Of a stretch of DNA of 64,000 nt, positions 1 to 64,000 are shown piece after piece (the stretch's first letter is position 1; every line of letters starts with the position of its first letter). Position numbers and translations under genes: made by a program. The DNA comes from Chitinophaga pinensis (lineage in GTDB: Bacteria; Bacteroidota; Bacteroidia; UKL13-3). The notes beneath the pieces are model-generated. The model was given only the letters and a program-made list of their open reading frames with translations, had not been told where the DNA came from and searched no databases. Location: NCBI GenBank assembly GCA_945898275.1, contig CAMDHZ010000004.1, forward strand, positions 62,001-126,000, read 5' to 3'.

Positions 1-56
1 CCGCTTTAGCCTATGAAACAAATTGCACTTCTACCCCTAGGTGCAATTATCTTGAG

Positions 57-3000
57 TTATGATTCCTTATGTTTTTTAACTAAAGGAATATTGAACTTTA
101 TTTTCAAATTGTTTGACAAATATAACATAACTGGAACTAATATCAAAGTTAAAAATGTTGCAAAACTTAAACCAAAAATCATTGTCCAGCTTAAAGGTCC
201 CCAAAATGCCACATTGTCACCTCCAAAATGAATGTGTGGATCAAAGTGTGTGAAGAGCGAAACGAAATCAATATTTAATCCAACAGCCAGAGGAATTAAA
301 CCAAGTATAGTAGCTGAGGCTGTTAGGATTACTGGAGTCATACGGGTTTTTCCTGCCTCAATAATTGCAGCTCTGTACTCCATTCCTTGCTCCATTAATA
401 AGTCGGTAAATTCCACCAAAAGGATACCATTTCGCACCACAATACCTGCCAAAGCTATGACACCAACGCCTGTCATAACAACAGAAATTGTCATGTCAAA
501 AATTGATAATCCTAGTAAAACTCCAATAATTGAGAAGAAAATTTCTACAAAAATAATCAGAGGTTTTGATACAGAATTGAATTGTGTAACTAAAATTAGG
601 AAAATCAAACCAAATGAAACTAACATAGCACCACCTAAAAACGCCCCAGTTTCTGCTTGCTCTTCTTGTTCTCCTGTCATGGTAGCAATTACGCCATCTG
701 GTAATGGGTAGCTGTCTAAAGATTTTTTAATCTTCCCAACAATTTCATTGGCGTTATAGCCACTTAACACATTGGAAGAAATAGTAACCATGCGCTTTTG
801 ATTTTTGCGTTTAATACCTCCAAAAGTATTTCCGTATTTGATTGTGGCTACAGAAGAAAGTGGCACTTGTCTTAATACACCTCCCATATTCATGTCGCGG
901 AAAGTAATTTTTAAGTTCATTAACGAATTGATATTGTTTCTTTGGTCAAAGGCATATCTTAATTGAATTGGATAATCATCCTTTGCATCTTTGAATTTAG
1001 AAACCTCTGCGCCGAAAATTGCATCTCTCATTTCTTTGCCAATAATTGCTGTAGAAATACCTTCTCTGTTGGCTCTTTCTCTATCAATTTCAACAATAAT
1101 TTCCGGCTTGTTTGCTTGTAAGTCAGATTTTAACTCTTCAATACCTGGAATTCCTAATGAGTCTAAATATCGCTTTACATCTTTTGAGGTAGCAGTTAAT
1201 TCATTAAAATCGTCTCCAGTAATTTCAATATTAATTGGTTTTCCTGTAGGTGGACCTCCCTCTTCTTGCTCAACGGTAATTTCTGCCCCAGGAATTCCTT
1301 TAATTGCACTTCTAATTTGATCAAGGTAAACTACTGTTGATTTTCCGTTTCTTTCTCCAAAAGGAACAAAAGCAACTGAAACTTTTCCCAAATGTGGCGC
1401 TGTACTAAAGTCGAAACTTTGCGGGTTACTAGCACCCACGGCAACATTGGAAATAATAGATTCAACAATTGGGTTAGAATCACCTACTACTTCAAAAATT
1501 CTATCCTCAATAATTCTTGTTATTGAATCTGTATAAGTTTGGTCTGTGCCAATAGGTAATGCGATATAAGTATAAACAAAGTTTGGATCACCTTTAGGGA
1601 AAAATTCAACTTTAGGTTGTCTAATTGCTGTAAGTACAATTGAAAAGACTAACAATACAATGGTACTGATAAGAATATAAATGGGTCTGTTTTTATGCAA
1701 TGCCCATTCAATTGCATTTTTATATTTTTCTTGTATGTTAGGCCAAGTTTTTTCTTGGAATTTTTGAATCATTTTGTAAAGAACAAATCGGTTCAAACAG
1801 TATAAACCATATAGCGTTAAAGAGAAGGTTCCCAAGCCAACATTACCTGCTAAGAAAGAAAGGAGTGCTATTACAGCAAATACTACACTTGTAATTTTGA
1901 AGCCTTTATTGAAACGTTGCTTATGATTATCGTCATTGTTGTGAGGCTTCATAAAGTCTACCGCAAAAACTGGATTGATAATGTATGCAACAAGTAGTGA
2001 AGCTAAGAGGGTTACGATAAGTGTAATAGGTAAATAGAACATAAATTTACCGATAACACCTTTCCAAAAGGCCAACGGAATAAATGGTGCTAAAGTGGTT
2101 AAGGTACCAGATAATACTGGCAAGAATACTTCACCAGCAGCCATTTTTGCGGCTCTAACAATCGGTACTTTACCATTATCAAAAATCCTATGGGTGTTTT
2201 CTATCACCACAATTGCATCATCTACTACAATTCCTAATGCCAAAAGGAAGGAGAATAAAACAATCATATTCAAGGTAAATCCTAGGCTTGGCATGATTAA
2301 GAAAGCGATAAACATGGATAATGGAACAGATAGCGCTACGAAAATTGCATTGGTTGTTCCCATGAAAAACATTAGAATCAAAGTAACCAATACAAACCCA
2401 ATGATAATTGTATTGATAAGGTCGTCTAGTGTAACCCTTGTTTTATCACTTTGGTCTCCAGTAATAGTAACCTTTAAGCCTTCAGGTAACTGATTCTTTT
2501 GCATGTCCTCAACAATCTCTTTAATCTTATCTGAGGCATCAATAAGGTTTTGACCACTTTTCTTGATAACATTTAGCGAAACAACATTCTTGTGGTCAAG
2601 GCGCGCATAACTTTCTTTTTCTTTAAATCCATCTGTTATTGTAGCGATGTCTTTTAAATAAATAGTAGCTCCGCTTCCTGAGCGAATGATAATGTCTCCA
2701 ATTTTATTGGGGTCTGTAAACTGCCCTACTACATTGATATTGCGCTTGACACCGTCCATTTTTATTTGACCACCACTAATGGTCATGTTTTCATATTTTA
2801 CAGCATTCGTGATATCCCCCATGGTGATATCAGCCGACTGCATTTTATACATGTCTACATCAATTTGGATTTCACGTTCTAAGGCCCCAACAATATCACA
2901 ACGGGTTATTTCTTTTAAGCCTTCAATTCTATCTTTTAGTAAATCTGCATAATCCTTAAGTTTATCCAAGGGATAATCTCCAGAAATATGCACATTCATA

Positions 3001-3437
3001 ATCGGAATTTGAGATACGTCTATATCAATAACCTCTGGTTCTCTGGTAAGGTCGTTTGGTAAGTCTTTTTTAGCTTTGTCTACGGCATCTTTAACCCTTT
3101 GCTTTGCCACTGGCACTTGAACATCAGTGTTAAACTCGATGTTGATCATGCTAAAATCTTGTATAGATGAACTGGTTACTTTTTTAACACCATTGATAGA
3201 TTTTACCTGCTTTTCAATGTGTTTTGTAACCAAATTCTCTATGTCGTTAGGAGAAGTTCCTGCATAGATAGTATTCACTAAAATCTGTGGGAATACTACT
3301 TCAGGAAATTGTTCCTTAGGTAGGTTATTATAACTCATCAATCCCGCTAGCGTGATAATAATGGTCATAATATATATGCTGGTCTTATTGTTAATGGACC
3401 AGCTCGAAGCAAAAAATTCTTTAAACTTATCTTTCAT
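57..3437 (-). CDS. RND multidrug efflux permease (AcrB/HAE1-like)
   Basis: Inner-membrane proton-driven pump of the resistance-nodulation-division superfamily, expected to form a trimer that extrudes amphiphilic compounds through the partner proteins encoded upstream. The 1126 residues show the usual two-half layout: an N-terminal helix after about residue 20, a porter domain, then transmembrane helix 4 with the proton-relay pair in GIVVDDAIVVIEN (Asp near 404-405). The second half has the matching TM10 segment GIVVRNGILLVEF. It is longer than typical AcrB proteins (about 1050). Part of the excess is a hydrophobic insert at about residues 510-565, between TM6 and TM7, which could add two membrane helices. 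It is the last gene of a four-gene minus-strand operon, 32 bases after the membrane-fusion gene. The family is certain; the substrate is unknown. Confidence 0.95.
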   Translation of the reverse strand: MKDKFKEFFASSWSINNKTSIYIMTIIITLAGLMSYNNLPKEQFPEVVFPQILVNTIYAGTSPNDIENLVTKHIEKQVKSINGVKKVTSSSIQDFSMINIEFNTDVQVPVAKQRVKDAVDKAKKDLPNDLTREPEVIDIDVSQIPIMNVHISGDYPLDKLKDYADLLKDRIEGLKEITRCDIVGALEREIQIDVDMYKMQSADITMGDITNAVKYENMTISGGQIKMDGVKRNINVVGQFTDPNKIGDIIIRSGSGATIYLKDIATITDGFKEKESYARLDHKNVVSLNVIKKSGQNLIDASDKIKEIVEDMQKNQLPEGLKVTITGDQSDKTRVTLDDLINTIIIGFVLVTLILMFFMGTTNAIFVALSVPLSMFIAFLIMPSLGFTLNMIVLFSFLLALGIVVDDAIVVIENTHRIFDNGKVPIVRAAKMAAGEVFLPVLSGTLTTLAPFIPLAFWKGVIGKFMFYLPITLIVTLLASLLVAYIINPVFAVDFMKPHNNDDNHKQRFNKGFKITSVVFAVIALLSFLAGNVGLGTFSLTLYGLYCLNRFVLYKMIQKFQEKTWPNIQEKYKNAIEWALHKNRPIYILISTIVLLVFSIVLTAIRQPKVEFFPKGDPNFVYTYIALPIGTDQTYTDSITRIIEDRIFEVVGDSNPIVESIISNVAVGASNPQSFDFSTAPHLGKVSVAFVPFGERNGKSTVVYLDQIRSAIKGIPGAEITVEQEEGGPPTGKPINIEITGDDFNELTATSKDVKRYLDSLGIPGIEELKSDLQANKPEIIVEIDRERANREGISTAIIGKEMRDAIFGAEVSKFKDAKDDYPIQLRYAFDQRNNINSLMNLKITFRDMNMGGVLRQVPLSSVATIKYGNTFGGIKRKNQKRMVTISSNVLSGYNANEIVGKIKKSLDSYPLPDGVIATMTGEQEEQAETGAFLGGAMLVSFGLIFLILVTQFNSVSKPLIIFVEIFFSIIGVLLGLSIFDMTISVVMTGVGVIALAGIVVRNGILLVEFTDLLMEQGMEYRAAIIEAGKTRMTPVILTASATILGLIPLAVGLNIDFVSLFTHFDPHIHFGGDNVAFWGPLSWTMIFGLSFATFLTLILVPVMLYLSNNLKIKFNIPLVKKHKES

Positions 3438-3469
3438 ACCTTGTTTGGTTAGGTTGTTTATTGGCGAAA

Positions 3470-4609
3470 TTATTCGCGAATCAATTCGTTGTTATTGAGG
3501 TCCATATAACCAGCAGTAATCAGTAGGTCGCCCTCGTTTAAACCACCAATAATTTCGGCTTTGTCGTTATAAATTCTTCCAAGTGTTACCAAGCGTTTTT
3601 CTGCAACTGTTTTTCCTTCTTTTTGAACCGAAACCATTACATAACTTTCAGTTTCATTCTTTTGTACAGTATTTACAGGTATTACAACTGCTTTGGCAGA
3701 TTTGTAATCCACAACTTTAAAGATACAAATCATGTTAGGTAACATATCGTTGCTTGAAGGAATTGGTGCCTCAATTGTAAAGGTTCTTGTCATTTGGTTA
3801 ATCACCCTCGAAGTGAAACTAACATTCGACTTAACTGTTTTGTTATTTAGGTCTGGGAATACTAAAAAGGCTTCATTGCCTTGCTTAATAAGACTTGCAT
3901 AAGTTTCTGCAACATCTGCTTTTGCTTTTAAGTCGTTAAAGTTTACTACCCTAAAGCATGGAACGCCAGGTGCAACATTTCCTCCAATTTTCAAGAATAC
4001 TTCGTCAACTGTTCCATTAATTGGAGATTTAATTTTATACATGTCTAGGTTTTCATATAAAGTGGCAAGCTTTTGTTCTAAGCTTTCTTTATTGGTTTTT
4101 GCAGTTAGGTATTGTATTTCTGAACCTACTTGTTTGTCCCAAAGTGCTTTTTGTTTGTTAAAAACATCTGTTGCGAAACTCAGGTTAGTTTTTAAATCAT
4201 CAATTTGACGTTTTACAATTTCTGCATCTAGTTCTGCAAGTACTTGGTCTTTTTTTACGTTAGCGCCAGATTTAACATACACCTTGGTAACAGGCGCCAT
4301 TGCTCTTGCGCTAATTAAGGTATTTTGGTCTCCATCTAATCTTCCTTGGACATCAATAAAATGTAGAAATTCAGTTTTAGCAATTGGTGTGGTTCTTACA
4401 AATTTAAATTTCTCATTTGGATTTGCACTTGTGTCTCCAATAGCTGTAATTTCTTCTTCAATGGTTTTAATCTTTGAAGTTAGTTCAGCTTGTTGAGCCT
4501 TTAGTTTTTCAAGTTCTGATTTCTTTTTTTCAAGTTGATTGCCGCCGCCACATGCCACAGCAAGGGAAACAAGCGTTGCTAATGCAAAAATTTTATAATT
4601 ATTTTTCAT
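3470..4609 (-). CDS. RND efflux membrane-fusion lipoprotein (HlyD/AcrA family)
   Basis: Periplasmic adaptor that links the RND permease to the outer-membrane channel. The N-terminus is a lipoprotein signal with lipobox-like LAVAC at about residues 16-20, so Cys20 is the expected lipidated residue. A Lys/Glu-rich coiled coil follows at about 25-60. The barrel-sandwich halves are visible around VYVKSGANVKKDQVLAELDA (about 110) and IKSPINGTVDEVFLKIGG (about 195), separated by a hairpin, and a beta-barrel and membrane-proximal domain end the protein. Its 379 residues are normal for the family. It lies between the tolC-like gene (25-base gap upstream) and the permease (32-base gap downstream), so the three are almost certainly co-transcribed. 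Confidence 0.93.
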   Translation of the reverse strand: MKNNYKIFALATLVSLAVACGGGNQLEKKKSELEKLKAQQAELTSKIKTIEEEITAIGDTSANPNEKFKFVRTTPIAKTEFLHFIDVQGRLDGDQNTLISARAMAPVTKVYVKSGANVKKDQVLAELDAEIVKRQIDDLKTNLSFATDVFNKQKALWDKQVGSEIQYLTAKTNKESLEQKLATLYENLDMYKIKSPINGTVDEVFLKIGGNVAPGVPCFRVVNFNDLKAKADVAETYASLIKQGNEAFLVFPDLNNKTVKSNVSFTSRVINQMTRTFTIEAPIPSSNDMLPNMICIFKVVDYKSAKAVVIPVNTVQKNETESYVMVSVQKEGKTVAEKRLVTLGRIYNDKAEIIGGLNEGDLLITAGYMDLNNNELIRE

Positions 4610-4634
4610 ATAAGTATTGTGTTATTTTTTGTGA

Positions 4635-5987
4635 TTAATTGATTTGACCTAGAGCCTTTTTGAGTTCAAGTTCTGCAACAAAAAGTTCAAAGGAAGTAGC
4701 TAACATATTTGCTCTTGCGTTTTCTAAATCGGTTTGGGCAACAGTAAGTTCTAGGCTTGACCCAACGCCGTTTTTGTATTTGAGTTGGGCTGTATTATAA
4801 ATATCTTCCGCCAACCTGAAGTTACTTTGTTGAACCACCAATTGTTTTTTAGCTCTGTTGAAATCTGTTTTAGCAGTAAAAATTTGTTGGTCGATTACAT
4901 TTTCAAAAAACTTCATATCATTTTCTGTTTTTGAAATGCTGATACTTGCTTGTTGGGTTTGTGCATGTTTTCTTAAGCCATCAAAAATGGGTAGGTTCAC
5001 ACTGAGCCCAATAGTTGTACCTGGATAAAATCTATTATACAACTCGCTAAATTTCCCTTCTCCTGCAAATGCATTGTTTTGATGAGAACCAAATGCATAT
5101 ATAGAGGGTGCATATCCAACTAAATACCTCTTTCTATCTAATTGGTTTAACTTTAATTGTTGTTGAAGTAATTTGTATTCAACTCTATTAGTATAGTTTG
5201 AAGACTCTTCCACAACCGTGGCTGCGGTTTTGGTGGTTAACTCACCAAGTTTGCTAGACAACACGATGCTATCAGCAGGTTTTACGCCCATTTGCATTTT
5301 AAGTATCATTCTGGCAGCTCTTGTTTGATCTTCAATTTTTTCTTTCTGAATGCTAAGGTTAGACAATTGAAGGCTAATTCTTTCTACATCAATTTTCTCA
5401 GCAAAACCACTTTTGTATAATTGCTCTAGGTCGTTTTTTGATTTGCTTAGTGCATCTAGGTTACTTTGCATCATTATTTGGTTCGACTCTAACAATAAAA
5501 CCATGTAATACGCCTTGGCAACATTTACCTCCGTTTCTATGCGGGTTCTGGTTTTGCTTAAGCGAGACAGATTAACAAATTCTTTAGATGCTTTTAATCC
5601 TAAGAAAAAGGTTCCATCAAAAAGTAGTTGGTTAACCGATAGTGTTATATTACTTGTATAGGTATTCCCAAAGGCTGCTTCGATAAAATCTGGTCCACTT
5701 CCCAAAACAGGTTTTAAAAAATTTGGCAATACCTGAACTGGAATTTGGGTATTGTTGATGATATTACCGGATGCACTAATTTGTGGCAATCCCATGGCGG
5801 TAATTTCGTTTACTTTCTTTTTGGCAGCTAATTCGTCTAATTCTGCATTTTTTAAAGTGTAATTGTTGCTTTTTGCAAAATTTACGGCTTCTTCTAAAGA
5901 AAAGGTGTAAACAGAGGCTTGCTGCGCACTTAAATTAATGCTAAGTAGCAGCATGATGAAGGTTAGTATTCTAAACATTTTATACAT
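4635..5987 (-). CDS. TolC-family outer-membrane efflux protein
   Basis: Outer-membrane channel of the tripartite pump. It has a signal peptide ending near SINLSAQQ (about residue 22). Two homologous halves rich in long helices follow, each beginning with the family signature of the type SLEEAVNFAKSNNYTLKNAE and containing alternating amphipathic helices and short beta-strand segments. The C-terminal half carries the typical GVGSSLELTVAQTDLENARANM segment that closes OEP repeats. The 450 residues match the family. The gene starts 18 bases after the TetR-type regulator and precedes the membrane-fusion gene, so regulator, channel, adaptor and pump form one operon in that order. The order channel-adaptor-pump is common in Bacteroidota. 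Confidence 0.93.
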   Translation of the reverse strand: MYKMFRILTFIMLLLSINLSAQQASVYTFSLEEAVNFAKSNNYTLKNAELDELAAKKKVNEITAMGLPQISASGNIINNTQIPVQVLPNFLKPVLGSGPDFIEAAFGNTYTSNITLSVNQLLFDGTFFLGLKASKEFVNLSRLSKTRTRIETEVNVAKAYYMVLLLESNQIMMQSNLDALSKSKNDLEQLYKSGFAEKIDVERISLQLSNLSIQKEKIEDQTRAARMILKMQMGVKPADSIVLSSKLGELTTKTAATVVEESSNYTNRVEYKLLQQQLKLNQLDRKRYLVGYAPSIYAFGSHQNNAFAGEGKFSELYNRFYPGTTIGLSVNLPIFDGLRKHAQTQQASISISKTENDMKFFENVIDQQIFTAKTDFNRAKKQLVVQQSNFRLAEDIYNTAQLKYKNGVGSSLELTVAQTDLENARANMLATSFELFVAELELKKALGQIN

Positions 5988-6005
5988 GTAATTATTATTT
6001 TAAGA

Positions 6006-6623
6006 TTAGCTTATTTGAAATAGAGGGTGTTTTTTCAATAGTTTTAGGCCTTTGTCTGTGCAAATGGAGCGAAGATGGTAACGCATCATTTCTGAATGCA
6101 CAGTTTTGAAATCATGCTTTTGAACCGAATCGTTGTCTGGGTTAAGCAAGAAGTCGATTAAATGAATGTAAAAAACAGCTGTTAGTTCTTCGTTTAATTC
6201 AGGATGATATAAACCTTGTTCTTTGCCTGTCTTTAAATTGTTAAGTACTTCACTGTAAATAAATTCCACTCTAAATTTGTTGAGTTTATCCCAGCTAGGC
6301 TTAAAGTACTTTTTTAGGTCGAATAAGATGGTTTGGTTGATTTGCTTTTTAAGTTCTCCAAAAGAATCGGTTAGGGTTAACATGTATTCAATTGGGTTGC
6401 TGATAGACTTGCAGAGATTAGAACAGAAACCCATTTCTTGTTCAATGTGCCTTGAAACAGTTTCATCAACTAGTTTAGTTTTATCATCAAAAAATTGGTA
6501 TAAAGTTTTCTTTGAAAGGCCTAATTCGCGGGCAATATCATCCATGGTAATACTCTTAAAGCCGTACCTAAGGAATAGCATTTCTGCACCATTGAGTATT
6601 TTTATTTTAACTTCTTCGGACAT
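6006..6623 (-). CDS. TetR/AcrR-family transcriptional regulator
   Basis: Likely local repressor of the downstream efflux operon. The N-terminal helix-turn-helix is clear: ITMDDIARELGLSKKTLYQFF at about residues 24-44, preceded by the helix GAEMLFLRYGFK. The remaining 160 residues form a helical ligand-binding domain with no recognisable ligand signature. At 205 residues it has the usual size. It is the promoter-proximal gene of the operon, 18 bases before the tolC-like gene, which suggests autoregulation together with the pump. A palindromic operator should lie just upstream of 6623, but I could not point to a convincing one by eye. Confidence 0.9.
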   Translation of the reverse strand: MSEEVKIKILNGAEMLFLRYGFKSITMDDIARELGLSKKTLYQFFDDKTKLVDETVSRHIEQEMGFCSNLCKSISNPIEYMLTLTDSFGELKKQINQTILFDLKKYFKPSWDKLNKFRVEFIYSEVLNNLKTGKEQGLYHPELNEELTAVFYIHLIDFLLNPDNDSVQKHDFKTVHSEMMRYHLRSICTDKGLKLLKKHPLFQIS

Positions 6624-7150
6624 TAGAGAATTTGCTCAAAATTGTGAGGCAAATGTAGAAACTCTTTTCATATTGGAAACTATTTATGTATTAAAAGTTT
6701 CCTGAGTTTTTGTAAGTATCAGATAATTAAGAGGTAAATTTTCGTTTAAGAGGCAACTTGCATCTAGCCTCTGGTAACTAGCAAAAGACCAATCCCGAAG
6801 GGATTGAATATGAATAAAAAAGGGATACCTATAAATGTGGGCGACCCCGAAGGGGTCGAACATTGCAGTTAACGCAGGAAATAGTTTGAAGGAAAGGCTC
6901 CTAGGCTGACTCTAGGTGCTAACAATTTTCATTTGCCTTCATTCACCCTTTCTTCGTCATTTACATCTAGCAACATTAATTGTTTGAACCAATAAATACC
7001 TTTTAAGGTGAATGAAACTTTTTATTTTGAAATAATGGGGTTTTACGGTATTTAAGGATAAAGTAACCAATTTTTATTTAAGTGTACAAAAAATTAGTTT
7101 GGAATTTCAGATTAGTTTTTTAAATTTTGAATAACCTAAAACAAATATCA
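6624..7150. other. Intergenic region between divergent tetR and a lipoprotein gene
   Basis: This 527-base gap separates the divergently transcribed regulator and lipoprotein genes. I see no credible reading frame with a start and a family-like translation. It holds two compact GC-rich hairpins (described separately) and otherwise AT-rich DNA. The promoters for both flanking genes should lie here, but no strong match to the Bacteroidota promoter consensus was obvious. Confidence 0.6.
6791..6858. repeat. Pair of REP-like hairpins with CCC-GAA-GGG cores
   Basis: Two perfect short hairpins occur 51 bases apart. The first is AATCCC-GAA-GGGATT at 6791-6805; the second is CGACCCC-GAA-GGGGTCG at 6842-6858. 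Both share the core CCC-GAA-GGG and are joined by an AT-rich spacer. They lie in non-coding DNA between divergent genes, so they are not terminators of either. Similar CCCGAAGGG palindromes are, from memory, scattered through intergenic regions of many Bacteroidota genomes, so a REP-like dispersed element is the best reading. No transposase of the REP-associated type is present in the window. Confidence 0.6.
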
Positions 7151-7738
7151 ATGAAACAAATTCTACTTTTAATCATTTTATCATCTGTTTTTTTTTCTTG
7201 CAGAAAGGATATTGACCCCTGTGATTTCGACCCTAATAGTTACAATTATTTAAGCAATGATAATAAAGTAAAAATCCCATATAATGGTGATGAACTATTA
7301 ATGTTTACGAATAACTTTGGAGATACTGCAATTTGCATAGGAAAAGGAAGAGAGCAGTTTTTTACAACAGATAATTGGTATGACTACGGTTGCGAGCGCC
7401 AAATGTTTAGTCACTATGAAGCTTTTAGAATTAAATTTTTAGATGAAAATAAGAAGTTGAATATTGAAATTATTGCCTACTATTATGATGAAAGAATGAA
7501 ATCTGGAACAATTCTTTATAAAATTAGTGGAAATTTTAGTACAACATATACAGGAAATTTTGCCTCCACAATTCCAAGATGGGAAACATATCCAGCTAAT
7601 TCTTCCTCTAAAAATTACCTAACAATTCCTTCTATTAATTTTGACCAAAACACTGATACAATATTTATTAATCTTAAGAAGGGAATTGTAAAATTTAATA
7701 TTAAAGAAACAAATTGGACCCTATATGAATATGAGTAA
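7151..7738 (+). CDS. Small lipoprotein of unknown function
   Basis: I do not recognise a family. The start is placed at the ATG at 7151 because the protein then begins with a classic lipoprotein signal: MKQILLLIILSSVFFSC, with Cys17 as the lipidated residue. The reading frame continues upstream only to a TTG at 7127. The mature part, about 178 residues, is rich in Asn, Asp, Tyr and Phe and looks like a beta-sandwich, with no catalytic motif visible. It ends 14 bases inside the next gene, the large secreted lyase-like protein, so the two are likely translationally coupled and functionally linked, perhaps as a surface accessory protein. The base composition is very low in GC, like the first half of its neighbour. 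Confidence 0.75.
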   Translation: MKQILLLIILSSVFFSCRKDIDPCDFDPNSYNYLSNDNKVKIPYNGDELLMFTNNFGDTAICIGKGREQFFTTDNWYDYGCERQMFSHYEAFRIKFLDENKKLNIEIIAYYYDERMKSGTILYKISGNFSTTYTGNFASTIPRWETYPANSSSKNYLTIPSINFDQNTDTIFINLKKGIVKFNIKETNWTLYEYE

Positions 7739-10700
7739 AAAACATTTTCTAATTGCTATACTTTTTAGTTTTTCATTTATAGTTGCTGTTGCCCAAAAAA
7801 AGGAAAGGTATGGCTGGGGTCAGTATACAGAGGTTGGCGGAATAAACTATCAAAATTACCCGTATACCTTGTTTAACCGAGTTGAAGGAACGCCAATTGA
7901 TTCACAAATTGCCAATATCAAAAGACTCATCATCAATGGGCAAAAGCTACCCCTAACAAGTAATTACCAAAACGAAATCGCTGACCTTTACAATGGTCTT
8001 TATGAATTTGCTGTGTCACCGAGACCTGACTCATGGAAGGAAAACAGTAGAATCAATTGGGCCAAGGCAAGGGCTTTTGTTCGTTATATCGGTTTGTATA
8101 AAGATGGCACTCTATTAGACCCGCAAGCGAGACTTGAATTAGCGCAAGGAGCGGAGAATGCGTTAAAAGAAATGATAACAGAAGTACCCTCCGATCCAAA
8201 TAAGCTTTTAATCCCTTCTAGAAAGTTAATAGCTGCCGCCCAAACATATGATTTATTGAAAGCATCAGGATATTTAAAAGATGACAGAAATATAAAAGGA
8301 TCTGCGAGAAATCAAATTAGAACATTGGCTAGAAACCTATACAATGAAAGCAGTGGTAAATTTGAAGTATTACGAAGCCCAACTGGGTATAAAGTTAACC
8401 ATGGGGTCTCTGCCGCAGCTGCCCTTGGAACTATAGCTATAGTGATGAACGAGTCTGGTACTAAAAATGATAAATTTGGAAGATATAAATGGGCTGCTGA
8501 TAGTTGGGCTAGATTGGCTCATTGGGGGATGAATAATTGCTTATTTGATGGTGAGCATCCAATTGCCAAGCGAGGTGGTATTTATGGAGATAAAGAAGGG
8601 GTAGGCTATTTTGAATATGCCTTTTTCGAAACTGCATTACCCTTTTTTATTACTTTCCGAAATTTTGTACCCAAAGACCACAAAAGAAACTACATCCCTT
8701 ATGGAGGAAGAGAGGATCCGATAGAAGTAAGTAATTATTTCTATGATAAAGATATTCAAAATATATTTGAATGGTATTTTAGAATTCTTACACCAGATGG
8801 TTCTTCACCCAATTATGATAATACAAAGTATGGGCAAAAGTCTTGTTTTGGATTATTTGACCCCACAAGAAATGTGGGTGAAGAAACACCAAGATTAAAC
8901 GATGATTTGGTAGATATTAGAGCGGACTACATTGCAGCAATTGGATCTATAGGTGAAAGCGCTTTATTACGAAAAATAAAAGTAGGAGAACAAGTAGGAT
9001 TAGAAAATTTAGAGAATAGCGGCAATTTTATTTTCAGAATGAACACCGGAGAAAATAGCAATAGGCATTATTTTCATTTACTAAACGAAACAGACTTTGC
9101 CCATAATGAAGGAGATTTTGGGGGTTCACATGAGGATGATGATATAGGTTCATTTCTTTTAAATGTTGACAATGAACCGCTTGCAATTGATCCAGGCTAT
9201 ATTAATTATTCAAATGTCAATTATACAAATAAATACTTCCATCATAACGTAATTCAGTTTAACGATAATGAATCATTCATTTTGGGAGGACCTATTAACC
9301 ACCTTAATCCTAGTGATATTGTAAAACCTATAAAAAAAATAGGTGGTGTCACTGAGTTAAACGATTTTAAAGCGGTTACCCTTGATATTTCAAGAAAACT
9401 ATCATTTGACCGACCAGCTAGCACTTGGCAATTGAAATTACAAAGGAATGTAAAGCAAATTAGAAATCCTGATGGGTTTATTTATTATGTAATTACAGAC
9501 TATGCTACAGGGCATAATAATATTTCTCATATAACATTTAAATTAAATGGAAATGGAAATATCTTAGAAGGAATTAGTGGAGATTCCAGTATTAAAACCT
9601 TTCAGTATGATACCCTAAATGGAGAAAGAAAGTTTAAATGGATTTATCCATGCAGTGGTTTAAATTCTTATAATGGAAAATGGAGTTTATTTGCGCATGT
9701 AAGTGTAGCAAACGGAAACTCAACACCACCTATTATAAACTTTAAAACTTCCACAGATATTAATGGCACCAGAAATTTAAATAGTAAGGTCGTTCTGTTT
9801 ACAGGTCAATCAAATGGAAATACTCATACACAATTGAATGTTAAACAAAATACAAAAAAGACAGTTTTCCTATCTGTAATAGCACCTTATAAATGCGGTG
9901 CTGATAGCACTTTACCCAACATTGTTAAAGAAGAGAGAGACAATAGTGTTATCAATAAACTTATTTTTTATAACAAAGTAGATACATCAATATATCAGGG
10001 GCTATATAAAAAAGCAGGTATCAATCCCAGCCAACAAGCTATAACAGACACAATAATTCACTTGTTTTATTCAAGGATTGATGGCCTAATTTATGATTCA
10101 ATTAATTTACCATTCACAGCTAATAGCAATGTTTCAAGAATAAAATTAAATGCTAAAAGTGCTTATTTAGAATTTCATTCGAACGACAAGGTAAATCATG
10201 GGTACTGCCAACCAACATCCATTAACATTAGACATATTGAAGTTGATAGTGGCACTTATATAAAATTAAATGACACGATTTTGTTTGAAAGCAGTGAACC
10301 AGTCCATGCTGATATTGCTTTTTTGGGAAGACGCAGCTACAACATTGAATTAAGAAGCCTTACCGGAGCGAACCTAAGTGATTCAGTAAAAATATTATTA
10401 CCTGAAATTGGAAACAGTTTAAAAATGCTTGTATTAAATGGCATGAATGAGTTAGATACAATTCCATCAAGATATGATACGATAAATCACAGACTAATAT
10501 TTAAAGCAGATACGACTGTTTTAAAATATAGTGTTAAAGAAGACTATGATTGCCTAGACTGCTATTTCCCACCACTGGGCACCAACTTTGACACCTTGTT
10601 TTTAGCCAATGATGGCTTAACCCATACACTTGGAAATTCTAAAAAGATTACAAATAACCATGGTAATTTAAGTATTTTAAACTCAACTAAAGTTAACATG

Positions 10701-13373
10701 TGCCCTGGTGTAATCTTGCACAATAAGGATTCATTGATTATTGAAGGGCCAGCGCAAAAAGAAAAAAAAGGAGGCAGCTCTTGCGCAGGAATAGATTCTT
10801 TAATTAAAGGCAGCGATAACAGCATGCTAATTGTTTCTCCTTATGCTGCTTTGGTATTAGACGCAGGTAGCCACACTTATGTTAAAAAAGGAGCGGGATT
10901 GTATATAAAACAAAATGGTAGCTTAATTGTGAAAAGCGGTGCTTTGCTAGAAGTGGGCGATAGCGGCACAGGTGGTTGGGGAGAAATTATAGCAGAACCA
11001 GGTGCCTTTATTTACATAGAAGATAATGCAGTTATAAGTTACCGCCGCAGAATAGGAGATACCAGCGATAACAATACCATTAATTTTGCCATTGGCAATG
11101 GTGGGGTAATTGCAGGCGTGCAGTTTTATATAGACTCCATACTTAAGGCAGATTCTATTCTACCAACAAGCACCTACCCAATTGCCATTTGTGCTTTAGA
11201 TACCATAAACCCAATAGGCAACAGAGAATGGGGCTATACCAATTTTGGTAGGCCTGAGGCTAAGTTCTTTACCAGAAGCCTAACGCTTTGCCCCAAAGAA
11301 CCATTTTACATCAAGTTAAATAGATTGCTTAACGATGCTCAATTAAAAATAACAGTTTGCAGAGTAGATAGTGTGTGGCGAAAAAACCAAGATGGTAATT
11401 GGCATTGGAAAGACACCTGCATAAACGATAGCATTGTATTAGATTCTATGCCACCAGACCCTAGTTGCTTGGCCCCAAGAGTTGCCCCAGAAGATTGGTT
11501 ATGGTATTTTCCAGTAAATACAATCCATAGGGTGCATATTGAAGTAAAAAATGAATGTGGCCTTTTGCACGATACTTTAGTAGAAGTAGCAGTATTAGAT
11601 TCTCCAACAATTACCTTAGTAGCACCAGCACAAGCTTGCGAAGGGTATGGAACGCTAAAAGCAGTAGCTTCCATTAACCGAAGTGGCCCTGTTCATTATG
11701 CCTTTGAAGTAACAGAAATACCAGATACAACTACCATTGTTTACCAATTGGGCAACCCAAGCGAAGAATACAGCTTTGATACAGTTGGTATATTACCAGA
11801 TACTTTTGACTTTCCTGGCTTTTACTTTAAAGGGGGTAGAAAGTACATTGTAAGCTTTACCTACCTAAACGACTGTGGCACCGTTACCAAAGAACAAGAG
11901 GTAGAAATACCCACAGGTGCTTTAATTACTTTTGAACGCCCAACAGTTTATGCTAACCCAGTACATGGCGCTAGAACGGTGCAATTGCATGGGTATGTAA
12001 ACAGTGCAGATAGCTTTAGTTGGAGTCCGCCAAGTTGGTTAAATAGAACAGATACCCTTGTAGTAATTAGTACACCGGGAGATAGTATAAGTTATGTACT
12101 CACAGCCTACCAAGGCAATTGTGTGGCTTACGATACTGCCTTTATAAAATATAACAGGGTTGCCAATGCTGGTTTAGAAGATACAGTTTGCTATACAGGT
12201 AGTAAAGTTGTAGTAGGTAATGGCTACGACCTTTCGGTTTTCTTAGGATATTTATATTACAAGGGAGGTTCAGATTTTAGAGACAATTGGTTTAAAGTTA
12301 AAACATCTTCAGACCCCGCGTACTTTAAATACCTAAGTATGTTTATGCAAACCAATACCTTTAAAAGTTGGGCCATGGGAGCAGGCAATTTGTATTTGCA
12401 CTTTACCGAAGAATTAAACAGAGAAGGAACTCTAAAAGAACCTTGGTTTTCTAACTACTTTGACATGCTTACAGAATTTACAGACCCTGATATGTATGCC
12501 TTAGATACCTTTGTAACGCAGCTAAGCAGAAACACCAATTTAGCAGCTAGCTACAATGCTACTGGTAATTACACTAATTTTAGCAGCGGCTTCTCCAATT
12601 TCTTTTCCTATTACGATGACTTTGTAGCCAATTATTTAAACACAATAAGCATGATGTGGATAAAAGTAATAGGCGCAGACACCAGCTTTAACAGCAGCCT
12701 TCAAGAAAGTGCCATTGCCATAGATGAACCGCTAAAAACAAGCATTTACATTCAACAGGTAATTACCCCAGATTATGCAGAGTTTGATGAAACCATTGTA
12801 TATGTAGACACGGTTTTAGAGGTAGGCTTTGTTCCACAATTGCAAATAGATAGCACAGTTGTGTTTCAAAACATTACCATTCCAACAGATGGTATCAGCT
12901 CCTTTTCATGGAATTTTGGAGATGGCAGCCCAACTGCTTCCGAAGTACATGCCTTTCATACCTTTCCAGCATTTGATACCTTATTTAGGGTTTGTTTAAC
13001 CGCAACCAATGAATGTGGCAACTATACTTGGTGTGATACAGTGTATATAGATAGCGCGCATTGGGGTGGAAGTATGTTTAAACAAAAGCCAAAAGCCTCA
13101 ATAGAAAAAGTTAATGCAATCAGTCAAGATGGGATAGAAGCTATGTTGTTTCCAAATCCAACAGAAGGCAATTGTACTTTATCTTACCGCATTCAAGGAG
13201 AAGCAACTTTGGTTATCACGGATGCAGGAGGAAGAACAGTTTGGGAAACTGCGTTGCCGTCGAATAGAGGTCAACAGCAAATTCCCTCACAAAACTTTGA
13301 AGCAGGTTTATACTTTTATCATATTCATTCTGGTTTTGGTTCAACCCAAGGAAAGTTTATGGTGCAGCGTTAA
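7725..13373 (+). CDS. Giant secreted heparinase II/III-like protein with PKD and T9SS sorting domain
   Basis: Predicted extracellular polysaccharide-active protein of 1882 residues. In order it shows a signal peptide ending near VAVAQ (about 24); an alpha/alpha-toroid region at about 90-400; and a beta-sandwich starting near 455 with GSHEDDDIGSF followed by LAIDPGYINY and a conserved HHN, as in heparinase II/III and related alginate-lyase-like families. Next come a beta-helix-like stretch (about 970-1150), Ig-like domains, a PKD domain with WNFGDG near 1725, and a C-terminal T9SS type A sorting domain (MLFPNPTEG onwards, about 1805-1882). It overlaps the upstream lipoprotein gene by 14 bases. 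ATG codons at 7725 and 7731 are both possible starts. GC content rises abruptly near 10,540. Lyase activity is inferred; the substrate is unknown. Confidence 0.85.
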   Translation: MNMSKKHFLIAILFSFSFIVAVAQKKERYGWGQYTEVGGINYQNYPYTLFNRVEGTPIDSQIANIKRLIINGQKLPLTSNYQNEIADLYNGLYEFAVSPRPDSWKENSRINWAKARAFVRYIGLYKDGTLLDPQARLELAQGAENALKEMITEVPSDPNKLLIPSRKLIAAAQTYDLLKASGYLKDDRNIKGSARNQIRTLARNLYNESSGKFEVLRSPTGYKVNHGVSAAAALGTIAIVMNESGTKNDKFGRYKWAADSWARLAHWGMNNCLFDGEHPIAKRGGIYGDKEGVGYFEYAFFETALPFFITFRNFVPKDHKRNYIPYGGREDPIEVSNYFYDKDIQNIFEWYFRILTPDGSSPNYDNTKYGQKSCFGLFDPTRNVGEETPRLNDDLVDIRADYIAAIGSIGESALLRKIKVGEQVGLENLENSGNFIFRMNTGENSNRHYFHLLNETDFAHNEGDFGGSHEDDDIGSFLLNVDNEPLAIDPGYINYSNVNYTNKYFHHNVIQFNDNESFILGGPINHLNPSDIVKPIKKIGGVTELNDFKAVTLDISRKLSFDRPASTWQLKLQRNVKQIRNPDGFIYYVITDYATGHNNISHITFKLNGNGNILEGISGDSSIKTFQYDTLNGERKFKWIYPCSGLNSYNGKWSLFAHVSVANGNSTPPIINFKTSTDINGTRNLNSKVVLFTGQSNGNTHTQLNVKQNTKKTVFLSVIAPYKCGADSTLPNIVKEERDNSVINKLIFYNKVDTSIYQGLYKKAGINPSQQAITDTIIHLFYSRIDGLIYDSINLPFTANSNVSRIKLNAKSAYLEFHSNDKVNHGYCQPTSINIRHIEVDSGTYIKLNDTILFESSEPVHADIAFLGRRSYNIELRSLTGANLSDSVKILLPEIGNSLKMLVLNGMNELDTIPSRYDTINHRLIFKADTTVLKYSVKEDYDCLDCYFPPLGTNFDTLFLANDGLTHTLGNSKKITNNHGNLSILNSTKVNMCPGVILHNKDSLIIEGPAQKEKKGGSSCAGIDSLIKGSDNSMLIVSPYAALVLDAGSHTYVKKGAGLYIKQNGSLIVKSGALLEVGDSGTGGWGEIIAEPGAFIYIEDNAVISYRRRIGDTSDNNTINFAIGNGGVIAGVQFYIDSILKADSILPTSTYPIAICALDTINPIGNREWGYTNFGRPEAKFFTRSLTLCPKEPFYIKLNRLLNDAQLKITVCRVDSVWRKNQDGNWHWKDTCINDSIVLDSMPPDPSCLAPRVAPEDWLWYFPVNTIHRVHIEVKNECGLLHDTLVEVAVLDSPTITLVAPAQACEGYGTLKAVASINRSGPVHYAFEVTEIPDTTTIVYQLGNPSEEYSFDTVGILPDTFDFPGFYFKGGRKYIVSFTYLNDCGTVTKEQEVEIPTGALITFERPTVYANPVHGARTVQLHGYVNSADSFSWSPPSWLNRTDTLVVISTPGDSISYVLTAYQGNCVAYDTAFIKYNRVANAGLEDTVCYTGSKVVVGNGYDLSVFLGYLYYKGGSDFRDNWFKVKTSSDPAYFKYLSMFMQTNTFKSWAMGAGNLYLHFTEELNREGTLKEPWFSNYFDMLTEFTDPDMYALDTFVTQLSRNTNLAASYNATGNYTNFSSGFSNFFSYYDDFVANYLNTISMMWIKVIGADTSFNSSLQESAIAIDEPLKTSIYIQQVITPDYAEFDETIVYVDTVLEVGFVPQLQIDSTVVFQNITIPTDGISSFSWNFGDGSPTASEVHAFHTFPAFDTLFRVCLTATNECGNYTWCDTVYIDSAHWGGSMFKQKPKASIEKVNAISQDGIEAMLFPNPTEGNCTLSYRIQGEATLVITDAGGRTVWETALPSNRGQQQIPSQNFEAGLYFYHIHSGFGSTQGKFMVQR

Positions 13374-13480
13374 GGGGCAAAGTGCCTCTGCTGCGCCTTT
13401 AAACTTTGGATGCAACAAAATAACCCCATCATTATTCAAAATAATCCCCAGAATTGATTTTTTTGCTACTTTTGGTCCCC

Positions 13481-14098
13481 ATGAATAAGAAACCTTATCT
13501 GGTAGGTATTTCAGGCGGCAGTGCCAGTGGCAAAACTAGCTTTCTTAAGGCCTTGCGCGAGCAATTCTCTAACCAAGAACTCTGCATGGTTTCGCAAGAC
13601 AATTATTATAAATTGGCCTATGAACATCAAAAAGATGAGAATGGGCATACCAATTTCGACTTGCCAGATTGTGTAGACTTAGAGGCATTTGCAGTAGACG
13701 TTGAAAAACTTTCTAAAGGCGAGACCATTCAAAGGCATGAGTATTTATTTCAACACGAAAACCAACAAGGTGATTTGCTAACCTTTAAACCAGCTCCTAT
13801 AATTATATGTGAAGGGCTATTTATTTTCTACCATGAAAAGATTTTTAGTCAGTTTGATTTAAAAATATTTATCAATGCAGAGACTGAATTGGCCTTAAAA
13901 CGCCGCATTGCAAGAGATGTAGCAGAGCGAAATATTTCAGAAACCTTTGTTTTGTATCAATGGAACAACCATGTAGTTCCTTCCTATCAGCAATATTTAC
14001 AGCCTTTTATGGCGCAATCAGATATGATTATTAATAACAATACGCATTTTGGCAACAGCTTAAATGTTGTAAAAGCGTTTTTGAAGGAAAAAATTTGA
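13481..14098 (+). CDS. udk: Uridine kinase
   Basis: Phosphorylates uridine and cytidine with a nucleoside triphosphate in the pyrimidine salvage pathway, in the cytoplasm. The start is the ATG at 13481, which puts the P-loop GGSASGKT at residues 12-19, as in Udk. Further family features are SQDNYYK near 45, the nucleoside-binding DLPDCVDLE segment, and the ARD segment preceding an arginine-rich lid near 145. At 205 residues it has normal length. A perfect -7-type box, TACTTTTG at 13467-13474, lies immediately before the start, so the transcript may be almost leaderless, although no clear -33 partner is visible. The following exbD gene is convergent. Confidence 0.92.
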   Translation: MNKKPYLVGISGGSASGKTSFLKALREQFSNQELCMVSQDNYYKLAYEHQKDENGHTNFDLPDCVDLEAFAVDVEKLSKGETIQRHEYLFQHENQQGDLLTFKPAPIIICEGLFIFYHEKIFSQFDLKIFINAETELALKRRIARDVAERNISETFVLYQWNNHVVPSYQQYLQPFMAQSDMIINNNTHFGNSLNVVKAFLKEKI

Positions 14099-14129
14099 GG
14101 CTAAGGCGTTTGGTTCAAACCGAAAAAAC

Positions 14130-14534
14130 CTAGGAAAGTACTTGCGTAGCCATTACAATTCTTACTTTTAGCTTAGTTCCAGTTGATAAAATATCTACCA
14201 GATCTTGGATGGTAAGTTTGGCATCCATTCTTAGCACAATGGTAGGGTCTTCTAGCTTTTGCTTGCTAATTTCATTTAAAATCGCTGTTTCTAGCTCAGC
14301 CGGAACTATTAATTTATCGTTTAAATAATATTGCTTGGCATCATCTACCGTAAGTGAAATCTGTTTCTTATTAAGTGTTTGGTTGTTTTTAGCTTTAGGC
14401 AATAAAACCTTAATTACACTTGGGTTGGCCACCGTAGAAATAATAAGAAAGAACAAGAGCAGGAAGAACATGATGTCATTGAGCGATGAGGTAGCAACCT
14501 CGGCCTCAAAACGTTTTTTTCTTCTAAAATTCAT
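14130..14534 (-). CDS. exbD: ExbD/TolR-family proton-channel subunit
   Basis: Inner-membrane protein that, with ExbB, converts the proton gradient into motion of TonB- or Tol-like proteins. Its 134 residues have the classic plan: a short basic cytoplasmic tail (MNFRRKKRF), one membrane helix with the essential proton-carrying Asp in SLNDIMFFLLLFFLI (about residue 20), and a periplasmic domain rich in beta-strands. It follows exbB by 18 bases on the minus strand, so the two are co-transcribed. No tonB gene is adjacent. The alternative is a TolR-like or gliding-type stator, which cannot be separated by sequence reading alone. Confidence 0.88.
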   Translation of the reverse strand: MNFRRKKRFEAEVATSSLNDIMFFLLLFFLIISTVANPSVIKVLLPKAKNNQTLNKKQISLTVDDAKQYYLNDKLIVPAELETAILNEISKQKLEDPTIVLRMDAKLTIQDLVDILSTGTKLKVRIVMATQVLS

Positions 14535-14552
14535 CCGATTGTCCCTTTCTGC

Positions 14553-15173
14553 TTAGCTTTCTAAAATATCAACGAATTCAATGGCCGTATTTTGCATTTT
14601 ATGGCTGAACCTATCAATGCGTGAGTTAAGCAGGTGGTAGGCTGTGTAAGCAATTACACCTACAATAAGGCCAGCACCCGAAGTAATCATTTTTTCATAT
14701 AAACCTCCAGCGATAATACCAATGCTAATATTATCACTTACAGAAATATTATAGAAAATTTTAATGATACCAGAAATAGTTCCTATAAACCCAAGCATTG
14801 GTGCAATACCTGCGGTTAAACCTAGAATACTAAGGTTTCTTTCTAACTTGTCTGTTTCTAAGCCAGCCACACTTTCCATGGCGCTTTCAATATCTTTTAT
14901 GGGTTTTCCGATGCGATGAACCCCCTTTTCTACCACGCGAGCAATTGGAGTATTGAGTCTTTGGCAATAGGCCCTAGCAGCTTTGAGGTCGCCTTTGCTT
15001 AATAAATCTCTTAAATTTGGAATGAAGTTGTCTTCAATTTTGAAGGCTTGGTTAATATATATAAAGCGTTCGATGACCACATAAATACTTAAAAGGGATA
15101 AAATTCCAATTGGAATCATGATAATTCCACCTTTTAAGATCATATCAAATAAACTGAGGCCTTGACTTTCCAT
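14553..15173 (-). CDS. exbB: ExbB/TolQ/MotA-family proton-channel subunit
   Basis: Pentameric inner-membrane stator that forms the proton channel with the ExbD dimer. The 206 residues contain an N-terminal membrane helix at about 12-35 (GGIIMIPIGILSLLSIYVVIE), a cytoplasmic loop of about 80 residues, and a hairpin of two helices at about 110-190 holding the family motif around APMLGFIGTISGIIKIF and the later GLIVGVIAYTAYHLL. It is the first gene of a two-gene minus-strand operon with exbD. The window encodes a TonB-dependent receptor, whose energy could be supplied by this complex, but that link is inference. Confidence 0.88.
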   Translation of the reverse strand: MESQGLSLFDMILKGGIIMIPIGILSLLSIYVVIERFIYINQAFKIEDNFIPNLRDLLSKGDLKAARAYCQRLNTPIARVVEKGVHRIGKPIKDIESAMESVAGLETDKLERNLSILGLTAGIAPMLGFIGTISGIIKIFYNISVSDNISIGIIAGGLYEKMITSGAGLIVGVIAYTAYHLLNSRIDRFSHKMQNTAIEFVDILES

Positions 15174-15323
15174 TTTTTTTCTTGGTTTTACAGATAACGA
15201 AACTAAGCTTTGATAGGATATTGCACGCCACTAATTTCCCACAGCGGGCGAAAGTGTGACCAAAAAAATCGAAATTTTGGGGAGAAATTGTTTTAGGGCT
15301 TGATTTTCAATATTTTTTTCTCT

Positions 15324-15355
15324 TTTGTAATTAGAACTCTCTCCCCTTATATTTG
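15324..15355 (+). promoter_or_regulatory. Promoter of secDF, Bacteroidota type
   Basis: The -7 element TATATTTG at 15348-15355 matches the Bacteroidota consensus TAnnTTTG exactly. A -33 element, TTTG at 15324-15327, is separated from it by 20 bases, as expected. The secDF start lies about 50 bases downstream. A second TATATTTG at 15383-15390 has a TTTG only 17 bases upstream and is a weaker alternative. Confidence 0.6.
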
Positions 15356-15406
15356 CCAGCCTTTGAAATAATTAACCATATATATATTTGAATATTCACA
15401 GATACA

Positions 15407-18358
15407 ATGAAAAGTAAAGGAGCAGTTAAGTTTTTTGCAGTGGCGTTGGTGCTGGTAAGTATTTTCCAGTTGTCTTTTACCTTTAAAACCATGATGGTTG
15501 AAGGGGATGCCAAAGCGTTTGCCAATGGAAATGAAGCCATGGAACGCAGTTACCTAGATTCGGTTTCAAGGATGCCGGTTTACAATTTTCTAGGTTTAAA
15601 GAAGTTCACCTATTTACAGTGTAAAGAGCGTGAATTGAATTTAGGTCTAGATTTACAAGGAGGTATGAATGTTACCCTAGAGGTTTCATTATCAGATTTG
15701 TTACGTGGCTTGGCCAACAACAATCCCGATGTTAAATTCAATGAGGCAGTAAATGTTGCCCGTGAAAAAATGAAAGGTAGCACCAAGGATTATGTTACAT
15801 TATTTGCAGAAACCTACAAGGAGATTGCTCCTGAAGGACGTTTATCTGCAATTTTTTCAAATCCATCAAACAGAGATAAAGTAAAAATTTCTTCTACAAA
15901 CGAAGAAGTGATTGCTTATATTAGAGAAGAGGCCACCCAAGCTATTGATCGTTCTTTCCAAATTTTAAGAGCTCGTATCGATAAATTTGGTGTGACCCAA
16001 CCTAATATTCAAAAATTAGAAGGTAGCGGACGCATTTTGGTTGAATTGCCAGGTGTAGACAATCCGGTGCGTGTAAGAAAATTATTGCAAGGTTCTGCTA
16101 AACTTGAGTTTTACGAAACTTTTGACAATCCAGAAGCCTTCAAGCATTTAAATACTGCCAATGATATTTTAAAGAAAGCAAATTCTATTAATAAAGTTAC
16201 AGCTTTAGATAGCACAAGCAAAGATACGGCTTCAAGCGCTTTGTCTGGTTTAGCTGCAAACACAAGTGCTGCAGTTACAGATACTACCAAGAAAGACACA
16301 AGTGCTGCTAAGGCGCAACAAACTTTTGAGGAGTTTGCTAAAGACAATCCATTATTTGCCTACTTACGTCCATATGCCGATGATCAAGGTCAATTGATGC
16401 AAAAAGGTTCTTCTTGTGGAACAGCTTTAGTAAAGGACACCAGTAAGATTAATGCATTATTAAATAACCCAGCAGTTAAAATGGCCTTGCCAGGAAATAT
16501 TCGTTTTGCTTGGGAATACAAAGGTTTCGGAGAAAATGAAGAAGGAGTTATCCTTCATGCTTTGAAAGCTGGTAGAGATGGTTCAGCTTCATTAACAGGT
16601 GATAAAGTTACAGATGCCCGCAGAGATGTGAGCCAAGTTAACGGCCAAGTGGAAGTTACCATGAACATGAATGCAGAAGGAGCTAAGATTTGGAAAAACC
16701 TTACCCGCAATAATGTAGGACATTCAATAGCCATTGTGTTAGATGATGTGGTTTATTCTTCTCCAAATGTTCAAAATGAAATTCCAAATGGTAGATCATC
16801 TATCACAGGAAGCTATACCAGCGAAGAAGCAGGTGACTTAGCAAATATTTTAAAGAGCGGTAAATTACCTGCTCCAACTAGAATTGTGGAAGAAGCAGTG
16901 GTTGGTCCAACTTTGGGTGCAGAAGCTATTAGCAGTGGTTTGTGGAGTATGATTGTTGCAACCATTGTAATCTTAGCGTTTATGGTAATTTATTACAATA
17001 ATTCTGGATGGGTTGCAGATGCTGCAGTATTATTAAACGTATTCTTTATAATTGGTGTTTTAGCGTCTTTAGGTGCTGCACTTACATTGCCAGGTATTGC
17101 AGGTATCGTATTAACCATTGGTATGGCGGTAGATGCTAACGTTTTAATTAACGAGCGTGTGAAAGACGAGTTGCTAGGTGGTCGAAGTTTAAAAAATGCT
17201 GTTACAGACGGATATCAAAATGCGGCATCTTCTATTATAGATGGAAACTTAACAACCTTATTAGCAGGTTTTGTACTTTATATTTTTGGTACTGGCCCAG
17301 TGCAAGGATTTGCTATAACTTTAATTATTGGTATCATTACTTCAATGTTTACAGCCGTATTATTAACGCGTGTAATTACAGAATGGCAATTAGATAAAGG
17401 CCATGTGATTAAATACAGTCGTTCTTTTTCAGAAAAGGCATTTCAAAACTTTAACTATGATTTTGTTAAGAACCGTTTCAAATTCTACATGTTCTCTGGA
17501 GTAATCATCGCGTTTGGTTTGTTCTCTATGTTTACCAAAGGATTTACCTTAGGAGTTGATTTCAAAGGTGGATGGTCTTATATCGTTAAAATTGATCAAA
17601 ACAAAGGAAACGATGAAATTCGTAAAGGACTAGAAGGCGCATTTGGTGGAGCGCCTGAAGTAAAAACCGTAGGCGGTGAAAACAAGTACAAAATTACAAC
17701 TACCTACTTGATCGAAGACCAAAGTGAAAATGCATCAGATTTGGTTCAAGCCAAATTAGATGAAGGTTTTAAAGGAATGAACTTGAAATATGAAGTGTTA
17801 AGTTCTTCTAAGGTTGGACCAACCATTGCAAACGACATTAAACAATCATCAATTATTGCAGCAATCATAGCCCTTCTTGGAATTGGATTATATGTATTGG
17901 TTAGATTTAAGAAATGGCAATATGCATTAGGTGCAACTATTGCATTGGCGCATGACGTTTTAATGATGTTAAGTTTCTACTCAATCTTTGATGGTATTTT
18001 ACCATTTACTATGGAAGTTGACCAAAATTTCATTGCCGCGGTGTTAACCATCATTGGTTTCTCAATTAATGACACGGTGGTTGTGTTTGACCGTATTCGT
18101 GAGTATTTAGGAACGCATCATCATGATAATAACAAGCAAGGAATTATTAATGATGCCTTGAATAAAACACTAAATAGAACGATAATTACCTCTTTGACTG
18201 TATTTATGGTTGCATTGGTATTATTTATATTTGGTGGTGAGGTAATCAAAGGATTTACATTTGCCTTATTGGTGGGTATTTTCTTTGGTACTTACTCTTC
18301 TATTGGAATTGCAACACCAATTGTTGTAGATTTTGACAAAAAGAATAAAGAAAAATAA
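15407..18358 (+). CDS. secDF: Fused protein translocase subunit SecDF
   Basis: Inner-membrane, proton-driven accessory of the Sec translocase that helps complete protein export. At 983 residues this is the fused SecD-SecF form usual in Bacteroidota. The SecD half has an N-terminal helix (about 8-28), the D1 motif LGLDLQGGMNVTLEVSL (about 78-95), a Ser/Thr/Ala/Lys-rich linker near 265-310, and a six-helix domain with GIAGIVLTIGMAVDANVLINER. The SecF half begins near 670 with NFDFV-like NYDFVKNRFKFY, has the D4-type DFKGGWSYIVKID and ends with a second six-helix domain (IIGFSINDTVVVFDRIRE). It has its own promoter and is followed by a strong terminator. Confidence 0.97.
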   Translation: MKSKGAVKFFAVALVLVSIFQLSFTFKTMMVEGDAKAFANGNEAMERSYLDSVSRMPVYNFLGLKKFTYLQCKERELNLGLDLQGGMNVTLEVSLSDLLRGLANNNPDVKFNEAVNVAREKMKGSTKDYVTLFAETYKEIAPEGRLSAIFSNPSNRDKVKISSTNEEVIAYIREEATQAIDRSFQILRARIDKFGVTQPNIQKLEGSGRILVELPGVDNPVRVRKLLQGSAKLEFYETFDNPEAFKHLNTANDILKKANSINKVTALDSTSKDTASSALSGLAANTSAAVTDTTKKDTSAAKAQQTFEEFAKDNPLFAYLRPYADDQGQLMQKGSSCGTALVKDTSKINALLNNPAVKMALPGNIRFAWEYKGFGENEEGVILHALKAGRDGSASLTGDKVTDARRDVSQVNGQVEVTMNMNAEGAKIWKNLTRNNVGHSIAIVLDDVVYSSPNVQNEIPNGRSSITGSYTSEEAGDLANILKSGKLPAPTRIVEEAVVGPTLGAEAISSGLWSMIVATIVILAFMVIYYNNSGWVADAAVLLNVFFIIGVLASLGAALTLPGIAGIVLTIGMAVDANVLINERVKDELLGGRSLKNAVTDGYQNAASSIIDGNLTTLLAGFVLYIFGTGPVQGFAITLIIGIITSMFTAVLLTRVITEWQLDKGHVIKYSRSFSEKAFQNFNYDFVKNRFKFYMFSGVIIAFGLFSMFTKGFTLGVDFKGGWSYIVKIDQNKGNDEIRKGLEGAFGGAPEVKTVGGENKYKITTTYLIEDQSENASDLVQAKLDEGFKGMNLKYEVLSSSKVGPTIANDIKQSSIIAAIIALLGIGLYVLVRFKKWQYALGATIALAHDVLMMLSFYSIFDGILPFTMEVDQNFIAAVLTIIGFSINDTVVVFDRIREYLGTHHHDNNKQGIINDALNKTLNRTIITSLTVFMVALVLFIFGGEVIKGFTFALLVGIFFGTYSSIGIATPIVVDFDKKNKEK

Positions 18359-18380
18359 TTCGGTTTGAACCGATGAATGA

Positions 18381-18410
18381 GGCTGTCCAATTTTTGGGCA
18401 GCCTTTTTTG
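18381..18410 (+). terminator. Rho-independent terminator of secDF
   Basis: The stem GGCTGTCC at 18381-18388 pairs with GGGCAGCC at 18396-18403, with one G-U pair and a 7-base loop, and is followed by six T residues. It lies 22 bases after the secDF stop codon. A copy of the GGTTTGAACC decamer sits between the stop and the hairpin. Confidence 0.85.
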
Positions 18411-18462
18411 TTTCTAAAATTGCACAAAAGTGAAGGTTTGCGAATAACTTAAAGACTAGACT

Positions 18463-18494
18463 GTTGTCAAATGGTTTCAATTTCCCCAACTTTG
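18463..18494 (+). promoter_or_regulatory. Possible promoter of the OmpA-like gene
   Basis: CAACTTTG at 18487-18494 differs from the TAnnTTTG consensus at the first base only. A TTG at 18464-18466 lies 20 bases upstream in the expected -33 position. The start codon follows 17 bases after the -7 box. Confidence 0.4.
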
Positions 18495-18511
18495 TTCAAA
18501 ACTAAGTTTCC

Positions 18512-19471
18512 ATGAAAAGAGTACTGTTAATTCTATCACTAATTGGCCTTAGCCAGTTTTTGCAAGCCCAAGACTTAGAGCCAAAAGGAAAGATAAAAGA
18601 AGCCAAGACATTTAATGATAAGGTACATAATACCTTGATGTCTAAAAGATTAAAAGAAGCAACCTCTCAAAGAGATTCATTGTATTTGCTAACTAAGTTA
18701 TATCAAAAAGATACAACAGAAAGAGGAATTCAATATAGAACCTTAGATTCAACGCATAGGCATTGGCTTGCAGCTTATGATGCTTTGAGCAACCAATATG
18801 TAGCTTTAGATGCTAAGCATAACAAGTTGCAATCAGATTATCGCGAGATGAACGATAAGTACACGCAACTTATTCAAAATAGCTTAAGCAAAACTGAGCA
18901 GTTGAATTTAGCCTTGAGCCAAAAGGTAGCCGAATTGGAAGAACGTGAAAAGAAATTAGCTGAAATGCGCGCCATGTTGCGTAAGCAAGATAGTTTAACC
19001 CAAGCCTTAAATGCTGTCATCAAAAAGGCTTTGTTGGGCTTTAAATCTGATGAAATCACTGTTGAAATGAAGGAAGGTAAGGTTTATGTTTCGATGACGG
19101 ATAAGTTACTTTTTAGAAGTGGCAGCGCAGAGGTAGAGGATAAAGGAAAGGATGCAATTAAGACCTTAGCAGATATTTTAAATAAGAATCAAGACGTAAG
19201 CATTACCATTGAAGGACATACAGATAATGTTCCAATTAAAACGGCCATGTTTAAAGATAATTGGGATTTAAGCGTTGCAAGGTCAACTAATATTGTTAGG
19301 TTATTGGATGAAACCTATAAGGTAAATGCAAAAAGGCTAACTTCTGCTGGGCGCGGAGAATATGTGCCAAAGGCAAGTAATGAAACTGCGGAGGGACGGG
19401 CAAAAAATCGCAGAACAGAAATAATTTTGACTCCCAAATTGGATGAGCTTTATAAAATAGTTGGTTGGTAA
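18512..19471 (+). CDS. OmpA/Pal-like peptidoglycan-binding protein with coiled coil
   Basis: Predicted envelope protein that tethers the cell surface to peptidoglycan. It has a signal peptide ending at LQAQ (about residue 19), a long alpha-helical coiled-coil region (about 75-165, rich in Gln, Lys, Glu and Leu), and a C-terminal OmpA-like domain at about 190-319. That domain has the diagnostic ITIEGHTDNVPI motif, the DLSVARSTNIVRLL segment and the RRTEI residues that contact diaminopimelate. There is no outer-membrane beta-barrel, so it is closer to the MotB/Pal/YiaD type than to OmpA itself. Its 3' end overlaps the convergent response-regulator gene by 22 bases. It has its own candidate promoter. 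Confidence 0.88.
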   Translation: MKRVLLILSLIGLSQFLQAQDLEPKGKIKEAKTFNDKVHNTLMSKRLKEATSQRDSLYLLTKLYQKDTTERGIQYRTLDSTHRHWLAAYDALSNQYVALDAKHNKLQSDYREMNDKYTQLIQNSLSKTEQLNLALSQKVAELEEREKKLAEMRAMLRKQDSLTQALNAVIKKALLGFKSDEITVEMKEGKVYVSMTDKLLFRSGSAEVEDKGKDAIKTLADILNKNQDVSITIEGHTDNVPIKTAMFKDNWDLSVARSTNIVRLLDETYKVNAKRLTSAGRGEYVPKASNETAEGRAKNRRTEIILTPKLDELYKIVGW

Positions 19472-20493
19472 CTAACAAGTTTCTCCATTTCTATTTGTTC
19501 TGCTTTTGAAGTAATTTCTCTTATGATTTGGTCGAATTGGTCAGCGGAGTTTTTTAGGTGTTCAAGAAATATTGAAAGTTCATTTTCTTGGATATTTCCT
19601 TCTTTTAAAAGATTCACAATGCCCATCATTCTGGCCAACGGAGCTCTCACCACATGAGATTGGGTCCAAGCAATTTCTCTGAGTTTATCATTTTGAGATT
19701 CAAGTGCCAAATGACTTTTCACACGTTCTGTGTAATCAGAAGCAAGGATAATTGCAATCTTACGATTTTCATAATCTAGTCGATTACTCCTAACTTCAAC
19801 ATAAATCATTTCGCCATTTTTTCGCATGTGTTTTACAATGCCTAATCTAACAAAAGTATTGGAGTCATGTATAACTTTTTCTATGGCTTTTTTAGCTTGA
19901 ATTTGGTCTTCAGAAGGTCTAAGTTCATAGTATTCAAGATTTAGAAATTCCTCTTTAGTATATCCATATTGCCTTAAGGCTGCTTTATTTACATCAATAA
20001 ATTTTAATAGTTCTAAATCTAAAACGCACATAGGTTCTGGACTTAGTTGAAATAGATCTGAATATCTTTGTTCAGAAACTTTAAGTCTTGTTACAATTTT
20101 GTTTCTCTCTAAATTATAAATAATACTCTTGTATAATAGTGTGCTATTTAGTTCATCCTTTAGTAGGTAATCTGAAATACCAAGTGAAATGGATTCTGTT
20201 GCTAAAGCAAAATCAGAGTAGCCTGTGAGCACTATAATGGGAATATTGCCTGCGAGCGCTATGACTTCCTTAAGCAATTCTAAAGGGCTAATATCAGGTA
20301 AGGTGAGGTCTAAAAAAATGATTTCAATTTCATCTTTGTTAAATACAATTTCGTTTTTGGTTTCTCTAAAGGATTTGGTATGGAAAATCTTAGGATTAGT
20401 AATGAAATCAGATAGGTAATCTTTAAAGAGTGTTAAATCACCTTGGTTATCTTCCGCAATAAGTATTTTATAGTTGTAGGTATCTTTTTGCAT
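19450..20493 (-). CDS. Receiver-PAS protein with a histidine dimerisation domain but no ATPase domain
   Basis: Signal-transduction protein of 347 residues. An N-terminal receiver domain (about 8-125) has the phosphorylatable Asp in IIFLDLTLPD, and the conserved IIVLTGYSD and LLKDE segments. A PAS domain with its PAC motif follows (about 140-255). The last 80 residues form a two-helix dimerisation/histidine-phosphotransfer-like module with His280 in TQSHVVRAPLARMMGIV. The protein then stops at EKLVSYQPTIL, with no ATP-binding domain, so it cannot autophosphorylate as a normal kinase. It lies downstream of the giant CheB-CheR kinase on the same strand, after a 162-base gap. It could be a phosphorelay intermediate receiving phosphate from another kinase. 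Domain calls are firm; the role is inference. Confidence 0.85.
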   Translation of the reverse strand: MQKDTYNYKILIAEDNQGDLTLFKDYLSDFITNPKIFHTKSFRETKNEIVFNKDEIEIIFLDLTLPDISPLELLKEVIALAGNIPIIVLTGYSDFALATESISLGISDYLLKDELNSTLLYKSIIYNLERNKIVTRLKVSEQRYSDLFQLSPEPMCVLDLELLKFIDVNKAALRQYGYTKEEFLNLEYYELRPSEDQIQAKKAIEKVIHDSNTFVRLGIVKHMRKNGEMIYVEVRSNRLDYENRKIAIILASDYTERVKSHLALESQNDKLREIAWTQSHVVRAPLARMMGIVNLLKEGNIQENELSIFLEHLKNSADQFDQIIREITSKAEQIEMEKLVSYQPTIL

Positions 20494-20655
20494 AAATAAT
20501 AGGCTTGGATAGGCACTAAGTTAAAATTTATTTATAGATTTCTACTATAAAATGTTACATTTTTTTTAAGCTTTATTTTTTTTTAAGCTTTCTATTAGTC
20601 GAGATCGTATAAACTATTTTTAACAAGAAGTTCAATGAGGCAGTAAGATTTTTTA

Positions 20656-23600
20656 TTATGTTTTTGGTATTGAAAAATAGAAGGTAGTTCCAATATCAGG
20701 CTTAGAATCGAGCCAAATTTCTCCGCCCATACTTTCTACCATTTTCTTTACAATTGCTAAGCCCATTCCAGAGCCAGGGTACACATCTTTTGGGTGTAGT
20801 TTTTGAAAAATGATAAAAATTTTCTCGCTGAATTCAGGTTCAATTCCAATGCCATTGTCATTGATAGCAAATACCCATTTATCCTCATAGGTGATAGCGC
20901 TAATGTCTATAATGGGTGTAAGGTTTGGCTTTCTAAATTTTATTGCATTATCTATCAAATGCTGAATAATTTTTGTAATACTGCTTCGGTAAGCAAATAT
21001 TTCAGGTAGTTTTTCACTTCGAATGATTGCGTTTGTTTCTGAAATAATTTTCTTATCAATTAATTTTACTTCTTCAATTAATTCGCTTGGATTGAATTGA
21101 GTGGCAATTTCATTTTCATTTCCAACTTTCGAGAATTCAAGCAAATCTAGAATAACGTTTCGCATATCTTTCGCTCCAGCTGAGGCAAAGTCAATGTATT
21201 CATTTGCTTTTTCATCTAGGGTCAAACCGTACCTCTTTTTTAATTGAGATAGAAAACTGGTTACCATTCTTAGCGGTTCTTGTAAATCTCTAGAGGCAAC
21301 TACTGCAAATTGTTCCAATTCTGTATTGGAAAGTTTAAGTTCTCGCGCTTTTTTAGCTAAATCTTTATTTAATATTCTTAAATTTTCTTCGTTCTCTTTC
21401 CTATCGGTAATATCTGATCGAATGGCAAGGAAATTAATGGTACTTCCATCTGCATTTTTCATAGGTACAATGATGGTATCTACCCAATAAAAACTTCCAT
21501 CTTTTCGCTTATTATGTATTTCTCCTCTCCAAATATTTCCGCTATTTATAGTGTCCCACATTTTTGCATAAAAACTTTGAGGATGATGACCAGAACGATT
21601 GACACGTGTATGCGTCCCGATAAGTTCGGCCTTAGAATAACCAGAAAGGGATTCAGTTGCCTTGTTAACGTCAATAATGAATCCATCTGGGTCTGTAAGC
21701 ACCATATTAAAACTTTGTTCTAAGGCATCTTTATAATCTGAAAGGGATTGAAGAGATTCTTTGAGCGTATTTTCTGCCTCTTTTTGTTTGGTGATATTTT
21801 TTGCTACCGCATAATGTAAAGATTCATTTAATAAGGGAACTGTGCTCCAAGCTAACCAAACCACTTCACCAGTTTTAGTAATATACCTGTTTTCAAAATA
21901 GCTAATAGCTTTGCCATTACTTATCTCAACTCTAGCTTCATTAGTCTGAAACCTATCCTCTGGATGGATAAATTGTTCGTAGGGTTTACTTAGTAATTCT
22001 TCCTCAGAATACCCTAATATTTGTGTTGCAGCTTTATTGATTTTGAGGAAATATCCATCAAAACTAGCTACACAAATAATATCTGCAGCTGTTTCTAGTA
22101 TTCTGCTGTTTTCTTCCTCTGTTTTTTTACGGGTAATTTCATTTCCTAAAACAGCAACCACCTCCATTATGGCAAAATGATTGAAATTTAAGGGTTGAAA
22201 TGCTTCATTATACAAGCTAATTATGACTCCAATAACTTCTGAATTGGAAATAATTGGATAACCTACAACCGATTTGAGATTATGGTTTTCAAGAATTTCT
22301 TTATTGATGTTCTCAAGTTCAGGAAATGCCTCTAGGTTAATTATTTCAATGTCTTTTTTCTCCCAAACTTTTCCTGCAATTCCCTTTCCTAATTCAAGGC
22401 TACCATTTGTAATAGATTCCTTTCCAATAACAATTGAAAGTTCTGAATTACGAGCAGTAAATAGGTGATTAATTTTATTGGTATGTTTATCAACTAACCA
22501 TAACTCTGAGGCAACATTTTGGCTAAATTCAAGTAAATTAGATATGCTTAATTCAAGTGCTTCCGACAATTCTTGCGTGCGGAAATGCCCATTAATATTA
22601 TTTAATAACCTCTTTTGTTTAATTTTGGTTTGAATCTCTGTTACGTCCCTTTGAATGGAAATCCAATAAATGGGTTCACCTTCGTTAGAAAGCACTGGAC
22701 TGCAAGAAATATTGTTCCAAAAGGTTTCTCCGTTTTTCTTATAACAAATAATGGTTGATTCTATGGCTACATGGTTTTTAAAAGCTTCACTTAGCCTAAA
22801 TAATTCGGTTTGATCCGATTTTGGTCCAAAGAATTGTGTATTGTCGGTTCCAATAATTTCCTCTTGGCTATAGCCAAGTAATTGCTCAAAAGCCTTATTA
22901 ATGTAGATGGCATTTGGGGAAACATCTGATTGTTCGTTTGTTTTTGAAATATTGACAGCATCCTTTGAATGTTTAATGACATTCTCAAAGAGTCTAAGCA
23001 TTTCTTCTTTTTTATATCTATCTGTAATATTTTGTGCTGTGCCAAAAATTCTGATAATATTTCCTTTTTCATCTTTCTCACAAAATCCAAACTCTTCAAT
23101 GACGCGCTTTTCGCCATGAGGCGTAGTTATATTATAGGTTATGTTAAATGGTAATCCTGTTTCTCTAGCTTGTTGGTTGGTTGAAGTAACAAATGCTTTG
23201 TCTTTTTCGTCAACAAGGCTAAGGAATGAGTCGTGCGTTTCTTTGAAATGCGTGTGGTCAAAATCAAAAACATCATAAAGTGGATCAGACCAAGTAAGTT
23301 TTTTTGTTTTAAGATTTAGGTTCCAGCTACCCAATTTTGCGATTTTTTGGGCTTCAATCATTAATAAATCACTTTCCTTTAATAAGTTCTCTGTTTTTAG
23401 CATAGCTTCATTTAAGATATACCTTTCAGTGATATCCTTAAAGGCAAGTGCTACGGCCCTCACAGTTTTGCCTTGGTGAATGATTGGGATATAGTTTACT
23501 TCAAACCAAAAGGACTCCCCTTCGCTATTATCCAGTTTCCTTTCGCCAAATAAAATTTCTCCCTTTGCTGCTATCGCAAAATCTTCAATGAATTCTTGCA

Positions 23601-26007
23601 AATGATGACGAGGAAATAACTCAATAATAGTTTCTTCATTATGCAAATCGACTCCAGTAAGTTTTTTGAAAATGACTGATGCTTGATTGTTAAACTGGAT
23701 AATTTTATAGGCGGTGTCAATTAAAATTAGTCCATGAAGTTCTATGTTCAATAATGCAAAAGAATTGGCTTGCACCTGATTCAACATTTTTTCCTTTTTT
23801 TCTAATTCTTCATTTACTGCTTTTAGCTCTGCATAGGTAATTTGGATTTCTTCATTGGTACTTTGTAATTCCTCATTACTTGTTTCTAACTCTTCATTGC
23901 TCGATTGTAATTCTTCATTTGTACTTTGAAGCTCTTCATTTAGTGATTGAAGTTCCTCATTACTTGTTTCAATTTCTTCGATGTAAGTTTGAAGATGCTC
24001 TTTGGTCGCGGTTAGCTCGTGTTCTAATTCTGTTATTTTTTCATTCACTAGCTCTTCTGAACTTTCTACGGGTCCTTTAGCAATGAATTCATTGATATCT
24101 AATTTTTCAAAAATAACCAAGTAAAGATTTCCAGCAGAATTATTAAATATTAAAGGTCTTGCATGTATTCTTACAAAATAATAGTTGTTAAAAAGTTCAA
24201 ACCTTTTAATCTCACTTTTTAGGTTTTCCTTTTGTTTTACAACTTTTGCTAGCAAGGTGCGAAGCTCAATTTGTATCTCCTGGTTCACCATTTTTATCAG
24301 GTTAATTTGCATTGCGCCACTGTTAAGCGTAATAAATAACCTTACATCCCCATGTATTTCCTGAATGTCAAGTTGTTCGTCAACTACTACATAAGGATGC
24401 TCAAAAGTATTGTATAGGGTTTCTTTTACTAGTTCTCCAATACTTAAGGTTTTGGGCTGATTTGAATTTGGCTTTGTTTCTAGGTTATAGGTTTGTTGAA
24501 CTTTAAATGCGGAAAATTTAATAGCATGTAAGTTTGATCCTTTCTTACGAATATATATTTTGTTCTTTGCATCAACGGCTCCAAAAAGATCTGTAAAGGA
24601 ACTCACCGATTCAGATTTTCCTAAGAATAAATAGGCTTCTGGCAACAAAGAATAGTGGAATATTGGAATAACATGTTGCTGTAAAGAGGCGTTGAAGTAA
24701 ATCAATAGATTTCTGCAGGAAATTAAATCTAATTTTAAAAAGGGAGGATTTCTCGTAAGGTCATGCTTAGAGAAAAGTACCATCGTTTTTATACTTTTTA
24801 TTAATTCAAATTCTTTACCCTTTTTAATGAAAAATCCCTCTTTAATATCTTCTGAAACCGAATCTAAAGAGGAACTAGTGTAAATCCCTCTTCTAGCTGA
24901 TTGAATGGCTCTTTCGTCTATATCTGTACCAAAGATTTGAATTTTATAATGCCTTAACTTATCCTTTAATATTTGGCTCAACATTATTGCAATGCTATAG
25001 GGTTCTTCACCTGTGCTGCATCCTGGAACCCATATCCGGATACTGTCTCCATATTTTTTTGTTGCAATTAACTTTTTTAGGTTTTCTTCTAAGGCCTTAA
25101 ACGAATCTATATCTCTGAAAAAAGTTGTTACCCCAATAAGAATTAAATTGAACATTTCATCTGCCTCTTTTGGGTTCTGTTCAATTACTTTTAGGTATTC
25201 TTCTATTGATTTTAGTTTAAGTTGTCCAATTCTTTTTTCTAGTCGTCTAAAGATGGTGGCAGATTTATAATTGCTAAAATCAGTTCCTGTTTTACTGCTT
25301 AATAATTGAAAAATCTTTTCAAGAACTGAGGTTTCATCTGTATTTGGTTTTCTTGAAAAATTAATACTTTCTGGATGCTCTAGATAATTTGCAATTTCAG
25401 CACCCATTTTATCGGCAGCTGTTATTGTGTCTATGCAGCCAGTTAATATAGCAGCCTGTGGCATCCCATCATATTTTGCCGTTTCTGGCTCTTGTGCCAT
25501 GGTGAAGGCTCCAATATTTTTTAATGCTTCTATGCCTAGTGCTCCATCCGAGCCAGTACCAGATAGTATAATTCCAATAAGGTTTACATTTACATTTTCA
25601 GCTAAACTTTTAAAAAGGACATCCACCGAAGGTTTAGGTCCAAAAGGAGCAGATGGCTTACTTAAGTAAATGTGTTCCTTTACAATGCTGATATCTTTAT
25701 CAGGTGGTGTTATATAAATCTTATTCGCCTCTAATTTTTTTCCATGAAAAGCTTCTGTTACTTCTAATTTAGTTTGTCTACTTAAAAGTTGAACTAACAT
25801 GCTCTTATGGGTCGGACTTAAATGTTGTGCCACAACCACACTAGTGTTATCAAGCAATGGTAAATGAGAAAAAAAATCTTGTAGTGCTTCCAAACCGCCT
25901 GCCGATGCTCCAATACCAATGATACAAAGTTTTGGACTTTCAAAAGCATCCTCTAGTTTTTTTTCAACTGAAGCGCTTATTTTTTTTTCCTTGATAGATT
26001 TACCCAT
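20656..26007 (-). CDS. CheB-CheR-PAS-GAF hybrid sensor kinase with Arg in place of the phosphoacceptor His
   Basis: Multidomain sensor of 1783 residues. In order: a CheB methylesterase-like domain (about 25-215; GASAGG serine, AQHLSPTHKSM histidine, GTGSDGA aspartate all present); a CheR methyltransferase-like domain (about 225-495; WVPGCSTGEEPYSIAI); a coiled coil of repeated TSNEELQS units (about 650-745); several PAS/PAC units and one GAF domain (about 1135-1290); a HisKA-type dimerisation domain (about 1555-1625); and a HATPase domain (NDNGIGI, GSGMGLAIVKK) to the end. The expected motif SHDLQEPLR reads SRDLQEPLR, with Arg1573 encoded by AGA, so normal autophosphorylation should be impossible. 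The ATP-binding boxes look intact. It may act through the methylesterase/methyltransferase part or phosphorylate a partner. CheB-CheR-PAS fusions are common; the missing His is unusual. Confidence 0.9.
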   Translation of the reverse strand: MGKSIKEKKISASVEKKLEDAFESPKLCIIGIGASAGGLEALQDFFSHLPLLDNTSVVVAQHLSPTHKSMLVQLLSRQTKLEVTEAFHGKKLEANKIYITPPDKDISIVKEHIYLSKPSAPFGPKPSVDVLFKSLAENVNVNLIGIILSGTGSDGALGIEALKNIGAFTMAQEPETAKYDGMPQAAILTGCIDTITAADKMGAEIANYLEHPESINFSRKPNTDETSVLEKIFQLLSSKTGTDFSNYKSATIFRRLEKRIGQLKLKSIEEYLKVIEQNPKEADEMFNLILIGVTTFFRDIDSFKALEENLKKLIATKKYGDSIRIWVPGCSTGEEPYSIAIMLSQILKDKLRHYKIQIFGTDIDERAIQSARRGIYTSSSLDSVSEDIKEGFFIKKGKEFELIKSIKTMVLFSKHDLTRNPPFLKLDLISCRNLLIYFNASLQQHVIPIFHYSLLPEAYLFLGKSESVSSFTDLFGAVDAKNKIYIRKKGSNLHAIKFSAFKVQQTYNLETKPNSNQPKTLSIGELVKETLYNTFEHPYVVVDEQLDIQEIHGDVRLFITLNSGAMQINLIKMVNQEIQIELRTLLAKVVKQKENLKSEIKRFELFNNYYFVRIHARPLIFNNSAGNLYLVIFEKLDINEFIAKGPVESSEELVNEKITELEHELTATKEHLQTYIEEIETSNEELQSLNEELQSTNEELQSSNEELETSNEELQSTNEEIQITYAELKAVNEELEKKEKMLNQVQANSFALLNIELHGLILIDTAYKIIQFNNQASVIFKKLTGVDLHNEETIIELFPRHHLQEFIEDFAIAAKGEILFGERKLDNSEGESFWFEVNYIPIIHQGKTVRAVALAFKDITERYILNEAMLKTENLLKESDLLMIEAQKIAKLGSWNLNLKTKKLTWSDPLYDVFDFDHTHFKETHDSFLSLVDEKDKAFVTSTNQQARETGLPFNITYNITTPHGEKRVIEEFGFCEKDEKGNIIRIFGTAQNITDRYKKEEMLRLFENVIKHSKDAVNISKTNEQSDVSPNAIYINKAFEQLLGYSQEEIIGTDNTQFFGPKSDQTELFRLSEAFKNHVAIESTIICYKKNGETFWNNISCSPVLSNEGEPIYWISIQRDVTEIQTKIKQKRLLNNINGHFRTQELSEALELSISNLLEFSQNVASELWLVDKHTNKINHLFTARNSELSIVIGKESITNGSLELGKGIAGKVWEKKDIEIINLEAFPELENINKEILENHNLKSVVGYPIISNSEVIGVIISLYNEAFQPLNFNHFAIMEVVAVLGNEITRKKTEEENSRILETAADIICVASFDGYFLKINKAATQILGYSEEELLSKPYEQFIHPEDRFQTNEARVEISNGKAISYFENRYITKTGEVVWLAWSTVPLLNESLHYAVAKNITKQKEAENTLKESLQSLSDYKDALEQSFNMVLTDPDGFIIDVNKATESLSGYSKAELIGTHTRVNRSGHHPQSFYAKMWDTINSGNIWRGEIHNKRKDGSFYWVDTIIVPMKNADGSTINFLAIRSDITDRKENEENLRILNKDLAKKARELKLSNTELEQFAVVASRDLQEPLRMVTSFLSQLKKRYGLTLDEKANEYIDFASAGAKDMRNVILDLLEFSKVGNENEIATQFNPSELIEEVKLIDKKIISETNAIIRSEKLPEIFAYRSSITKIIQHLIDNAIKFRKPNLTPIIDISAITYEDKWVFAINDNGIGIEPEFSEKIFIIFQKLHPKDVYPGSGMGLAIVKKMVESMGGEIWLDSKPDIGTTFYFSIPKT

Positions 26008-26068
26008 AAAAATAGATGCTTATAAAAGTTGAAAGATCAAAGTATAGTAGCGTTTGATAAATACCTTA

Positions 26069-26668
26069 CTAAAGTAGCTGTTCGAGTTCGTTTAATTCCA
26101 ATAAAGCATTTTTGATTAATTGCAGTTCATTGGCGGCCAGTCGAATTATTTCTTCTTTTTCCTCTTGCTCCAAATTTAAGTTGTGTAAAAGTTGGTCTTC
26201 TAAAGAAAATAGTCTTTCTAAACTAAGTTTGAATGGTCCTCTTAATGTTTTAGTAATGTCTGAAATGCCAACTTTTAGTTGTTTAATCTGTGATTCTAAA
26301 TTCTTTTCATTACTGATATCTATGGTAATTCCCATACATCCAATTACCTCATTTGATTTATTGTAAACAGGAGTAAGGCTGATACGTACTTGTTTAAAGT
26401 TTCCCTTTACATCCCGCGTATCATCTAGGATAAGTCGTTTGCCATTAAGTACTTCATTATAGATAGGTATCCATTTTTGTATGCTCTGTTCTGTAACTCC
26501 TTTGAAAAAACTATCACCTGGAACTAAATCAAATCCATACAAAGATTTTCTCATGTCAAGGAAGGCAGCATTGCATAATACTAGCTTATAGTCTTTATCA
26601 AAAGCCCAAACACTATCTGGGATTCCTTCGGTAAGTGCTTGGGTGTAGCATTCAAGGAAGTTTTGCAT
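26069..26668 (-). CDS. PAS-domain protein with a degenerate dimerisation domain
   Basis: Short sensory protein of 199 residues. A single PAS/PAC domain occupies about residues 8-125 (SVWAFDKDYKLVLCNAAFL at the start, GCMGITIDISNEK at the end). The C-terminal 70 residues are helical and can be laid over the dimerisation domain of the nearby receiver-PAS protein (ITKTLRGPFKLSLERLF against QSHVVRAPLARMMGIV), but without a histidine at the phosphoacceptor position. No ATPase domain follows. The gene lies only 6 bases after the HAD phosphatase gene and 61 bases before the giant hybrid kinase. It could therefore be expressed with the upstream metabolic genes or belong to the signalling trio. Its function is unknown beyond ligand or redox sensing. 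Confidence 0.8.
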   Translation of the reverse strand: MQNFLECYTQALTEGIPDSVWAFDKDYKLVLCNAAFLDMRKSLYGFDLVPGDSFFKGVTEQSIQKWIPIYNEVLNGKRLILDDTRDVKGNFKQVRISLTPVYNKSNEVIGCMGITIDISNEKNLESQIKQLKVGISDITKTLRGPFKLSLERLFSLEDQLLHNLNLEQEEKEEIIRLAANELQLIKNALLELNELEQLL

Positions 26669-26674
26669 ACAAAT

Positions 26675-27331
26675 TTATGGGTTTAAATTCAGCAGTAAGT
26701 TAGGAAATTCTTCTAAAGTTTCTAATTTAAAATCAGCAAGTTCAAATTTTTGATTTTTTTTATTTACTTCCTCGGGTACCACCACGCAGGTCATTCTGGC
26801 AGCCTTGGCGGCAATCATGCCATTAATTGAGTCTTCAATCACTAAACATTCTTGGGGTGAAGACCCTAAAATTTTTGCAGCTTCTAAAAAAATTGCTGGG
26901 TGCGGCTTTCCAAATTCAACGGAGTTTGCTGAATAGCACAATTGAAAAAAGTCTTTAATTTCTAATTTGTTTATAACCACTTCAATTAAGCGCATGGAAG
27001 AGGAGGATGCCAATGCAATTTTATAGCCTTTTTCTTTGGCAAATTCCAAACTTTCCATAACGCCAGGTAAGGCTACCGCATGTTTATCAAGCAAACTTTC
27101 CATACAGTCAATTATAGCTTTTTCCGTGGCTTCAAAATCAGGATTTTCCCAAGGTTGATATTCATACCAATGAGCAACCACTTCGTTCAATCTAAAGCCC
27201 ATTACCTGCCTCAATAAATCATCAGTTAGGTTCAAACCGAAACCTGAAAAAACCTCTTTTTCTGCAACTTTCCACCATGGCTCTGAATCTACAAGCAAGC
27301 CATCCATATCAAATAATAAAGTGCTAATCAT
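26675..27331 (-). CDS. HAD-superfamily sugar-phosphate phosphatase (YniC/beta-phosphoglucomutase type)
   Basis: Cytoplasmic haloacid-dehalogenase phosphatase of subfamily IA, 218 residues. Motif I is DMDGLLVDSE with the nucleophile Asp8 and acid/base Asp10. A helical cap with the segment VVAHWYEYQPW, typical of the 2-deoxyglucose-6-phosphatase/YniC group, follows. Motif II is ALASSSS near 108, motif III contains the GKPHPAIF lysine, and motif IV is VIEDSINGMIAAKAA. The likely substrate is a hexitol or hexose phosphate, though beta-phosphoglucomutase cannot be excluded. Its start codon overlaps the stop codon of the aminopeptidase gene by one base (TAATG), and its stop lies 6 bases before the PAS gene, so these genes are probably one operon. 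Confidence 0.88.
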   Translation of the reverse strand: MISTLLFDMDGLLVDSEPWWKVAEKEVFSGFGLNLTDDLLRQVMGFRLNEVVAHWYEYQPWENPDFEATEKAIIDCMESLLDKHAVALPGVMESLEFAKEKGYKIALASSSSMRLIEVVINKLEIKDFFQLCYSANSVEFGKPHPAIFLEAAKILGSSPQECLVIEDSINGMIAAKAARMTCVVVPEEVNKKNQKFELADFKLETLEEFPNLLLNLNP

Positions 27332-28620
27332 TAGCTATGCATGAGTTGCTCGATTTCTTCTGCCTCAATTGGAATATGAGCCATTAAATCGATGTTTCCG
27401 TTTTCTGTAATTAGGATTTCATTTTCTAAGCGAATGCCAATGTTTTCCTCCGCAATATAAATTCCAGGCTCACAACTAAAAGTCATGCCCGCTTGCATAG
27501 GCTCATAACGCATACCCACGTCGTGCACATCTATGCCTAAAAAATGACTCGTGCCATGCATAAAATATTTTTTATAAGCTGGCCAAGCAGGATTTTGATT
27601 CTTAATATCCTCTAACGAAATCAACCCTAGCTTTACCAATTGTTCTTCCATGATTAAGCCAACCTGAGCTTGATATTCCATTAGCTTAACACCTGGTTTT
27701 AACAACTTTTTAGCCTCTTTCATCACATGCAATACTGCATTGTAAACTTCTTTTTGTCTCGGGTTGAACCGACCATTGATAGGAAGGGTTCTTGTCATAT
27801 CACTGGCATAGTTTGCGTAATCTGCGCCAGAATCTAGTAGTAGAATATCTCCATCTTTGCATTGTTGGTTATTGTCTACATAATGCAGAATGCAAGAGTT
27901 TGCGCCACTTGCCACAATTGGGTGAAATGAGTGTCCATTGGCGCGTTTAGAAATGTATTCATGTATCACTTCTGCTTCTATTTCATATTCCCACACGCCG
28001 GGTTTTACAAACTTTAAAATGCGACGAATCATGCTGTGGCTAATTTCTACCGCTTGCTTCATTACCTCTAGTTCCCAATGATTTTTAATAGACCTTAGGC
28101 GCTGTAAAATTGGTGCTGCTCTTTCAAACTCATGCAAAGGATATTTTTGGCGCATCTCATGTGCAATTCTTAAATCTTTGTAAGGAGTTTTAATAACTGC
28201 CCTGTCGTTCTCGTTTAGGTTCAAATAGAAATAACTTGCATAATTGATGAGTTGATGCGATTTTGTTTCAAATTCATCGTACCAAAAAATGCTTTGAATA
28301 CCGCTTACCTCTCGGGCTTGTTCCATGGTTAACTTGTGTCCATTCCAAATAACCATAGTATCATTGGTTCGCTTAATAAAAAGTGCTTCACGCATTTCAG
28401 GAATTGGGCTGTTAGGATAAAGTAACAGCCAGGTATCTTCTTGGTCAACACCACTTAACCAATAGAGGTCAGAATTTTGTTTAAAGTGGAAGGTAGCATC
28501 ACCGTTCCAAGGGTGCTCGTCGTTGCTGTGAAACAAAGCAATTGCATTTGGTTTTAATTGAGCACTGAATCGGCTTCTATTGTCTATAAATAGCGCATTT
28601 GGAAGTTTATCGTATTTCAT
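27331..28620 (-). CDS. pepP: Xaa-Pro aminopeptidase (M24B)
   Basis: Metallopeptidase that removes an N-terminal residue preceding proline. The start is set at the ATG at 28620, giving MKYDKLPNALFIDNRSRF, which resembles the start of the AMP_N domain. An in-frame extension to 28701 exists but adds residues with no family likeness. The N-terminal domain covers about 1-150 and the pita-bread catalytic domain about 185-425. The metal ligands are visible: Asp in LLLDSGADYANYASDMTRT, His in FMHGTSHFLGIDVHDVG, and Glu in SCEPGIYI and RLENEILIT. It is the first gene of a tightly spaced run ending with the HAD phosphatase, with which it overlaps by one base. Confidence 0.92.
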   Translation of the reverse strand: MKYDKLPNALFIDNRSRFSAQLKPNAIALFHSNDEHPWNGDATFHFKQNSDLYWLSGVDQEDTWLLLYPNSPIPEMREALFIKRTNDTMVIWNGHKLTMEQAREVSGIQSIFWYDEFETKSHQLINYASYFYLNLNENDRAVIKTPYKDLRIAHEMRQKYPLHEFERAAPILQRLRSIKNHWELEVMKQAVEISHSMIRRILKFVKPGVWEYEIEAEVIHEYISKRANGHSFHPIVASGANSCILHYVDNNQQCKDGDILLLDSGADYANYASDMTRTLPINGRFNPRQKEVYNAVLHVMKEAKKLLKPGVKLMEYQAQVGLIMEEQLVKLGLISLEDIKNQNPAWPAYKKYFMHGTSHFLGIDVHDVGMRYEPMQAGMTFSCEPGIYIAEENIGIRLENEILITENGNIDLMAHIPIEAEEIEQLMHS

Positions 28621-28723
28621 ACTTGCAATGGTTTGCACCAAAGCTAACAGATTAGAATTTGCCATGCAAATTTGAGAAATTAAATACTTAGTATTAGCCA
28701 AATGTTGATTGGCTAATTATTAT

Positions 28724-29605
28724 TTAAGAGATTTTGAAGGAGGTCATACTTAATGAGCCTGCTAATAATTTGTCGTTAAAAAATGACAACTCTTCTTTGT
28801 CATTTTTTAAAGCTAATATATAAAGTAAAGGAAGATAATGTTCGGGAGTAGGCACCGCTAATTTCAGGGCTTGGGAGCCCAATTGATAATTTGCCAAAGC
28901 TTTAATATCTTCTTTCAAAATGTATGAATTAAGGGAATGATGTGCTTCATGTGCCCAATCAAAGCCAAATCCAATTTGGTTAATTTTCGCAAAATCTGCA
29001 AGTCCTAAGTTATGAATTATATTACCGCTTCCAAGGATGAGAATTCCCTTATTGCGTAAGCTTTTTAATTGTTTGGCAAAATTATAATGCCACATTGGAT
29101 CTTTGCTAAAGTCTATGCTAAGTTGAATCACAGGAACATCTGCTTTAGGGTAAAGGTGTTTTAATACACTCCATGCGCCGTGGTCTAGGCCCCATTTTTC
29201 ATCCAATTCAACTAGGGTTGGTTCAAGAAGTTTTTGGGTTTCTCTTGCAAGTTTAGGATCTCCTTTGGCTGGATATTGAACATTAAATAAGGCTTGTGGA
29301 AAGCCATAAAAATCGTGTATGGTTGTGGGCATTTCCATTGCAGTAACCTTTGTTCCTTTGGTATACCAATGTGCGGAAATACAGATAATGGCTTTAGGAG
29401 TAGGAATGTTTTTTACACTGTTTTTAAATCCTGTTACAAATTCATTTTCTTCAATAGCATTCATTGGGCTACCGTGGCCTATAAATATAGTAGGCATGGT
29501 TTGACCCGAGGCCTGATTCGAAGCAAAATTTTCTAGCGAAGAGAGAGAATCTATGGTCATAAGTGGTAAGGCTGCTAAGGTTTGAATGAATTTTTTGCGT
29601 TGCAT
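28724..29605 (-). CDS. DODA-type extradiol ring-cleavage dioxygenase (YgiD-like)
   Basis: Member of the LigB/4,5-DOPA dioxygenase family, which uses a mononuclear metal to open catechol rings. The 293 residues contain the characteristic set of histidines: PTIFIGHGSPMNAIEE (about 39-54), ICISAHWYTKG, LDHGAWSVLKHLYP and LGSGNIIHNLG. YgiD proteins normally begin at about the IFIGHGSP segment; here a 37-residue extension (MQRKKFIQTLAALPL and onwards) looks like a secretion signal and suggests export to the periplasm. It is transcribed after the alpha/beta hydrolase gene, 20 bases away. The substrate is unknown; a role in aromatic compound handling is inferred from the family. Confidence 0.9.
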   Translation of the reverse strand: MQRKKFIQTLAALPLMTIDSLSSLENFASNQASGQTMPTIFIGHGSPMNAIEENEFVTGFKNSVKNIPTPKAIICISAHWYTKGTKVTAMEMPTTIHDFYGFPQALFNVQYPAKGDPKLARETQKLLEPTLVELDEKWGLDHGAWSVLKHLYPKADVPVIQLSIDFSKDPMWHYNFAKQLKSLRNKGILILGSGNIIHNLGLADFAKINQIGFGFDWAHEAHHSLNSYILKEDIKALANYQLGSQALKLAVPTPEHYLPLLYILALKNDKEELSFFNDKLLAGSLSMTSFKIS

Positions 29606-29625
29606 TTTCAGCTATTTAAACATTT

Positions 29626-30555
29626 TTATTTTATCCATGCTTTCAAAGCTTCAATAAATTGAGCCTGTTGATCCATAAATACATTGTGGGAGCAGTTATC
29701 AAAATATTTTAGATGGTTTGAACCAATAAGATTTTGCAATTCTGTAACCTGGCTCTCAGCGTAAAGGCCATCTTCCTTGCCATACATTCCATAGATTGGT
29801 ATATTCTGGTTTTGTAAGGCTTTCAAATTCTTTGTTAGGTCAATGGTTGTATACCTTTCATTTTCCCAAAATCCTTGTGGTGCTTCATAAGACATTTTAG
29901 AAGCATATTTTGCCATCAAGGAATCTGCCTTAAAATTTGAATAAATAGTTTTAGCTTCTTCTGTAGGAGTTTTTGGAGTATAAAAACCATTTTGCATGGC
30001 ATGTCCAAAACAATAAGAACTGTATTGAATACTTGTAGTATCCATCTTTTCGAGCATTGAAATGTAATTTAAATTTACATAATCTTTTTTAGTGAAATAA
30101 ATGCTCCTAGATTTAGAAAGTATAGTTTTGAAAGTGGCCTGCAAAGATACTGGCGCCCCAACTAGCACAATAGATTGAACCTTTGTAGGGTGTTTTTCGG
30201 TAAAAAGTGTAGCAATAACACCACCAAAACTATGCCCAATTAAAGTTGCTGTTTTTAGATTGTATTTTTGATAAATAGCATTTAAGTCCTCAAAAGTTTC
30301 GTTGAAAGTAAACTTTGCATTTGGGTTTAGACTTCGTCCTTCTCCACGTCTGTCATAAACTATTACAAAGAAACCCTTATCGGCAAGTTTTTGAGCCGTT
30401 GTGGCTTCAAAGTTTGCACTGTTGTAGCCAGGTCCGCCGTGCAAAAAGATGATAGCCTTATCAATATTGCTTCCAAAAGTTTTTGTATAGATATTTTGTC
30501 CGAAAGCAAACATTGTTGCTAGTACAAATACTATTGAGGTGAAGACTGATTTCAT
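29626..30555 (-). CDS. Secreted alpha/beta hydrolase (proline iminopeptidase-like)
   Basis: Predicted periplasmic hydrolase of 309 residues with a signal peptide ending near MFAFGQ (about 20). The oxyanion-hole motif HGGPGYNS lies near residues 38-45, followed by VYDRRGEGRS, as in proline iminopeptidases and related esterases. The nucleophile elbow is GHSFGG (Ser near 108), and a C-terminal His sits in NCSHNVF near 290. Acid residues are plausible in YGKEDGLY. The HGGPG motif favours peptidase S33-like activity, but an ester or lactone substrate is equally possible. It stands 20 bases upstream of the extradiol dioxygenase-like gene on the same strand, so the two may act on one substrate, for example cleaving then opening an aromatic ester; this is inference. 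Confidence 0.88.
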   Translation of the reverse strand: MKSVFTSIVFVLATMFAFGQNIYTKTFGSNIDKAIIFLHGGPGYNSANFEATTAQKLADKGFFVIVYDRRGEGRSLNPNAKFTFNETFEDLNAIYQKYNLKTATLIGHSFGGVIATLFTEKHPTKVQSIVLVGAPVSLQATFKTILSKSRSIYFTKKDYVNLNYISMLEKMDTTSIQYSSYCFGHAMQNGFYTPKTPTEEAKTIYSNFKADSLMAKYASKMSYEAPQGFWENERYTTIDLTKNLKALQNQNIPIYGMYGKEDGLYAESQVTELQNLIGSNHLKYFDNCSHNVFMDQQAQFIEALKAWIK

Positions 30556-30652
30556 AATGCTTTTTATTAATATAAGTTCCCAGAATTGGTGGTTACCAAA
30601 CGAAGATAATCCATTGTATCCAAACTTTACTTTTCATGAATTGGGTTGTACA

Positions 30653-31240
30653 TCATTTTTGAGAATGGTTTGCTTTACTATTTTTCTCGGCAAGCGCTGC
30701 TGTTTCTTCAATTCTTCTTTTGCGCGTTTCTGGTCTTTTTGCGTTCATAATCCACTCCAAAATTCCTCTTTTAGATGAACGTGAAAACTTCTCCCAGTTT
30801 TCTAAGGCTATTTTATTTTTTTCAAATAGTTCCTTTAAATCGTCTGGTATCGTAATTTTCTCTACTTCATCTAGTGCTGTCCAAGTGCCGTTTTGCTTTG
30901 CGATTTCAATCATTTCTAAACCTTTACATTGCATAAGTCCTTGCGCAATAAGGTTATCAACTTTTTCTTTATTCACTTTGCTCCAATTGCTTTTTGGGTT
31001 TCTCTTAGAAAAGAATTGAAAGTAACTATTGTTATCTCGCTTGTTGGGTTTGCTGTCTATCCAACCAAAACATAGGGCTTCGTCTACAGCTTCAGGATAG
31101 TATATGCTCGGAATGTCACTTTCTTTTCTGTAAATGATAAGCCAAACAGATTTTTCGGTTTGGTGGTTTTTCTCCAACCATTTTCTCCAGTCTGCTCTTG
31201 TCTTTGCATGAAAAGTATTTATGCCATTATATATTTCCAT
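30653..31240 (-). CDS. YdeI/OmpD-associated-like protein
   Basis: Cytoplasmic protein of 195 residues in the YdeI family (bacteriocin-protection or OmpD-associated proteins). The conserved block is clear: KTRADWRKWLEKNH, SVWLIIYRKES, then YPEAVDEALCFGWIDS and NSYFQFFSKRNPKSNWSKVN. The C-terminal part has the KRGILEWIMNAKRPETRKRRI segment typical of the family. The molecular function is not established; the family has been linked to antimicrobial peptide tolerance in enteric bacteria. It stands alone, 97 bases upstream of the alpha/beta hydrolase on the same strand. Two copies of CAACATTATCT lie just upstream of its start. Confidence 0.88.
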   Translation of the reverse strand: MEIYNGINTFHAKTRADWRKWLEKNHQTEKSVWLIIYRKESDIPSIYYPEAVDEALCFGWIDSKPNKRDNNSYFQFFSKRNPKSNWSKVNKEKVDNLIAQGLMQCKGLEMIEIAKQNGTWTALDEVEKITIPDDLKELFEKNKIALENWEKFSRSSKRGILEWIMNAKRPETRKRRIEETAALAEKNSKANHSQK

Positions 31241-31457
31241 TAACTTTTTTAATCTCAGTTTTGGCTCAATTTAAAAACATTTTCAACATTATCTGCTTTG
31301 ATTTCAAAACCAACATTATCTAGTTACATTTTGCCCAAAAATTGTAAAGGTAGATTGTCATAAAATGTTTGTTATTACCTTTTTTTTGAGTCTTTTTGAT
31401 TTACAGAAACTCAGCCTTACTGCTGTTTGCTTACAAGTCATCTGTTAAATGTAAATC

Positions 31458-32744
31458 CTATAAGTATTCTACCAATCGCTCTAGCCTCATCCCTCTGGAG
31501 CCTTTTAAAAAAATGGATTGTTGAGTTAGTACTTTCAAATCTTGTTGTGCTTTCAAAGTTTCGCTATCCTCAAACTTCAAATAGTGGGTTTGTGTCTTAG
31601 AAAAAGCTTTGCCTATCAACCAAACATTTTTTAATCCAAGTGATTGGCAAAAGTTAACCAGGTTTTGGTGCTCTTCTGCCTCATATTTACCAAGCTCAAA
31701 CATGTCTCCTAAAATCAATAACTTATTTTCTGCAGGCATTGCCACAAAGTTTTTAATGCTGGCCATCATGCTGCTAGGGTTTGCATTGTATGCATCTAAA
31801 AAGATTTTGTTTCTTTCTGTTTCAAAATATTCTGAGCGAAGGTTTTTAGCAGTATAGCCTGCAATACCCCTTGCAATTCCTTCTGCTGCTACTTCAAAAT
31901 GAAAGCCAATGGCCACTGCTGCCATAATGTTTTCAAGGTTGTAGTCGCCACTTAGTTTGCTGCTAAACTCCTGCCCATTCAGAGTAAAGTTAATGCTTGG
32001 TTGTAAGGTAATGTCAGTTGCTATAAAATTTGCTGTTACATCTGGATTTGCACTGTAGGTAATTCTTTTTTTTATTTGGTTCGAACCAAACATTAAAACA
32101 GTGTCAGCTGCATTCACAAAGACTATTCCAGTTTGCTTGGTAATGAAGTAATCATAAAGCTCGGCATTAGAGCGAATCACACCTTCCAAGCTGCCAAAAC
32201 CTTCTAAGTGGTCTTTGCCATTGTTGGTAATTAAACCATGGGTAGGTTGAGCAATTTCGCATAACAATTTATTTTCTCCTTCATGGTTTGCCCCCATTTC
32301 AATAACAGCGACTTCATGGTGTTTTTCTAACATCAATAATGTTAAAGGTAAACCAATATGGTTGTTAAAATTTCCTGGCGTACTAAGGGTATGGTACTTT
32401 TGGGTCAACACAGCGCTAATTAATTCTTTGGTACTGGTTTTTCCGTTTGAACCAACAATAGCAATTACCGGTATGTTCAATTGTTTTCTGTGCCATGTAG
32501 CCAATTGTTGTAAGCTTGCTAAAACATCTTCCACTAAAATAAACTTGTGGTTGGAGGTTTCTTGAGCCTCATCAATAATGGCATACGCTGCTCCTTCGTC
32601 AAGGGCCTTTTGTGCAAAGGTATTGCCATTAAAATTGTCTCCTTTTAATGCAAAAAAAAGACAATTGGGCGAAAGCTTACGGGTATCTGTACAAACAGCA
32701 GGGTAGGCAAGAAAAATCGCGTACAAATCTTCAATAGTAGTCAT
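31458..32744 (-). CDS. murF: UDP-N-acetylmuramoyl-tripeptide--D-alanyl-D-alanine ligase
   Basis: Cytoplasmic ATP-dependent ligase that adds D-Ala-D-Ala to the peptidoglycan precursor. The 428 residues have the three Mur-ligase domains. The N-terminal substrate-binding domain includes TDTRKLSPNCLFFALKGDNFNG. The central ATPase domain has the P-loop IAIVGSNGKTSTKE (about 94-107), TPGNFNNHIGLPLTLL and the GANHEGE motif. The C-terminal Rossmann domain contains DAYNANPSSM and LILGDMFELG. MurF rather than MurE is favoured by the FNNHIG and AYNANP motifs and by the MELG-like FELGKYEAEEH segment. It stands alone rather than in the dcw cluster. A perfect palindromic variant of the dispersed decamer (TTTGGTTCGAACCAAA) lies within the gene at 32075-32090. 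Confidence 0.95.
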   Translation of the reverse strand: MTTIEDLYAIFLAYPAVCTDTRKLSPNCLFFALKGDNFNGNTFAQKALDEGAAYAIIDEAQETSNHKFILVEDVLASLQQLATWHRKQLNIPVIAIVGSNGKTSTKELISAVLTQKYHTLSTPGNFNNHIGLPLTLLMLEKHHEVAVIEMGANHEGENKLLCEIAQPTHGLITNNGKDHLEGFGSLEGVIRSNAELYDYFITKQTGIVFVNAADTVLMFGSNQIKKRITYSANPDVTANFIATDITLQPSINFTLNGQEFSSKLSGDYNLENIMAAVAIGFHFEVAAEGIARGIAGYTAKNLRSEYFETERNKIFLDAYNANPSSMMASIKNFVAMPAENKLLILGDMFELGKYEAEEHQNLVNFCQSLGLKNVWLIGKAFSKTQTHYLKFEDSETLKAQQDLKVLTQQSIFLKGSRGMRLERLVEYL

Positions 32745-32803
32745 TAATTAACATAAAATTAAGCCGCTAATTTACTAAGTTCGTTTTATTAACAAGCCTA
32801 CTT

Positions 32804-35107
32804 ATGAAGAAATTACTACTAATTTTCTACACCACCCTTATATCTTTCTTCGGCTATACCCAGGTCATTCAATTTCAAAGAGCTAATAAAGCTGCTGTTT
32901 CAGAAAACGGAATAGATACCCTACTTTATCCCTTTACAGGGGGCTTGAGCAATCCCCAATTTTCAAACATAGATTTAGATGGGGATAACATAAGCGATTT
33001 ATTTGTTTTTGAGCGCTCAGGCGGCAGGGTTCTTTGTTTCTTAAGGAAAAACAATGCATTTGTACATGCGCCGCAATTCGAGGCTCAGTTTCCGCCCTTA
33101 TACCAATGGGTAAAACTAAAGGATTATAACTGCGATGGTAAGCCAGATATTTTTACAGAATTAGACCCAAATGGTCCTGTTGATCCCAGAAATTATGATA
33201 ATAAAAGTGGCCTGCGTGTGTTCAAAAATATTAGTACAGAGGTAGGAAAGTTAAAATGGCAGCTAGTAAGTGATAAAGTTTTTGCCTTGCCTTCTGGAGG
33301 GTTACCAGAAGCAAAGATTAGTCTTACTGCTAGAGATTTAAGTGAATTTGAAGACATGGACAATGATGGAGATTTGGACTTAATTACCATGCCAGATAGT
33401 AAAAATATTTTTACCTACTATCAAAATCAAAGTAAAGAGTTAAACTATGGTTGTGACTCTCTGTTGTTTAAGTTTAGAGATGATTGTTGGGGTTACACGT
33501 CTTATTTGGTTAATGCCCATGGCTTTTTACTAGAAGACAATAGTCCATGTTTTCGAGATTACAAGAGGGAGTTCAAACACAATGGTTCCACTATCACCGC
33601 CTTTGATTATGATAAGGATGGTGACATGGATATCCTTTATGGAGATTTAAGTTACAACGATGTTATTCTTCTTACCAATGGCAAAACATTAAATTCTTTA
33701 GGGCATGATTCTATCATTCGTCAAGATACGGTTTTCCCCCTCACAGGTCGCAGGGCCTCGGTGCAAGTTTTTCCAGCAACCTACCTAGTAGACATAAACA
33801 ATGATGGAAAGAAAGATTTAATTGTAGCGCCTAATTCTACAGAAGGCGCTATGAATAAAGACATGGTACTCAGTTATATCAATACATCTCCAACAGCCTA
33901 TCAATTTACCTTTCAGCAAGATGATTTCTTGATTGGAGATATGCTAGATTTAGGTGGAGGCAGTAAACCACAATTGGTAGATTTAGATAACGATGATGAT
34001 TTAGACTTGGTAATAGCCACCCATGGTAACTTTGTTTATACCAGCAACAGTGACGATAGATTGCATTATTATGAAAATATTGGCAACAAAACAAAAGCCA
34101 ACTATGTCCTCCGGGACACCAATTTTCTTAAGATAAATGCAGGCCCAAATAAGATTTATGAAATTACACCAAGTTTTGGCGATTTAAACAACGACGGTAA
34201 GCCAGATTTAATCATTGGCGATATCAATGGCGTTATTCATTATTACCTAAACACCAGCACTGCGAGTAAGATTGACTTCAATAAAGTAAGCAACAATTAT
34301 TTTACTATTTATGCTGGCACCTTTGCCGCTCCACAATTAGTAGATTTGAACCAAGATGGCAAGCTAGACATTGTGCTTGGCAGAAGAAATGGCACCTTGG
34401 CTTATTTTGAGAACAAAGGTACCAAAGAAAGCGCATTATTTTGGTCTGAACCTAGCATAGATTCTATAGGAGGCATTAACATTTCAGAATTTTCTAAAGG
34501 AGTAGGGGGTTTACCAGACTATTATTTCCCCGGCTATTCGCACCCATATGTATGCGATATTGATAAAGATGGAAGGTTTGAAATATTAGTTGGTTCAATA
34601 GGTGGCGCAAACGGCAGCAAAGTTCAATTGTTCAGCAATTTTGAAGCAAGTGCTACCCGAAAATGCGACGAAATAACAAAGCTATACCTTTCATATGAAG
34701 GAGCTCAACCAAGAGACTTGTTTTTTGGAAAATTTAGTGCTCCCTTTTGCGGCGATTTAGACAACGATGGAAAGCCTGAGCTGTTAATTGGTTCAAACAA
34801 AGGTGGGCTAGAATCATTCACTCCCATTATCAAGGGAATTATTAGTGGCAATTCAACGCTAACCAAAGATGAGTTAGAATTTGTAGTATTTCCTAATCCT
34901 AGTAAAGGTAGCTTTAACCTTCGGTTCAACAAAAATCTAACATCTGCAAGCTATTCTGTTTATGCTATTACAGGTTCAAAATTATTGGAAGGGCAAATAG
35001 AAGGATATGAATCCACGATTGAAACCAATCTTTCCTCAGGATTCTACTTACTTTATATTGAAACTAGTCAAGGAGATTTCATTAGCAAAAAAATAGGAGT
35101 GGAATGA
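32804..35107 (+). CDS. Secreted FG-GAP/VCBS beta-propeller protein with T9SS sorting domain (copy 1)
   Basis: Surface or extracellular protein of 767 residues. It has a signal peptide ending near FFGYTQ (about 19). Repeated FG-GAP/VCBS calcium-binding units span most of the protein, recognisable as NIDLDGDNISDLFVF, DYNCDGKPDIF, DINNDGKKDLIV, DLNNDGKPDLIIGD and DLDNDGKPELLIG, which would build an integrin-like beta-propeller. The last 75 residues are a T9SS type A sorting domain beginning at FVVFPNPSKGSF. It is followed 93 bases later by a close paralogue in the same orientation. The function is unknown; such propellers serve adhesion or structural roles. A -7-like TAAGTTCG lies at 32776-32783. 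Confidence 0.88.
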   Translation: MKKLLLIFYTTLISFFGYTQVIQFQRANKAAVSENGIDTLLYPFTGGLSNPQFSNIDLDGDNISDLFVFERSGGRVLCFLRKNNAFVHAPQFEAQFPPLYQWVKLKDYNCDGKPDIFTELDPNGPVDPRNYDNKSGLRVFKNISTEVGKLKWQLVSDKVFALPSGGLPEAKISLTARDLSEFEDMDNDGDLDLITMPDSKNIFTYYQNQSKELNYGCDSLLFKFRDDCWGYTSYLVNAHGFLLEDNSPCFRDYKREFKHNGSTITAFDYDKDGDMDILYGDLSYNDVILLTNGKTLNSLGHDSIIRQDTVFPLTGRRASVQVFPATYLVDINNDGKKDLIVAPNSTEGAMNKDMVLSYINTSPTAYQFTFQQDDFLIGDMLDLGGGSKPQLVDLDNDDDLDLVIATHGNFVYTSNSDDRLHYYENIGNKTKANYVLRDTNFLKINAGPNKIYEITPSFGDLNNDGKPDLIIGDINGVIHYYLNTSTASKIDFNKVSNNYFTIYAGTFAAPQLVDLNQDGKLDIVLGRRNGTLAYFENKGTKESALFWSEPSIDSIGGINISEFSKGVGGLPDYYFPGYSHPYVCDIDKDGRFEILVGSIGGANGSKVQLFSNFEASATRKCDEITKLYLSYEGAQPRDLFFGKFSAPFCGDLDNDGKPELLIGSNKGGLESFTPIIKGIISGNSTLTKDELEFVVFPNPSKGSFNLRFNKNLTSASYSVYAITGSKLLEGQIEGYESTIETNLSSGFYLLYIETSQGDFISKKIGVE

Positions 35108-35200
35108 AAAAGTAAAATTCTCGTATAGAACAAATGATATTCGTCATTTGCAACAGAATAAACCAGCTTTTCGATAAATTTGAATAATATAAATAGAAAC

Positions 35201-37495
35201 ATGAAATTAAAATTACCTATACTCTCTATACTTTTAGTGGGCTTGTATTTAAACCTCCCTGCCCAAGTCATAAAATTTAACCTTGCCAACAAAGCAAAAG
35301 TTAGTGAGAATGGATTGGATACTTTATTGTATCCCTTTACTGGAGGATGGAGCAATCCTCAGTTTTCTAACATAGATTTAGATGGAGACAATGTGCAAGA
35401 TTTGTTTGTGTTTGAGCGAATTGGTAACAAAGTATTTTGCTTCTTGCGCAAAAATAACCGTTGGGTACATGCGCCACAATATGAAGTGCAATTTCCAAAG
35501 TTATATAGTTGGGCCTTGTTAAGAGATTATAACTGTGATGGCAAAATGGATATTTTTACCGAAACAGATTATAACAGTCAACCTGATCCAGGAGAATACA
35601 TTTCTTCCAATGGCTTGCGTGTGCTTAGAAATATAAGTACTACTCCTGGTGTGCTAAAGTGGACGCAAGACAAAAACCAAATTAAGGATATGGGGATAGC
35701 TGATTTGCCACCATTTAACTTAAACCTATCCATTTCCGACATCAATGCAATAGACGATATAGATAGTGATGGCGATTTGGATTTGCTCATAATGCCAAAT
35801 GGAAAGAATGTGATTACCTTTTACCAGAATATGAGTAAGGAACTTAAATATGGTTGTGATTCATTGTTGTTTAGATACCGCGACGAATGCTGGGGATATA
35901 TGTCTTATTTGGTAAATACAAACGGCTTTTTATTAAATGATAACAGTCCGTGCTTCCGCGAATACAAGCATGGTCGCAAACACAATGGCACAACTTTAAC
36001 GCTCCTAGATTATGACAATGATGGCGATAAAGATTTATTATATGGTGATGTAGGGTTTAATGAAGTAATCCTTTTAACCAATGGCAGAACCATAAATAAG
36101 TTAGGAAGAGATTCCATCATTAAGCAAGATACCGTATTTCCAATTGTAGGTAAGAGAGCCTCTATTCAGTTGTTCCCAGCCACCTATATAGTAGATATCA
36201 ATGGAGATGGCCGCAGAGATTTAATAGTTACACCAAACTCACCTGAAGGAGCCAAGAACAGGAACATGGTGCTAAGCTATCATAATACATCTGCTACTGC
36301 CTTTCAGTTTGCGTTTCAACAATCCGACTTTTTAGTGGGGCAGATGCTAGACTTAGGTGGCAGCAGCTCCCCGCAGTTGGCAGATTTAGACAAAGACGGA
36401 GATTTAGACATGGTAATTGCCACTCAAGGAGATTTTTTGTTTACCAGCAACAGTTACGATAGGTTGGTGTATTATGAAAATATTGGAACAAGTGCAAAAG
36501 CCTCTTATGTGCTAAAAGACACAAACTTTTTAAAAATCAATGATGGTCCCAATAAGATATATAGAATTTCTCCCACCTTTGGCGACTTAGACAACGATGG
36601 TAAATTAGATTTACTGCTTGGTGATCAAAACGGCATCCTTCATTATTATAAAAATACAAGCAATGGTTCAAACCTTAGTTTTAGTAAAATTAGTGACAAT
36701 TATTTCAATATCTATGCGGGAACTTTTGCAGCGCCTCAACTCATAGATTTAAATAAAGACAATGCTTTAGACATTGTAATTGGCAGAAGAAATGGTACTT
36801 TGGCTTACTATCAAAATAATGGAAGGGCAGATTCTGCAGCCTTTGGTGCAGACCCAAGCATAGATTCAATAGGTAAAATTAATATTTCTCAAGTGGCATT
36901 AAGTCCGGGCCAACCACCATTTTATTTCCCTGGATATTCAACACCCCATGTATGTGATTTAGACAAAGATGGTAACTTTGAAATTTTGGTTGGAGCACAA
37001 TCTGGACGCGTACATTTATACAGAAACTTTGACCCGAGCGCGACACGTGTATGTGAAGAGATAACAGGTATTTACAGCGACTTTCCTAGTGCTCCCTTAG
37101 CAGATTACACCTTTGGAGCACGAAGTGTACCATTTACTGGTGACATAGATGCTGATGGGGTGAGTGAATTATTGATTGGAAACACAAGAGGAGGGCTGCA
37201 ACTTTATTCGCCAACCATCAGTGGGATTATCAGTGGCCTAAAAAATACTCAAAAAGAAAGTTTTGAATCTGTCTTATATCCAAATCCGTCTAAAGGTCGG
37301 TTTATGATTAGGTTCAACACAAACCTAAAAAATGCAAACTATACAGTTTATACTTTAACTGGTGCAGAGATAACTAAAGGTGCCATCAGTGGTTATGAGC
37401 AAGAATTAGCCTTGAACCTTGAAAAAGGATTGTATATCTTGAATATCGAAACGATTACAGGCGCTAGAATGAGTCATAAGGTGGTAATAGAATAA
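35201..37495 (+). CDS. Secreted FG-GAP/VCBS beta-propeller protein with T9SS sorting domain (copy 2)
   Basis: Paralogue of the preceding gene, collinear over its whole length, with the same order of repeats (for example NIDLDGDNVQDLFVF, DYNCDGKMDIF, DINGDGRRDLIV, DLDNDGKLDLLLGD) and the same landmarks such as YGCDSLLF and NIYAGTFAAPQL. The start is the ATG at 35201, preceding a signal peptide that ends near NLPAQ; an upstream TTG at 35180 is in frame but less likely. The 764-residue protein ends in a T9SS sorting domain (SVLYPNPSKGRF onwards). The pair clearly arose by tandem duplication with substantial divergence since. The function is unknown. Confidence 0.88.
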   Translation: MKLKLPILSILLVGLYLNLPAQVIKFNLANKAKVSENGLDTLLYPFTGGWSNPQFSNIDLDGDNVQDLFVFERIGNKVFCFLRKNNRWVHAPQYEVQFPKLYSWALLRDYNCDGKMDIFTETDYNSQPDPGEYISSNGLRVLRNISTTPGVLKWTQDKNQIKDMGIADLPPFNLNLSISDINAIDDIDSDGDLDLLIMPNGKNVITFYQNMSKELKYGCDSLLFRYRDECWGYMSYLVNTNGFLLNDNSPCFREYKHGRKHNGTTLTLLDYDNDGDKDLLYGDVGFNEVILLTNGRTINKLGRDSIIKQDTVFPIVGKRASIQLFPATYIVDINGDGRRDLIVTPNSPEGAKNRNMVLSYHNTSATAFQFAFQQSDFLVGQMLDLGGSSSPQLADLDKDGDLDMVIATQGDFLFTSNSYDRLVYYENIGTSAKASYVLKDTNFLKINDGPNKIYRISPTFGDLDNDGKLDLLLGDQNGILHYYKNTSNGSNLSFSKISDNYFNIYAGTFAAPQLIDLNKDNALDIVIGRRNGTLAYYQNNGRADSAAFGADPSIDSIGKINISQVALSPGQPPFYFPGYSTPHVCDLDKDGNFEILVGAQSGRVHLYRNFDPSATRVCEEITGIYSDFPSAPLADYTFGARSVPFTGDIDADGVSELLIGNTRGGLQLYSPTISGIISGLKNTQKESFESVLYPNPSKGRFMIRFNTNLKNANYTVYTLTGAEITKGAISGYEQELALNLEKGLYILNIETITGARMSHKVVIE

Positions 37496-37546
37496 CTTGG
37501 TTTGACCCAAGCTAAAATTATTATATTCGCTGAAAATTCTTAAACT

Positions 37547-38737
37547 ATGTACGGACAATTACAACAACAACTTCAAGCTGAATTAGCAGAGATTGAATCG
37601 GCAGGATTATATAAAAGAGAGCGAATCATTACCTCACCACAAGGTGCTGAAGTTACCTTAGAAAATGGCAAGCAAGTGCTTATCTTTTGTGCGAATAATT
37701 ATTTAGGATTATCCTCACACCCAAGAGTAACATCTGCCGCAAAAAATGCAATAGATACCCATGGATTTGGTATGAGTTCAGTTCGTTTCATCTGCGGTAC
37801 TCAAGATATACATAAGCAACTTGAACAAAAAATTGCAGATTTTTTAGGAACAGAGGATACCATTTTATATGCGGCAGCCTTTGATGCCAATGGAGGTGTT
37901 TTTGAGCCCTTATTTAATGATCAAGATGCAATCATTAGTGATGCTTTAAACCATGCAAGTATCATAGATGGGGTTAGACTTTGCAAGGCAGAAAGACACC
38001 GTTACGAGCACAATAACATGCTTGATTTAGAAACTAAGTTGCAAGAAACGCAACATTGCCGCAATAGAATTATTGTAACAGATGGTGTTTTTAGCATGGA
38101 TGGAACCATTGCCCAATTGGATCATATTGTGACTTTAGCAGAGAAGTATAATGCACTTATTATGGTGGATGAATGCCATGCCAGTGGGTTTATGGGAGAT
38201 AACGGAAGAGGCACTCACGAATACAGAGGCGTTTTAGGGAAAATAGACATTATTACCGGAACCTTAGGTAAGGCATTGGGTGGCGCCATGGGCGGCTTTA
38301 CTTCTGGTAAAAAAGAAGTGATAGAAATATTGCGCCAGCGTTCAAGGCCATATTTATTTTCTAATACATTAGCTCCGTCTATTGTGGGTGCAAGCATAGA
38401 AGTATTAAATATGCTAACCGAAACTACAGCATTAAGAGATAAACTTTGGGAAAATACACAGTACTTCAGGGCGAAAATGACTGAAGCAGGTTTTGATATT
38501 AAGCCAGGTGAGCATCCAATTGTACCTGTGATGTTGTATGATGCTAAATTATCGCAAGACTTTGCGGCTAAGCTTTTAGATGAAGGCGTATATGTGGTTG
38601 GATTTTATTATCCAGTTGTGCCAAAAGGACAAGCCCGCATTAGGGTTCAAATTTCTGCTGGCCATGAGAGGGCGCATTTAGATAAGGCCATTGCTGCATT
38701 TATTAAGATTGGAAAAGAGCTAAAAGTGATTTCGTAA
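37547..38737 (+). CDS. kbl: Glycine C-acetyltransferase (2-amino-3-ketobutyrate CoA ligase)
   Basis: PLP-dependent enzyme that converts 2-amino-3-ketobutyrate and CoA to glycine and acetyl-CoA in threonine breakdown. The 396 residues match Kbl in length. It belongs to the alpha-oxoamine synthase family. Visible features include [15 protein letters not shown] near the N-terminus, [28 protein letters not shown] with the cofactor-contacting Asp, and [14 protein letters not shown] with the PLP-binding Lys near residue 241. The segment [20 protein letters not shown] is typical of Kbl rather than BioF or serine palmitoyltransferase. No threonine dehydrogenase gene is adjacent. A TATATTCG box at 37522-37529 may be its -7 element; a decamer variant lies just upstream at 37499. 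Confidence 0.93.
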
Positions 38738-38767
38738 TATTAGCTTAACCATAGGTTTTTAATTTAT
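38735..38767 (+). promoter_or_regulatory. Candidate Pho-box-like promoter of phoX
   Basis: Two TAAY tetramers lie exactly 11 bases apart (TAAT at 38735, TAAC at 38746). The second is within CTTAACCA, which fits the cyanobacterial Pho-box unit PyTTAAPyPy(T/A). Fourteen bases after the second TAAY lies TAATTTAT at 38760-38767, a weak -7-like box. The same 11/14 geometry is seen upstream of the TonB receptor and the beta-helix gene. The first unit overlaps the stop codon of kbl. Confidence 0.45.
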
Positions 38768-38835
38768 TTAAGTGAAGGAAAGGTTTGCTTAATAGGATAA
38801 ACTGACTTTTGTCAGCAAATCGTAAATTAAGCAAA

Positions 38836-40695
38836 ATGAAAAAATCATTACTTTCTGTATTGGGTCTGTCACTCGCTATGGCAGCTTCAGCACAAATTCC
38901 TTTTCCTGTAAATATTGACACCACTTGGTCGGCAACGACTGTTTGGATGCCAAAATCACCTCTTAAACTACAAGTATTATTTGTAGGTGGTGTTGATACA
39001 GTAGAAACTACTCCTACTTATGGCAATCCTGCCGGTAAAACTGTAGCAAAGCAATGGCATGATTTTATTGGTTTTACACCAGATAAAGCTGCTGGAACAC
39101 CTGATTTAGGTTGGGTTTCTGTTAACCACGAAATGATTCAAAAGAATGATATGATTGGTGATGGTGGTGGTATGACAGTTTTTAAGCTTCGCAGATTAAA
39201 AGGCGATGTGTTAGAAATTGTTCCTCAAACCTTAAATGATGGCCGTTCTGGAAAGTTCTTCAACGTAGATTTTACAAACATCACTGGCGAAACTGGTATG
39301 AATTGTTCAGGTATTTCTGCACCAGATGGTAGAATTTGGACAGCAGAAGAATGGTTAGCAGGAAGCAATGCTTCTGTTAGCTCTGGATTAAGAGATACAG
39401 CAGATTTTACAATTGGCGTTACCACACCTGCAGGTTTCCCTGGCTTTAATGGAAAAACCATTAAGAAATACCAAAACTGGAATTGGATGGTAGAAATTGA
39501 CCCTAAGCAAGCTAAAGCAATCCGCAAGCAATACAATTGGGGTAGAGCTGGTTGGGAAGGTGGAGCTATACTTCCAGATAACAAAACTGTTTTCTTAGGA
39601 GAAGATGCTACACCAGGTTTATTGGTAAAGTTTGTGGCTAATACTGCAGGTGATTTTACTTCAGGTACTACTTATATCTACAAGCATGATGCACCAACTA
39701 AATGGATTACTGTGCCAAATGATTTTGATACCATGTTAAATATCAGCAAATTTGGTTTAAGAAACGGTGCTACTATGTTTACTCGTTTAGAGTGGGTAGC
39801 TTACAACAAAGGAAATGGTAAAGTTTATGTTACAGAGACTGGTAATGATAATCCTGGTAATGCTTTTAAAGCTACAGGTGCAGTTGCTCCACATTTAATA
39901 TTAGCCTACAAGAATCGTTATAAGACAGTTAATGGTTCTGATTTCCCTAATTCTGATGCAGCAGCAGCAGATTCAGTAAGAAACGGAGCTTTTAAAGATT
40001 ATTATGGCCGTGTTTTAGAATTAGACTTAACTACTAACGAAGTTAAAACTTATATCGAAGGTGGTCCATTTAATGGTTCTGTAGCATCTAAGCCAGTAAG
40101 CCAATATCCTTCAGTTCACCTTTCAAATCCTGATGGATTAAACTTTATGCATGTTGGAAATAAAGACTACATGATTATTAGTGAAGATTTAAATGGAAGA
40201 AACTGGGGACGTACACCAGCAGAATACCAAGGTTCAAATCAAACTATTTGTGAGGCATATTTATTAGACATGTCTATTCCTAATCCTACTTTCAGCGATT
40301 TAATTCGTGTTGCAGCTTGTTCTCCAGGTGCAGAAATTACAGGTGCCATTGCCTTGGATAGTAAAACAATGTTGTTGAATGCTCAACATCCTGCAACAAC
40401 AAATACATACCCATACAATAACTCATTAACTTATGCAATTAGCGGATGGGATGGAATACCAACTGCCTTGAATGATATTAAAAAGTCTGGTACAGCTACT
40501 TTCTCAGTTTATCCAAATCCAGTAGCACGTGAGTTGAACTTAGATAAAGCAATGGATGTTGCAATCTATGATATCAACGGAAAGCGTTTGAAAGTTTATC
40601 GTGATGTTAATACAGTTGATGTTACAGACTTAGCTAGTGGAACTTATATCATCATGAATGATAAAGGTGAATCTTTAAAGTTTGTAGTAGAATAA
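38836..40695 (+). CDS. PhoX-family (DUF839) secreted phosphatase with T9SS sorting domain
   Basis: Predicted extracellular phosphomonoesterase of the calcium/iron-dependent PhoX type, 619 residues. The ATG at 38836 is chosen because a signal peptide ending at AAASAQ follows directly; the frame extends to a TTG at 38809. Family landmarks are WVSVNHEMI, NCSGISAPDGRIWTAEEW, FLGEDATPGLLVKFV, the LEWVAYN segment, VHLSNPDGLNF and IISEDLNG. The C-terminus is a short T9SS sorting domain (FSVYPNPVARELN onwards, about 550-619), which suggests export across the outer membrane rather than a Tat-exported periplasmic enzyme. It is preceded by a Pho-box-like element and followed by a strong terminator hairpin. 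Family assignment is good; activity is inferred. Confidence 0.82.
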   Translation: MKKSLLSVLGLSLAMAASAQIPFPVNIDTTWSATTVWMPKSPLKLQVLFVGGVDTVETTPTYGNPAGKTVAKQWHDFIGFTPDKAAGTPDLGWVSVNHEMIQKNDMIGDGGGMTVFKLRRLKGDVLEIVPQTLNDGRSGKFFNVDFTNITGETGMNCSGISAPDGRIWTAEEWLAGSNASVSSGLRDTADFTIGVTTPAGFPGFNGKTIKKYQNWNWMVEIDPKQAKAIRKQYNWGRAGWEGGAILPDNKTVFLGEDATPGLLVKFVANTAGDFTSGTTYIYKHDAPTKWITVPNDFDTMLNISKFGLRNGATMFTRLEWVAYNKGNGKVYVTETGNDNPGNAFKATGAVAPHLILAYKNRYKTVNGSDFPNSDAAAADSVRNGAFKDYYGRVLELDLTTNEVKTYIEGGPFNGSVASKPVSQYPSVHLSNPDGLNFMHVGNKDYMIISEDLNGRNWGRTPAEYQGSNQTICEAYLLDMSIPNPTFSDLIRVAACSPGAEITGAIALDSKTMLLNAQHPATTNTYPYNNSLTYAISGWDGIPTALNDIKKSGTATFSVYPNPVARELNLDKAMDVAIYDINGKRLKVYRDVNTVDVTDLASGTYIIMNDKGESLKFVVE

Positions 40696-40734
40696 AATAA
40701 TCTTCATTTTTAGTTAGAATTTGATCAGATTGTT

Positions 40735-40768
40735 CGGGGTTGGCTTGCCAACCCCGACTTTTTGTTTT
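40735..40768 (+). terminator. Rho-independent terminator between phoX and the peroxidase gene
   Basis: A perfect 10-base-pair stem, CGGGGTTGGC at 40735-40744 with GCCAACCCCG at 40747-40756, has a TT loop and is followed by a T-rich run (TTTTTGTTTTT). It lies 39 bases after the phoX stop. Because the peroxidase ATG is only 20 bases after the stem, readthrough may be part of the design. Confidence 0.85.
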
Positions 40769-40775
40769 TAAGCGT

Positions 40776-42704
40776 ATGAAAAAATTACTAGTAGTTATTG
40801 GTTTGTTAGGAATTGCTTTTTCTTGGACACTTTTAAGTGCTAATAAGCATAGTGATACACTTTCACAATCTTTGGCAATAGATAAGCTTGCTCATTTTAA
40901 ACAAACATTAACTCAATTTAATAACCTAGTTTTTGGTTTGAACCAAGGAAAAGTTCAAACCAAGGTTGTAAAACATGCCTATGCTGAACTTAGGCAAAGC
41001 TATAAACAAATAGAATTCTTATTGGAATATACAGACCCTGTTTTGGTTAAGGAACACCTCAACGGTGCACCTTTACCACATCTAGAGAAAACAGCTCCAA
41101 GTTTATTGATAATAGAACCTGTTGGATTGCAAGTAATAGATGAATTAATGGCTGAGCTTCCAGATTCGGCCGTGGCCGCTCAGCTATTGGTTCAAACCGA
41201 AACCCTTAAAAGAACTTTGCAAGATTACCAATGGCAAACTAAAATTTATGACAGATACATTTTTGAAGGCGCTTTTGTAGCTTTAGTAAGATTATTTAGT
41301 TTAGGACTAACAGGGTTTGATACACCAGGAACTCTCGCAAGTATTGAAGATGCAAAAGCTGTGTTGAAAAGCATAAGGTCTTTTGTAAGTTTATATCAAG
41401 CAGCGCTTACGGCCAAGAATCCTGTGCTTTATGCGCAAATTGATAAACTATTACAGGCTTCCATAAAATCTTTAAATGATACCAAAAACTTTGATGAAAT
41501 GAATCGGTTTGCGTTTTTAGTTGAAAACATAAACCCATTGATTGCAAAGTTAAATGAAGCTAAACATGCATTGCAGATTGAAACAATGGAAGAGGTTAAT
41601 GCAGGAAAAAATGCTTTGAATTTTGAAGTACAAAATTTATTCGAAGCCAACTTATTACAAAAGGATTTTTATTTGAAGCTTCCTCCAAATTATAGAAATG
41701 ATAAGGTGAAAGCTTTGGGTAAGTTATTGTTTTATGATCCAATACTTTCGGCAAACAATTTGCGCAGTTGCGCTAGTTGCCACAATCCAAAATTGGCTTT
41801 TACAGATGGCTTGTCAAAGAGCCGCTCCATTAAAAAAGGAGAATTTATACAACGCAATTCGCCAAGTTTAATTAATGCAGTTTTTGCCGAAAGATATTTC
41901 CATGATTTAAGGGCAAGTTCCTTAGAAGACCAAACAGAACATGTGATTTTTAGTAAAGAAGAGTTTAACACAACCTATTTTGATATTTTTCAGAAGTTGA
42001 ATGGAAGTGAATCCTATAAGAAATTTTTTAAGGAGGCCTTTCCTGATTTTAATAACGCAAGCATCAATAGAACCACTTTATCTTATGCGCTTGCAGCTTA
42101 TGTTGGGTCTTTAACTTCTTTTAATTCTTCCTTTGATAATGCTGTTAGAAATGCAAGTAGCACAATGCTTACTCCCAAACAAATCAAAGGCTTTAATTTA
42201 TTTATGGGGAAGGCCGCTTGTGGTACCTGTCATTTTGCACCAGTGTTTAATGGAACCACCCCTCCTTTATTTTTCGACTCCGAATCTGAAGTATTAGGTG
42301 TTCCAAGCGATGCTGCGCAAAAAGTTTGGACATTAGACGCAGATAAAGGAAGGTCAGAAGGTAGGTTCAAGGAAAAGGTAAATTTTTATGAGCATTCTTT
42401 TAAAACCCCTACGGTTAGAAATATTGGCTTGTCTGCACCTTATATGCACAATGGAAGTTTTTTAACCCTTGAAGCAGTAATGGATTTTTATAACAAAGGG
42501 GGTGGGGTTGGTCATGGATTGACGGTTCCTTATCAAACCTTAGCCAGTGACCCACTTAATTTGACTGAAGCAGAAATTGAAAGTATTATTGCCTTTATGA
42601 ATAGTTTGGAAGATACAAGTTATGATTTTGAAATGCCAAAAGTACTTCCAAAAGTAGAGTTGATACCTGAATTAGATAATCGTACTATTGGTGGTGAATA
42701 TTAG
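40776..42704 (+). CDS. Di-heme cytochrome c peroxidase / MauG-family protein
   Basis: Periplasmic or surface di-heme protein of 642 residues. The ATG at 40776 gives a hydrophobic signal (KKLLVVIGLLGIAFSWTLL). The N-terminal 300 residues are helical and unfamiliar, with a low-complexity coiled character. The peroxidase part starts near 310 (LGKLLFYDPILS). The two heme sites are CASCH near 331 and CGTCH near 483, and the segment FKTPTVRNIGLSAPYMHNGSF is diagnostic of bacterial CcpA/MauG proteins. The catalytic assignment (peroxide reduction or a MauG-like oxidation) is open. Its stop codon overlaps the start of the cytochrome/copper protein gene by about 17 bases, so the two are coupled. Two decamer copies face each other at 40935 and 40952. 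Confidence 0.9.
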   Translation: MKKLLVVIGLLGIAFSWTLLSANKHSDTLSQSLAIDKLAHFKQTLTQFNNLVFGLNQGKVQTKVVKHAYAELRQSYKQIEFLLEYTDPVLVKEHLNGAPLPHLEKTAPSLLIIEPVGLQVIDELMAELPDSAVAAQLLVQTETLKRTLQDYQWQTKIYDRYIFEGAFVALVRLFSLGLTGFDTPGTLASIEDAKAVLKSIRSFVSLYQAALTAKNPVLYAQIDKLLQASIKSLNDTKNFDEMNRFAFLVENINPLIAKLNEAKHALQIETMEEVNAGKNALNFEVQNLFEANLLQKDFYLKLPPNYRNDKVKALGKLLFYDPILSANNLRSCASCHNPKLAFTDGLSKSRSIKKGEFIQRNSPSLINAVFAERYFHDLRASSLEDQTEHVIFSKEEFNTTYFDIFQKLNGSESYKKFFKEAFPDFNNASINRTTLSYALAAYVGSLTSFNSSFDNAVRNASSTMLTPKQIKGFNLFMGKAACGTCHFAPVFNGTTPPLFFDSESEVLGVPSDAAQKVWTLDADKGRSEGRFKEKVNFYEHSFKTPTVRNIGLSAPYMHNGSFLTLEAVMDFYNKGGGVGHGLTVPYQTLASDPLNLTEAEIESIIAFMNSLEDTSYDFEMPKVLPKVELIPELDNRTIGGEY

Positions 42705-44025
42705 TCGTTGTTTATTTTTATTTTTCGGTTTGACCCAAACTTTCTTGTATGGAGTTTTTGCTCAGAAAGTTTCTTATGCAAAAGATGTGCTGCCTATTCT
42801 TTCGAATAAATGCATGAATTGCCATTATGAGAATGGATATGCCCCATTTGCCTTAACAAACTTTGAGGAAATAAAACGACATGTTAAGGAGATGGCAGTT
42901 GTTGTTGAAAATGGCAGTATGCCGCCTTGGAAAGCAAATTCTGCATTTAGAGATTTTGCTGGGAATCGTGCCTTGAACACTAAAGAAAAAGAGATTTTAA
43001 TGCAATGGTTAAAAGATGGTGCAAAAAAAGGTAAACTAGAAAAGGAGGATTGGGTTCAAACCGCCACTATTAGAGACACGCCCAACATTGTTATGAAAAT
43101 GCCAAAAGCTTATCGTTTAAAAGCTTCTTCTAAGAATACCTATATCTGTTATAAAATACCATTTGAGTTAGATTCTAATTTTGCCATCAATGGTTTAAAG
43201 TTTTTACCTGGTAATAAAGCAGCCTTGCACCATGCTACATATCAGATTTTTGAGGTTTCGGAAGGAGTAGATATTTATGCTGGTCCGGATTATTTTACCT
43301 ACAAAGAAGATTCGGTTAATAGGGTTGAGGATTTAAGAGATTTTGGCTATTTTAAGATGATTGGTAAAAATGGGGAGATGCCTAGAGAAGTTTACCATGG
43401 GGGTTGGTTGCCAGGAACTGATAAGATAAAATTTCCTGCCGGAATAGGATTTGTTTTGCCAAAGAGAGGTGTGTTGTTGATTCGGAGTTTGCATTATTCG
43501 CCTAGTGCAGTAGACGCCGAAGACCAATCAGCCCTTGGATTATATACCTCTAGCAAGCCAATTGAGAGAATGGTGGGCTTTGCAGCTTTTCAACCCAGGA
43601 ATCCAAGTCCGGGTTTTACATGGCAAATTCCAGCAGACACCATTTACAAAGCGCATTTAAATGTGAAATTTAACAATGATGTAAGTTTACTGCATATTAA
43701 CCCACATATGCATTTAATAGGAAAAACATTTAAAGCCTATGCAGTAACCATGTTGGGCGATACCATTCCATTGGTTGATATTCCTGATTGGGATTTTAAT
43801 TGGCAGGATTTTTATCGGTTCAAAACCATAGTTAAAATTCCTGCAGGTTCAATACTGCATGCCGAGGCCAGTTATGACAATACCAATGCTAATCCGAACA
43901 ATCCAAATTATCCAGCAAAGGCTATGGCATTTGAAACGGGAATGGATGAGAGCAATGAAATGATGCGACTGGTTTTGTTGTATTTGCCCTATGCGGAGGG
44001 GGATGAAAATAAACTTCTCGACTAA
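42688..44025 (+). CDS. Cytochrome c fused to a copper type II ascorbate-dependent monooxygenase-like domain
   Basis: Exported redox protein of about 445 residues. No ATG is available near the N-terminus; start options are TTG 42688 and GTG 42691 or 42694, all overlapping the end of the peroxidase gene. A hydrophobic signal (CLFLFFGLTQTFLYGVFAQ) follows. One c-type heme site, CMNCH, lies near residue 43, with MPPWKA as a possible axial Met region. The C-terminal two thirds resemble peptidylglycine-hydroxylating-type monooxygenases: ALHHATYQIF (HH pair, near 181), HINPHMHLIGKTFKAY (HxH, near 337) and a Met-containing segment, ESNEMMRLVLLYLPY, near the end. These are the expected copper ligands. 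Physical coupling to the di-heme peroxidase suggests a shared electron path. Substrate unknown. Confidence 0.82.
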   Translation: MVVNISRCLFLFFGLTQTFLYGVFAQKVSYAKDVLPILSNKCMNCHYENGYAPFALTNFEEIKRHVKEMAVVVENGSMPPWKANSAFRDFAGNRALNTKEKEILMQWLKDGAKKGKLEKEDWVQTATIRDTPNIVMKMPKAYRLKASSKNTYICYKIPFELDSNFAINGLKFLPGNKAALHHATYQIFEVSEGVDIYAGPDYFTYKEDSVNRVEDLRDFGYFKMIGKNGEMPREVYHGGWLPGTDKIKFPAGIGFVLPKRGVLLIRSLHYSPSAVDAEDQSALGLYTSSKPIERMVGFAAFQPRNPSPGFTWQIPADTIYKAHLNVKFNNDVSLLHINPHMHLIGKTFKAYAVTMLGDTIPLVDIPDWDFNWQDFYRFKTIVKIPAGSILHAEASYDNTNANPNNPNYPAKAMAFETGMDESNEMMRLVLLYLPYAEGDENKLLD

Positions 44026-44141
44026 TTTATTTTGATTTTTTTGGAAGGAGATTTTGATGAAACTCAATCTGATGTTATTAGATTGGTAGCTTCAGGTTAA
44101 GTTAAAATCAAGAGGTTTGTAAGTGCTTGATATTCTTGAGT

Positions 44142-44220
44142 GTTAATATTAAATTAACATTGTGCTAATAATACGCTAACAAGCAAGTAACCTTTAGATA
44201 ATCTTGTAGCAATACTTTCG
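44142..44220 (+). promoter_or_regulatory. Six-copy 11-base phased TAAY array and promoter of the TonB receptor
   Basis: TAAY tetramers start at 44144, 44155, 44166, 44177, 44188 and 44199, each exactly 11 bases after the last. Each lies at positions 3-6 of an 11-mer such as ATTAACATTGT or GCTAACAAGCA. TACTTTCG at 44213-44220, close to the -7 consensus TAnnTTTG, begins 14 bases after the last TAAY. This is the layout of tandem direct-repeat operators for OmpR/PhoB-type activators. The receptor ATG follows at 44237. Confidence 0.75.
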
Positions 44221-44236
44221 ACCCAATTTTAAACTT

Positions 44237-47158
44237 ATGAAAGTTAGATTGTTATTATTAGCTGTGGGCCTATTTCAAGCCTTAATAGGGATGGCAAATG
44301 CCAACACAGGAAAAATCGCTGGGCAAATTATTGATAAAAAGACTGGTGAAGAGTTAATTGGCGTAACAGTTATCATAGAGGGAACCACCTTTGGAGCTGC
44401 TACTGATTTTGAAGGGAAATTCATGATTAGCAATCTACAACCAGGTACTTATAATTTAATTGCCTCGTATGTTTCATATTCAAAAAAGACAATTCAAGGA
44501 ATAGTGGTAAAAGCTAATGAAGTTACACCACTTTCTATTGCGTTGGAGGCTGCCACAAAAGAGCTTGCAGAGGTTGTTATTACTGGTACTTTAAAGAAAG
44601 AGAACTCAAGCGCGCTTTTAATTCAACAAAAGAAAAGCGTTTCAATTTCTGATGGTATCTCGGCAGATATGATTAAGAAGACGCCAGATGCTACAACTGG
44701 AGATGTAATGAAACGTGTGAGCGGAACTTCTATTCAAGACAACAAGTTTGCAGTTATACGCGGTTTGAATGATAGGTATAATACTGCTTACATTAATGGT
44801 GCGCCACTACCAAGTACAGAGAGTGATAGAAAAGCATTTTCATTTGATATTATACCTTCTAACATGTTGGATAACATGGTAATTACTAAATCTGGTTCTG
44901 CAGATTTACCAGGAGATTTTGCTGGAGGAATGATAACCATTAATACCAAAGATATTCCTGAGAAGTCATTCTTTTCGGTAGGTTTTAGTTTAAGTTCTCA
45001 TAGCATAACTACTGGACAAACTGGTTATACTTATAATGGTGGAAAAACAGATTGGTTAGGATTGGATGACGGAACCAGAAAATATCCAGTTGGAGTTCCA
45101 GGGCGTTTAGATTATGAAAAATCGTCTGCAACCGAAAAGTATAATAACAGTTTTAAGTTTAATGACGATTGGGAAACAGTTAAAATTGATAAAATACCAG
45201 TTAACTTTTCAATCAATGCTTCTGGGGGTAACGCTTATAAACTCGGTTCAAAAAAGAACAATGAATTTGGATTTATATTATCAGCATCTTATAGCAACAG
45301 TAACCGTAATACTAATGTGGATAGGGTAACTGTAAATAAACCTTTTACTTCTACAAATGTAAATGAATTAGTATCTAGCAATTTGGATGATGTTTATAAA
45401 AATGAAATTCTGGCTGGATTCATGGCAAATTTTGGATTGAAACTAGGTACCAATAACAAGATTTCATTTAAGAATACATATACCATTAATACAGAAGATC
45501 AAACCATTTTAAGAGGTGGTGTTGATACCTATCAAGATGTATCACTTCCATTTTTAAAGAACACCTATTACTTTTACCAACAAAATCAACTATTAACTTC
45601 ACAGTTAATTGGAGATCATTATATTAAAGCAGCTAAGCTAAAAGTAAATTGGGTATTAAATAATAACATCATTAGCAGACAAATTCCTGATTTTAGAAGG
45701 TTTAAATCTTCTGCAGCCTTAAAGGATCCTGGAAATTCTGAGGAGCGCTTTAATTACAGAGTTTCAATGTCAAATCAGATTGATATTTCACAAACTGGTC
45801 GTTTCTACTCTGATTTGGATGAAAGTATAAGAAGTGCAAACTTAAATTTTCAGTTGCCTGCTAGTTTTCTTTCAGGTAAAAGTGTTAAAACTGATTTGAA
45901 ATTTGGAGGGATGTACCAAAACAGACAACGTGATTTCCAAGCACGTGCGATGGGTTATAAAACAAACACAAATGTTTTACCTCAAAGTAATCCATTTTAC
46001 GAATTACCAATTGATGAAATTTTCACTTACGAAAAGTTTAAGCAAGATACATTTTTCATTGATGAGAGAATCAATCCTCAAGATGTTTATCAAGCATATT
46101 CAAATTTGGCTGCTGCTTATTTGATGTTTGACCAAAGAATATTAAGTCGCATAAGAATGAGCTATGGCGTAAGGTTCGAGACTTACCGCCAAGTGTTAGA
46201 AAGTAAAAATCAAACAAACAATGATATTAAGGTTGATACTACTTTCACAGATTTCTTACCATCTGTTAACTTTACTTATGAACTAACAGAGAAAACAAAC
46301 ATTAGGGCTTCTTATTTCAGGTCATTGGCAAGACCAGAATTTAGAGAATTGGCACCTTTCCAGTTTTATGATTTTAATTACAATACAGTAGTTGCTGGTA
46401 ATACCGCATTGGCGCGCACCCGAATTAACAACTACGATTTAAGATTTGAGTATTATCCAGGAGAGGGTCAATTGATGTCTGCTTCCTTATTTTATAAAAC
46501 ATTTGAAAATGCAATTGAACAAGTATATGAAAATGTAGGTTCAACGCAATTAGGTTATACTAGTAACTCTACCGCAACAAATTATGGTGTAGAATTAGAG
46601 TTAAGAAAGAATTTCGACTTTTTAGATGCAGCATTTAAAACAGAATTCTTGCGTAAGTTTAGCTTTACAATTAATTACGCTTACATCCTATCAGAAGTTA
46701 AATTAGATACATCAATTTCTTCTGCTCAAATTGGAACACGTCCATTGCAAGGTCAATCACCCTTTATCCTCAATACAAGTTTTCAATTTTTTGATCCAAA
46801 ATCTAATTTCTCTGCCGCCATTTTCTTAAACAGAGTTGGAAGAAGAATTGCTTTTGTTCGCGAAAAGAATGGCACTGCCCCTGATTTATTTGAGAATCCA
46901 AGAACTGTTATAGATATTTCATTGTCGAAGAAAATATACAAAGGCTTAGATGCAAAATTTGTGATTGGTGATTTATTGCACCAAGATTTGGTATTTTACC
47001 AAGACAACAATGACAACAAGAAGTACGATAAATACGATTACAAAACCCTTGTTGATCCAACAGTAATGGGAGCTGCTGATTCAGGGAAAAGAGATAATAC
47101 CATTTTTAAATACAAAATGGGGTTGACCTTAAGTTTCGGCTTAAGTTACAAATTCTAA
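44237..47158 (+). CDS. TonB-dependent outer-membrane receptor with carboxypeptidase-regulatory domain
   Basis: Outer-membrane active transporter of 973 residues. The signal peptide ends near GMANAN (about 23). A carboxypeptidase-D-regulatory-like domain (about 27-110; GKIAGQIIDKKTGEELIGVTV) is followed by a plug domain with VISGT-like VVITGTL, VMKRVSGTSIQDNKFAVIRG and the DLPGDFAGGMITINTK end (about 115-240). The 22-strand barrel extends to a terminal aromatic residue (GLTLSFGLSYKF). There is no SusD-like partner, so it is not a typical glycan-utilisation pair. Instead it is followed by a secreted beta-helix protein with the same type of upstream operator. The ligand is unknown; phosphate-containing compounds are suggested by the operator type and the nearby PhoX gene. 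A terminator follows. Confidence 0.9.
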   Translation: MKVRLLLLAVGLFQALIGMANANTGKIAGQIIDKKTGEELIGVTVIIEGTTFGAATDFEGKFMISNLQPGTYNLIASYVSYSKKTIQGIVVKANEVTPLSIALEAATKELAEVVITGTLKKENSSALLIQQKKSVSISDGISADMIKKTPDATTGDVMKRVSGTSIQDNKFAVIRGLNDRYNTAYINGAPLPSTESDRKAFSFDIIPSNMLDNMVITKSGSADLPGDFAGGMITINTKDIPEKSFFSVGFSLSSHSITTGQTGYTYNGGKTDWLGLDDGTRKYPVGVPGRLDYEKSSATEKYNNSFKFNDDWETVKIDKIPVNFSINASGGNAYKLGSKKNNEFGFILSASYSNSNRNTNVDRVTVNKPFTSTNVNELVSSNLDDVYKNEILAGFMANFGLKLGTNNKISFKNTYTINTEDQTILRGGVDTYQDVSLPFLKNTYYFYQQNQLLTSQLIGDHYIKAAKLKVNWVLNNNIISRQIPDFRRFKSSAALKDPGNSEERFNYRVSMSNQIDISQTGRFYSDLDESIRSANLNFQLPASFLSGKSVKTDLKFGGMYQNRQRDFQARAMGYKTNTNVLPQSNPFYELPIDEIFTYEKFKQDTFFIDERINPQDVYQAYSNLAAAYLMFDQRILSRIRMSYGVRFETYRQVLESKNQTNNDIKVDTTFTDFLPSVNFTYELTEKTNIRASYFRSLARPEFRELAPFQFYDFNYNTVVAGNTALARTRINNYDLRFEYYPGEGQLMSASLFYKTFENAIEQVYENVGSTQLGYTSNSTATNYGVELELRKNFDFLDAAFKTEFLRKFSFTINYAYILSEVKLDTSISSAQIGTRPLQGQSPFILNTSFQFFDPKSNFSAAIFLNRVGRRIAFVREKNGTAPDLFENPRTVIDISLSKKIYKGLDAKFVIGDLLHQDLVFYQDNNDNKKYDKYDYKTLVDPTVMGAADSGKRDNTIFKYKMGLTLSFGLSYKF

Positions 47159-47193
47159 TTTCTCGCATTTTAATTTTATTTAAATTTCCATTG

Positions 47194-47223
47194 AGGCCTG
47201 AGATTGATTCTCAGGCCTTTTTG
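47194..47223 (+). terminator. Rho-independent terminator of the TonB receptor gene
   Basis: A perfect 10-base-pair stem, AGGCCTGAGA at 47194-47203 with TCTCAGGCCT at 47209-47218, has a 5-base loop and is followed by a T run. It lies 35 bases after the receptor stop, so the beta-helix gene must have its own promoter. Confidence 0.9.
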
Positions 47224-47241
47224 TTTATAATTTGGTCGCTT

Positions 47242-47298
47242 GTTAACCTTAAGGTAATAATAACTTAACGCATACCTAATAACATTAATTTAATATTG
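47242..47298 (+). promoter_or_regulatory. Four-copy 11-base phased TAAY array and promoter of the beta-helix gene
   Basis: TAAC at 47244, TAAT at 47255, TAAC at 47266 and TAAT at 47277 are spaced exactly 11 bases apart, within units GTTAACCTTAA, GGTAATAATAA, CTTAACGCATA and CCTAATAACAT. TAATATTG at 47291-47298, one mismatch from the -7 consensus, begins 14 bases after the last TAAY, the same distance as at the receptor promoter. The ATG follows at 47325. Confidence 0.72.
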
Positions 47299-47324
47299 CT
47301 AATCTAATTTTAACTTCAAACTAT

Positions 47325-50300
47325 ATGAAAAAGATTGCCTTAATCATTCTAGTTAGTTTTATTTCCGTTTTAACCTTTGCCCAAAAAGCAAGGACAATCA
47401 TTGGAAATATTACAAGCAACACCACTTTTTACAGCGATACTGTCTACACCTTAGATGGATTTGTTTATGTAAAAAACAATGCTATCCTCACCATCCAGCC
47501 TGGTACCATTATCAAAGGTAAGGCAGGAAATAGGTCTACACTAATTGTTACCCGTAATGGTAGAATTGAAGCCAACGGAACAGCTAACAGACCAATTGTA
47601 TTCACATCCGAAAAAGCAACTGGTTTACGTTCAAAAGGAGACTGGGGAGGTATAGTTATTTTAGGTAAGGCAAAAATCAATCGCCCTACAGATTGTACTA
47701 CTTGTCCTGGATCAACTGTTGCAGCTGCTGAAGCTGGCATTCAAAATGCAGTTGAAGGTGATGTAGACAATGCAGCAGGTGATGCTTTATATGGTGGAAA
47801 TGATGATACCCACAATGCTGGTACTTTGCGTTATGTGCGTATAGAATACGCAGGAACTGTTATCACTCCAGGAAACGAAATCAATGGATTAACCATGGGT
47901 GGTATTGGTAAGCAAACAACAATTGAATATGTTCAAGTTTCATTTGCTGATGATGATGCATTTGAGTGGTTTGGTGGAACAGCAGATGCTAAGTATTTAG
48001 TTTCTCACCGCAATGTGGATGATGATTTAGATACAGATTTTGGTTTTACTGGTAGAATCCAATTTGCATTGGTTCAACGCGATTCAAACTTATTTGATGT
48101 TGGTACTGGTCCAACTACTAATGGTTTTGAATCTGATAATGATGGTTCAGGAACAGAAGCTCAACCTTATACTAATCCAACCTTCTCAAATGTAACGGTT
48201 GTAGGTCCTTTAGCAAATGGCAGAATATTAGGTTATTCAAACTCATTTAACAATGGTGCTCGTATCCGTCGTAACTCTTCAACCTCAATTTATAACTCAA
48301 TTTTTATGGGTTGGAATGAAGGTGTTTTTATTGATGGAACACGCACAGGACAAAAGCTTCAAAACGATTCAATGAGCTTTAAGAACAATATCCTTGCAGG
48401 TAACCTTCGTGCAGTAAATAATTCTTCTGCTTCTGGTGCGCGTACAAAAGTTTTAAGTCTAAACGATTCAATCCTTAGTGCTGATGGAATTTTAAATAAT
48501 CCTTTCAACTATACTAGTCCTAATTTTGCTCCTGCAGCTGGTTCTCCAGCTTTAACAGGTGCATCATTTACAGATGCACGTGTTGCAGATGGTTTCTTTA
48601 CTCAAACTGCATATCGTGGTGCAATTGATCCAAGCAACAATTGGACAAATTGCTGGTGTAACTTTAACCCTCAAATTACTAATTATGATAATGGTCCTTT
48701 GAACTTGTTACCATTAACTTATGATGCTGGTAAAGATTCAACAATCTGTTCAGGCAGATCTTTGGTAATTGGTCAAAATTTAACTGGACCTTACAAAGCA
48801 ACTTGGTCGCCTGCTGCTGGCTTAAGTTCAACAACTGCCGCTCGTCCAACTGCAAATCCAACTACAACTACTAAATATTTTGTAACTGTTAGAGATTCAA
48901 TCACAGGTTGTTCATTAGTAGATAGCATCACTGTAACTGTAAATACTACGCCAACTGCTAACTTTACAAGTGCACCTGGCACTGGTGCAGGTGTTGTTAA
49001 TTTTACAAATACTTCAACTAATGCAACAACTTATAGCTGGAATTTTGGAGATGGTAACACTTCAACAACTGCAAGCCCAAGCAATACATATGCTGCAAAC
49101 GGAACTTACACAGTTGCATTAACTGCTATTTCTGGAACTTGCTCAAATGCTACAAGCAGACAAATCAATGTTTCTGGAATTGCTTCGCCTACTAGAGCTT
49201 TCACAGGAGACATTACAGGTAACACTACTTTCTTTGCCGACACTATTTATATCATCAACGGTTATACTTTTGTAAAGAATAATGCAGTATTAACCATTCA
49301 GCCAGGTACTATCATTAAAGGTGGTGCTAATAAAGCAACTTTAGTTATCACACGTAATGGTAGAATTGAAGCAAATGGAACAAAAAATCAACCAATTGTT
49401 TTCACTTCTGCTAAGCCAGCTGGCCAACGTAACAAAGGAGATTGGGGTGGTTTAGTTGTTCTTGGTAAAGCAAAATTAAATAGGCCAACAGATTGTTCTA
49501 CTTGTCCAGGTGCTGCGGTTGCAGCTACAGAAGCAGGTATACAAAATGCAGTTGAAGGTGATATTGACAATGCTAATGGTGATGCACTTTATGGTGGTAA
49601 TGATGATACTCATAATGCGGGTACATTACGTTTTGTGCGTATCGAGTATGCTGGTACAGTTATCACTCCTGGTAACGAAATCAATGGTTTAACCATGGGT
49701 GGACTTGGAAAGCAAACTAAAATTGAGTATGTTCAAGTTTCATTTGCGGATGATGACGGTTTTGAGTGGTTTGGTGGCAACGTTGATGCAAAATACTTAG
49801 TTTCTCACCGCAACGTAGATGATGATTTGGATGTTGATTTTGGGTTTTCTGGTAAAATTCAATTTGCCTTGGTTCAACGTGATTCTAATTTGTTTGATGT
49901 TGGTTCTGGTCCTACAACCAATGGCTTTGAATCTGATAACGATGGTTCAGGTACAGAATCTAAGCCTTATACTGACCCAACTTTCTCTAACATAACAGTT
50001 GTTGGTCCTTTAGCTAATAACAGAGTTTTAGGATACGGTAACTCATTTAACAATGGTGCGCGCATTCGTCGTAATTCTTCAACTTCTATTTACAACTCAA
50101 TCTTTATGGGTTGGAATGAAGGTGTGTTTGTAGACGGAACTCGTACAGGTCAAAAACACCAAAACGACTCAATGAGCTTTAAGAACAATATCCTTGCAGG
50201 TAACTTACGCGCAGTAAACAATTCTTCAGCTTCAGGCGCTCGTGCTAAAGTTTTAAGCCAAAACGATTCTATCTTAAGTGCAGATGGTATTTTAGGTAAT

Positions 50301-51299
50301 CCTTTCAACTATACTAATCCTAGTTTTGCTCCTGTTGCAGGTTCTCCTGCTTTAACGGGTGCTGCATTTACTGATGCACGCGTTGCAGATGGTTTCTTTA
50401 CACAAACTCCTTTCCGTGGTGCTATGGGTAATAACCCTGATAGTAACTGGACTAACTGCTGGTGTAATTTTGACCCTCAAAACACTAACTATAATGCTTC
50501 TCCAATCAACAACCCAGGTGCTACAGCTAATTTCACTGCTCCTGCTACTTCAAGTACTTTGAAAGTTGATTTCGCAAATAGTTCTTCTAATGCAACTTCA
50601 TACTTCTGGGATTTTGGTGTTGCTTCTAGCACAACTGATACCTCAAGTGCAATGAGCCCTAGCTTCACTTATCCTGCAAATGGAAAATACACAGTTACAT
50701 TAACTGCTAGAAGCAAGTGTGGTAATTCAGTTAAGACTTTTGAAATTACCATCAATGATGTTAGCATTCTACCTGTTGTTGACTTTACCTTTGTTCAAAA
50801 TACAAGCAATGGTTCTCGTGAACTTACCTTTACCAATGCAACAGTAGAAAAAGGTTTAACCATTAACTACTCTTGGAAATTTGGAGATGGCAACACAGCC
50901 GCTACTAAAAATGCAACGCATACTTATACTGCAAATGGCGATTTTAAAGTTACCCTTATTGCAACACATATTTATGGTGTTGATTCAGTAAGCAAAACCA
51001 TTAATGTGGTAGCTACTTCGGTTGCTGAGCAAGCAGCATTGTTTAATAGCTTTGTGGTATATCCAAATCCAACTAGAGATGTTGCTTTTGTAGATTTCGG
51101 TTTGAACCAAACTGAAAGCGTTAGTGTATCTGTAATGGATTTAACCGGCAAGGAAATTATCAATATCCCTGCTTCTAAATTCAATACCGGCAAACATACC
51201 ATGGAAATCGGTACAGCTATCCTTAGCGAAGGTATGTACATGGTTAGAATTAGTGGTGCTAATGCAGCATTAACTTCTAGGTTAGTTATTATCAAATAA
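47325..51299 (+). CDS. Secreted protein with duplicated beta-helix modules, PKD domains and T9SS sorting domain
   Basis: Predicted surface or extracellular protein of 1324 residues. The signal peptide ends at LTFAQ (about 19). Two copies of a module of about 440 residues follow (about 22-465 and 623-1050). Each opens with short beta-strands of the type VYVKNNAILTIQPGTIIKG and contains GDWGG, NAVEGD, YGGNDDTHNAGTLRYVRIEY and DDDLDTDFGF, an arrangement that looks like a parallel beta-helix with acidic calcium-type sites. PKD domains occur near 545-615 (WNFGDG), 1066-1145 and 1152-1230 (WKFGDG). The T9SS type A sorting domain starts at FVVYPNPTRDVAF. It follows the TonB receptor and shares its operator type, so it may capture or present the receptor's ligand; this is inference. 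No catalytic site was recognised. Confidence 0.85.
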   Translation: MKKIALIILVSFISVLTFAQKARTIIGNITSNTTFYSDTVYTLDGFVYVKNNAILTIQPGTIIKGKAGNRSTLIVTRNGRIEANGTANRPIVFTSEKATGLRSKGDWGGIVILGKAKINRPTDCTTCPGSTVAAAEAGIQNAVEGDVDNAAGDALYGGNDDTHNAGTLRYVRIEYAGTVITPGNEINGLTMGGIGKQTTIEYVQVSFADDDAFEWFGGTADAKYLVSHRNVDDDLDTDFGFTGRIQFALVQRDSNLFDVGTGPTTNGFESDNDGSGTEAQPYTNPTFSNVTVVGPLANGRILGYSNSFNNGARIRRNSSTSIYNSIFMGWNEGVFIDGTRTGQKLQNDSMSFKNNILAGNLRAVNNSSASGARTKVLSLNDSILSADGILNNPFNYTSPNFAPAAGSPALTGASFTDARVADGFFTQTAYRGAIDPSNNWTNCWCNFNPQITNYDNGPLNLLPLTYDAGKDSTICSGRSLVIGQNLTGPYKATWSPAAGLSSTTAARPTANPTTTTKYFVTVRDSITGCSLVDSITVTVNTTPTANFTSAPGTGAGVVNFTNTSTNATTYSWNFGDGNTSTTASPSNTYAANGTYTVALTAISGTCSNATSRQINVSGIASPTRAFTGDITGNTTFFADTIYIINGYTFVKNNAVLTIQPGTIIKGGANKATLVITRNGRIEANGTKNQPIVFTSAKPAGQRNKGDWGGLVVLGKAKLNRPTDCSTCPGAAVAATEAGIQNAVEGDIDNANGDALYGGNDDTHNAGTLRFVRIEYAGTVITPGNEINGLTMGGLGKQTKIEYVQVSFADDDGFEWFGGNVDAKYLVSHRNVDDDLDVDFGFSGKIQFALVQRDSNLFDVGSGPTTNGFESDNDGSGTESKPYTDPTFSNITVVGPLANNRVLGYGNSFNNGARIRRNSSTSIYNSIFMGWNEGVFVDGTRTGQKHQNDSMSFKNNILAGNLRAVNNSSASGARAKVLSQNDSILSADGILGNPFNYTNPSFAPVAGSPALTGAAFTDARVADGFFTQTPFRGAMGNNPDSNWTNCWCNFDPQNTNYNASPINNPGATANFTAPATSSTLKVDFANSSSNATSYFWDFGVASSTTDTSSAMSPSFTYPANGKYTVTLTARSKCGNSVKTFEITINDVSILPVVDFTFVQNTSNGSRELTFTNATVEKGLTINYSWKFGDGNTAATKNATHTYTANGDFKVTLIATHIYGVDSVSKTINVVATSVAEQAALFNSFVVYPNPTRDVAFVDFGLNQTESVSVSVMDLTGKEIINIPASKFNTGKHTMEIGTAILSEGMYMVRISGANAALTSRLVIIK

Positions 51300-51320
51300 G
51301 ATAAGAATCTTAATAATTAA

Positions 51321-51347
51321 AAAAGGGGGCGCAAGCCCCCTTTTTTG
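51321..51347. terminator. Bidirectional terminator between convergent genes
   Basis: The hairpin GGGGGC-GCAA-GCCCCC at 51325-51340 has a stable GNRA tetraloop. It is flanked by an A run on the left and a T run on the right, so it can end transcripts from the beta-helix gene (plus strand) and the thiamine pyrophosphokinase gene (minus strand). Confidence 0.92.
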
Positions 51348-51349
51348 TT

Positions 51350-52012
51350 TTAGTCTTGGCACTCCATCATCAATAGAAACCCTTCTTGATAGCTAATTTT
51401 TACCATGCCATCTTCCAAAGCCTCATTGCTGCTTCCACTTCTAAAACCTATTTGCAAATGCTCATTGTTTAAGTTGTATTTTAATCCACTTGTTATTACA
51501 CCTTTTACTTCCCCAATTGGAATGAGTGAAATAATAGTTCCTGCAACAAACCACTTTTCATAAGTTTTAGGTAAAGCGTAGATTTTAGAATAATCATCAT
51601 ACATTACTAAATTTACTTTTCCTATGTACCTAACCAAGTTGGTGATATTATTTATGGTATGGTCTGAACGCAAACCGGTTGCCCAAATGATATTAATCGC
51701 CGAATGGCCTCTACTGGCCAATAATTCTATTCCCTTTTCTAAATCTGTTTTGTTTTGATCAGGGGTGTGAATGATTTCAATAGGCTGCTGATGTGACACT
51801 TTTTCTTCTGGATTAAAACTCCTATCAAAGTCACCTAGCACTATATCTATTTTTATTCCCAATTCAAGAACCCTGTCTAAGGCGCCATCCAAAACCATAA
51901 CAATTGGATTCCATTCTAATAATTGGTTTAATAATTCATTGCTGCAAGCCGCTCCATTGGCAATTATTAATGCAGGTTCTTGGGTATCTCTTACAACATG
52001 GTGTGATGACAT
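51350..52012 (-). CDS. Thiamine pyrophosphokinase
   Basis: Cytoplasmic enzyme that transfers pyrophosphate from ATP to thiamine to make the cofactor thiamine diphosphate. The 220 residues follow the family plan: ALIIANGAA near 14, VLDGALDRVLELGIKIDIVLGDFD with the metal-binding Asp residues (about 40-62), the DQNKTDLEKGIELL motif near 85, the ATGLRSDHTINNI segment near 112-124, and a C-terminal beta-domain with ISLIPIG and ITSGLKYNL. It stands alone, convergent with the beta-helix gene and sharing its terminator, and divergent from a small membrane-protein gene. Confidence 0.9.
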   Translation of the reverse strand: MSSHHVVRDTQEPALIIANGAACSNELLNQLLEWNPIVMVLDGALDRVLELGIKIDIVLGDFDRSFNPEEKVSHQQPIEIIHTPDQNKTDLEKGIELLASRGHSAINIIWATGLRSDHTINNITNLVRYIGKVNLVMYDDYSKIYALPKTYEKWFVAGTIISLIPIGEVKGVITSGLKYNLNNEHLQIGFRSGSSNEALEDGMVKISYQEGFLLMMECQD

Positions 52013-52060
52013 TTATGCAATATGCAGTTTTTTACTTTTCTTTGAAAATCAAGCAAACAT

Positions 52061-52570
52061 ATGAACCCTAAAAAAATATTATTGACAATACTTCAAGTAA
52101 TTGTTAATGCAGCCTTAATAGGAGCTGCCTACTGGATATTTAAAAATATCGCTTTGCCATTTGCTTATTACACAACATTGTCAACGTATTTTGCAGAGAT
52201 ATTTGTAATTATTGGCCTACTTATTTTTCTGCCGTTGCTTTCTATGAAGATTTTAGGCGTACTCAATTGGTTTAACTTTGGCCTTTCTTCCTTATTGGCA
52301 GTAGGTGTTTTTTACCTTTTTATCTTTTTGAACCAAAGCTTGTCGACACAAAGTTACCAGCGCAGATTTCCTGTAGAACATTCCGAGAAAGTCAGCAATT
52401 ATTATGAACTTGAGGTTTATATCTATGAAAAGAGCAGTAGGGTGTTTTTTACTTGCCCTGCCGATGATTGCCAACGAACCGATACCGTGAAGGTAACCAT
52501 TCACAAAGGAGCATTTGGCTTTCCAATTATCTCGGATAAAATTGATGAATCAAAAAAGCCTGGTTGCTGA
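52061..52570 (+). CDS. Small membrane protein of unknown function
   Basis: I do not recognise a family. The 169-residue protein starts with three hydrophobic helices at about residues 5-27, 43-64 and 70-90. A hydrophilic C-terminal domain of about 75 residues follows, containing two Cys in the motif FFTCPADDCQR near 128-138 and a terminal Cys. The paired Cys could bind metal or form a disulfide if this part is periplasmic. It is divergent from thiamine pyrophosphokinase and is followed by an inverted repeat and the metallo-beta-lactamase-fold gene. The codon use is like its neighbours, so the gene is probably real. Confidence 0.65.
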   Translation: MNPKKILLTILQVIVNAALIGAAYWIFKNIALPFAYYTTLSTYFAEIFVIIGLLIFLPLLSMKILGVLNWFNFGLSSLLAVGVFYLFIFLNQSLSTQSYQRRFPVEHSEKVSNYYELEVYIYEKSSRVFFTCPADDCQRTDTVKVTIHKGAFGFPIISDKIDESKKPGC

Positions 52571-52599
52571 TACTTAAGCCTAACTTTAGTAGCAATTTG

Positions 52600-52624
52600 T
52601 CGATAAATTAGGTTAATTTATCGA
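52600..52624. promoter_or_regulatory. Inverted repeat, possible operator
   Basis: Perfect 10-base arms TCGATAAATT (52600-52609) and AATTTATCGA (52615-52624) flank a 5-base centre. The right side is not followed by a T run, so a terminator is unlikely. The element lies 46 bases before the metallo-beta-lactamase-fold gene and about 30 bases before a TAACCTTG box, a position that suits a regulator binding site. Confidence 0.45.
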
Positions 52625-52670
52625 TAAAGCATATTTCGAATGATTTATTGGTCCTAACCTTGCACCCGAA

Positions 52671-53759
52671 ATGCAGACTTTTATAATTATCGCCTTGCTC
52701 TTAGGTGGAGCAAGTTACTTTTTTTTGACCCAAGCAGTTTTTGGGAGGTTACCTACTGGAACGCGTTTGGAAAGAATCCAGCAATCGCCAAATTATAAGG
52801 AAGGTAAGTTTTTGAACCTAGAACATACCCCTGATTTCGCTCCAGGCATTTCTACTTGGGATGCCGCAAAGTCTTTTCTGAATAAACCCAACAATACCGA
52901 GCCAAAAAGTAACATTCCTTCGGTTCAAACCGACCTAAAAAAATTAGACCCAACATTGCCGCAAGTAATATGGTTTGGGCATTCTTCTTATTTGCTTCAA
53001 ACAGATGGATTAAAATTTTTAATCGATCCTGTATTTAGCGGCAGTGCCTCTCCAATTAGTTTATTTGCTAAGAGTTTTAAGGGTACAGATGTGTACAAAA
53101 CCTCCGATTTTCCATTTATAGATGTTTTAGTGCTAACCCACGATCATTATGATCATTTGGATTATAAAACGATTCTTGAGCTTAAAGGTAATTTTGGAAA
53201 AATTGTAACTTCTTTAGGAGTGGGAGCACACCTTAACCATTGGGGAATTGCAGATTCTCAAATAATTGAATTAGATTGGAACGAATCCGCTAATCTTGGT
53301 GCTCATATTTCCTTAACTGCATTGCCTGCAAGACATTTCTCAGGCAGGAAGTTTACCAGGGCCCAAAGCATTTGGTCATCTTTTGCGCTTAAAACACCTA
53401 CTCGGAAAATTTATCTAGGCGGTGATAGTGGCTTTGGAAAGCATTTTAAAGAAATAGGCGAGCAACATGGTCCTTTTGATTTTGCCTTGTTAGAGTGTGG
53501 TCAATACAATGATATGTGGCCAAATATCCACATGCGCCCAGAAGAAGTAATTTATGCTGCCCAAGATTTGCGTGCAGAGATACTTATGCCAGTACATTAT
53601 GGAAAATTTTCCTTAGCACTGCATCCTTGGAATGAACCTATTAAACGTGTTACAGCTGCAGCTAAAGCAGCACAGCAAAAAATAACCACGCCACTAATTG
53701 GTCAACCTGTTGTATTTGGATACTTTTATCCAGACAGTGCCTGGTGGAACTTTGAGTAA
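52671..53759 (+). CDS. Membrane-anchored metallo-beta-lactamase-fold hydrolase (UlaG/NAPE-PLD-like)
   Basis: Metal-dependent hydrolase of 362 residues with an N-terminal hydrophobic anchor (FIIIALLLGGASYFFLT). The metal-binding motif THDHYDHLD (HxHxDH, near 163-171) is complete. The preceding IWFGHSSYLLQTDGLKFLIDP and following ALPARHFSGR, YLGGDSGFG and MPVHYGKFSLALHPW segments match COG2220 proteins, which include UlaG lactonases and N-acylphosphatidylethanolamine phospholipase D-like enzymes. The longer N-terminal region with FLNLEHTPDF resembles the phospholipase D-like branch, so a lipid or lipid-like substrate is plausible. It precedes a MacAB-like transport operon by 76 bases. Confidence 0.88.
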   Translation: MQTFIIIALLLGGASYFFLTQAVFGRLPTGTRLERIQQSPNYKEGKFLNLEHTPDFAPGISTWDAAKSFLNKPNNTEPKSNIPSVQTDLKKLDPTLPQVIWFGHSSYLLQTDGLKFLIDPVFSGSASPISLFAKSFKGTDVYKTSDFPFIDVLVLTHDHYDHLDYKTILELKGNFGKIVTSLGVGAHLNHWGIADSQIIELDWNESANLGAHISLTALPARHFSGRKFTRAQSIWSSFALKTPTRKIYLGGDSGFGKHFKEIGEQHGPFDFALLECGQYNDMWPNIHMRPEEVIYAAQDLRAEILMPVHYGKFSLALHPWNEPIKRVTAAAKAAQQKITTPLIGQPVVFGYFYPDSAWWNFE

Positions 53760-53835
53760 TACTTTAATGATAATTGTCATTTCCCAAAGGCTATAAGGTA
53801 AGCTATCTTTGTTATTGATTTTAAGTACTATAGAA

Positions 53836-54915
53836 ATGTTCAGAAATATCCTTTTGTTGTTTGTGTTCTTTTTGCTCTTTACTGCATGTAATAAGAAGCA
53901 AGAGTTATTTTACGCCGCTTACAAACCTATTACCCAATCTGTTTATGCCTCAGGTGTTGTTAAAGGTAAAAATCAGTACCAAGTATTTGCTAGAAGCAAT
54001 GGCATCATAAAAGAGGTTTTAGTCTCAGAAGGAGATTTTGTAAAAGAAGGGCAAGCTATCTTAATAATTGATAACGAGGTATTATCGTTGGCTCAAAACA
54101 ATGCAAAAGCCACTGCAAGGTTCAACGATTTGCAAATAAATCAAGACAAGCTTTTAGAGTTACAACAGTCTATGGAAGTGCTAAAAGAAACTTTACATGA
54201 AGACTCAATGCTTTATACTAGGCAATTGATTTTGTTTCAACAACAGGTGGGTTCTAAGCTAGAACTTGAGCAAAGAACTTTAAACTATAAAAGAAGTAAA
54301 GCAAATTATTCCTCTTCGGTATTGAAGTATAATCAGTTGAAAAGGCAAGTAGATTATGCAGCAAAGCAAGCCAAAACAAATGCAGAAATTAGCGAAGCCC
54401 AATTGGGAGATTTAACAGTGAAAAGCGAGTTGAATGGTAGGGTTTTTTCAATTCTAAAGAAGAAAGGTGAGATGGTAACTGCTCAAAGTCCAGTGGCTGT
54501 TATTGCTAATGCCAATACTTTCTATTTAGAGTTATTAGTTGATGAATTTGATATAGCCTTAATAAAGGTTGGACAAAAAGTTTTTTTGAACATGGATAGT
54601 TATAAGGGTAAAGTATTTGAAGCGACGGTGAGTAAGATTATTCCAATTATGAATGAGCGAAATAAAACATTTTTAGTGGAAGCTGATTTTGTGAAATCAC
54701 CCGAGGCGCTTTATCCAAACTTAACTGCCGAAGCCAATATTGTAATTCAAAGTAAAGAAAAGGCATTGCTTGTCCCTAGAAATTTGTTGGTAGATCAGCA
54801 GTTTGTTGTATTAGCAAATGGAGAAAAACGGTTGGTTCAAACCGGATTAATAGACTATGAACAAGTAGAGATTTTGAGTGGGATTACTAAAGAGGATGCG
54901 CTAATTAAGCCATAG
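53836..54915 (+). CDS. Membrane-fusion lipoprotein of an ABC exporter (MacA/HlyD-like)
   Basis: Periplasmic adaptor of 359 residues. The ATG at 53836 gives a lipoprotein signal (LFVFFLLFTAC), while the frame extends upstream only to a TTG at 53809. The barrel-sandwich domain is split (RSNGIIKEVLVSEGDFVKEGQAI near 58 and VKSELNGRVFSILKKKGEMV near 200) around a long coiled-coil hairpin (about 85-190), followed by a beta-barrel domain. It is the first gene of an operon with an FtsX-like permease (5-base gap) and an ATPase, a MacAB-type arrangement. TATCTTTG at 53804-53811 matches the -7 consensus exactly and is the likely promoter, although no clear -33 partner is visible. Confidence 0.88.
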   Translation: MFRNILLLFVFFLLFTACNKKQELFYAAYKPITQSVYASGVVKGKNQYQVFARSNGIIKEVLVSEGDFVKEGQAILIIDNEVLSLAQNNAKATARFNDLQINQDKLLELQQSMEVLKETLHEDSMLYTRQLILFQQQVGSKLELEQRTLNYKRSKANYSSSVLKYNQLKRQVDYAAKQAKTNAEISEAQLGDLTVKSELNGRVFSILKKKGEMVTAQSPVAVIANANTFYLELLVDEFDIALIKVGQKVFLNMDSYKGKVFEATVSKIIPIMNERNKTFLVEADFVKSPEALYPNLTAEANIVIQSKEKALLVPRNLLVDQQFVVLANGEKRLVQTGLIDYEQVEILSGITKEDALIKP

Positions 54916-54920
54916 TAATT

Positions 54921-56174
54921 ATGAAGCTTCTGTTGCAAATAGCATTAACGCTTTTACGCGCACGTTTAAAGCAAACAATTGTAGCGGCTGTGGGCGTAAC
55001 TTTTGGCATTACCATGTTTGTTACCCTTCTAAGTTTTATGAGCGGATTAAACAAAATGCTGGATGGCCTAATTGGCAATAGAACAGCGCATGTACGTTTG
55101 TATAATGAAATAAAAGTAAGTGCTAAGCAGCCTATCAAATTAGCTTATCCAGATACGAGTGCCCATCATTTTATTAGCTCTGTTAAAGCCAGTAATGCTA
55201 GATTAGAAATTTATAATGCCAATAAAATATTACAAACTTTAGATAAGGATGAACGGGTTTTGGGTTACTCAAGAAGGTTGAGTTCTCAAGTGTTTTTTAA
55301 TACTGGTGCTTCAGATATTACTGGTTTTTTAAGTGGGATTGATCCAGAAAAAGAAGTAAGTTATTTTCACTTTGAAGATTATATAACACTTGGTAATGCC
55401 ATTGATGTAAAGCAAATTCCTAATAGCATAATTTTAGGTAAACCACTTGCAGAAACCTTAATGGCAGAAATTGGTGATGTGGTGCAGGTGACAACACCTA
55501 ATGGTGAAAGATTTCAATTGAAAGTAGTAGCCTTATATCAAAGTGGTATTGCCGATTATGATAAAACCCAAAGCTTTGCTTCGCTCTCTACTGTGCAAAA
55601 AGTTACTGGAAAAGGCAATGCTTATATTACCGACATACAAGTAAAGTTGAAAGATATTTTAATGGCTCCGAAAGTTGCTAAAGAATATGGAGGAATATTC
55701 GATCTAGATGCAATTGATATACAAGCTGCCAATTCGCAATTTGAAACTGGCACCCAAGTTAGAACTATTATTTCTTATGCGGTAGGAATTACCCTGCTAA
55801 TTGTGGCTGGTTTTGGAATTTATAACATCCTTAACATGATGATTTATGAAAAGATGGATACCATCGCCATTCTTAAAGCAACTGGTTTTGCCGGCAGAGA
55901 TGTAAAACGGGTATTTTTGATGATTTCTGTAATCATTGGATTGGTAGGTTGTGCAGCAGGATTGGTATTTAGTGTTTTACTCACTACTGCAATTAGTAAG
56001 ATTCCGTTTAATTCTGCCGCTGTGCCAACAGTAAAAACATTTCCAGTAGATATGAACCCAATTTATTTTGTCATAGCATTGGTGTTTACTTTTGCTACTA
56101 CTTGGTTTGCAGGTTGGTTTCCTGCAAGAAAAGCTAGTAAGATAGATCCGGTAATAATTATTAGAGGTAAGTAG
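54921..56174 (+). CDS. FtsX/MacB-like ABC transporter permease
   Basis: Inner-membrane permease of 417 residues with the four-helix layout of the MacB/LolCE/FtsX group. There is one helix at about 18-42 (AAVGVTFGITMFVTLLSFMSG), a large periplasmic domain of about 240 residues, and three helices in the last third (about 287-310, 338-362 and 383-402). The final segment, FPARKASKIDPVIIIRG, is the signature of this family. It lies between the adaptor and the ATPase genes, with only one base between its stop and the ATPase start. Possible cargo includes lipids, lipoproteins or small molecules; nothing in the sequence decides. Confidence 0.92.
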   Translation: MKLLLQIALTLLRARLKQTIVAAVGVTFGITMFVTLLSFMSGLNKMLDGLIGNRTAHVRLYNEIKVSAKQPIKLAYPDTSAHHFISSVKASNARLEIYNANKILQTLDKDERVLGYSRRLSSQVFFNTGASDITGFLSGIDPEKEVSYFHFEDYITLGNAIDVKQIPNSIILGKPLAETLMAEIGDVVQVTTPNGERFQLKVVALYQSGIADYDKTQSFASLSTVQKVTGKGNAYITDIQVKLKDILMAPKVAKEYGGIFDLDAIDIQAANSQFETGTQVRTIISYAVGITLLIVAGFGIYNILNMMIYEKMDTIAILKATGFAGRDVKRVFLMISVIIGLVGCAAGLVFSVLLTTAISKIPFNSAAVPTVKTFPVDMNPIYFVIALVFTFATTWFAGWFPARKASKIDPVIIIRGK

Positions 56175-56175
56175 T

Positions 56176-56856
56176 ATGGCTGAACCAATATTAGTTGCAA
56201 AGGATATTCGAAAAAGCTTCACAGACCCAGTAGAAGTTGAAATTTTGCATGGCATAAATTTCTCTGTTCAGAAAGGAGAATTCGCTTCTATCATAGGTAA
56301 ATCTGGATGTGGAAAATCAACCTTGCTTTATATTCTATCTACTATGGATACCGATTATAAAGGTGAACTTTGGATAGATGGAGAAGAAATGAGCAAGAAG
56401 TCAGAAAAAGAATTGGCACGTGTTCGAAACAAGAAAATAGGCTTTGTTTTTCAGTTTCATTATTTGCTCAATGAATTTAGTGTGCTAAAAAATGTGATGC
56501 TACCCGCACTCAAATTGAATGAATTGTCTGAGGAAGAAATCAAAGAAAATGCCTTGAAAAAATTAGAAGTGCTCGGCATAAGAAATTTAGCAGATAAACC
56601 CGCCAACCAATTATCTGGCGGGCAAAAACAAAGGGTTGCAATAGCACGGTCGCTCATCAACAATCCTGCTATTATTATGGCAGATGAACCCACGGGAAAT
56701 TTAGATACTGCCAACTCTAGAATTGTGTATGAAACCTTTAAAGAGTTATCAGAATTGTTTCAGCAAACCTTATTGGTGGTTACACATGATCCTTCGTTTG
56801 CAGAAGGAACTACAAGGATTATTGAAATGGAGGATGGCAATATTATTAGGCATTAA
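56176..56856 (+). CDS. ABC transporter ATPase (MacB/LolD type)
   Basis: Cytoplasmic ATPase that drives the permease. All motifs are intact in 226 residues: Walker A GKSGCGKST near 39-47, Q-loop FVFQFHYLL, signature LSGGQKQRVAIA near 145, Walker B AIIMADEPTG, and the H-loop VVTHD. The length and the DLNxL-free HYLLNEFSVLKNVMLPAL segment are typical of the LolD/MacB-ATPase group. It ends the adaptor-permease-ATPase operon. No outer-membrane channel gene is part of this operon, so a TolC protein encoded elsewhere, perhaps the one near 5 kb, would be needed for a complete exporter. Confidence 0.94.
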   Translation: MAEPILVAKDIRKSFTDPVEVEILHGINFSVQKGEFASIIGKSGCGKSTLLYILSTMDTDYKGELWIDGEEMSKKSEKELARVRNKKIGFVFQFHYLLNEFSVLKNVMLPALKLNELSEEEIKENALKKLEVLGIRNLADKPANQLSGGQKQRVAIARSLINNPAIIMADEPTGNLDTANSRIVYETFKELSELFQQTLLVVTHDPSFAEGTTRIIEMEDGNIIRH

Positions 56857-56916
56857 GTAGGTGTAAATACATAAGTAAAACATATAAATTGTGTTTGCTT
56901 ATCTTTACGCCCTTAC

Positions 56917-59043
56917 ATGAACACACAAGAAATTTACGCCAAAGTAGCCTCAGAAGCCAATTTAAGGACAGCCCAAGTGGGCACCACGCACAAATTAATT
57001 TTAGAAGCTTGCACTACCCCTTTTATCGCTCGATACCGAAAAGAAGCAACAGGTGGGTTAGATGAGGTGCAAATTGAACTTGTTAGAAATAGGGTTGCTC
57101 AATTAGAAACACTTCTAAAACGCAAGCAATCGATTTTAGAAACAATAGAAAGTCAAGGTAAACTCACCAAAGAACTTACAGCACAAATTCATAATTGCTG
57201 GGAAGAAAACGTATTGGAAGATTTATATTTACCCTACAAACCCAAAAGAAAAACACGCGCCAGTGTTGCTCGCGAACGTGGACTTGAACCTCTGGCAAAT
57301 TGGATTTTAACAGCCTCCAACGCCTCGGTTCAAACCGAAGCCAGCAAATACTTAAATAAAGAAGTGCCCAATGAGGAAGCGGCATTGCAAGGCGCAAGAG
57401 ATATTATTGCCGAGGGTATTAACGAAGATGCCAATGTGCGCACACGGATAAGAAATAGATTTGAAAAACAATCCTTGGTTCAAACCAAATTAGTAAAAGG
57501 CAAAGAAACCGAAGGTGCCAAGTATAGAGATTATTTTAACTTTGAAGAGGCTGCTAGCAAATGTCCATCGCATCGTTTATTGGCAATTTTTAGGGCAGAA
57601 GAGGAAGGAATAATTAGACTTTCTATTTCACCCGAAGAAGAAGAGGTTGTGAATGGTTTAGCACCCCTGTTCGTCAAAAGAAACAATGAAGCAAGTCAGC
57701 AGATTTCTTTGGCCTTAACCGATGCTTGCAAAAGATTATTGTTCCCCTCAATAGAAAACGAATACCGCAAAACCCTTAAAGCTAAAGCAGATGAAGAGGC
57801 CATTCATGTGTTTGCCGAAAACGTAAAGCAATTATTATTATCTGCTCCTTTGGGCAATAAACGCATTTTGGGTATAGACCCAGGCTTTCGTTCGGGTTGT
57901 AAAATAGTTTGTCTTTCTACAGAAGGAAATTTATTGGCAGATGCTGTAGTGTATCCCCATGAGCCGCAGCAACAAACCACCCAAGCCACAAGGATTTTAT
58001 TAGATTTGGTTACTGCTTTTGACATTGAAGCCATAGCTATAGGCAACGGAACCGCTGGTAGAGAAACCGAAAGCTGGATTCGTGAAATTAAGTTTGCTAA
58101 AACCGTTCAGGTATTTATGGTGAACGAAAATGGGGCTTCAGTTTACTCCGCTTCAGAAATTGGTAGGGACGAATTTCCAGACAAAGACATTACCGTGCGC
58201 GGGGCTGTTTCTATTGGCAGAAGGCTTGCAGACCCATTGGCCGAATTGGTAAAAATAGACCCAAAATCGATTGGTGTGGGGCAATACCAGCATGATGTTG
58301 ACCAAGCCAAGCTTAAACAAAAACTAGATGCAGTGGTAGTTTCTTGCGTAAATCAAGTGGGCGTAAATGTAAATACTGCCAGTAAAAGTTTACTCACTTA
58401 TGTTTCTGGTTTGAACCAAACCTTGGCGCAAAACATAGTGGATTTTCGACAGGCTAATGGGTCTTTTAAAAGCAGAGCACAATTAAATAAAGTGCCACGT
58501 TTGGGAGCCAAAGCTTTTGAGCAAGCCGCTGCTTTTTTACGCATTCCAAATGCAAAAAATATTTTGGATAACAGTGCAGTACATCCAGAAAGCTATGCGG
58601 TTGTTGAAGCAATGGCAAAGCAACAAAATTGTAAGGTAGAAGACTTGGTTCAACAAGAAACCTTGCGCAAACAAATTAATCTAAACGCTTTGGTGAATGC
58701 CCAAACAGGGATGTTTACCTTAAAGGATATATTGGCAGAATTGGCAAAACCAGGTAGAGACCCAAGGCCAGCATTGGAAGCATTTACATTTGCAGATGTT
58801 AGAAAGCCAGAAGATTTATATGAAGGCATGGTATTGCCAGGGATTGTAACCAATATTACGCGCTTTGGATGCTTTGTAGATATTGGCGTAAAACAAGACG
58901 GCATGGTACATATTTCTCAGTTGGCCAACAAATACGTATCCGACCCAAATACAGTTGTTAAATTACAACAGCAAGTGAAGGTAAAAGTTATGGAAGTTGA
59001 TTTAGAAAGAAAGCGAATTAGTCTTTCTATGAAAGAGGTTTAA
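56917..59043 (+). CDS. tex: Tex-family RNA-binding transcription accessory protein
   Basis: Conserved cytoplasmic nucleic-acid-binding protein of 708 residues. The N-terminal Tex domain (about 1-200) contains TPFIARYRKEATGGLDE. A YqgF/RNase H-like domain begins near 312 (RILGIDPGFRSGCKI). Helix-hairpin-helix motifs follow near 480-560 (NVNTASKSLLTYVSGLNQTLAQNI). An S1 domain closes the protein (about 630-700; GMVLPGIVTNITRFGCFVDIG, MVHISQL). Length and order are standard. The gene carries three exact copies of the dispersed decamer (57327, 57477, 58408), the densest cluster in the window. A TATCTTTA box at 56900-56907 is a possible -7 element. Confidence 0.95.
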   Translation: MNTQEIYAKVASEANLRTAQVGTTHKLILEACTTPFIARYRKEATGGLDEVQIELVRNRVAQLETLLKRKQSILETIESQGKLTKELTAQIHNCWEENVLEDLYLPYKPKRKTRASVARERGLEPLANWILTASNASVQTEASKYLNKEVPNEEAALQGARDIIAEGINEDANVRTRIRNRFEKQSLVQTKLVKGKETEGAKYRDYFNFEEAASKCPSHRLLAIFRAEEEGIIRLSISPEEEEVVNGLAPLFVKRNNEASQQISLALTDACKRLLFPSIENEYRKTLKAKADEEAIHVFAENVKQLLLSAPLGNKRILGIDPGFRSGCKIVCLSTEGNLLADAVVYPHEPQQQTTQATRILLDLVTAFDIEAIAIGNGTAGRETESWIREIKFAKTVQVFMVNENGASVYSASEIGRDEFPDKDITVRGAVSIGRRLADPLAELVKIDPKSIGVGQYQHDVDQAKLKQKLDAVVVSCVNQVGVNVNTASKSLLTYVSGLNQTLAQNIVDFRQANGSFKSRAQLNKVPRLGAKAFEQAAAFLRIPNAKNILDNSAVHPESYAVVEAMAKQQNCKVEDLVQQETLRKQINLNALVNAQTGMFTLKDILAELAKPGRDPRPALEAFTFADVRKPEDLYEGMVLPGIVTNITRFGCFVDIGVKQDGMVHISQLANKYVSDPNTVVKLQQQVKVKVMEVDLERKRISLSMKEV

Positions 59044-59063
59044 AAATCCTTAGGAGAAAAATC

Positions 59064-59453
59064 TTAATGCCTATCAGTATATTTATGTGGAACAAGATGT
59101 CCGCTTTTAGGTTTATACGTTAGGTAGGTTATTACCATTCCAAGTTCCTCTGCTGAAACTTTTTCTTCTGTTAAATCAGAGTCGTGTCTTTCATTGGCTG
59201 CTCTAATTAAATAGGCATCTAACTGCTCAAATGTAAAGTCTGGAATTATGTCTTTACCCAATTTTTTGATATTATGACAGTTAGCGCAATGAAGGTTGTA
59301 TAGTACTTTTCCTTTTTCGCAAATATCTTGGTAGGCATTTTGGGTGGTAGGACTCATTTCGGTTGGAAACAAGTAAACTTGTTTTTTTGAAGTGCTACAT
59401 GCAAAAATTAGCATACTTATAAAAATAATCGTTAACGCAGTTTTCTTATTCAT
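59064..59453 (-). CDS. Small c-type cytochrome lipoprotein
   Basis: Predicted periplasm-facing lipoprotein of 129 residues with a single covalently bound heme. The signal MNKKTALTIIFISMLIFAC has its lipid Cys at 19. The heme motif CANCH lies near 57-61, after GKVLYNLHCANCHNI, which is a typical cytochrome c start. A Met suited as the axial ligand occurs in ELGMVITYL near 108. The gene is convergent with tex and ends 20 bases after it. The partner oxidoreductase is unknown; the di-heme peroxidase and cytochrome/copper protein of this window are possible but distant partners. Confidence 0.82.
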   Translation of the reverse strand: MNKKTALTIIFISMLIFACSTSKKQVYLFPTEMSPTTQNAYQDICEKGKVLYNLHCANCHNIKKLGKDIIPDFTFEQLDAYLIRAANERHDSDLTEEKVSAEELGMVITYLTYKPKSGHLVPHKYTDRH

Positions 59454-59735
59454 GGGGTTTTTTTGTCAAACCAGATACAACTTACTTATTCGCTAGCAAG
59501 ATAATAAATAAAAAAAATGGGAGACGAATTTTCATTTGCCTCTCAAAAAAAAGTACTGCAATCTAATGTTGGGTTTGGAAATAATACTATTGAAGTAATG
59601 AAATCAATTTTAGTTAAAACTACAGTCTTTTTGTGAACAGCTTTTTGGTTAAAAGTTTGGTTTGGCTGCAGTAAAAAGAGGGGTGTTTAACTATGTTAAA
59701 GCACCATCAAACAAAAGGTGTAAAAAAGCTAAAAC

Positions 59736-59831
59736 TCACTTTTTCTTGTGTTCAAACTTATAAATTACCCAACCAAAACCAACCACTAGGTGAAGCAATA
59801 CAATTGCAAATATTATTTTTCCAAAAATCAT
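59736..59831 (-). CDS. Possible 31-residue single-helix membrane protein
   Basis: A short frame starting at the ATG at 59831 encodes MIFGKIIFAIVLLHLVVGFG followed by a Tyr and a basic tail ending in three Lys. This is one membrane helix with a positive C-terminus, a plausible small membrane protein. The frame stays open upstream to 59918, but that part has no protein-like character and contains a GGTTTGAACC decamer at 59855. I do not recognise a family. The size makes chance likely enough to keep confidence low. Confidence 0.35.
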   Translation of the reverse strand: MIFGKIIFAIVLLHLVVGFGWVIYKFEHKKK

Positions 59832-59979
59832 GATACAAAGGTAGGGTAGGTTTCGGTTTGAACCTAAATGATATCGCTCAGGAAAGTGTGTAACAAAAGC
59901 TACAAAAGTGTGGAGCAAGGCTTTGGTCGGTCTATTGGGTAGAATTAAAAATAAGCCTATCTTAGCAGCCCTAGATTTT

Positions 59980-60051
59980 GCACTCGTAGTTCAATGGATA
60001 GAATTTCAGATTCCGGTTCTGAAGATGGGGGTTCGAATCCCTTCGAGTGCA
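59980..60051 (+). tRNA. tRNA-Arg (anticodon CCG)
   Basis: A full cloverleaf can be drawn. Acceptor stem GCACTCG (59980-59986) pairs with CGAGTGC (60044-60050). The D arm is GTTC-loop-GAAT. The anticodon stem TCAGA/TCTGA encloses the loop TTCCGGT with anticodon CCG. The T arm has the loop TTCGAAT and stem GGGGG/CCCTT with two G-U pairs. The discriminator is A, and CCA is not encoded. CCG decodes the Arg codon CGG. Confidence 0.92.
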
Positions 60052-60118
60052 CTTGAATTAAAATACTAACCGTAAAGTTCCATAAAGGTTATCTCGAAGA
60101 GAGTTGTGTATTAAATGA

Positions 60119-60161
60119 CCTAGCGATCTTAGCGTAAAACTTAGCGTTCTTTGCGTTGAAA
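60119..60161. repeat. CTTAGCG/CTTTGCGTT low-complexity repeat
   Basis: A short stretch repeats the words CTTAGCG and CTTTGCGTT (around 60126-60161) in non-coding DNA between the tRNA and the lipocalin gene. The same word family is, from memory, scattered in intergenic DNA of many Bacteroidota. No open reading frame or hairpin explains it. Confidence 0.4.
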
Positions 60162-60190
60162 GAATATGCTATACTGCAATTATGTTTAGG

Positions 60191-60721
60191 CTACAAAGCT
60201 TCTGCTTGTGCAATCAAGATTAACTTTTGCGTATCGTACCCGCGTTTGGTTAGTCTTTTTAAAATATCATTGTAAATAGCTTTATCCATTTGTGGTGTGC
60301 GAGATAAAATCCATAGATAATCATTGGAGCTACTGCCCACTGCTGCCCATTGGTAATTAGGGTCGAGTTCAATGACAAAATAATCTGCATAAAAAAACCA
60401 AAAGAAGGCTACTTTTAACTTAGCTGGCTCAGCAGGGTTAGATACTTTTGCTTTACCAATGGCCTCCGACCTTTTTCCGGTTAAGCTATTTTTGTAGCCA
60501 GCATTTACTACTTTTATTTTGCCATCTGGGCGTATAGAATAGGTGGCAGTAACACCTACCAAGCCGCGTTCAAACGAATGGTCATAGCGTGCAATTTCAT
60601 ACCATTGGCCTAAATACCTTTCTAGGTCAAATTGAGCAACTGCGGTTTTGTCTATCATTGTTTGTTGGCCTTGGCATGCAGTGAAGATAATCAGAAAGGA
60701 AATGGCAATGAGGGTTTTCAT
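60191..60721 (-). CDS. blc: Bacterial lipocalin (Blc-like outer-membrane lipoprotein)
   Basis: Outer-membrane lipoprotein of 176 residues that binds lysophospholipids or other lipids and is linked to envelope maintenance. The lipoprotein signal ends with LIIFTAC (Cys16). The first lipocalin motif is FDLERYLGQWYEIARYD (about 31-47), with the invariant GxW. The third motif includes LWILSRTPQMD near 131-141, and the strand YFVIELDPNYQWAAVGS is typical of Blc. The protein ends in the usual helix with KRGYDTQKLI. It is followed 18 bases upstream, in transcription order, by a small unknown gene, so the two may be co-transcribed. Confidence 0.92.
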   Translation of the reverse strand: MKTLIAISFLIIFTACQGQQTMIDKTAVAQFDLERYLGQWYEIARYDHSFERGLVGVTATYSIRPDGKIKVVNAGYKNSLTGKRSEAIGKAKVSNPAEPAKLKVAFFWFFYADYFVIELDPNYQWAAVGSSSNDYLWILSRTPQMDKAIYNDILKRLTKRGYDTQKLILIAQAEAL

Positions 60722-60739
60722 TTTTTTGTATTTTTATAA

Positions 60740-61150
60740 TTACTCCAAATCCTGCAAATCCATGGCATCTACACTATCTTCTTTGATAACTTGATGTTTT
60801 TCTAAAGCCTTTTGGTTTTGTTCGTTCAAGGTCCAGCTATCCGAGGTTGTGGTTTGCAACCAAGTATTACCCGATTTTCTAAACACCTGAACTGAGAGCC
60901 CAAAGGTTTCTTGAAAGACCTGTTCTAAAGCTGCAACACTCATTGTTCCCTGAATAGAAAGACTTCCTTCTTCGTTATTTTGTTGCACATCTGCAATGCT
61001 TAAATGACTTTCTAAAGTATCTTGTTTGGCTGAACCAACTGCTTGTAAATGCTCGCCTTTATAAAATTCAAGTTTGAGGAAAGGAAATAAGGAATGAAAC
61101 GCTTCTTGGACTTCGTGCAATGTTTTACTTTTTTCAATAATCATTTCCAT
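60740..61150 (-). CDS. Conserved-looking small protein of unknown function
   Basis: I do not recognise the family with certainty. The 136-residue protein is soluble and acidic. An alpha/beta segment starts HEVQEAFHSLFPFLKLEFYKG, and a second block reads SVAALEQVFQETFGLSVQVFRKSGNTW, followed by a polar Gln/Glu-rich tail ending in DAMDLQDLE. There is no signal peptide or membrane helix. The layout resembles small Bacteroidota proteins of unknown role that often accompany envelope or stress genes. It starts the two-gene unit with the lipocalin gene, 18 bases apart. Confidence 0.7.
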   Translation of the reverse strand: MEMIIEKSKTLHEVQEAFHSLFPFLKLEFYKGEHLQAVGSAKQDTLESHLSIADVQQNNEEGSLSIQGTMSVAALEQVFQETFGLSVQVFRKSGNTWLQTTTSDSWTLNEQNQKALEKHQVIKEDSVDAMDLQDLE

Positions 61151-61581
61151 GTTATGTTGTATTAAATTTTATCAATTAGCTTGATGTTGTAAAGGTACAC
61201 CATTGCAGTTGCCATTGCAGTGATTTTAATCAGAAAAGGAATTGTAGCAACACCTAAACTATATTCTTGCGACGAAAATGTAAATTAACTGCTGCATTTT
61301 TGCGGTGATTAAGTAGTATGATATTGAATGGTTAATTGAAAAAGGGATAATTAAAGCCTATGCCGAGGGCGGTCGCAGCACAAATTATACCTTGATCGTT
61401 ATTTGAAAATATTTGAAGAAAATATTTTGAGTACAAATCAAAACTTCTCATGCGGGTGTAGTCTTTTGGACTTATTATTGGCTCAAGACTTAATAATAAA
61501 TTAATCTTTTTGGTTCAATACCAATAATTTAACAGAAATTATTCAAGAAATTTCCTCAATATTGAAGTTAAATTTTACGAT
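61151..61581. other. Intergenic region between divergent genes
   Basis: This 431-base gap must contain promoters for both flanking genes. Apart from a short translated remnant at 61317-61406 (listed separately), I see no gene, no RNA fold and no strong terminator. Direct repeats of the word CCATTGCAGT occur near 61200-61222. The last 100 bases before the plus-strand gene are very AT-rich. Confidence 0.5.
61317..61406 (+). pseudogene. Possible remnant of a winged-helix protein C-terminus
   Basis: One frame between a stop at 61314 and a stop at 61404 reads DIEWLIEKGIIKAYAEGGRS and then TNYTLIVI. The IEKGIIK and GGRSxxY words resemble the wing of winged-helix DNA-binding domains as found in transcription regulators or the C-termini of ATP-binding helicase-like proteins. 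No start codon or upstream domain is present, so if real it is a leftover fragment. The evidence is weak. Confidence 0.25.
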
Positions 61582-62337
61582 ATGAAAAAAATACTTATAC
61601 TACTTATTTTCTGTTGGGCAGCGATGAGTGCAATTTCACAGCCTAGGCCTGCTCCAAAACCTGCCGCTGCGCCTGTTGCAAAAAAACCTTCTGGTCCTTC
61701 TCCTTATGTGCTTAAAAAGGATTATGATTCTTTGAGCACCTCCTTAAAAAATCAAGTGAAAGCTATGCAAGGCACACTTAGTTCTATCAGAGGAAGCATT
61801 GGCAACAAAGACCAACAACTAAATGCACTTGCAAACCAAATGAAGCAAGTGGTTGAAGTTTTGAATTCTACCAATTTCAAAATCAACTTAACTTCTGATT
61901 CTTTAAATAAAACCCGAACTTCAATTGAAGAGGTTCAAGCCGAATCTAAAAGCGGAATTACTGAGTTGAAAGCCTTAAACGAAAAACTCAACATGCAGGT
62001 TATGTTGTTATGGGTGATTTCAATTGCTGGGCTATTATTGGCAATTTTTGCCTTGATGACTGGTAAAAAACAATTGAAGGCAGCCGAAAGTGCACAGCTT
62101 GTTAGGCTAGCTGCTATGGAGCGCACTTTGCAAGATAGCAAAATTGCCTTAGATGAACATTTGAAGAATTTCGAAACTAAACTGAGCGTAGAAACTAGAA
62201 GTGCACAACATTATACAGAACGTCAAAGTAATGTTTTAAAGGAAGGTCTTCAAAACATGAATGATTTTGTGAATGGCTTAAAAGATGACATGCAAGCACT
62301 CTCTAATGAGGTGCAATCGCTTAAGGATAAAAAGTAG
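61582..62337 (+). CDS. Envelope protein with coiled coils and one membrane helix, function unknown
   Basis: I do not recognise a family. The 251-residue protein has a signal sequence ending at AISQ (about 19), then a Pro/Ala/Lys-rich linker (about 20-38). A coiled coil follows (about 45-130), then a membrane helix at about 137-160 (LLWVISIAGLLLAIFALMT), and a second coiled coil to the end. This topology suggests a protein with a long periplasmic rod and a cytoplasmic rod, similar to scaffold-like membrane proteins. No catalytic residues are visible. It is preceded by a long AT-rich leader and is convergent with the DUF6169 gene. Confidence 0.65.
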   Translation: MKKILILLIFCWAAMSAISQPRPAPKPAAAPVAKKPSGPSPYVLKKDYDSLSTSLKNQVKAMQGTLSSIRGSIGNKDQQLNALANQMKQVVEVLNSTNFKINLTSDSLNKTRTSIEEVQAESKSGITELKALNEKLNMQVMLLWVISIAGLLLAIFALMTGKKQLKAAESAQLVRLAAMERTLQDSKIALDEHLKNFETKLSVETRSAQHYTERQSNVLKEGLQNMNDFVNGLKDDMQALSNEVQSLKDKK

Positions 62338-62365
62338 TTTGAGGTGGTTGGTGGTAAAATCAGCA

Positions 62366-62872
62366 TTATTTCTGAAGGCTGTCAACCACTTCATTAAATG
62401 CATTTTCCAAAAGATTTGAAAAGGAATTCTCTTTATGAAAGATTAGACTGACGTAATGGTTCGTATCTTCATCAGTTATTATTATTTTATCTACCTTTAT
62501 TAGGTTAATTTTAATAGCGCTTTTTAAGTACCATCTATTAAATTTCCTATGTCTTGTTAATGCTCTTTTGTCTGAGCTATCACATAAATAAATAATAGAG
62601 TGTTGATGATTTTCGAAAAAATGGCTAACAATTTCTTCAATAGTTTTCTGCACTTCAATATCTAAGGGGGCATTCTTCGAAGTTGTATTTTCAATTATTA
62701 AGCCAAAGACGTTTGAAATTTCCGCAAAGGAACTAGTACCCTCAAATAAATATAAAGCATCAATAAACGCTATTTTATATTCAATTTGATTTTTAGAAGT
62801 AAAGGAGTAATTAAAAGTTTCTAAATCAAGAACGACCTTATATAGGCATTGTAAGTTTAATGCCTTTTTCAT
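62366..62872 (-). CDS. DUF6169-like protein
   Basis: Cytoplasmic protein of 168 residues. The block SIIYLCDSSDKRALTRHRKFNRWYLKS (read here as two parts, IIYLCDSSDKRA and RHRKFNRWY) and the end LIFHKENSFSNLLENAFNEV strongly recall a Bacteroidota family of unknown function that I know as DUF6169. There is no signal peptide. The start overlaps the end of an upstream 72-residue gene by 35 bases in a different frame, a layout typical of small two-gene cassettes such as toxin-antitoxin or regulator pairs. The Arg/His/Lys cluster might contact nucleic acid, but that is speculation. Confidence 0.75.
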   Translation of the reverse strand: MKKALNLQCLYKVVLDLETFNYSFTSKNQIEYKIAFIDALYLFEGTSSFAEISNVFGLIIENTTSKNAPLDIEVQKTIEEIVSHFFENHQHSIIYLCDSSDKRALTRHRKFNRWYLKSAIKINLIKVDKIIITDEDTNHYVSLIFHKENSFSNLLENAFNEVVDSLQK

Positions 62873-63056
62873 GGAGGGTTTTAATCGATATTTGTCCTTT
62901 AAGATATAAACCTACAGATTTTTTATCAGCTATAAATTTTTTAGCTGAATGCAACATTTTCTGTTTGTTTTTAACCTTTTCCATGTCAATGCAAATATAT
63001 TTGGTTTTTTCATTTTGCAAGTTGTCCCGATAATTATTTATTGCTTTTGTTTTCAT
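62838..63056 (-). CDS. Small basic protein overlapping the DUF6169-like gene
   Basis: The 72-residue protein starts at the ATG at 63056 (an in-frame extension reaches 63071). It is basic and helical: the first half reads NNYRDNLQNEKTKYICIDME and the second half contains AKKFIADKKSVGLYLKGQIS and a conserved-looking TLHEKGIKLTMPI end. It has no known motif. Because it precedes and overlaps the DUF6169-like gene by 35 bases, the two are probably translated together. It could be the labile partner of a toxin-antitoxin-like pair; this is inferred from layout only. Confidence 0.6.
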   Translation of the reverse strand: MKTKAINNYRDNLQNEKTKYICIDMEKVKNKQKMLHSAKKFIADKKSVGLYLKGQISIKTLHEKGIKLTMPI

Positions 63057-63184
63057 GATTTTTTGTGGCAAATTAAGATTGAAGATTAAAAATTCTCTTT
63101 TTTTACTAGTAGTTTAATCCTACTTCTTAGATATCTTTTTGCTATTAGGTTCAAGTATTTACCTTTGTCATTTACTGAAAATAT

Positions 63185-64000
63185 TGAAGCAGCATATATT
63201 TTTACTTACAACTCTCAACGCCAAGTACATTCACATGAACTTGGCCATACGTTTACTATACGGTTTAAACAAGCATCACCAAGGCTTGGATTGGAAGGAA
63301 TTTGCCATCAAAGAAAACCCCGATGAAATAGCCAAGGCCTGCCAGTCTTATGAGGTAGTGGCTTTTAGTTGCTATATCTGGAACATCACCCAAACCCTTG
63401 AGGTTGCCAGAAAACTAAAGGCCCTCAATTCAAATATTAAAATTATGTTGGGTGGGCCAGAGGTAAGCTACGATTGGCATGCAGTAATAGCGCTTCCCGA
63501 GGTGGATTATATTATTGTGGGCGAAGGTGAATTACCCTTTGAACAGTTTCTGCAACAATATCCCTTGGTTCAACACATCCCTAATTTAGTGCATAAAGAG
63601 GGCGAACAAATACACTACTTGCCAGATGGAGCCAACTTTGATATTAACCGCCTTGAAGGTTTAAACCCTTACCAGTTCGAACCACAGGAGCAACTTAAAA
63701 CCAAGGTAGCCTACATCGAAACTTCTCGCGGCTGCCCTTATAAATGCGAGTTTTGTTTGGCCAGTTTAGACAATAAAGTTAGGTACTTGCCCATTGCTAC
63801 CATCAAGCAAAACTTGCTTTATCTCATGCAACATGGTAAGGTAATAAAGTTTTTAGACAGAACCTTTAATGTCAAAAAAGACTTTACAATAGACATGTTT
63901 CAGTTTATTCTCGACCATCACCAACCCGGGAATATTTTTCAGTTTGAAATCACTGCCGACATTGTGCATCCTGATATCATAAAGTATATACAAGAAAAGG
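63185..64000 (+). CDS. B12-binding radical SAM protein, N-terminal part (runs off the window)
   Basis: Partial gene, at least 272 codons, open to the end of the window. Translation gives TTLNAKYIHMNLAIRLLYG near the N-terminus, a cobalamin-binding Rossmann-type domain (VAFSCYIWN, IMLGGPEVSYD, IIVGEGELPFEQFL), then the radical SAM site TSRGCPYKCEFCLAS (CxxxCxxC, near residue 185) and FLDRTFN. This matches the B12-binding-domain radical SAM group often annotated DUF4080, enzymes of unknown substrate. The only start that keeps the conserved TTLNAKY segment is TTG at 63185, the first possible start after the in-frame stop at 63176. The ATG at 63236 would remove it. The C-terminal domain is not visible. 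Confidence 0.85.

Follow-up and report, generated by a model that had tools for sequence, protein, structure and literature searches.

Introduction

PhoB-type regulators bind head-to-tail to Pho boxes, which are 11-bp direct repeats (PMC4415409). The cyanobacterial Pho box consists of 8-bp CTTAACCT repeats, separated by 3-bp linkers and present in three or more copies (PMC1906773). DAP-seq of PhoP from Riemerella anatipestifer enriched the sequence TTTAACA, a motif reported as ArcA-like (PMC9603813). A study of Flavobacterium johnsoniae places the TonB-dependent receptor and the pectin-lyase-fold protein FII of the phoBR cluster (Fjoh_0545/0546) among the products most induced by phosphate depletion, and likewise a PhoX/MauG pair (PMC8115612). 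In Caulobacter, the extracellular protein ElpS (partner CC_0171) is induced by phosphate depletion, whereas the receptor of the pair is reported as constitutive (PMC2996285). Co-regulation of receptor and partner therefore need not hold outside Bacteroidota.

In soils and fresh water, members of the Bacteroidota play a major part in the recycling of phosphorus, and depletion of phosphate is known from data on Flavobacterium to induce many outer-membrane genes. The literature that we searched contained no description of a Bacteroidetes Pho box with TonB, nor of the DNA element behind phosphate-induced outer-membrane genes. Here, we report on two promoters with phased repeats in a stretch of 64,000 nucleotides, designated the window, and on their conservation in relatives.

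Results

Two promoters share an 11-bp array and its distance to the -7 box

The two promoters and the genes that they precede are as follows.

44144–44202, forward strand: array of six TAAY units at an 11-bp period, upstream from the receptor gene
44213–44220, forward strand: -7 box TACTTTCG of the receptor promoter
44237–47158, forward strand: TonB-dependent receptor with a CarboxypepD_reg-like domain, 973 aa
47193–47219, forward strand: terminator-like hairpin in the gap between the receptor and beta-helix genes
47244–47280, forward strand: array of four TAAY units at an 11-bp period, a Pho-box-like operator upstream from the beta-helix gene (from the letters, genome pattern search, alignment and shuffles)
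47291–47298, forward strand: -7 box TAATATTG (consensus TAnnTTTG) of the beta-helix promoter, in a phase common to most orthologues
47325–51299, forward strand: secreted protein of 1324 aa with two near-identical predicted beta-helix domains, PKD domains and a T9SS sorting tail

The first-pass annotation had described four TAAY units exactly 11 bases apart upstream from the beta-helix gene, the last of them 14 bases before a -7-like box, and both spacings were verified in the letters. The units are TAAC at 47244, TAAT at 47255, TAAC at 47266, and TAAT at 47277 on the forward strand; TAATATTG starts at 47291, 14 bp past the last unit, and the ATG of the gene is at 47325. The receptor promoter contains six TAAY units from 44144 to 44199 with the same 11-bp period, and TACTTTCG at 44213 again lies 14 bp past the last one. 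A pattern search of the whole genome (3.52 Mb) detected exact four-unit arrays at these two promoters only, and no four-unit TAAY array with another period from 5 to 24 was present in the window. The array at 47244–47280 has the tandem 11-bp repeats and the fixed distance to the sigma element that characterize a Pho box, and its unit is like that of a known Pho box. The terminator previously placed between the two genes was recovered as a terminator-like hairpin, and in several relatives a hairpin can be seen at this intergenic position too, though with another sequence.

The label beta-helix is tentative here, as the predicted model (AlphaFold pLDDT of 66) gave a weak structure match, the beta-helix proteins matched by Foldseek having TM <0.4. 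The tandem copies of the domain (residues about 1–450 and 614–1062) are approximately 81% identical. A relative of the protein is present in 52 of the 58 genomes of the family, and relatives in Aequorivita, which belongs to the family of Flavobacterium, match at approximately 35%. The receptor adjoins the beta-helix relative in the loci examined. The genome also contains a diverged second receptor/beta-helix pair on another contig (G000:C16; L201: 1207–5523), the beta-helix gene of which is preceded by a degenerate array.

In the window, the pair adjoins PhoX-like and MauG-like genes.

38735–38760, forward strand: weak candidate for a degenerate array, GTAATATTAGC TTAACCATAGG TTTTTAAT, upstream from the PhoX-like gene and 15th among the 1,352 regions ranked
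38836–40695, forward strand: distant PhoX-like protein with a T9SS tail (ATG start as used in the upstream scan)
40740–42704, forward strand: MauG-like di-haem peroxidase

A cassette comprising the PhoX-like gene, the MauG-like gene, and a gene for a 445-aa protein (38809–44025) separates the glycine C-acetyltransferase gene from the receptor gene. The same cassette was found in two relatives (L068 and L070), whereas most others lack it and have the receptor gene directly next. Two tandem FG-GAP T9SS proteins, approximately 61–63% alike, are encoded upstream from the cluster (32804–37495).

The arrays and their phase are conserved in relatives

In approximately 20 relatives, the two arrays have been kept in phase with the -7 box while the sequence has otherwise diverged: in the upstream regions of orthologues, the phased units are constant and the intervening bases vary. 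In dereplicated upstream regions, pairs of TAAY at a lag of 11 numbered 62 for the receptor (0.9 expected), 33 for the beta-helix gene (1.2 expected), and 37 for phoB (1.7 expected). Phase was counted after alignment of the promoters on the -7 box alone, the shared phase being 14 (+11n) bp before the box. One phase contained 74 of the 88 TAAY of the receptor promoters and 46 of the 73 TAAY of the beta-helix promoters, and the -7 box was in the phase of the array in 18 of 20 receptor promoters.

The alignment with orthologues that the first-pass annotation had proposed bore out both arrays and their phase but not the fourth beta-helix unit beyond sister species. This correction comes from the alignment on the -7 box, in which the conserved units are located 47, 36, and 25 bp before the box (15/19, 15/19, and 12/19 orthologous promoters, respectively). 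A perfect TAAY at -14 is confined to this genome and two sister species, the other promoters mostly having xAAY there; this unit is lineage-specific. The earlier proposal of one common regulator and one regulon with separate starts gains support, at the level of sequence, from the finding that both arrays keep their phase with the -7 boxes across the family.

Distant loci in Bacteroidota and Rhodothermota were retrieved by the beta-helix protein alone. Among the 420 upstream regions of these loci, 57 belong to receptor or beta-helix genes, and all of the best 20 array scores were found among these 57. The same scan detected no arrays in Flammeovirga, nor in several further loci related to the pair.

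Arrays precede a phoB-like gene and a phosphate permease gene

The first-pass annotation had named no regulator and had left the nutrient open. The array at a phoB-like gene (below, phoB), the array at a PHO4 permease gene, and Pho genes beside homologous pairs point to PhoB and phosphate. Of the four OmpR-type DNA-binding regulators of the genome, one (G000:C5:146286–146963) adjoins a PhoR/PnpS-like kinase; the best matches of the two proteins are PhoB and PnpS/PhoR, below curated cut-offs, the regulator scoring 222 of the 296 bits of the PhoB equivalog cut-off. Its DNA-binding domain aligns with that of E. coli PhoB (1gxp, 3t72), among others. The best matches of the other three regulators are CopR-, RpaB-, or RprY-type models. 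The promoter of the phoB-like gene contains the array ATAATGATTTA TTAACAGTATG TTTACATTGAC ATAAG, and nearly all phoB promoters of the family show the array; none was detected upstream from the other three OmpR-type regulator genes of the genome.

A unit matrix, with the consensus (C)TTAACnTT, was trained on other genomes, this genome and its nearest sister being left out. It was used to rank 1,352 upstream regions, covering 1.69 of the 3.52 Mb of the genome (48%). The receptor gene ranked first, the beta-helix gene second, and phoB third. Exact three-unit arrays also occur at other places in the genome, and one of them is located 35 bp before the ATG of a PHO4 phosphate permease gene, with a -7 box one base out of phase. 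The array is present, as expected for a Pho box, both at phoB and at a gene for phosphate transport. No clear TAnnTTTG box was visible in the genome's own phoB promoter. In the phoB promoters of the family (L156–L182), a conserved GAATnTTAC-like stretch located approximately 20–30 bp before the ATG replaces the TAnnTTTG box. No PhoU gene was found in the genome.

Several candidates were rejected. For PBP_like_2, the one good match (329 aa) lies in a cluster that is not pst-like and has no array, and the second match resembles a LysR-type regulator by its sequence. The lower-scoring regions C1:229054, C2:160391, C9:95202, and C16:6994 were not counted in the regulon: some of them extend over the start codon, and for none was a phosphate link seen.

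Similar arrangements were found in other genomes. In three genomes of one genus (g4), phoB and the beta-helix homologue are divergent neighbors, each facing its own array of three or four units. In Aequorivita, genes for a phosphate-selective porin (porin O/P) and a PHO4 permease follow the pair, and in Salinivenus a PhoU gene is located near it. A strict five-unit search of 295 genomes of the class yielded, in another family, an array with a TonB receptor on one side and a PhoU_div-PHO4 operon on the other; this search gave matches in four genomes, two of which hold simple repeats.

Recognition of tandem repeats is common to OmpR-family regulators. Another member of this family (an RprY-, RpaB-, or CopR-like protein; repeats of the TTAA type are also used by ArcA) might bind the arrays in response to a different signal, a reading that would accommodate the below-cut-off match to PhoB and the ArcA-like description of the Riemerella PhoP motif (PMC9603813). 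We consider this unlikely. An array precedes phoB and none precedes the genes of the other three regulators, and in several lineages arrays are found next to genes for PhoB, PHO4, porin O/P, and PhoU.

Base preferences and chance phasing

The units are AT-rich, and helically phased AT-rich steps fit curved DNA. The TAA steps could accordingly be structural (curvature or a UP-like element) and make the promoter stronger at the basal level with no dedicated regulator. This is very improbable, as the base preferences are specific, with C in 81% of the units at the fourth (Y) position and TT two bases further on. In addition, arrays persist in GC-rich genomes (L110 and L111) as TAAC or TAAT only, and few genes carry them.

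Chance phasing had to be checked because the beta-helix promoter is rich in TAAY (13 in 105 bp of AT-rich sequence). Both stretches were submitted to 5,000 dinucleotide shuffles, the statistics of which are descriptive since the relatives share ancestry: four units with a period of 11 were reached in 1 shuffle of the beta-helix stretch, four in-phase units at any period from 6 to 21 in 22 shuffles of this stretch, and the six receptor units in none of the shuffles of the receptor stretch. The 22 shuffles leave some room for fortuitous phasing in an AT-rich intergenic region, but this explanation is refuted by conservation of the same phase in approximately 20 relatives, next to a second, six-unit array.

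Discussion

From the sequences, we consider it highly probable that both arrays are Pho-box-type operators of PhoB and that the receptor and beta-helix genes are regulated by phosphate starvation. Both promoters are read as PhoB-activated because of the likeness of the arrays to Pho boxes, the induced pairs of F. johnsoniae, and the PhoX-like and MauG-like neighbors in the window. Since the repeats resemble docking sites of PhoB, the two genes are probably switched on together at low phosphate. Counted against PhoB were the score below the cut-off, the absence of a PhoU gene, the weak array of the PhoX-like gene, the relatives devoid of arrays, the lack of a clear -7 box at the genome's own phoB, the PHO4 box off by one base, and the constitutive receptor of Caulobacter.

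In the proposed mechanism, PhoR would phosphorylate PhoB when phosphate is short. The PhoB-like regulator would bind the array head-to-tail on one face of the DNA and recruit RNA polymerase, carrying the primary sigma factor of Bacteroidota, to the -7 box located in fixed phase with the array. With the placement of Bacteroidota promoter boxes taken from PMC9723704, no TTTG element was visible by eye at the expected -33 position in the receptor and beta-helix promoters; PhoB therefore most likely stands in for the -33 element. Phosphorylated PhoB would activate phoB itself and the genes for the PHO4 permease, the receptor, and the secreted beta-helix protein, transcription of the last starting separately, past the terminator. 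Both the receptor and its secreted partner would probably function in the acquisition of phosphorus compounds at the outer membrane.

Bacteroidota and Rhodothermota may possess a distinct class of PhoB promoters, with a phylum-wide regulon around the TonB receptor and its beta-helix partner and with some lineages devoid of PhoU; we regard the chances for and against this extension as even. The class would be defined by four to eight (C)TTAACnTT units, a TAnnTTTG -7 box in fixed phase, and replacement of the -33 element by the array. A defined phased operator would make the phosphate regulon predictable from sequence in uncultured members, and the array would tie a widespread, uncharacterised pair of receptor and secreted protein to phosphate. 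The spacing between array and -7 box also offers a clear promoter geometry for work with the Bacteroidota sigma factor.

Comparison with described systems starts with the gene pair. A TonB-dependent receptor adjoins a secreted or extracellular protein in the FII and ElpS systems, and such a receptor is also adjacent in the window and its relatives. The locus differs from FII and ElpS in that the protein next to the receptor is large, duplicated, and of the T9SS type instead of being a lipoprotein, and is encoded away from phoBR. Riemerella PhoP is a Bacteroidota regulator of the same family with the core TTTAACA; the likeness is by regulator family and motif (PMC9603813), whereas the phased array and the -7 geometry are features of the promoters described here. 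The boxes of E. coli PhoB and B. subtilis PhoP (PMC4415409) share the 11-nt head-to-tail direct repeats, the position just upstream from the sigma element, and regulation of phoB itself. In contrast to the E. coli box CTGTCAT, the unit sequence is different, the box is a -7 and not a -10 element, and the genome has no PhoU gene. In the cyanobacterial SphR Pho box, tandem direct repeats likewise follow one another with an 11-bp period, number at least three, and have nearly the unit (C)TTAACnTT. Relative to it, the arrays have four to eight units, are in fixed phase with the Bacteroidota -7 box TAnnTTTG, and precede outer-membrane genes. The arrays are a known kind of operator in a Bacteroidota form.
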